21,189 nt of DNA from a virus: IMG/VR virus record IMGVR_UViG_3300020448_000051, positions 1-21,189 of that record; one strand, written 5' to 3'. Below, one piece after another: positions 1 to 21,189 of the stretch (positions are counted from its first letter, which is position 1; every line of letters begins with the position of its first letter). The notes beneath the pieces were generated by a model. That model was given only the letters and a program-made list of their open reading frames with translations. It had not been told where the DNA came from and ran no database searches. The translations under genes and the position numbers were made by a program.

Positions 1-1586
1 AAAATCTTCATAAAGTCATAAGTTCCTGCTATATCCAGAGAACTGTCAAATATCTCGTCAAGTATCAGTAAATTAGTGTTGGCACTGTTTTTCATCTTAG
101 CAATGGTTCTCCATGTGAACAGAAGTGCTAGATCTATCCTCATTTTCTCCCCTTCAGAGAAGGATGCGTAAGAAAATTCGTCTCTAAACCTAGATTTTAT
201 AGTCTCTTCAAAATTTTCATCAAGATCAAATGACACATAGAAATCTAACTCGTTAAGATACTTATTAATCAGTTGATTCATGATCGGAAGGTACTTTTTG
301 ATGATCTGGGACTTGATTCCAGTGTCCTTGAGTAGTGATGAACACACATCATAATTCTCTTTGACCTTCTTAGTTTCCTTGAGTGCTATCTCTCCCCCTA
401 GACCCTCTTTTACCAGTGTTTTTAGGTTATTTTGCTCTCTTTTTAGGTTGTCTGTCTGTGGTGTGTCAATCTCATCTTGTATCTTCTTCATAGATTTTTT
501 CTTCCACCTGATCTCCTTGGTGTCGGATGAAATATTGCTCTGAATGTCCCTAATTTCCTTGATTTTACCCTCTTTTAGTGATACTTGCTCCTTGATCTCT
601 TCAAGCTTCTGTTTAAGATCCACTGTGGCACTTGCAATTTGATTGAGTTGGTCGCTAATTCCCTTTTGATGGGTCTTCTTGCTTCGTTCTGTAATAGTTT
701 GGCTACAAGTTGGGCATCTATCGTTTTCTTCATAAAATTTCATCTCCTTATTAAGTGTTTTCTTTTTGTCATTGAACTTAGACTGGTACACCTTCAGTTC
801 ATTTAACTTAGAGGTCACATCACCTATGGAATCTGCCTCATTTTGGAGCAAATCTACAGTTTCTGCTGACTTTATGATGTTATCCTCTAGCACGTCTACC
901 TCACTCTGTAACGTGTGGATATCCGTACTCTTTGCGTCCCTTTGTTTCTTCTGATTTGCCTTAATATCCTCTATAAATCGCTGTTGTAACTCTACTTTCT
1001 CCTTAATTAGGTCAAGGTCATACGTTGCCTGTGTTATGCTGTCACGTAGTCCTTTTGCTCTTCCTTTGAGGATGTCATTCATGGTAGAAAACACCTTAAT
1101 ATCAAGCAAATCCTCTATAACCTCCCTTCTATTGGGTGCTGTGAGTTGCATGAAAGGTACGAAGGTACTGCTACCTAGTATGACTACCTGTGTGAATGAC
1201 TTATAGTTTAACTTTAGTACAGATTGCTCCAACCAGACCTGTTGATCACGTTGATTTGACTCCTGATTGAGTGCTGTACCGTCTCTAAAAATTTCAAATA
1301 TATTTGGCTTCACTCCTCTGTTCACTTGCCAATGAGTTGACCCTATTTTGAACTCAATAGAGACCAACATCTCCTTTTCATTGACAGCGTTGATCAGTTG
1401 TGCTTGTGATATCTTACGAAAAGGTTTCTTGAACAGGACAAAGCAGATAGCATCGAGCATCGTGCTTTTTCCTGCCCCGTTGGAACCGACGATTAGTGTA
1501 GACGGACTACCTTTCAAGTCAACTTCGCTGAAAACGTTACCTGTTGATAGGAAATTCTTCCAACGAATTTTCTCAAATACGATCAT
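1..1586 (-). CDS. gp46: gp46 recombination nuclease ATPase subunit (Rad50/SbcC-like), 3' end beyond window
   Basis: This is the ATPase subunit of the phage Mre11/Rad50-type complex, which resects DNA ends for recombination-dependent replication. Translation from the ATG at 1586 gives 528 codons before the window edge. The Walker A motif GSNGAGKST is at residues 34-42. A long coiled-coil-like region surrounds a zinc-hook CPTC at residues 291-294 (near 705-716). The ABC signature FSEGEKMR lies near 146-163 and the Walker B LLILDE near 55-72. T4 gp46 is 560 aa, so only about 30-40 residues should be missing. The N-terminal stretch after Walker A (FKKPFRKISQAQLIN) closely parallels T4 gp46. It starts 14 bases after the DUF3110-like gene with no clear Shine-Dalgarno, so expression by read-through from gp47 is likely (inference). 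Confidence 0.96.
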   Translation of the reverse strand, partial: MIVFEKIRWKNFLSTGNVFSEVDLKGSPSTLIVGSNGAGKSTMLDAICFVLFKKPFRKISQAQLINAVNEKEMLVSIEFKIGSTHWQVNRGVKPNIFEIFRDGTALNQESNQRDQQVWLEQSVLKLNYKSFTQVVILGSSTFVPFMQLTAPNRREVIEDLLDIKVFSTMNDILKGRAKGLRDSITQATYDLDLIKEKVELQQRFIEDIKANQKKQRDAKSTDIHTLQSEVDVLEDNIIKSAETVDLLQNEADSIGDVTSKLNELKVYQSKFNDKKKTLNKEMKFYEENDRCPTCSQTITERSKKTHQKGISDQLNQIASATVDLKQKLEEIKEQVSLKEGKIKEIRDIQSNISSDTKEIRWKKKSMKKIQDEIDTPQTDNLKREQNNLKTLVKEGLGGEIALKETKKVKENYDVCSSLLKDTGIKSQIIKKYLPIMNQLINKYLNELDFYVSFDLDENFEETIKSRFRDEFSYASFSEGEKMRIDLALLFTWRTIAKMKNSANTNLLILDEIFDSSLDIAGTYDFMKI

Positions 1587-1600
1587 AATAAATAGACAAA

Positions 1601-1855
1601 TTAAAAATCAGGAGGTATCACTATTTGATCTGGTTCGATCACATAATATGGGTGATTATACTGTTTACAAGTACCAATCGCCTCGTCTGCCGACACTTCT
1701 ACCGCATCAAGTTGTGGGTAATCGTTCGCTTCCAATAAGCCAGCATAGCGTATTGCGTCGTCTTTGTCAACAAACAGGTAAAGTGTCTTTTTACCATCCT
1801 TTTCTGTAGAATAGGCACCCATATTTTCTTTTCCTTTGAGTGCCAAGATAAACAT
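1601..1855 (-). CDS. DUF3110-like small protein between gp47 and gp46
   Basis: This is an 84-aa protein of unknown function. Its pattern resembles the cyanobacterial DUF3110 family: a hydrophobic first strand (MFILAL), a second strand followed by an acidic pair and helix (LYLFVDKDDAIRYAGLLEA), and a C-terminal PPDF. The family match is from memory and was not tested by a search. The ATG overlaps the gp47 stop codon as TAATG, and gp46 begins 14 bases after its stop, so it sits inside the gp47-gp46 operon and is probably translated by coupling. No catalytic motif, signal peptide or membrane segment is visible. A role with the gp46/47 nuclease is only suggested by position. The family resemblance supports a cyanobacterial host. 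Confidence 0.8.
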   Translation of the reverse strand: MFILALKGKENMGAYSTEKDGKKTLYLFVDKDDAIRYAGLLEANDYPQLDAVEVSADEAIGTCKQYNHPYYVIEPDQIVIPPDF

Positions 1856-2889
1856 TAGACCAGCTCCAGTGCTTCGATGTACAGAGATTTTAGAATTGTT
1901 TTAATACCCTCCTTATCATGGTATTCCATGCCATTTACATAGTTATCTAATAATGTGAGAGTATCTTCCTTCTCTATATCTATATCATCAGAGAACTCAG
2001 AGTCGTATGCGGAATCCTCTACCACCTTGATGTCATAGACACCATGTACATAGAGTTGAGAGATGAAATATTCAAACTTAGCAGTGTCTTTTTTGTTCTC
2101 TACTATGACTTTGACCATCCTATCCTTATACTGCCTAGCATCAGGTAGTTTCCTCTCATCATAAAAAATCTTGTCAAAGATTTTATAAGGATTTTCTATG
2201 AATTTCTTCTCTTTTGTGGTCGTATTGTACTCATGGAACCCTCTTTCGTCACCCCAGTCGTTCCAGTATATGTGATAGGGATTACCAAGGTAGTGGCAGT
2301 TACCATGGTGTGACTTAGTGTGGTAGTGACCACTGTATACTTGGTCAAATTTAGCAAAAAGGTTCTTATCTATGCCATGTGTCATGGTAAATCCTTTGTG
2401 TGCTTCAAACCCATTGAGTTCTAGATGACCCATCGCTACAGTAGCAGTGGTATCTTCTATCATTTTATAGGTTTTTTCCTGATTTTCAGCATTTATCCAT
2501 GGTATGAACAGTATTTCTAGGTCACCTATCATCACCTGTGTTGGTTCAGAATATATGTGTACGTTGTCATACTCACCAAGGAAATTATCCAGTGTATTTA
2601 CGCTGTTTGTGTCCTTAAAATAGGCAGTATGGTTCCCCACGAGTGAGTGAACCTCGACCCCCATTTTTTGTAGTCGATTGAAGTAATTATTTCTTGCCCA
2701 ATCTACTGACCAGATGTCTACATTCTTACGATTATCAAATGTATCACCTAAATCTAGCAGTATTTTTATATTATTCTCCTCTAGGTATGGAAAGAATACG
2801 TTGTCATAGAAGTCAAGGAAGTAGTCATGAAAATGTCGACTAGATTTCCTAGCACCGAAGTGCTGATCAGTTATAATTGCTATATTCAA
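1855..2889 (-). CDS. gp47: gp47 recombination nuclease subunit (Mre11/SbcD-like)
   Basis: This is the metallophosphoesterase nuclease partner of gp46, acting on DNA ends in recombination and host DNA degradation. The 344 aa compare with 339 in T4. The phosphoesterase motifs occur in order: D8-x-H10 (TDQHFG), GDTFD at residues 48-52, GNH at 85-87, then GHLELNG and SGHYHT, the metal-binding histidine motifs. The C-terminus has the acidic stretch and final ALY-EA helix seen in T4 gp47. The start is TTG, whose last two bases overlap the gp55 stop (TTGA). No ATG lies in frame nearby upstream, and the first residues (NIAIITDQHFG) are the expected first strand, so TTG is the best start. Its stop overlaps the next gene (TAATG). 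Confidence 0.95.
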   Translation of the reverse strand: MNIAIITDQHFGARKSSRHFHDYFLDFYDNVFFPYLEENNIKILLDLGDTFDNRKNVDIWSVDWARNNYFNRLQKMGVEVHSLVGNHTAYFKDTNSVNTLDNFLGEYDNVHIYSEPTQVMIGDLEILFIPWINAENQEKTYKMIEDTTATVAMGHLELNGFEAHKGFTMTHGIDKNLFAKFDQVYSGHYHTKSHHGNCHYLGNPYHIYWNDWGDERGFHEYNTTTKEKKFIENPYKIFDKIFYDERKLPDARQYKDRMVKVIVENKKDTAKFEYFISQLYVHGVYDIKVVEDSAYDSEFSDDIDIEKEDTLTLLDNYVNGMEYHDKEGIKTILKSLYIEALELV

Positions 2890-3347
2890 TTTGATTTTAC
2901 CTGTACGTTTTCTTTTATGCTGTTCATTGCTGAGTGATCATCGTTACCATCACTATGGAATAGCTGATCATACCCTGATTTTGTTATAATTTTGTTCTTT
3001 ATCTCTAATTGTCTCTTCTCTTTAGAAATCCTACGTAAGAAAGCATAGTATATTATCTGTGTAAAATATGCGAAAGGGTTACTTGACTTGCTTGGATCAA
3101 AGTTTCCTATGTACTGTACACAATTTTCTATACCATCACATATCATGTCCTCTCTGAACATATAGTTGACGAAGTTAGGTTTGTATGACAAGTGCGTTGC
3201 TATCTTAAGAAAACATTCTCCTATGTAATTGTTGATGCGGGGTTTGGGTTCTCCATTTTCCTCAGCAACCTTACATTCTGCCTTGAAATCTACAAGGGCA
3301 AGAAGGAATTCTTTGTTATTAACGTAGTGTTCTGACTTCTTTTTCAT
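2886..3347 (-). CDS. gp55: gp55 late-transcription sigma factor
   Basis: This is the divergent sigma factor that directs host RNA polymerase to T4-type late promoters (TATAAATA-like). At 153 aa it is shorter than T4 gp55 (185 aa). The N-terminal YVNNKE matches T4 YVNNKE. The central MICDGIENCVQYIGNFDPSK and PFAYFTQIIYYAFLRRISKEK parallel the T4 sigma region 2 segment that contacts RNA polymerase and the promoter. After about residue 125 the similarity ends. The protein finishes in a polar tail (IKENVQVKSN) without the T4-type hydrophobic clamp-binding motif. The gene has its own sigma70-type promoter at 3370-3398 and is followed by gp47 with a 4-base overlap. No strong Shine-Dalgarno precedes the ATG. 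Confidence 0.93.
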   Translation of the reverse strand: MKKKSEHYVNNKEFLLALVDFKAECKVAEENGEPKPRINNYIGECFLKIATHLSYKPNFVNYMFREDMICDGIENCVQYIGNFDPSKSSNPFAYFTQIIYYAFLRRISKEKRQLEIKNKIITKSGYDQLFHSDGNDDHSAMNSIKENVQVKSN

Positions 3348-3369
3348 ACCAATGAGTTTGGTTACTTAC

Positions 3370-3398
3370 AGTATACTATGTTACGATGTCCACGTCAA
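3370..3398 (-). promoter_or_regulatory. sigma70-type promoter for gp55
   Basis: Reading the minus strand, TTGACG (3398-3393) is followed by a 17-base spacer and TATACT (3375-3370). Each hexamer matches the sigma70 consensus at 5 of 6 positions with ideal spacing. Transcription would start near 3363, about 16 bases before the gp55 ATG. A host-sigma promoter suits a gene needed before late transcription. It lies in the longest untranslated gap of the window (3348-3455). Confidence 0.75.
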
Positions 3399-3405
3399 GC
3401 TTGAC
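3394..3405. repeat. 12-bp perfect palindrome over the -35 region
   Basis: GTCAAGCTTGAC is a perfect 12-bp palindrome. It overlaps the -35 box of the gp55 promoter on the minus strand and a TTGACA on the plus strand. It could be an operator half-site pair, or simply the result of two facing -35 boxes. Confidence 0.6.
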
Positions 3406-3429
3406 AACACGCTCTGAAAGGTGTACACT
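3401..3429 (+). promoter_or_regulatory. candidate plus-strand promoter, antisense to the Sm-like gene and uvsW
   Basis: The plus strand carries a consensus TTGACA (3401-3406), a 17-base spacer and TACACT (3424-3429, 4 of 6 matches). It would fire rightward, antisense to the gene at 3456-3875 and to uvsW. No plus-strand gene or clear terminator follows, so it may be chance or an antisense RNA promoter. Confidence 0.35.
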
Positions 3430-3455
3430 AACTGTGTAGCAGGTTCAAAGGCAAA

Positions 3456-3875
3456 TTAGGACCATTTGTTATTTCTTTTAAAAATAGACTCTAGAATTGC
3501 TCTAGATTCCTCAACACTACCGACCCTGCCTTGATTTTTAGGTGGGGTTTTCGCATAATCAGGGTCTATTTTACTCACAGACATCTCGTAGAATGCTTCT
3601 ACTTCACCATCACACTCTACACAAGTGATGACTCTATCCATAGGGACTATAAAAGATCTTTCCCTAGAGAATTTCATCCAAGGGGAGACCTTGGCACCCA
3701 CTCTATCAGACACTGTAACCTCTTCTACAAGGATAGGTGACTCAAGGACTAGGTAGTGTCCGTTATCATCATCAACAAAAGTAACCCTTGATAGGATTTC
3801 TTCACCTGATATCATTTTCAACGCTCCGATAAACTCTTCGTCTGTAGGCATTTTATTTTGTTTGTAAATTGACAT
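3456..3875 (-). CDS. small protein with Sm/Hfq-like pattern, between uvsW and gp55
   Basis: This protein of about 140 aa has no T4 name that I recognise. A stretch reading ALKMISGEEILSRVTFVDDD, then YLVLESPILV, then FIVPMDRVITCVECDGEVEAFY, has the strand order of an Sm/LSM-like barrel. Many marine T4-like phages encode small proteins of this type. That fold is my inference from pattern. The frame is open from 3974, but that start would overlap uvsW by 122 bases. The ATG at 3875 (23-base overlap with uvsW, weak GAG upstream) or the one at 3851 (just after the uvsW stop, as TAAAATG) is more likely. The C-terminus is polar and basic (IFKRNNKWS). It probably shares a transcript with uvsY and uvsW. 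Confidence 0.8.
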   Translation of the reverse strand: MSIYKQNKMPTDEEFIGALKMISGEEILSRVTFVDDDNGHYLVLESPILVEEVTVSDRVGAKVSPWMKFSRERSFIVPMDRVITCVECDGEVEAFYEMSVSKIDPDYAKTPPKNQGRVGSVEESRAILESIFKRNNKWS

Positions 3876-5322
3876 CAATGAACTCGTAATCAAACGATTC
3901 TTCATTGTATATTTTAACACGTTCAACCAAATGGTTGAGAGTATAGTTGCGACGACCTCCTTTTGAGATGTCATCTGCTATATCATATAGTACAGCTTTT
4001 GTCTTGTTGTCTCCCTTGCGGAGTACCCGTCCGATTGACTGTAAATTCCTTATCCTCGACTTACTTGGCGACGCAAAGACAACGTTATGTAAGTTCCTAA
4101 TATTAATACCAGTACTAAAAGTGCCATAGGATGCCACAATAATAGAATCTTTAGTAGTCTCAGCGATGCGTCGTGCCTTCTCTCTATCTTCAGTCTCTAC
4201 TCCACCGTAGATAAGGAAGGTTTGTCTTGAATCCTCTACATGATTATTTATCAAATCGAATAGTGGCATACCATGTTTCTCAACATAGTTGAATAAGACC
4301 AGTGTATTGCCTTCTAGATCACACACTAGGTTGCGTATGAACCTATTGCGACCCTCGTGGGAGCATATGTACTCCATCTCATCCTGATAGTTGTCAAACT
4401 CTTTCCACTTATGCTTGAGCATGAGGATTTTGATCTCAAACTCTGATAGGTGTCCTTCTTTGATAAGACTCTCAGTCTTGGTAACCTTGTTAACAGCACC
4501 AAATACACCTTCTAAGACCAGTCTATTGGTCTGTAACCCGTCTAACGTACCAGTGAACCCTATTCTATACTTACAGTCATGTAACTTGTTCATGATACCA
4601 GTCAAAGATTTTGCTTTGAACTGGTGTGCTTCGTCACCTATGACCGCCCCGAAGGATTCAAAGTACTTTTTGGGTAACTTATAGATGGATTGCCATGTAG
4701 TTATTATAACATCTTTCTCAGAAAATGGGGTCGCCCCGCCATATACTTTGTGACAATGATGATGTACACCCCAACCATAGTCTTTGAAGTCCTTGTACAT
4801 CTGCTCTACAAGGGACGTAGTAGGCACTACAATGAGTGTCTTTAGATTTTTCTTACCAAAGTACCTACAGAGAGCATATATCATAAGACTCTTACCACTA
4901 GCAGTAGGTGACAGGAGCAATCTTCTCCTGTATCTCATTGCTTCGTAGATTGCTTGGTACTGATAGTCTCTTACTTTGTGAGGTAGTGCAAGTCCCTTAA
5001 CGAATACCCCGACAGCAGTGGGTGTAACAAGGTCATCCACTTCCTCTGGAAGTCCGTAGACATCGTTGTTGACGAATTCGTATGGGTACCCTCGTTCCTG
5101 TAAAAAAGTTGTAACGTAAGGTAGCAAGCCAGCATATATTTCGCCTGTAGCTGGACTGAATAATTTGATTTTTCCATCCCAATACCTCTTTTTGTAGGCA
5201 GACATGAACTTTGCTTGAGGCACCTCGAAGGTGAACTCGTCTGCCAATTCATATTGTACGTGGGGTGGGCAATCTAATGTGAGATATACTTCGTTCTTCT
5301 TCTTGATAAGGACATCAGACAT
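3853..5322 (-). CDS. uvsW: UvsW DNA/RNA-DNA helicase
   Basis: This is a superfamily 2 helicase that branch-migrates recombination intermediates and unwinds R-loops, moving the phage from origin-dependent to recombination-dependent replication. The 489 aa begin with an N-terminal DNA-binding region (residues 1-110, with KKRYWDGKIKLF). Walker A SPTASGKS follows at 138-145, the DEAH box at 230-233 (GDEAHQF) and motif III FTGT at 256-259. The C-terminal helicase lobe carries motif V (YGTFSTGINI) and motif VI (QSIGRVLRKG). The ATG lies inside the end of uvsY (8-base overlap), and AAGGG upstream, within the last uvsY codons, can act as Shine-Dalgarno. The stop is followed or overlapped by the Sm-like gene. 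Confidence 0.96.
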   Translation of the reverse strand: MSDVLIKKKNEVYLTLDCPPHVQYELADEFTFEVPQAKFMSAYKKRYWDGKIKLFSPATGEIYAGLLPYVTTFLQERGYPYEFVNNDVYGLPEEVDDLVTPTAVGVFVKGLALPHKVRDYQYQAIYEAMRYRRRLLLSPTASGKSLMIYALCRYFGKKNLKTLIVVPTTSLVEQMYKDFKDYGWGVHHHCHKVYGGATPFSEKDVIITTWQSIYKLPKKYFESFGAVIGDEAHQFKAKSLTGIMNKLHDCKYRIGFTGTLDGLQTNRLVLEGVFGAVNKVTKTESLIKEGHLSEFEIKILMLKHKWKEFDNYQDEMEYICSHEGRNRFIRNLVCDLEGNTLVLFNYVEKHGMPLFDLINNHVEDSRQTFLIYGGVETEDREKARRIAETTKDSIIVASYGTFSTGINIRNLHNVVFASPSKSRIRNLQSIGRVLRKGDNKTKAVLYDIADDISKGGRRNYTLNHLVERVKIYNEESFDYEFIDVNLQTK

Positions 5323-5728
5323 CGTAACCCTTCAGCATTTTGGCAAACTCAATCGCATTTTTAATCATGAACGATTGATTGTTCACAGCCGTTAGTATAC
5401 TCTTAAGAGCATCAATCATCTGGTTATAATACTTCAGCTTAAACACAGCCTTCTGGTATTTTTCATCCGAATCTATGTAGATAGAGATGTCTGTTTTTAG
5501 AAGTTTAGTAGGAAATGGCTTGGTTGACTTTCCAGTATAAAATTCCCAGAGTTCACGGTAAAGTGACTTTAGTTTTAGTTCATGCTCATCTCTGAGCATA
5601 GTTACTTGATTAAGTAATTGAAGATATTTAGCATGTTTCCTTGGTATAGCAAGAGAATCATGGTCTAATTTTTCATCATCAAGTTTAGAGTCCTCTTTCC
5701 ACATGGACTCAATCATTTCAAGATTCAT
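5315..5728 (-). CDS. uvsY: UvsY recombination mediator
   Basis: UvsY helps load the UvsX recombinase onto ssDNA coated with gp32. The product is 137 aa, the same length as T4 UvsY. The alpha-helical layout matches, as does the C-terminal pattern: a helix ending ...DALKSILTAVNNQSFMIKN followed by FAKMLKG, comparable to T4 ...DAIKSRGFAIKH and MRAFEAGK. A central YxG element (FYTGKS) matches T4 YYSGRG. It overlaps uvsW by 8 bases, and the pairing uvsY-uvsW is conserved in T4-like phages. It starts 25 bases after the gp3-like gene, with an AT-rich -10-like element between them and no clear Shine-Dalgarno. Confidence 0.9.
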   Translation of the reverse strand: MNLEMIESMWKEDSKLDDEKLDHDSLAIPRKHAKYLQLLNQVTMLRDEHELKLKSLYRELWEFYTGKSTKPFPTKLLKTDISIYIDSDEKYQKAVFKLKYYNQMIDALKSILTAVNNQSFMIKNAIEFAKMLKGYDV

Positions 5729-5745
5729 ACTAAATGTCTTGTTGT

Positions 5746-5751
5746 ATTATA
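5746..5751 (-). promoter_or_regulatory. possible -10 element upstream of uvsY
   Basis: The minus strand reads GATATATAATAC between the gp3-like gene and uvsY, giving a perfect TATAAT at 5751-5746, 17 bases before the ATG. No TTGACA-like -35 is seen at 16-18 bases. A middle promoter using a phage activator would fit uvsY, but I see no box I can name. Confidence 0.3.
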
Positions 5752-5753
5752 TA

Positions 5754-6299
5754 TCAGACCTTAGCACCGTCGCTATCTATAAACTCTAATAGTGTGTATT
5801 TGAATGTGACATCAGCAGTCACATAGTCTATATCTGTAGCATCTGCTGTCAACCTAACTCCACTGAGTGATACAGGAAATAGATTCTCGAATACTACAGA
5901 GGTGATGCTGTTGAAATTGCTGTCTAGTACTAATAGTCTAGCATCTGTAGTGATTTTTGTAAAGTTCGTTTGTCTTCCTGGCTCGTTGACACCACGTAGA
6001 TAAGCATGGAACTCCTCCTCTTCTTTAGGATTAGTCATACCCTTCAACCATTTGTATATCTCATAGTAATTGTCCATGTTTTCGTTGATCATGAACGTTA
6101 GATTGAGATCACCAAAGGTCATCTTGTCACCAGGTGTGTCATATGCTTTGACTCTGGTCTCTATGGTTCTATTACCTATACTTATCTCAGGTATATTGAC
6201 TGTTTGACAGAAAAATTCTACCGTAGGTATCCTTTCAATAAGGAATTTAAAACCGACGGGTGATAAAAAGTTTTTACTATCAGGGGAGAATGATGCCAT
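5754..6299 (-). CDS. gp3: gp3-like tail completion / sheath stabiliser protein (tail-tube fold)
   Basis: This 181-aa protein has the sequence style of the tail-tube family: FKFLIERIPTVEFFCQTVNIPEIS at residues 18-41, a central DLNLTFMINENMDNYYEIYKWL, and a C-terminal strand pair (ADVTFKYTLLEF). Its length is close to T4 gp3 (176 aa), which caps the tail tube and shares the gp19 fold. It differs clearly from the gp19 homologue at 11481-12059, so it is a second tube-fold protein. Position after gp23 and before uvsY is, as I recall, where cyanophages carry gp3. A CTAAATA late promoter lies only 5 bases before the ATG, and no Shine-Dalgarno is present. Alternatives are another tube-like protein such as a baseplate initiator. 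Confidence 0.7.
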   Translation of the reverse strand: MASFSPDSKNFLSPVGFKFLIERIPTVEFFCQTVNIPEISIGNRTIETRVKAYDTPGDKMTFGDLNLTFMINENMDNYYEIYKWLKGMTNPKEEEEFHAYLRGVNEPGRQTNFTKITTDARLLVLDSNFNSITSVVFENLFPVSLSGVRLTADATDIDYVTADVTFKYTLLEFIDSDGAKV

Positions 6300-6304
6300 A
6301 GTAT

Positions 6305-6311
6305 TATTTAG
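6305..6311 (-). promoter_or_regulatory. late promoter motif CTAAATA before the gp3-like gene
   Basis: CTAAATA on the minus strand (6311-6305) lies between the gp23 terminator and the gp3-like gene. It is only 5 bases before the ATG, against 21-43 bases at the other late promoters, so the transcript would begin at or beside the start codon. Confidence 0.6.
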
Positions 6312-6314
6312 ACA

Positions 6315-6341
6315 TAAAAAAAGAGACCCGAAGGTCTCTTT
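6315..6341 (-). terminator. intrinsic terminator after gp23
   Basis: A 9-bp perfect stem (AAAGAGACC / GGTCTCTTT on the minus strand, 6341-6320) with a stable UUCG tetraloop is followed by an uninterrupted U run, ending about 20 bases past the gp23 stop. This is a textbook Rho-independent terminator at the end of the head gene block. Confidence 0.93.
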
Positions 6342-6361
6342 GGAAAAAATATGTAACTGAA

Positions 6362-7729
6362 TTACATAAGGTTAGCAACTCTAACTCTTCTGTAGTAAGC
6401 GTTAGCACCAATGTTTGTGCTGTGCTGTGGATCAGAGTTTGTAAGAGCTGTAAGTCCCTTAGCGAATGGGTTAAGAACCATTCCGTAACGAGTTTTAAAC
6501 CCGATACGTGGCTGGAATGTATCCTGACCAATCGCTCTGTACATTTGTAGCGGAACGTAAGGACAATAGAATAATCCTGCGTCGTAAGCATTAGTACCTT
6601 TGTATCCAACAACGTAGTATTGGTCAGCAGATACGTTTGCTGAGTAAGGGTCGATGTACACTTTGAATCTTCCGTTGATTGTACCAACGAATGTGTTTCC
6701 TGTGTCATCAATCTCGCCAAGTCCACCAACTGCTTGGTTGATACCTGAAGAGTAGTCTAGAACACCCGCCATAGCAAGAGCAGAAGCAACATCACTAGAA
6801 GTGATGATTACGTTACCCTTTCCTCTACGAGTCTCTAGTGCGATTGCGTTAGCATCTCTTTCGATCTGGAATAGTAGACCTTTGAATTTCTCAACAGACC
6901 ATCTTCCATTTGAGTCAACGTCTAAGTCGAATACACCCGCGTTAGCAGTGTTGACCTGAGCACCTGGTTTAGCACCACGGTAAACAGTTCTAACAACTTC
7001 TCTGTTGATTTCAGCAAGGATCTCAGTAGAAAGAATGTTTGCTAGTTCAGACTCGGCATCTAATCCGTGGATTGCTTTCAAGTCTTGAGCAAGTTCAACT
7101 GAGTAGTCTGCTCTTAGTGCTCTACCTTTAGCTTCAACAGCAATTCTGTCTATGCTAAACGCCATTTCCATGAACGCTGTAGAAGTACCTTCTCCTAATG
7201 ATTCAAGTTCTGAAGTACCGAACTTACTTGAAGCAAGGTCATAGTTTCCTTCAGTTGTACCGCCACCACTAGCATCGTTGATTAAACCTGGGTTTTTCTC
7301 AGATGTTGCTGTTGGAGGTGTACCACCTTGAGTACCAGAGAACTGTGCGTCTGGCTCGTCGAAGAATGCTTCGTTACCTGACTGGTTAACGTAGCGTGAT
7401 CTCATTGCGAAGATCAATCCAGTAGGACCATTCATAGGCTGAACACCTGCGATGTCATAAGCAATAAGCTTAGGCATAGCACGACGAATCAAGCTAATAA
7501 GAATTGGGTCGAAACCGAAGTTAGCACCACTACCTGTTGTAGGGGTGTTGATAGGACCTGCGTTAGTAGGTGCCTCTGTGAGGATATTCTTTTCCTCACG
7601 CATGAACCTTTCTTGGTTCTCTAGGAGTTGTGCGGTAACCGCTTTACGATAGTTATCCTTTATCTCAGGAAGACCATCATGCTTTAGTACGGGATTCCAC
7701 TTCTCCTGTAGTTTTTCTGTGTTGAACAT
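6362..7729 (-). CDS. gp23: gp23 major capsid protein
   Basis: This is the major head shell protein of T4-like phages. The 455 aa compare with 521 in T4. The start MFNTEKLQEKWNPVL and the conserved blocks MPKLIAYDIAGVQPMNGPTGLIFAMRSRY, EMAFSIDRIAVEAKGRALRADYSVELAQDLKAIHGLDAE and FKTRYGMVLNPF are typical of cyanophage gp23. A likely gp21 cleavage site is LTE|A after residue 52, giving a mature protein of about 403 aa. The ATG sits inside a 16-bp palindrome and has no Shine-Dalgarno. No late-promoter motif is seen in the 27-base gap from gp22, so it probably shares the gp22 transcript. A strong terminator follows. No gp24 vertex paralogue is present. Confidence 0.98.
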   Translation of the reverse strand: MFNTEKLQEKWNPVLKHDGLPEIKDNYRKAVTAQLLENQERFMREEKNILTEAPTNAGPINTPTTGSGANFGFDPILISLIRRAMPKLIAYDIAGVQPMNGPTGLIFAMRSRYVNQSGNEAFFDEPDAQFSGTQGGTPPTATSEKNPGLINDASGGGTTEGNYDLASSKFGTSELESLGEGTSTAFMEMAFSIDRIAVEAKGRALRADYSVELAQDLKAIHGLDAESELANILSTEILAEINREVVRTVYRGAKPGAQVNTANAGVFDLDVDSNGRWSVEKFKGLLFQIERDANAIALETRRGKGNVIITSSDVASALAMAGVLDYSSGINQAVGGLGEIDDTGNTFVGTINGRFKVYIDPYSANVSADQYYVVGYKGTNAYDAGLFYCPYVPLQMYRAIGQDTFQPRIGFKTRYGMVLNPFAKGLTALTNSDPQHSTNIGANAYYRRVRVANLM

Positions 7730-7740
7730 TTTAAAATGTT
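7725..7740. repeat. 16-bp palindrome covering the gp23 start codon
   Basis: AACATTTTAAAATGTT is perfectly self-complementary and contains the gp23 ATG (7729-7727). As RNA it would form only a weak AU hairpin. As DNA it could bind a dimeric protein. Confidence 0.6.
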
Positions 7741-7756
7741 AGTTTAAGAGAGTGAA

Positions 7757-8851
7757 TTAAATCCTCTTAGCAAGTTGCTCGACATATGATGCCATGCTCT
7801 CACTAATTGATTCAAGTTGTTTTTCTGCCTCTGGTGCAGATTCTTCTGAAGCAACCTCAGTCACGGTCTCTGTCTTTGGAGCACCAAAGTATGATTCCTT
7901 AATTTGACCTAGCTTCTCACGATACGACTCATCAGATTTGAATTCGACTGCATCGGCAAGGGATTTGAACTTGTCCTTCTGTGTCTCTGCGAGACCTCTG
8001 GTAAGTTCACTCAAAATCTCATGTTTACGATAGGTACCCACTACCTCGTGTAGTTCGACATTCTTCTTAACCTGTTCGTTAAGTCGGTCTTCCATGTCAT
8101 CTATTTTCTCGCTCATCTCAGCAGCAAGATCCAGTTTATCATCTGGAACATTGATGTTTGATTCGATGAACAATTTCCTTAATCCTTCCATGAACGTCTC
8201 AGTGACTTCAGTGCGGAGACCTTGCTCAACAGCAAGTTCGTTCTCCTTGAGCCACTCATCGCAAGCGTACTGGAGGAAATTCTCTACGCGACTAGCAAAT
8301 TCTTCTTTGATCGTGTCGATCTCTTCTACGAATTTGTTAGCTGCTTGCTCCTTAAGGGAGTCAATCTTTGCTGTGACCTTTGCGTCAACAGCTGCTTCAA
8401 AGACAGTCTTTGCTTTCTCTGTGAACTCTTCATCTAAGTCAGCACCCTTAAGTACTGCTGCGATGTCTTCACTGCTGTCTTCAGTAACCGCTTCTCCTTC
8501 GACTTCCACGTCGTCAAAGATTTTACCAGATAAAGCACCAGGCATTTTAGATGATGCACCAGATGGTTTCATCTTTAATGTCTTGTCTTTCTCTACTCCT
8601 ACAGGAGCAGCTGCTTTTTTACCAACATTATCAGGACCTTCAGGTTTTTCCTTAGAAGAACCACCTACCTCTATGGCATCGTTCTTTAAGTCTGACTTCT
8701 GTTGTGGTACAGCACCACTTGTAATGGCAGTATTGCCTGTTGCTGCGTCTTCAGAAACTTCGGTTTTTGGTTCAGATGCTTCCTCAGCTACAGCTTCAGT
8801 TGCTTTCTTTTCCGCGATGAGTTTCTCAAATTTTTCATCTATTGTGGACAT
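7757..8851 (-). CDS. gp22: gp22 prohead scaffold core protein
   Basis: This is the main internal scaffold around which gp23 assembles. It is later degraded by gp21. At 364 aa it is longer than T4 gp22 (269 aa). The N-terminal 130 residues are low-complexity, rich in Glu, Ala, Lys and Ser (ATEAVAEEASEPKTE). The rest is highly charged and predicted helical or coiled-coil, with EMSEKIDDMEDRLNEQVKKNVELHEVVGTYRKHEIL as the conserved gp22-like core. The C-terminus is ISESMASYVEQLAKRI. Its place between gp21 and gp23 agrees. It has a strong Shine-Dalgarno (AGGAG, 5-6 bases before the ATG) and a perfect TATAAATA late promoter 43 bases upstream. Confidence 0.92.
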   Translation of the reverse strand: MSTIDEKFEKLIAEKKATEAVAEEASEPKTEVSEDAATGNTAITSGAVPQQKSDLKNDAIEVGGSSKEKPEGPDNVGKKAAAPVGVEKDKTLKMKPSGASSKMPGALSGKIFDDVEVEGEAVTEDSSEDIAAVLKGADLDEEFTEKAKTVFEAAVDAKVTAKIDSLKEQAANKFVEEIDTIKEEFASRVENFLQYACDEWLKENELAVEQGLRTEVTETFMEGLRKLFIESNINVPDDKLDLAAEMSEKIDDMEDRLNEQVKKNVELHEVVGTYRKHEILSELTRGLAETQKDKFKSLADAVEFKSDESYREKLGQIKESYFGAPKTETVTEVASEESAPEAEKQLESISESMASYVEQLAKRI

Positions 8852-8894
8852 GGTTTCTCCTACGAAATAAGATCTGCGGTAATTTTACTATTTT

Positions 8895-8902
8895 TATTTA
8901 TA
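8895..8902 (-). promoter_or_regulatory. late promoter TATAAATA before gp22
   Basis: This is a perfect T4 late-promoter octamer on the minus strand (8902-8895), 43 bases before the gp22 ATG and 3 bases after the gp21 stop. An AT-rich TATAAATT directly precedes it. It likely drives gp22 and gp23 up to the terminator at 6315-6341. Confidence 0.85.
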
Positions 8903-8904
8903 AT

Positions 8905-9552
8905 TTATATACTTCTTAGGAAAGTCGCGAACGCGGAAATCTTTCTTTCTTGAAGTTCTTGTGGATTTGGTGCATTGTCAATAGCAGCCTTAATCTCTTC
9001 GATTGTACGCTCCTTGACTTTGCCATCTACAGTGACCCACTCACGTCCTTCGTATATACCTTCTACGAATGCATCAGGTGCTGAAGGATCTGCTACGATG
9101 TCCGCAGCAGTGGATAGAATGAAGTCATCTGCTACCACAGAACAACTACCTTCCTTCTTGATTGAACCGAGACCTCTAGAAGAGACTCCCAGTTGTACGC
9201 CCTCGTCTAGCAATGACTTAGCGATTTTACCCATGGGTGTATCCATAAGTTTTGCCTTACCTATGAAGTTAGTTCCTTCTGGGTAAAGTTCAGTAATCTT
9301 ATGTGACACTCTATCTAGGTTAAGTGTAGGACCTTCTGGGTGACCTAACTCACCTAAAGCTCTACCTCTGTTAACGAACTCCTCATTATACTTTGACACT
9401 TCTCTATTCATGGTATCGAACTTGTACATTCTACCATTGCGGTTAGTTATCTCAGTTTGTAAGAATACTCCTTTGATATAGGTTGCTTTTTTACCGTCTT
9501 TTTCTTCGGTAAAAACCTCTATATCATTGTTCTGTTCCGTTATCAGTTTCAT
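8905..9552 (-). CDS. gp21: gp21 prohead maturation protease
   Basis: This is a serine protease inside the prohead that cleaves scaffold and capsid proteins during head maturation. The 215 aa compare with 212 in T4. The herpesvirus-assemblin-like catalytic parts are visible: His71 in ALGELGHP, the serine in LGVSSRGLGS (residues 121-130) and the aspartate block DPSAPDAFV. EITNRNGRMY matches T4 EVVNRNKRLY. It overlaps the gp67-like gene by 29 bases. A GAGG about 9 bases before the ATG lies in the upstream gene and supports this start. The stop is followed by the gp22 late promoter. Confidence 0.96.
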   Translation of the reverse strand: MKLITEQNNDIEVFTEEKDGKKATYIKGVFLQTEITNRNGRMYKFDTMNREVSKYNEEFVNRGRALGELGHPEGPTLNLDRVSHKITELYPEGTNFIGKAKLMDTPMGKIAKSLLDEGVQLGVSSRGLGSIKKEGSCSVVADDFILSTAADIVADPSAPDAFVEGIYEGREWVTVDGKVKERTIEEIKAAIDNAPNPQELQERKISAFATFLRSI

Positions 9553-9778
9553 CAGATGGTTCCTCTAATTCAGCGGTAGGGTTTTCTAGTGCTTCTGGAT
9601 CAGGTTCCACTTCACCCTCATCGGGTACATGCGGAAACATCCTGTCAGCAACACCTTGCTTACTAGCGTCTACTGCCATAGCAGCTTTCACTTGAAGCAT
9701 GTCTTTGAGTTTTCCCAGAGCATCAGCCTGGTCGTCGTTCCAAAGCAAATCAACGATATCTCGCTGTGGTGTAGTCAT
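9524..9778 (-). CDS. gp67: gp67-like prohead core protein
   Basis: This is an 84-aa acidic protein between portal and protease genes. Residues 10-48 form a predicted helix (ADALGKLKDMLQVKAAMAVDASKQGVADRMF). The C-terminal half is very rich in Glu, Asp and Pro (EGEVEPDPEALENPTAELEE). T4 gp67 (80 aa, internal head core, cleaved by gp21) has the same helix-plus-acidic-tail design and the same position between 20 and 21, so the assignment rests on layout and composition more than identity. gp68 is not seen. A late promoter motif lies 22 bases upstream, and the 3' end overlaps gp21, suggesting coupled translation. Confidence 0.7.
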   Translation of the reverse strand: MTTPQRDIVDLLWNDDQADALGKLKDMLQVKAAMAVDASKQGVADRMFPHVPDEGEVEPDPEALENPTAELEEPSDETDNGTEQ

Positions 9779-9798
9779 AATAATTTCGTTACGTAATG

Positions 9799-11451
9799 TT
9801 ATTTATTACCATTCCCACTTTTAGCAGTAGTTCTGGTAGTTCCAGAGGGGTTAGTTGTACCCTTCTCTTTAGTTGATTTGATCTGAGCCTTCTTCATTTC
9901 TTTATCAAGTTCCGCATTATCTTTTTCATCATCCATAGCTTTCTGATCCATGGCGGTCATTTCTAATGGGTCAATGATCTTACCTGAAGAAATATCATCG
10001 GTCATCTGATCGTCAAGTTCTCTTTTCTCGACTTCAGATTGTCCTAAGATGTTTGTACGTACGTATTCAGTTGAGAAGTAACGTCCCATGAATGGTTCCA
10101 TGGCAGTGATTAGGTTAATCTTCTCATTTAACATTTCAATATTCTTAAGTTCTGTAAAGTGATTGTCATATAAGTAATCGTACTGTATATGCTCCTTCAT
10201 ATCATCCCAGTCCTCTGGTGTGATTACACCTTTTAGAATGAGTTGAGTCTTAAGAATGTCTTGGAACATCTCACTAAATTTCTTGCGGAGTTTACCCACA
10301 AACTTAGTGAACTTCAGTTCATCACGCATGATCTCTGAAGATCTTCCAATGTTAAAGGTTGACTCTGAGTCTAAACGACCAGCTGGTACGTTCAATGCTT
10401 TATAAAGTTTGGTTTGGAAGTACTGGATGTCCGTAAGTTCTCCAAGATTTTGTCCACCTGGCAACGTAGTGATTTCAGTACCTCGTCCTCCTTCTCTTCT
10501 GGGTAACCAGAAGTCTTCGAGCATCGACATGTATTTTCTGTCATCTCTTATTTCTCCTGTGTTTGCATCATAAACAAGTTTGTTTCTGTAGCGACTCATT
10601 ACCTCACGTAGGTACTGCTCCGCTTTTACTTTTGGTAGATTTCCTACATCAATGTAGAAAATTCTACGCTCTGGTGCTCTTGATATCCTGTAGATAACAA
10701 GAGAGTCCTCGATCATCATAAGTTGATTAAGAACTTTGATTGCCTTATGTAAGTAAGACAACACTATATTCTTATTAGTATCAAGGATACCAGAGGTGAC
10801 ATATGTTATAGCATCTTTCGCAATCTTTATACCACTATTTGCGGAGGTGTTGCGTAATCCTTTAGGGTTGTATATAAAATATTCATCTACCTTACCATAG
10901 TCTAGTGACTGAAACTGGTCTGCGGTCTTTGGAATCTTGTTGATCTGTCTAACTTTCTTGATCTTTTGTGGATCAACGTAGCGTAATTCGAGTATACCAT
11001 CTTGAGGTCTCTTTAAATCAATGACCTTATGATAATACAAACGCCCATCAATGTACCATCTACGGAACATTTCATGAGCTTTAGTATCAAATCCTATTAA
11101 GTTTTTAATATAATCGAACTCTGTTCTGATCATTTCTTTGACAGAATCACTGACATCTAAGTTTGCCAGATCTATCTGTACGGGCGAATCGTTCTGATCT
11201 GTGACGATTGACTCTTGTAAAATATCTTCAATTGCACTGTCTACTTCAGGGTGCATCGCCATCATGCGATACTTAACCACCATGTCGTACTCAGTTTTAA
11301 AGTTACCATCTAGGTCAACGTAGGTTCCATGATAACCTCCTGCGATGAAACTGGTTGCACCATCTTCATTCGTGGGGGCAACAGGAGAAGGAGCACTTTT
11401 CTTTAACTGCTCCTCTCTACGTCTAAACGAGAATCCGAATAACTCTGCCAT
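9799..11451 (-). CDS. gp20: gp20 portal protein
   Basis: This is the dodecameric portal at the head vertex through which gp17 packages DNA. The 550 aa compare with 524 in T4. Typical portal blocks include MMAMHPEVDSAIEDILQESIV, FRRWYIDGRLYYHKVID, ELRYVDPQKIKKVRQI, RISRAPERRIFYIDVGNLPK and MLEDFWLPRREGGRGTEITTLPGGQNLG, a region widely used as the g20 cyanophage marker. The C-terminal tail (about 490-550) is charged and low-complexity. It starts 23 bases after a CTAAATA motif, which abuts the gp19 stop. Only a weak AGGT precedes the ATG. Its own stop codon forms part of the next late promoter. Confidence 0.98.
   Translation of the reverse strand: MAELFGFSFRRREEQLKKSAPSPVAPTNEDGATSFIAGGYHGTYVDLDGNFKTEYDMVVKYRMMAMHPEVDSAIEDILQESIVTDQNDSPVQIDLANLDVSDSVKEMIRTEFDYIKNLIGFDTKAHEMFRRWYIDGRLYYHKVIDLKRPQDGILELRYVDPQKIKKVRQINKIPKTADQFQSLDYGKVDEYFIYNPKGLRNTSANSGIKIAKDAITYVTSGILDTNKNIVLSYLHKAIKVLNQLMMIEDSLVIYRISRAPERRIFYIDVGNLPKVKAEQYLREVMSRYRNKLVYDANTGEIRDDRKYMSMLEDFWLPRREGGRGTEITTLPGGQNLGELTDIQYFQTKLYKALNVPAGRLDSESTFNIGRSSEIMRDELKFTKFVGKLRKKFSEMFQDILKTQLILKGVITPEDWDDMKEHIQYDYLYDNHFTELKNIEMLNEKINLITAMEPFMGRYFSTEYVRTNILGQSEVEKRELDDQMTDDISSGKIIDPLEMTAMDQKAMDDEKDNAELDKEMKKAQIKSTKEKGTTNPSGTTRTTAKSGNGNK
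9800..9807 (-). promoter_or_regulatory. late promoter AATAAATA before the gp67-like gene
   Basis: AATAAATA (9807-9800, minus strand) is made of the last gp20 codons and its TAA stop. It lies 22 bases before the gp67-like ATG and likely drives gp67-gp21. Confidence 0.65.
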
Positions 11452-11473
11452 AATATTGTGTGTTTGTACCTAC

Positions 11474-11480
11474 TATTTAG
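11474..11480 (-). promoter_or_regulatory. late promoter CTAAATA before gp20
   Basis: CTAAATA (11480-11474, minus strand) follows the gp19 TAA stop directly and is 23 bases before the gp20 ATG. Confidence 0.7.
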
Positions 11481-12059
11481 TTAGCTTGAACCAACCCTTT
11501 TCATAGTATTCTGTCCAATAGATGTCTCGAAGTATTGGTAAGCAAACTCAACATCGAACTCTTCGTAAGAATCGTTGTTGTCATATGCTAGTGATACCTG
11601 TGAAACAGATACTGGGAATGCCTTCACTAATTTGTATTGACGGATGTCTTTAAATTGTGTTGCGGATCCGTTGAACTTATCCATCTGAGTTACAACGATG
11701 TCTTCTAAAACATCACCCATTCCTGCTGATGCTGTGTTGGCATCTACAGTGTTGGTTAGTTCGATCCATTTCTCATAGGCACCGCGTAGTTCAAATGCGT
11801 CATCCATGTAGAATGTACCAGTCCATGACTCGAATGTTCTGTCGCCAGGAACTTTGATAACTCTACCTCTAAAAGGTAGTTCTACTGTACCTACTGTTGA
11901 TGCAGGTAGAGCAGCACTCTTACACATGAATGTCTCTAAACCATCCGCAGCAATTATGCCTGATGGGAAATTATGTGATACAGAGAACAGGTTAGGTCTA
12001 ACTGCTCCCTTAATTCTACTCTGGAACTCTAATACGCCCAGTGCTTTGGTTTCAGCCAT
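11481..12059 (-). CDS. gp19: gp19 tail tube protein
   Basis: This protein stacks in hexamers to form the inner tail tube. The 192 aa compare with 163 in T4. The family pattern is clear: RPNLFSVSHNFPSG near the start, FMCKSAALPASTVGTVELPFRGRVIKVPGDRTFESWTGTFYMDD (T4: CKATALPAGIVEKIPVGFMNRKINVAGDRTFDDWTVTVMND), and a C-terminal VSLAYDNNDSYEEFDVEFAYQYFE. It follows gp18 by 3 bases. Its Shine-Dalgarno (AGGAG) is encoded in the last gp18 codons, so sheath and tube share one mRNA. Confidence 0.95.
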   Translation of the reverse strand: MAETKALGVLEFQSRIKGAVRPNLFSVSHNFPSGIIAADGLETFMCKSAALPASTVGTVELPFRGRVIKVPGDRTFESWTGTFYMDDAFELRGAYEKWIELTNTVDANTASAGMGDVLEDIVVTQMDKFNGSATQFKDIRQYKLVKAFPVSVSQVSLAYDNNDSYEEFDVEFAYQYFETSIGQNTMKRVGSS

Positions 12060-12062
12060 TGT

Positions 12063-14021
12063 TTAAGATCTCCTTGGGATTACTTCCTCGAAGCTAACAC
12101 CAGTACGTGTAGCAACAAAGGTTAGTGTGATGAAGTTGATGGAGCGAGCAGGCTTGATGTATATCTCAGCGATGAACTCGTTCTTATCAATTAAATCAGG
12201 TGTGTTGTTGGAACTATCACAGACAACTAAGAAGTCAGTAATACCACGACGTGCTTGGATGTCACGTAGGTATGGTTCGACAACATTGTTGAAGTTGTTT
12301 CTAGTAAATTCGTCATTTAGTTCAAACAATACTCCCTTCGCAGCATTTCCTATTGTCTTCTCTATGACGAGGAAGAGACGACGGACGTTGATGCGATCAA
12401 AGGCAGATGGTGAAGCGAGAGCTGTTTTGTCTCCGAAGAGTACGATACCTTGACCAGGTAGAGAAGTAATTGGGTTAATTCTCTTCTGATAAAGTGTGTC
12501 TCTTTCAGATTTCTTAGGTGAGTATGCTAATTTAATAGCATTTTTGATTCCCCCACGGTTAAGTCCTGCGGGTGAGAACCATGGATCTCCGTTAGCAGTG
12601 GTGCTAGCACATAAGCCAGCAGTGTCACCGTTACATGGGATCCATCTATACTTGTCAGCGAAGCGGTCATAAAGATACTTCCAACCACTATCGAAGACAG
12701 CGTAAGACGTTGATGCAAATGTATCAAAGAAGTCAACTATGTTAGTTGTTTGTGTACCACTGTCTGATACTCCAACTACGTTTGATTTATCTGGAGAGAT
12801 AAACGCTACACAGTCTTTTCTTGAATTTACAATACTTATGAGTTTGTTTGCTTTTGCTTTAGACTCAATTTCGGATGCTCCACCGCCACCCATGATTAGG
12901 TAGTCAATTTGTACTGTCTCAGGATCAGCAAAGTAGTCATACCCTGCGATAATCTCTGCTTGAGATAGTGTGAAGTCATCAGCACCACCAGACATTGTAT
13001 ATTCTTTCTCACCAAGAATATCAAATGCTGTAGTAGAGTCGCCACCTACGTTAGATGCGTTAGCAAATGCGTTACCAGATACATCCCAGATTTCTTCATT
13101 ATCATGAGAACCCCAGTAGATGTAGTTGGATTGATTGAGGATTACCTCTGGATAATATACTAAAGAACCTTCGGAAGATTTACCGTCGCTTGCTTTAGAG
13201 ACATAGAGAAACTTCTCAAGAACTGTATTAGGTGTTCCTGTTACTCCACCGTCAACGTCGACTACAACGATGTGCATTTCGTCGTTTGATCCTCCGCGTT
13301 CAGCAACATGTACTGAAGTGCCAGGTTGGGGAGCCACTTGATTCCAGTTCAAGGTAGGTGTAATCATCTGAGCATCATACCAGTGAACTGCTGATACGAT
13401 TGATAGGTCAGGGTTAGATCCGTCGTCAACTAGATCTGTTGTTGTCCATGCCCCACCTGAGATCCAGATGATGTCAACTGTAGTACCACTTACATAGTGA
13501 ACATAAGCAGATTTAGATCCAGTAGTTGTTTGGATTGTTGATCCTGCTGTTACAGATCCAACGAATGAACCTGAAAGTGTTAACCTTTGGTTAGCACCTG
13601 AGTCGATAACTACAACTTTAATTGAGTTACCTACAGCACCAACTGATTTAGAAGCATAGTCCCATGCTGCTGTACCATCGTAGTAGTTACCTTCGTAATC
13701 TTCTACGCTATTAATTGTAAGTGATACGCCACCCACGTTAGCAGTTTTTAATGAAGCACCACTAGAACGTACTACATCTAGTACGCCACCGTATGCGAGA
13801 AAACTGGATGCAGCGAACCATGTCTCATAGTTGCTGTCATTTGGTTCACCGAATTTAGATAGTAATTCTGATTCCGATGAGATTCTAACGGGTTTATTAA
13901 CTGGTCCTTTTGCGAAAGCTCCAGCTATTGCTCCTACGTTTACTTCTACTGTCTCAATGGATCCAAGGGTCAAATCCCTCTCTTGAATTACCACTCCTGG
14001 TGAGAGAAGTGTGCTAGCCAT
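12063..14021 (-). CDS. gp18: gp18 contractile tail sheath protein
   Basis: Subunits of the sheath contract to drive the tube through the host envelope. The 652 aa compare with 659 in T4. The N-terminus LLSPGVVIQERDLTLGS and the blocks GAIAGAFAKGPVNKPVRISSESELLSKFGEPNDSNYETWFAASSFLAYGG and SPAGLNRGGIKNAIKLAYSP are sheath signatures. The C-terminal domain has RINVRRLFLVIEKTIGNAAK and LRDIQARRGITDFLVVCD, ending in the conserved AEIYIKPARSINFITLTFVATRTG. Residues about 110-350 are the variable protruding domain, rich in Gly, Ser and Thr. A good Shine-Dalgarno (AGGAG) and a CTAAATA late promoter 41 bases upstream mark the start of a gp18-gp19 unit. Confidence 0.98.
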   Translation of the reverse strand: MASTLLSPGVVIQERDLTLGSIETVEVNVGAIAGAFAKGPVNKPVRISSESELLSKFGEPNDSNYETWFAASSFLAYGGVLDVVRSSGASLKTANVGGVSLTINSVEDYEGNYYDGTAAWDYASKSVGAVGNSIKVVVIDSGANQRLTLSGSFVGSVTAGSTIQTTTGSKSAYVHYVSGTTVDIIWISGGAWTTTDLVDDGSNPDLSIVSAVHWYDAQMITPTLNWNQVAPQPGTSVHVAERGGSNDEMHIVVVDVDGGVTGTPNTVLEKFLYVSKASDGKSSEGSLVYYPEVILNQSNYIYWGSHDNEEIWDVSGNAFANASNVGGDSTTAFDILGEKEYTMSGGADDFTLSQAEIIAGYDYFADPETVQIDYLIMGGGGASEIESKAKANKLISIVNSRKDCVAFISPDKSNVVGVSDSGTQTTNIVDFFDTFASTSYAVFDSGWKYLYDRFADKYRWIPCNGDTAGLCASTTANGDPWFSPAGLNRGGIKNAIKLAYSPKKSERDTLYQKRINPITSLPGQGIVLFGDKTALASPSAFDRINVRRLFLVIEKTIGNAAKGVLFELNDEFTRNNFNNVVEPYLRDIQARRGITDFLVVCDSSNNTPDLIDKNEFIAEIYIKPARSINFITLTFVATRTGVSFEEVIPRRS

Positions 14022-14061
14022 GCTTGGTACTCCTGATGAATAATTTCAATTTGTCTAAAAA

Positions 14062-14068
14062 TATTTAG
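14062..14068 (-). promoter_or_regulatory. late promoter CTAAATA before gp18
   Basis: CTAAATA (14068-14062, minus strand) is 41 bases before the gp18 ATG in a 61-base gap after gp17. It forms one arm of a short inverted repeat (CTAAA / TTTAG, 14055-14068). Confidence 0.7.
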
Positions 14069-14082
14069 GGAAAGTAGCTTTT

Positions 14083-15783
14083 CTACCGATAGTCCCACAT
14101 AAACGATCTGTCACCATACTCGTCTGTGTTCCATTTAGAGGTATCCCTGTCACTACCGTCCATCTCAAGTGACCATACACTTCCTTTCTCATCTACTACT
14201 ACTTCTTCGTCATCTACACCATTGAGAATGAAACCAAATGGTGCCATGTCTTGCTCTATTTGATTCTTCTGCTCTTCGTAGATCCTGCGACGGATGTCCT
14301 GATCTGTTAGTTCTTTAAAATACTCTTGTTGTACCAACCACGCAAAGATAACTAGACACATTACAAGGTCATCATTATATCCCTCGTCTGCCTCAAATGA
14401 TTGCTTATTTTGTATGAACGTAGTCAACTCAGATACAATGTTATAGTCGTTTACAATTAGTTTATCATCTTCTATCAGTGTCTTGAGGTTTGAGCATCCC
14501 TGTGCTTTCACAGTCTTACTCATCTTGACACCCATCTGTGTCTTACCTCCGCTAAATCCTGTACCAACTATCTGTCCAGCTCTACCACGCATAGCACACA
14601 TGAGTACATTCTCATACTCCACATCATAATGGAGCTGTGATGCGACTGCTTCTCCTATATCATTTACTTCTATCAATACATATGCCATATTATATGCCTT
14701 TGCTACGTCAGCAATGATATTTGGTAGGAGCATAGGTCTGATATCATGGTCTCTATATTTTGCTACTAACTTCCATGGAGCTTGGGATATATCTATTACG
14801 CAGAAAGCACTATAATCCTGTGCTAAACCACGGGATATATCACATGTAACTATATAATCTCTCTCAGGTATAGGATTTTCATATACATCTAGTGACCCAT
14901 TAGTGCGGATTGGATCATCATATGTCAGTGTCCTTAACTTACTAGCAGTTATGAGTGTATCAACAGACCCTAAGAACTCACAGTCAAACTCTTGAGTAAA
15001 CTGTCTGACTGATGTGTTGGCAATAGTAGTTTCTTTCCACGCAGCATCCCTGCCTGGTACTTTTGACCAGTGTACTTCAGTCCAGATGTATCCGTTCCTA
15101 CCTTTCTGTGCGTCAACCCACAACTTGTAGAAATGATTCATTCCGTTGGGGGTAGAAATAATGATGACTTTCGTGGATTTACCAGAAGTAATAGTAGGAT
15201 AAACGGAACTAAAGAATTGCTCCGCAATATGGTTAGGTATAAACGCAAACTCATCGAGGAAGATGATGTTAAACGACATACCTCGGACAGCAGATGCTGA
15301 AGTAGATGCAGCGAGAATCTTTGATCCATTTTCTAACTCCATGCTACCCTTGTTCCATGCTATGATTCCCTGTTGCATCCAGAGTGGGAGTTGTTCATAG
15401 GCAAGTTGTAGTCTTCCAAGTAGATCTCTAGCAGTGGATAGCTTGTTTGCTAGGATACCTATATTCACGTTGTCGTTGAACAGTGCATAATGTAAAAGGT
15501 AAGACACACACGTAGTGGACTTACCAGTCTGTCTAGGAAGTTTTGCTATATTAAACCTATTCTCGTGAAAGTTTCTAATCAATTCTTGTTGAAAGTCCCA
15601 CATCTTAAATGGAACTATACCTTCATCAAGAGATATAATCTTGATGTAGTTCATAGAAAAATATACAGGATCTGCCTTACACTTAAGGTATTCCTGTATT
15701 TGATCTTGGGTAAACTCAATTTCAGTTCCAACCTTTTTGAGGTTGGGGTTACCAAGATAGTAGTCTTGGGTTGACGAAGGCAT
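14083..15783 (-). CDS. gp17: gp17 large terminase subunit (ATPase and nuclease)
   Basis: This is the DNA-packaging motor and headful nuclease that docks on the gp20 portal. The 566 aa compare with 610 in T4. The ATPase has Walker A RQTGKST at residues 84-90, Walker B FLDEFAF at 175-181 and the coupling motif ISTP at 209-212. The RNase H-like nuclease has acidic residues D315 (TCDISRGL), E372 (LIEVND) and D471/D472 (YNDDLVM). Its ATG overlaps the stop of the tail fibre gene as TAATG. No late-promoter motif lies directly before it, so it is probably read with the tail fibre mRNA. Its partner gp16 is about 5 kb upstream instead of adjacent. Confidence 0.98.
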   Translation of the reverse strand: MPSSTQDYYLGNPNLKKVGTEIEFTQDQIQEYLKCKADPVYFSMNYIKIISLDEGIVPFKMWDFQQELIRNFHENRFNIAKLPRQTGKSTTCVSYLLHYALFNDNVNIGILANKLSTARDLLGRLQLAYEQLPLWMQQGIIAWNKGSMELENGSKILAASTSASAVRGMSFNIIFLDEFAFIPNHIAEQFFSSVYPTITSGKSTKVIIISTPNGMNHFYKLWVDAQKGRNGYIWTEVHWSKVPGRDAAWKETTIANTSVRQFTQEFDCEFLGSVDTLITASKLRTLTYDDPIRTNGSLDVYENPIPERDYIVTCDISRGLAQDYSAFCVIDISQAPWKLVAKYRDHDIRPMLLPNIIADVAKAYNMAYVLIEVNDIGEAVASQLHYDVEYENVLMCAMRGRAGQIVGTGFSGGKTQMGVKMSKTVKAQGCSNLKTLIEDDKLIVNDYNIVSELTTFIQNKQSFEADEGYNDDLVMCLVIFAWLVQQEYFKELTDQDIRRRIYEEQKNQIEQDMAPFGFILNGVDDEEVVVDEKGSVWSLEMDGSDRDTSKWNTDEYGDRSFMWDYR

Positions 15784-18700
15784 TAAGAAGAAGCTCTATA
15801 TGTAAAGTCTAGGAATAACGCAGCGGTACCAATCGCACAGTTTCCTGCGGTGATGACACTGGATCTCTTATAATCAGCGTTACGTATCTGGAGTACCATC
15901 CACTGATTCTGAGATCCTGCATGTGATACTACCATGTCTTTACTGTCGTCTAAGAATATTGCTTGTCCTGTGTTCAAGAAGTGTGTGGATGATGTATCCA
16001 TTACTACTGTCTGTACTGGTGCGTCACTATGTGATAGTGCGGGTTGGAATGGGATTGGGAACTTAAGAACACCACCAATCAATGATGCGTCTTGAATGTT
16101 AACTGTAACCTTAGCATGTACATGTACCATTCTACCTACCTTAGTGTAGTAACCAGTAGATGTGGTTGTCATACCAGCTCTGATTGTTGATGCGAACTCT
16201 GGTGTAGCATCATAGAAACCTTCTTCATAGTGATCAAGGATTTGGTATGTCTTGCCAGGTAATGATGTCTGGTTACTGAAGTCAATACCTTTGTCCTGCT
16301 GTAACTTATAGTGACCTGACTCAGTAATTCTTGCGGCTTCAGATAGTGTACCAGACTGTACAGTAAAGAACTTAAGTGCTCCGTTCTCTCCTAAGTTTGC
16401 TGTACCAGTAACCTCAGCAAAGATACCCGCGTAAGTAACGTTAGCATCATCATTAGCATTTCTACCTCTGAAGTCAATTCTACCTGGCTGATGTCCAATA
16501 CCGATAGTACCTGATTTGTATAGTACAAGGTCAGGAGCAGTAGTAGAACTGTTAGTTGTGTTCTCAATAATAATTTGGTCAGTTGTGTCATTACCTTTGA
16601 CGTGTAACTGTCCTGCGGGTTCTTCTATATTCAGACCGACTAGACCACCACGTAGTGTCATAGTCTTGACTTCTGATCCTGCGTCTATAACTGAGAAGTT
16701 TAATAGTCCTCTCTCAGATCCCTCAGTATCAAAATGTATTTTAGATTGTATCTTACCAAACTCTACGTCAGCACCGTTACTTGTATTTCTACCGTGGAAC
16801 TTAACAGCACCAAGTAAGTCATTAGTAGCCGCACTAGCACTGTCTCTTTGAATAATAAGATCAGGACCTGCGTTCTCTGATGCATCATCTAACTCTACTG
16901 TGAGTGATGATCCTACCACCTTAGTTGTAGCAGCACTCAATGAGATGTAACTAGAACTAAGATTTAAGTTTGTGTCACCTACCTCTAGGTTAGGTGTACC
17001 ATTATTATTTGCGTCAACTTCAAATGTTACTTTGCTTCCTTCTGTATTTCTCTTTCTAAATCCAAAAGCTGCTATCTTAGAACCACCATTGTTTCTAAAG
17101 TCAATGTGTCCTAGGTCATTACCATCAGCAACAATACTATCAGAGGTAAAGTCAATACCACTGTGCTTAAATGTGATGTTAGCAACTGTGTCTACTGTAC
17201 CTACGTTGTCAGTGTTCTGTATAAGTAGGTTTCTTGTACCACTAGCACCGATAGTTACCTCACCAAAGGTAACGTCAGAGTTAGTAGCAACTGCCTGACC
17301 TATAGCGATTACACCTGATGCGGAATTATAAGATACACCTGTACCACCACTGAGGTGTTGTCTAGTCTCTAGAGGACTAGGACCTGTGTAAGTTATAATA
17401 CCATTACCACTATCGTATGATAGAGATCCGTCTCCACCTAAGTCAGTGACTGAGACATGTGCTCTTACTTCAGCAGCACTAGGACCTGTGTATGTGAATA
17501 TACCTGTCGCACCATCAAAAGATAGACTACCATCTCCTCCTGCGTCTGTTACAGTTACAGCAGCTCTTGCTCTATCATTGGTAAAGAATAAATTTGTTGA
17601 TCCTTCTACTACATTGTCTGTATCAAACTCTGAAAAATCTATTGCTAAGGTAAGTGAGTCTGCTACATCATTATATGTTTTAGATATACCAGTACCACCT
17701 GTTAATAATACTGATACTCTATCGTCTACCCTCTCATTAGTAAAGAATAAGTTTGTTGGTGAACTTGTTGCTTCTTGGATATCATCTAGATCTAATGTGA
17801 TGTCAGCACCACCATTAAATGATACACCGTTTATATTTCTTGCTGTCTGTAATGTTGTTGCTGAAGTTGCGTTACCTACAACTGATGCTGTTACTTGGTT
17901 GAATGTTACATCATCAGATGTACCAACTGCCTGACCTATGGCAACTGATCCAGACGCGATTGTAACTCCCGTCCCTCCCGAAAAATGTGCTCTAACTTCT
18001 GCGGAGCTAGGACCAGTATAGGTAATAACACCCGTGCTTGAGTTGTAACCGAGGGAACCATCACCTCCAGAGTCCGTGATACTAATCGCAGATCTCGCTC
18101 TAGTGTTTGTGAAGTACACATTCGTGGGTGTCCCTGATTCCTGAACGTTGTCTGTAACCAGTGTGATGTCCGATCCACCATCGAATGAAACGCCTGAGAT
18201 ATCTCTAGCAGTCTGTAAAGTACTTGCAGTGTCAGCATTACCAGTAAGTGCTCCTGTTATTGATGTAATGTTAGCAGAGTCACCATATATGGTCTGCCAA
18301 CGTATGAGGTTGCTACCTAAGTCAAATGAACTATCAGCACTTGGAAATACATTCTGATTAAATTGCCATGCATCATTTGTATTTGACCAGAGCATGCTGT
18401 AGTCTGATGCTCCTTTCAAGATTATACCACCACCATCGGCTGTACTATCTGTAGGTGAAGCAACTGTACCTAGTTCTAAGTTCTTATCATCGACTTGAAC
18501 AGTGGTAGAGTTCACTGTAGTCGTGGTTCCGTTAACTGTCAAATCACCTGTGACTGTCAAGTCATTAGGCATAGTGACATCGTTAGGGAAAGCAAATTGT
18601 ATATTATCGTCGTCTATTCTACTAATAATAATCTGCTGTGAGTTACCTTTAAAGGTAATATCATCTAATACAGAGTAAGAAGATGTCAATCTAAATGTAA

Positions 18701-18935
18701 CATCAGGAGATGTAGCTGCGATAGCACGAATATCATATTCTGTACCAATCGTAGATCCACCACCACCAACGTCAAAGTTTCTGACGACACCATCAGTACC
18801 CTTCAACTTCATGGTAAGGACTGTATTAGAAGTTGCTTCCAATACTACGTCACCATTTTGGTTAGGTGCTATACTTGATGGGGGTCTGAGCAGATTGTTA
18901 TCCTGTTCAGGTAATCTACGAATCGTCAGTGACAT
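15783..18935 (-). CDS. large repeat-containing tail fibre / receptor-binding protein
   Basis: This 1050-aa protein looks like a cyanophage tail fibre. The N-terminal 130 residues may attach it to the virion. A segment TVNGTTTTVNSTTVQVDDKNLELG (residues 133-156) is common in such fibres. Residues 231-550 hold diverged repeats built from TLQTAR-I-GVSF-GG-DITL, TN-(F/Y)FTN-R and GGDGSL-Y-G-ITYTGPS-E-R-H elements. Residues 560-880 are beta-rich with IDFRGRN-type units. The C-terminal 160 residues begin at YEEGFYDATPEF and contain GYYTKVGRMVHVHAKVTV and a final FLDFTYRASS, resembling a fibre-tip domain of marine phages. It would act outside the cell in host binding. The C-terminus should be the variable part (inference). 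A late promoter lies 30 bases upstream. Confidence 0.85.
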   Translation of the reverse strand: MSLTIRRLPEQDNNLLRPPSSIAPNQNGDVVLEATSNTVLTMKLKGTDGVVRNFDVGGGGSTIGTEYDIRAIAATSPDVTFRLTSSYSVLDDITFKGNSQQIIISRIDDDNIQFAFPNDVTMPNDLTVTGDLTVNGTTTTVNSTTVQVDDKNLELGTVASPTDSTADGGGIILKGASDYSMLWSNTNDAWQFNQNVFPSADSSFDLGSNLIRWQTIYGDSANITSITGALTGNADTASTLQTARDISGVSFDGGSDITLVTDNVQESGTPTNVYFTNTRARSAISITDSGGDGSLGYNSSTGVITYTGPSSAEVRAHFSGGTGVTIASGSVAIGQAVGTSDDVTFNQVTASVVGNATSATTLQTARNINGVSFNGGADITLDLDDIQEATSSPTNLFFTNERVDDRVSVLLTGGTGISKTYNDVADSLTLAIDFSEFDTDNVVEGSTNLFFTNDRARAAVTVTDAGGDGSLSFDGATGIFTYTGPSAAEVRAHVSVTDLGGDGSLSYDSGNGIITYTGPSPLETRQHLSGGTGVSYNSASGVIAIGQAVATNSDVTFGEVTIGASGTRNLLIQNTDNVGTVDTVANITFKHSGIDFTSDSIVADGNDLGHIDFRNNGGSKIAAFGFRKRNTEGSKVTFEVDANNNGTPNLEVGDTNLNLSSSYISLSAATTKVVGSSLTVELDDASENAGPDLIIQRDSASAATNDLLGAVKFHGRNTSNGADVEFGKIQSKIHFDTEGSERGLLNFSVIDAGSEVKTMTLRGGLVGLNIEEPAGQLHVKGNDTTDQIIIENTTNSSTTAPDLVLYKSGTIGIGHQPGRIDFRGRNANDDANVTYAGIFAEVTGTANLGENGALKFFTVQSGTLSEAARITESGHYKLQQDKGIDFSNQTSLPGKTYQILDHYEEGFYDATPEFASTIRAGMTTTSTGYYTKVGRMVHVHAKVTVNIQDASLIGGVLKFPIPFQPALSHSDAPVQTVVMDTSSTHFLNTGQAIFLDDSKDMVVSHAGSQNQWMVLQIRNADYKRSSVITAGNCAIGTAALFLDFTYRASS
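17316..18245 (-). repeat. diverged coding repeats in the tail fibre gene
   Basis: Residues 231-540 of the fibre carry two copies of TLQTAR(D/N)I-GVSF(D/N)GG, three copies of TN-FFTN-R type, and three copies of GGDGSL...TYTGPS. The last two of these are in exact tandem with a 34-residue period (residues 461-494 and 495-528, about 17352-17555). The DNA copies are clearly diverged. Confidence 0.75.
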
Positions 18936-18944
18936 TATAACTGT

Positions 18945-19187
18945 TTAACTACTTGTACTATGGGTATTTAGCGAATACCAGTCACGTGCTTCTGACTCTT
19001 TGTCAAAGAACATAGTGACTCCATGATCATATGCTACCCATTTGTCTATTATATAATCCCAGTGAGGTGCTTCTGGATATTCATTATGGTGTGCTGTTAG
19101 ATAATCTTGGTAGAACTCAGGGTTCTCTTTCATATCTTCCTCAAAGTCCAACTGGGCTGTGAGGCGATCCTCTGGTACTTCAGACAT
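18945..19187 (-). CDS. hypothetical acidic 80-aa protein
   Basis: I do not recognise a family. From the ATG at 19187 the product is 80 aa, acidic and rich in aromatic residues (FYQDYLTAHHNEYPEAPHWDYIIDKWVAYDHG), with no membrane segment or signal peptide. The frame extends upstream to a GTG at 19217, but that start would lie on the late promoter itself, so the ATG is preferred. No Shine-Dalgarno is visible. A CTAAATA motif lies 21 bases upstream, overlapping the stop of the oxygenase-like gene. Its 3' end contains the late promoter of the tail fibre gene. Solubility and position suggest a small accessory or virion-associated protein (inference). Confidence 0.75.
   Translation of the reverse strand: MSEVPEDRLTAQLDFEEDMKENPEFYQDYLTAHHNEYPEAPHWDYIIDKWVAYDHGVTMFFDKESEARDWYSLNTHSTSS
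18965..18971 (-). promoter_or_regulatory. late promoter CTAAATA before the tail fibre gene
   Basis: CTAAATA (18971-18965, minus strand) lies inside the last codons of the 80-aa gene (Leu-Asn), 30 bases before the fibre ATG. Confidence 0.6.
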
Positions 19188-19198
19188 GGCGATAATTG

Positions 19199-19217
19199 GT
19201 GCTAATATATTTAGCAC
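19199..19217. repeat. 19-bp inverted repeat around a late promoter
   Basis: GTGCTAA-ATATA-TTAGCAC (minus strand) has perfect 7-base arms and a 5-base centre. It spans the oxygenase-like gene stop codon and the CTAAATA motif. No U run follows, so it is not a typical terminator. Confidence 0.65.
19208..19214 (-). promoter_or_regulatory. late promoter CTAAATA before the 80-aa gene
   Basis: CTAAATA (19214-19208, minus strand) contains the TAA stop of the oxygenase-like gene and lies 21 bases before the ATG at 19187. Confidence 0.6.
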
Positions 19218-19756
19218 ACTTTCCAGAATAAATTTCCTGCTACGGTAATTCTTTCCTTGTCTGTTGAATGATAAGGATATACTGCATGATTAGTTGAGGC
19301 AGGGAACATCAAAACCTGTCCGTTCCATGACTTATCTACATTGATAAGTCTATCTTCCAGTTGGAATCCACCATCACTAGCAAAGTTTTTCCGTTCTTCC
19401 ACACCGTATGGTATGTCTACAAAAATGACAAAACTTACCACACCGTGATGGCAATGGTAAGGATTATATTGACCAGGTTTTTGATAGTTTACCCATAGTT
19501 CGCGGAGTTCCAGATACTTTGGATCAAATTCTCCTGTGTATGGGCATGTCTGAAAAAATGTATGCCAGATATTCTGTGAAGTATGGACGAGATAATCCTC
19601 TAACCCTTCAGTAGGAACGAGAGATGACTGTTGATTCAAAGCACCAACTAATTTGTCATTATAATTCCAGTCTTCGTCCTTCCTCCTTTCTATACAAGCA
19701 TCTTTTAACTTGTTAAAAAGGGAAAGGGGGATATGTTCGTGCCAAACTTTCATCAC
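19211..19756 (-). CDS. 2OG-Fe(II) oxygenase-like protein
   Basis: This 181-aa protein resembles 2-oxoglutarate/Fe(II) dioxygenases common in cyanophages. The block LWVNYQKPGQYNPYHCHHGVVSFVIFVDIP (residues 87-116) holds the first metal-ligand region with H101, H103 and H104. FPASTNHAVYPY (151-162) gives the distal H157, and KERITVAGNLFW has R169, the likely 2-oxoglutarate-binding arginine. The first pair is His-x-His instead of the classical His-x-Asp, so which residues bind iron, and whether it is active, is uncertain. The substrate is unknown: protein, DNA and small molecules are all possible. Two ATG codons stand in a row (19756 and 19753). The start overlaps the preceding 51-aa frame by 44 bases. 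Confidence 0.82.
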   Translation of the reverse strand: MMKVWHEHIPLSLFNKLKDACIERRKDEDWNYNDKLVGALNQQSSLVPTEGLEDYLVHTSQNIWHTFFQTCPYTGEFDPKYLELRELWVNYQKPGQYNPYHCHHGVVSFVIFVDIPYGVEERKNFASDGGFQLEDRLINVDKSWNGQVLMFPASTNHAVYPYHSTDKERITVAGNLFWKVC

Positions 19757-19868
19757 AAGAATATTGTTCTAGGTAGTCTTCTAACTTACGTATAAGTTTC
19801 ACACTACATTTATCTGTTGTACGACACATGTCTAGTAATTCTAGTATGTCGTCTTCTCTGAACTGCAT
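19713..19868 (-). CDS. small hypothetical protein, 51 aa
   Basis: An open frame starts at an ATG that overlaps the stop of the 77-aa gene as TAATG and ends at TAA 19715-19713. It encodes a charged, helix-like product (REDDILELLDMCRTTDKC, then KLIRKLEDYLEQY) with three cysteines. It fills the otherwise empty 111-base gap between neighbours, uses the same TAATG junction as other pairs here, and overlaps the oxygenase-like start by 44 bases. I recognise no family. Support is from position and composition only. Confidence 0.5.
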   Translation of the reverse strand: MQFREDDILELLDMCRTTDKCSVKLIRKLEDYLEQYSCDESLARTYPPFPF

Positions 19869-20101
19869 TAGAAATAATCAATAGCGAATAGCATAGGTAA
19901 ATCGTTGGAACGACTTGCCTCTACGTATGATATTATTCTAGCACCAGGATATATTTTGCCAGCTTGTTTCTGGATATCCTGACGTTGAGGTTTGTTAAGC
20001 TTCGGGAAGAATATTTGTACACGGTAGGGTCTACCACGCCAAACCAACTCGACGTAATAGTATTTACCATACTCATTCAGTCTCGCAGCTTCTGTAATCA
20101 T
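19868..20101 (-). CDS. hypothetical 77-aa protein
   Basis: This is a small basic protein of unknown function. It reads YYYVELVWRGRPYRVQIFFPKLNKPQRQDIQKQAGKIYPGARIISY, a strand-strand-helix-strand pattern without catalytic motif or membrane segment. Its ATG overlaps the stop of the 180-aa gene (TAATG), and its own stop overlaps the 51-aa frame in the same way, so these three are a translationally coupled set under the late promoter at 20667-20674. Late expression with structural genes suggests an assembly or virion role, which is inference. Confidence 0.8.
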   Translation of the reverse strand: MITEAARLNEYGKYYYVELVWRGRPYRVQIFFPKLNKPQRQDIQKQAGKIYPGARIISYVEASRSNDLPMLFAIDYF

Positions 20102-20643
20102 TATGATACAACTACTTGAACCTCAGTACAGTGAACTGTAGCACCTGAGGCTGTCTTAGGCATTATAGCATACTTCATAGAATTACGCACTTCTGCTGTT
20201 CCTGAGAATGCTGCGAAACCTGATCCATCTGTACCACCTATTGTAAATGTAGTAGGTGTAGCAGCAGTTACCTCAACATGAGATAAGTTGTATGCCGCTG
20301 TAGATGAACCTGTAACTGTAACGTAGTCTCCTACTTTGATCTGATTATGATTTCCACCTGATCTTTCTATTGTGAATACTACTGGGTTAGCAGCAGTAGC
20401 ACCTGTGATACCCATACGCACTGGGCTATCACCTTTAACGATGACTGATTCACCTTTCTCTACATACAAACTTGAGTTAGTGGCATTGGCAGCTCCACCT
20501 AGCTGTATGGCAGCACCGCCCTTTGCGACTTCAGCAGCGAAGCGATAGATACCTGTCTTCACAGATAGTGCTGTACTTTGTGTGTTGGCAGCACTACCGA
20601 CGGTCACCGTAGGTCCATCCTGCACTACTTTTAATACTGACAT
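20101..20643 (-). CDS. probable virion structural protein, 180 aa
   Basis: I do not recognise a named family. The product is rich in Gly, Ala, Thr, Ser and Val and reads as beta-strands throughout (VGDYVTVTGSSTAAYNLSHVEVTAATPTTFTIGG, TASGATVHCTEVQVVVS), which is typical of phage tail decoration or fibre-associated proteins. No signal peptide or membrane segment is seen. It has its own late promoter motif 24 bases before the ATG, so it is expected late with virion proteins. It follows gp16 and is coupled to the 77-aa gene by TAATG. A small fibre or head decoration protein are alternatives. Confidence 0.82.
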   Translation of the reverse strand: MSVLKVVQDGPTVTVGSAANTQSTALSVKTGIYRFAAEVAKGGAAIQLGGAANATNSSLYVEKGESVIVKGDSPVRMGITGATAANPVVFTIERSGGNHNQIKVGDYVTVTGSSTAAYNLSHVEVTAATPTTFTIGGTDGSGFAAFSGTAEVRNSMKYAIMPKTASGATVHCTEVQVVVS

Positions 20644-20665
20644 GTTAATAATAGTTGGTTCTTAC

Positions 20666-21061
20666 TTATTTATCCTTGGAAGCATTCTTCAACATCTTCT
20701 GTAAATCTGCTGTGCTACCAACAAATAAAGCGTTGTTGACTGTGGAAGGTCCTTTCTTTTTCTCTTCCTTTACTTCTTTGGTTGTCTTCTGAAGTGCCAT
20801 GAGTTTATCAGCAACGTCACCGACGTGTTTGATTAACTGTCCTGCTACTTCATATGCTCTGGGGTGATCACTTCCCTGTGCTACATCTAAAGCACCATCG
20901 ACTGCCTCTTGTCCTTTCTCTATAAGAGAATAAAGATTAGATCTAGCATACTCATGATCATCAGTTATCTGATCATCAGTATTCTGTATAACTTTTGTCT
21001 TTTTGGGTTTAGGTTCAGAGGTGTCAAACGCCTTTTCTAAACCACCGAAATTGTTATCCAT
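20666..21061 (-). CDS. gp16: gp16 small terminase subunit
   Basis: This protein regulates gp17 and recognises DNA at the start of packaging. The 131 aa compare with 164 in T4. The central block YARSNLYSLIEKGQEAVDGALDVAQGSDHPRAYEVAGQLIKHVGDVADKLMALQK (about residues 38-92) has the T4 gp16 helical oligomerisation pattern, including the conserved HPRAYEVAGQLIK. The termini are polar and lysine-rich. The ATG overlaps the end of the upstream partial gene by 8 bases, and its stop is part of the next late promoter. The large subunit gp17 is separated from it by six genes. Confidence 0.92.
   Translation of the reverse strand: MDNNFGGLEKAFDTSEPKPKKTKVIQNTDDQITDDHEYARSNLYSLIEKGQEAVDGALDVAQGSDHPRAYEVAGQLIKHVGDVADKLMALQKTTKEVKEEKKKGPSTVNNALFVGSTADLQKMLKNASKDK
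20667..20674 (-). promoter_or_regulatory. late promoter GATAAATA before the 180-aa gene
   Basis: GATAAATA (20674-20667, minus strand) is formed by the last two gp16 codons and its TAA stop, 24 bases before the ATG at 20643. Confidence 0.65.
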
Positions 21062-21189
21062 AGAAAGAAGTCATTTCGTTGAATCCGAAGTCATCATCAC
21101 TATCTAATAGTTCTGTGTCAGCGGTTGTTATAATATCTATAACTGAACCACTCGCATGAGCAGATTGAGTTGTGGCATTTTGACCACGA
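21054..21189 (-). CDS. C-terminus of an unidentified gene upstream of gp16 (gp14 or gp15 by position)
   Basis: An open frame enters from the right edge and gives 44 residues, ending DDDFGFNEMTSFYG and a TAA at 21056-21054. It overlaps the gp16 ATG by 8 bases. In T4 the neck and tail-stabilising genes 14 and 15 precede 16, so a neck protein is the likely identity, but the fragment is too short for me to assign it. Confidence 0.65.
   Translation of the reverse strand, partial: RGQNATTQSAHASGSVIDIITTADTELLDSDDDFGFNEMTSFYG

Follow-up and report, generated by a model that had tools for sequence, protein, structure and literature searches.

Why should a gene for an 84-residue protein lie between the genes for the two subunits of a phage nuclease, and what might its product do there? 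The question was raised by a virus record of 21,189 nucleotides (IMGVR_UViG_3300020448_000051, analysed over its whole length and referred to here as the window). From its left edge, the window carries a partial gp46, the gene in question, gp47, gp55, a methylamine-utilization-like ORF, UvsW (named from its sequence and from synteny with phage P-HM2), UvsY and the tail tube gene, a gene order that identifies the record as a T4-like cyanophage. Marine cyanophages count among the most abundant viruses, and for many of their core genes no function is known.

A DUF3110 gene between gp47 and gp46

The genes around this locus are read from the minus strand. A gp55-like late sigma factor gene (2886..3347, PHROG 234) lies upstream of gp47 in the same gene run. 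It is followed by gp47 itself (1855..2889), which encodes an Mre11/SbcD-like nuclease subunit of 344 aa with a TTG start (PHROG 100, SbcD-like, E=4.8e-114), then by the small gene (1601..1855, 84 aa, ATG start) and by the gene for the Rad50/SbcC-like subunit gp46 (3..1586), of which the N-terminal 528 codons are present and which is open to the left edge of the window. The first-pass annotation had described the small ORF as joined to gp47 by TAATG and separated from gp46 by 14 bases, and both features could be read directly from the sequence. In TAATG (1853..1857, minus strand), the last A of the gp47 TAA stop is the first base of the small gene's ATG, and the 14 bases (1587-1600) after its stop precede the gp46 ATG at 1586. 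Judging from this arrangement, TAATG is likely a translational coupling site.

The ORF had also been described as DUF3110-like, and a profile search left little room for doubt. The protein matched Pfam DUF3110 (PF11360) with E=2.7e-14 and 53.6 bits against a gathering cut-off of 20.2, with residues 7-83 aligned to positions 8-84 of the 84-position profile. It also matched PHROG 470, a family of unknown function (E=4.7e-22), and the divergent copies from ACG-2014f and S-PM2 likewise exceeded the PF11360 cut-off. NCBIfam gave no match to the 84-aa protein. With tblastn, 400 of 50,697 phage records held a relative that spanned 80% or more of the query, which indicates that the ORF is not a chance one; all 400 record names contain Synechococcus, Prochlorococcus, Cyanophage or Marine. 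A second copy used as query with a looser limit gave 416 records, and the divergent ACG-2014f copy gave 332, among them 45 near-identical to the ACG-2014f copy itself; these are separate listings from which a union is not derivable. The window copy is 81-100% identical to its nearest IMG/VR copies and at most 55% identical to those of named phages.

The gene itself is not new. It belongs to a named orthologue group, T4-GC 142 (PHROG 470 type), whose members occupy the identical position between gp47 and gp46 and differ in nothing essential: the records of P-HM2 and S-PM2 label gp47, the DUF3110 gene and gp46 as T4-GC 141, 142 and 143. DUF3110 is already named in the records of S-SRM01, S-SCSM2R, S-CAM8, S-CAM22 and P-TIM40, while the S-SCSM1 record labels its own copy 'Tic22-like family protein' and that of S-CREM1 'import protein'. 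Our literature search turned up no study of what DUF3110 does. In a 2013 metagenome study, DUF3110 was correlated with the photoreaction-centre domain, a correlation that the authors ascribed to cyanophages (PMC3597751). Sullivan et al. (2010) counted 25 further core genes in cyanophages, of which 16 are hypothetical, and the main text does not name T4-GC 142 (PMC3037559). Both gp46 and gp47 are reported in all cyanomyovirus genomes covered in PMC2984593, and a paper on cyanophage transcription in the field (PMC7238727) makes no mention of these genes. What we add are synteny counts in IMG/VR loci selected by gp47, and the observation that all phage copies group together, separate from those of hosts.

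The synteny counts come from two scans of IMG/VR in which loci were selected by gp47 alone, never by DUF3110; relatives of gp46 were present in these loci. The first scan gave 65 loci, 58 of which showed both gp47 and gp46. Where gp47 was at least 48% identical to that of the window, DUF3110 lay between the two genes in 28/28 loci. Where gp47 identity was 36-41%, DUF3110 was missing in 30/30 and gp47 abutted gp46, the two overlapping by 4 nt in 28 of these loci. The second scan retained 80 of 596 confirmed loci, at 45-62% identity; both genes were visible in 78, and DUF3110 lay between them in all 78. Pooled, the linkage of DUF3110 with gp46-gp47 was conserved in 106/106 loci with both genes visible and a gp47 at least 45% identical (range 45 to 99%), a plain sum of 28 and 78 in which a contig common to both scans could count twice. 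Among close cyanophage relatives, the gene was thus neither absent nor displaced in the majority, in agreement with the synteny that the first-pass annotation had expected.

The junction with gp47 was similarly stable. The 1-nt overlap of the gp47 stop and the DUF3110 start seen in the window recurred in 45 of 51 distinct loci from earlier sets, with the other six within 2 nt, and in 58 of the 78 loci of the second scan, which bears out the tight coupling to gp47. A single locus among these 78 carries a foreign ORF between gp47 and DUF3110 (L340:2692-3231, 2OG-oxygenase-like, named by eye), and even there DUF3110 still adjoins gp46.

DUF3110 does not occur wherever gp46-gp47 does. Besides the 30 distant loci, we observed one exception among named cyanophages: in BUCT-ZZ01 (L192), a Synechococcus elongatus phage labelled Kyanoviridae, gp47 overlaps gp46 with no DUF3110 between them. 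A search for gp47 itself returned 2440 records, 376 of them named Synechococcus and 61 Cyanophage. The earlier suggestion that the protein could be a third subunit of the nuclease or a regulator of end resection is no more than a candidate reading, and these more distant gp47/gp46 pairs and BUCT-ZZ01 do without the gene.

The cyanobacterial family and the origin of the phage gene

On the host side, we sampled 292 genomes from all over the phylum to which Prochlorococcus belongs; 138 of them contained DUF3110, and 136 the photoreaction-centre domain Photo_RC. The two lists, compared by eye, have 135 genomes in common; three genomes carry DUF3110 without Photo_RC (G118, G161 and G185) and one carries Photo_RC without DUF3110 (G053). 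In cyanobacteria, DUF3110 therefore tracks photosynthesis, that is, the oxygenic cyanobacteria, nearly all of which in this sample possess the protein, mostly as a single copy. Among 72,556 plasmid records, the sole hit came from Nostoc, where a plasmid bears a DUF3110 gene (NZ_AP025733.1:252984-253247).

The host copies carry the same domain as the phage copy, with a profile-profile probability of 99.9%, but they are longer than the 84 aa of the phage protein (127 aa in L080) and adjoin dnaK-dnaJ and/or murQ, our own name for a neighbouring gene encoding a SIS-domain (murQ-like) protein. We examined 76 host neighbourhoods (60, and 16 of a further 20, hand-chosen with weight on small genomes; the duplicate locus L120 was dropped and the fusion loci L114-L116 were left out). 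The neighbouring products included HSP70, DnaJ together with DnaJ_C, a cyclophilin-type PPIase and the SIS-domain protein. In 36/76, dnaK and dnaJ lay directly upstream on the same strand. A downstream murQ, found in 55/76, was a commoner neighbour than dnaJ; the two occurred together in 25 neighbourhoods, and neither was present in 10. The dnaK link is limited to part of the phylum, and murQ is the wider neighbour.

In two host fusion proteins (L115:5748-10490 and L114:2794-6855), DUF3110 is joined to TPR repeats and a CHAT protease domain, in one case with Clp_N in front, and these DUF3110-TPR-CHAT proteins may be protease systems in which DUF3110 serves as the recognition domain. PADLOC gave no match for the two fusion proteins or for the phage DUF3110 protein. 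One ORF (L117) contains two DUF3110 domains. A J-domain suspected by eye in front of DUF3110 in another locus (L118) gave no DnaJ hit.

An unrooted tree was made by a quick method from 85 columns of 51 phage and 75 host domains. In it, all phage copies lay on one side of a long joining branch with an SH-aLRT of 100. The tree fits one transfer without later exchange between phage and host. As to the idea that the phage gene is host-derived, a single origin and the way the family tracks oxygenic cyanobacteria are consistent with it, but an unrooted tree gives no direction. The single-cell genome of Prochlorococcus AG-418-C09 contains a 189-kb contig with a close relative of the window gene (82% identity) along with the host's own DUF3110 gene (L062, L078); the cell was probably infected.

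Conservation was compared in 51 phage and 74 host rows, the latter number resulting from the removal of L118. Both sets keep G13, F28, D32, D33, A34, R36, Y/F37, L41, E42, A43 and C63, and share the signature DDAxR[YF]xxxLEA with a later C. D33 and R36 are present in 51/51 phage and 74/74 host rows, C63 in 50/51 and 74/74. Host loci L063-L080 had been picked by the peptide DKDDAIRY and are hence biased to it; the exact peptide occurs in none of the 76 host domains of the neighbourhoods, and DKDDA in nine. In phages alone, Y15 and Y70 vary hardly or not at all, with Y70 in 51/51 phage rows, and I14-H15 and Q44-D45-F46 (QDF) are invariant in hosts alone. The residues kept on both sides hint at a common fold constraint, or at a partner that phage and host copies have in common and that is not the phage nuclease; those invariant in phages alone hint at a changed role.

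A predicted Tic22-like fold

By sequence, neither the phage nor the host profile found a credible relative of solved structure, the best matches being a bromodomain at E=0.26 and a match at E=0.54, respectively. An AlphaFold2 model of the window protein, built from the 51-row alignment, had a pLDDT of 84.1 and a pTM of 0.70, with the start of the protein, MFILALKGKENMGAY, modelled as a strand. Foldseek against the PDB returned nothing at E<=0.001, with TTHA0547 and Tic22 at the top of the list. With VIA-align 2, the model matched Plasmodium Tic22 best (Z 9.2, 2.3 A over 75 residues), followed by 8xks_I (7.8), TTHA0547 (7.4), 8xqw_Q (7.2) and Anabaena Tic22 (6.6), after which scores fell to 4.2, the value of AcrIC9; 8xks_I and 8xqw_Q also carry the name Tic22. 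When the host protein of Prochlorococcus was modelled (pLDDT 72.6), the same five structures came first, with Z from 8.3 to 6.7 and then 3.6, although the alignment behind this model includes phage rows and the model is not wholly independent of the phage one. Both comparisons involve models only, and Z values near 8-9 may arise from a common arrangement without kinship. The phage model also gave weak structural matches with proteins from giant viruses of algae (Tetraselmis virus 1 and Pyramimonas orientalis virus, E 0.15-0.17).

The likeness to Tic22 has clear limits. Tic22 (PF04278) consists of two repeats and about 200 residues or more, whereas the 84-aa phage protein would correspond to one repeat, matched over 73-75 residues at 1.9-2.6 A with an identity of 10-15%. 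No Tic22 profile appeared among the Pfam matches of the phage protein up to E=10. Comparison by hhalign with a seven-row Tic22 alignment gave 21 and 34% probability, and aligned the C-terminal part, whereas the structural matches involve the N-terminal part. Taking into account that this weak match falls on a different part of the protein, we describe the phage protein as having a probable Tic22-like fold, as judged from the model, and not as a member of Tic22. Tic22 is located in the periplasm, thylakoid or intermembrane space; in the phage protein, no signal peptide is evident by eye.

As for function, Tic22 is described in passages of one report as a chaperone with non-polar grooves, with pockets likened to ClpS (PMC3652856), and a chaperone-like activity is reported in another (PMC12895209). 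ClpS was absent from the fold matches listed for the phage and host models, although a likeness to it may nonetheless exist.

Possible roles of the phage protein

Our tentative reading, to which we assign a probability of roughly 0.4, is that the phage protein is a cytosolic client-binding protein of Tic22 fold, captured once, which is made in step with gp46 and gp47 and helps them to fold or assemble. The T4-like marine cyanophages would have inherited DUF3110 from a forebear that acquired it once, most likely from a cyanobacterium, and the captured gene would have lodged between gp47 and gp46, to be translated in step with both from then on. Its product, small, cytosolic and folded like a single Tic22 repeat, would bind an exposed peptide of its partner, as Tic22 does through its grooves. 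It would accompany newly made gp46 and gp47 and aid their folding, assembly or solubility in the cyanobacterial cell, perhaps by way of the host DnaK-DnaJ system, beside which the host gene lies. Given the reports on Tic22 as a chaperone, the coupling to gp47 and gp46 and the host contexts with dnaK-dnaJ and with Clp_N, the explanation that seems to us most economical is a helper that binds the nuclease as its client and is translated along with it. The near-universal placement, the predicted chaperone-type fold and the dnaK-dnaJ setting in hosts would thereby give a neglected core gene a role that can be tested, and a role for the phage protein would provide the first lead on host DUF3110.

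Under a stronger version, which we regard as unlikely, DUF3110 would be a cytosolic, client-binding module of Tic22 type in the protein quality control of cyanobacteria, arranged as dnaK-dnaJ-DUF3110 in one branch and as Clp_N-DUF3110-CHAT in another, captured once by cyanophages and now an obligatory, co-translated third component of the phage Mre11-Rad50-like nuclease; if true, a host chaperone family would have been turned into a DNA-repair subunit. Several observations weigh against the helper reading itself. No fusion of DUF3110 to gp47 or gp46 was present in the IMG/VR loci scanned. In a comparison of evolutionary distances, DUF3110 tracked gp46 (partial r 0.33-0.47) but not gp47 (about 0), and non-partner pairs, gp47-gp55 and gp46-uvsW, mostly scored higher, so that the comparison does not single out a partner. 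The residues common to phage and host copies, the greater frequency of murQ than of dnaJ beside the host gene, the gp47-gp46 pairs that lack DUF3110 and the weak Tic22 profile match also count against it.

The features shared with the host family could also be explained if the phage protein, during takeover of the host, acted on the DnaK/DnaJ or Clp machinery or together with it, with its slot setting only dose and timing and gp46/gp47 not being its partners. The position of the host gene after dnaK-dnaJ in 36 neighbourhoods, the Clp_N- and CHAT-fused proteins, the signature common to host and phage copies and the predicted fold all agree with this; yet an independent gene should sometimes move, and DUF3110 stays in place in every one of the 106 loci, while the dnaK link covers a smaller part of the phylum than murQ. 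We therefore rate such a host-directed factor as somewhat doubtful. The protein might instead restrain or redirect the nuclease, for example by sparing phage ends or tuning the degradation of the host genome, and not assist its folding. The obligate coupling to gp47, the placement before gp46 and the phage-specific Y70 speak for such control, but neither the fold nor the host context points to it, and the Tic22 relatives are described, in the passages cited above, as chaperones (PMC3652856, PMC12895209). A regulator of this kind appears very improbable.

The gp47-gp46 slot of other phages raises the question of whether DUF3110 is a passenger that entered a permissive site once and owes its persistence to a benefit that is weak or unrelated. 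In T4, the slot holds the small overlapping ORFs 46.1 (DUF5487) and 46.2 (T4_Y03C), the same position as DUF3110 but different families. Unrelated small ORFs fill the slot also in Edwardsiella phage PEi20 and Campylobacter phage F367 (with T4, loci L061, L268 and L269), whereas it is empty in Vibrio phage K452, Dickeya phage XF4 and Stenotrophomonas phage Yut3. Accessory genes may thus settle repeatedly in this slot, and gp46/gp47 function elsewhere without DUF3110. Common ancestry of DUF3110 with the T4 46.1/46.2, PEi20 and F367 proteins was rejected: scores were at most 2.5 bits and below the top of 1000 shuffles in each case, and Pfam assigns the T4 and PEi20 slot proteins to DUF5487 and T4_Y03C. 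A passenger is difficult to reconcile with the lack of any loss or move in the 106 loci over a gp47 identity of 45 to 99%, with the strict conservation of D33, R36 and Y70 in all 51 phage rows, and with the constancy of DUF3110 where the slot ORFs of other phages vary from phage to phage. We consider it improbable, and retain the nuclease helper as the preferred reading.

Elsewhere in the window, at 18945-19217, a 90-aa ORF without a PHROG match lies beside a 2OG-Fe(II) oxygenase-like gene (19211-19756).
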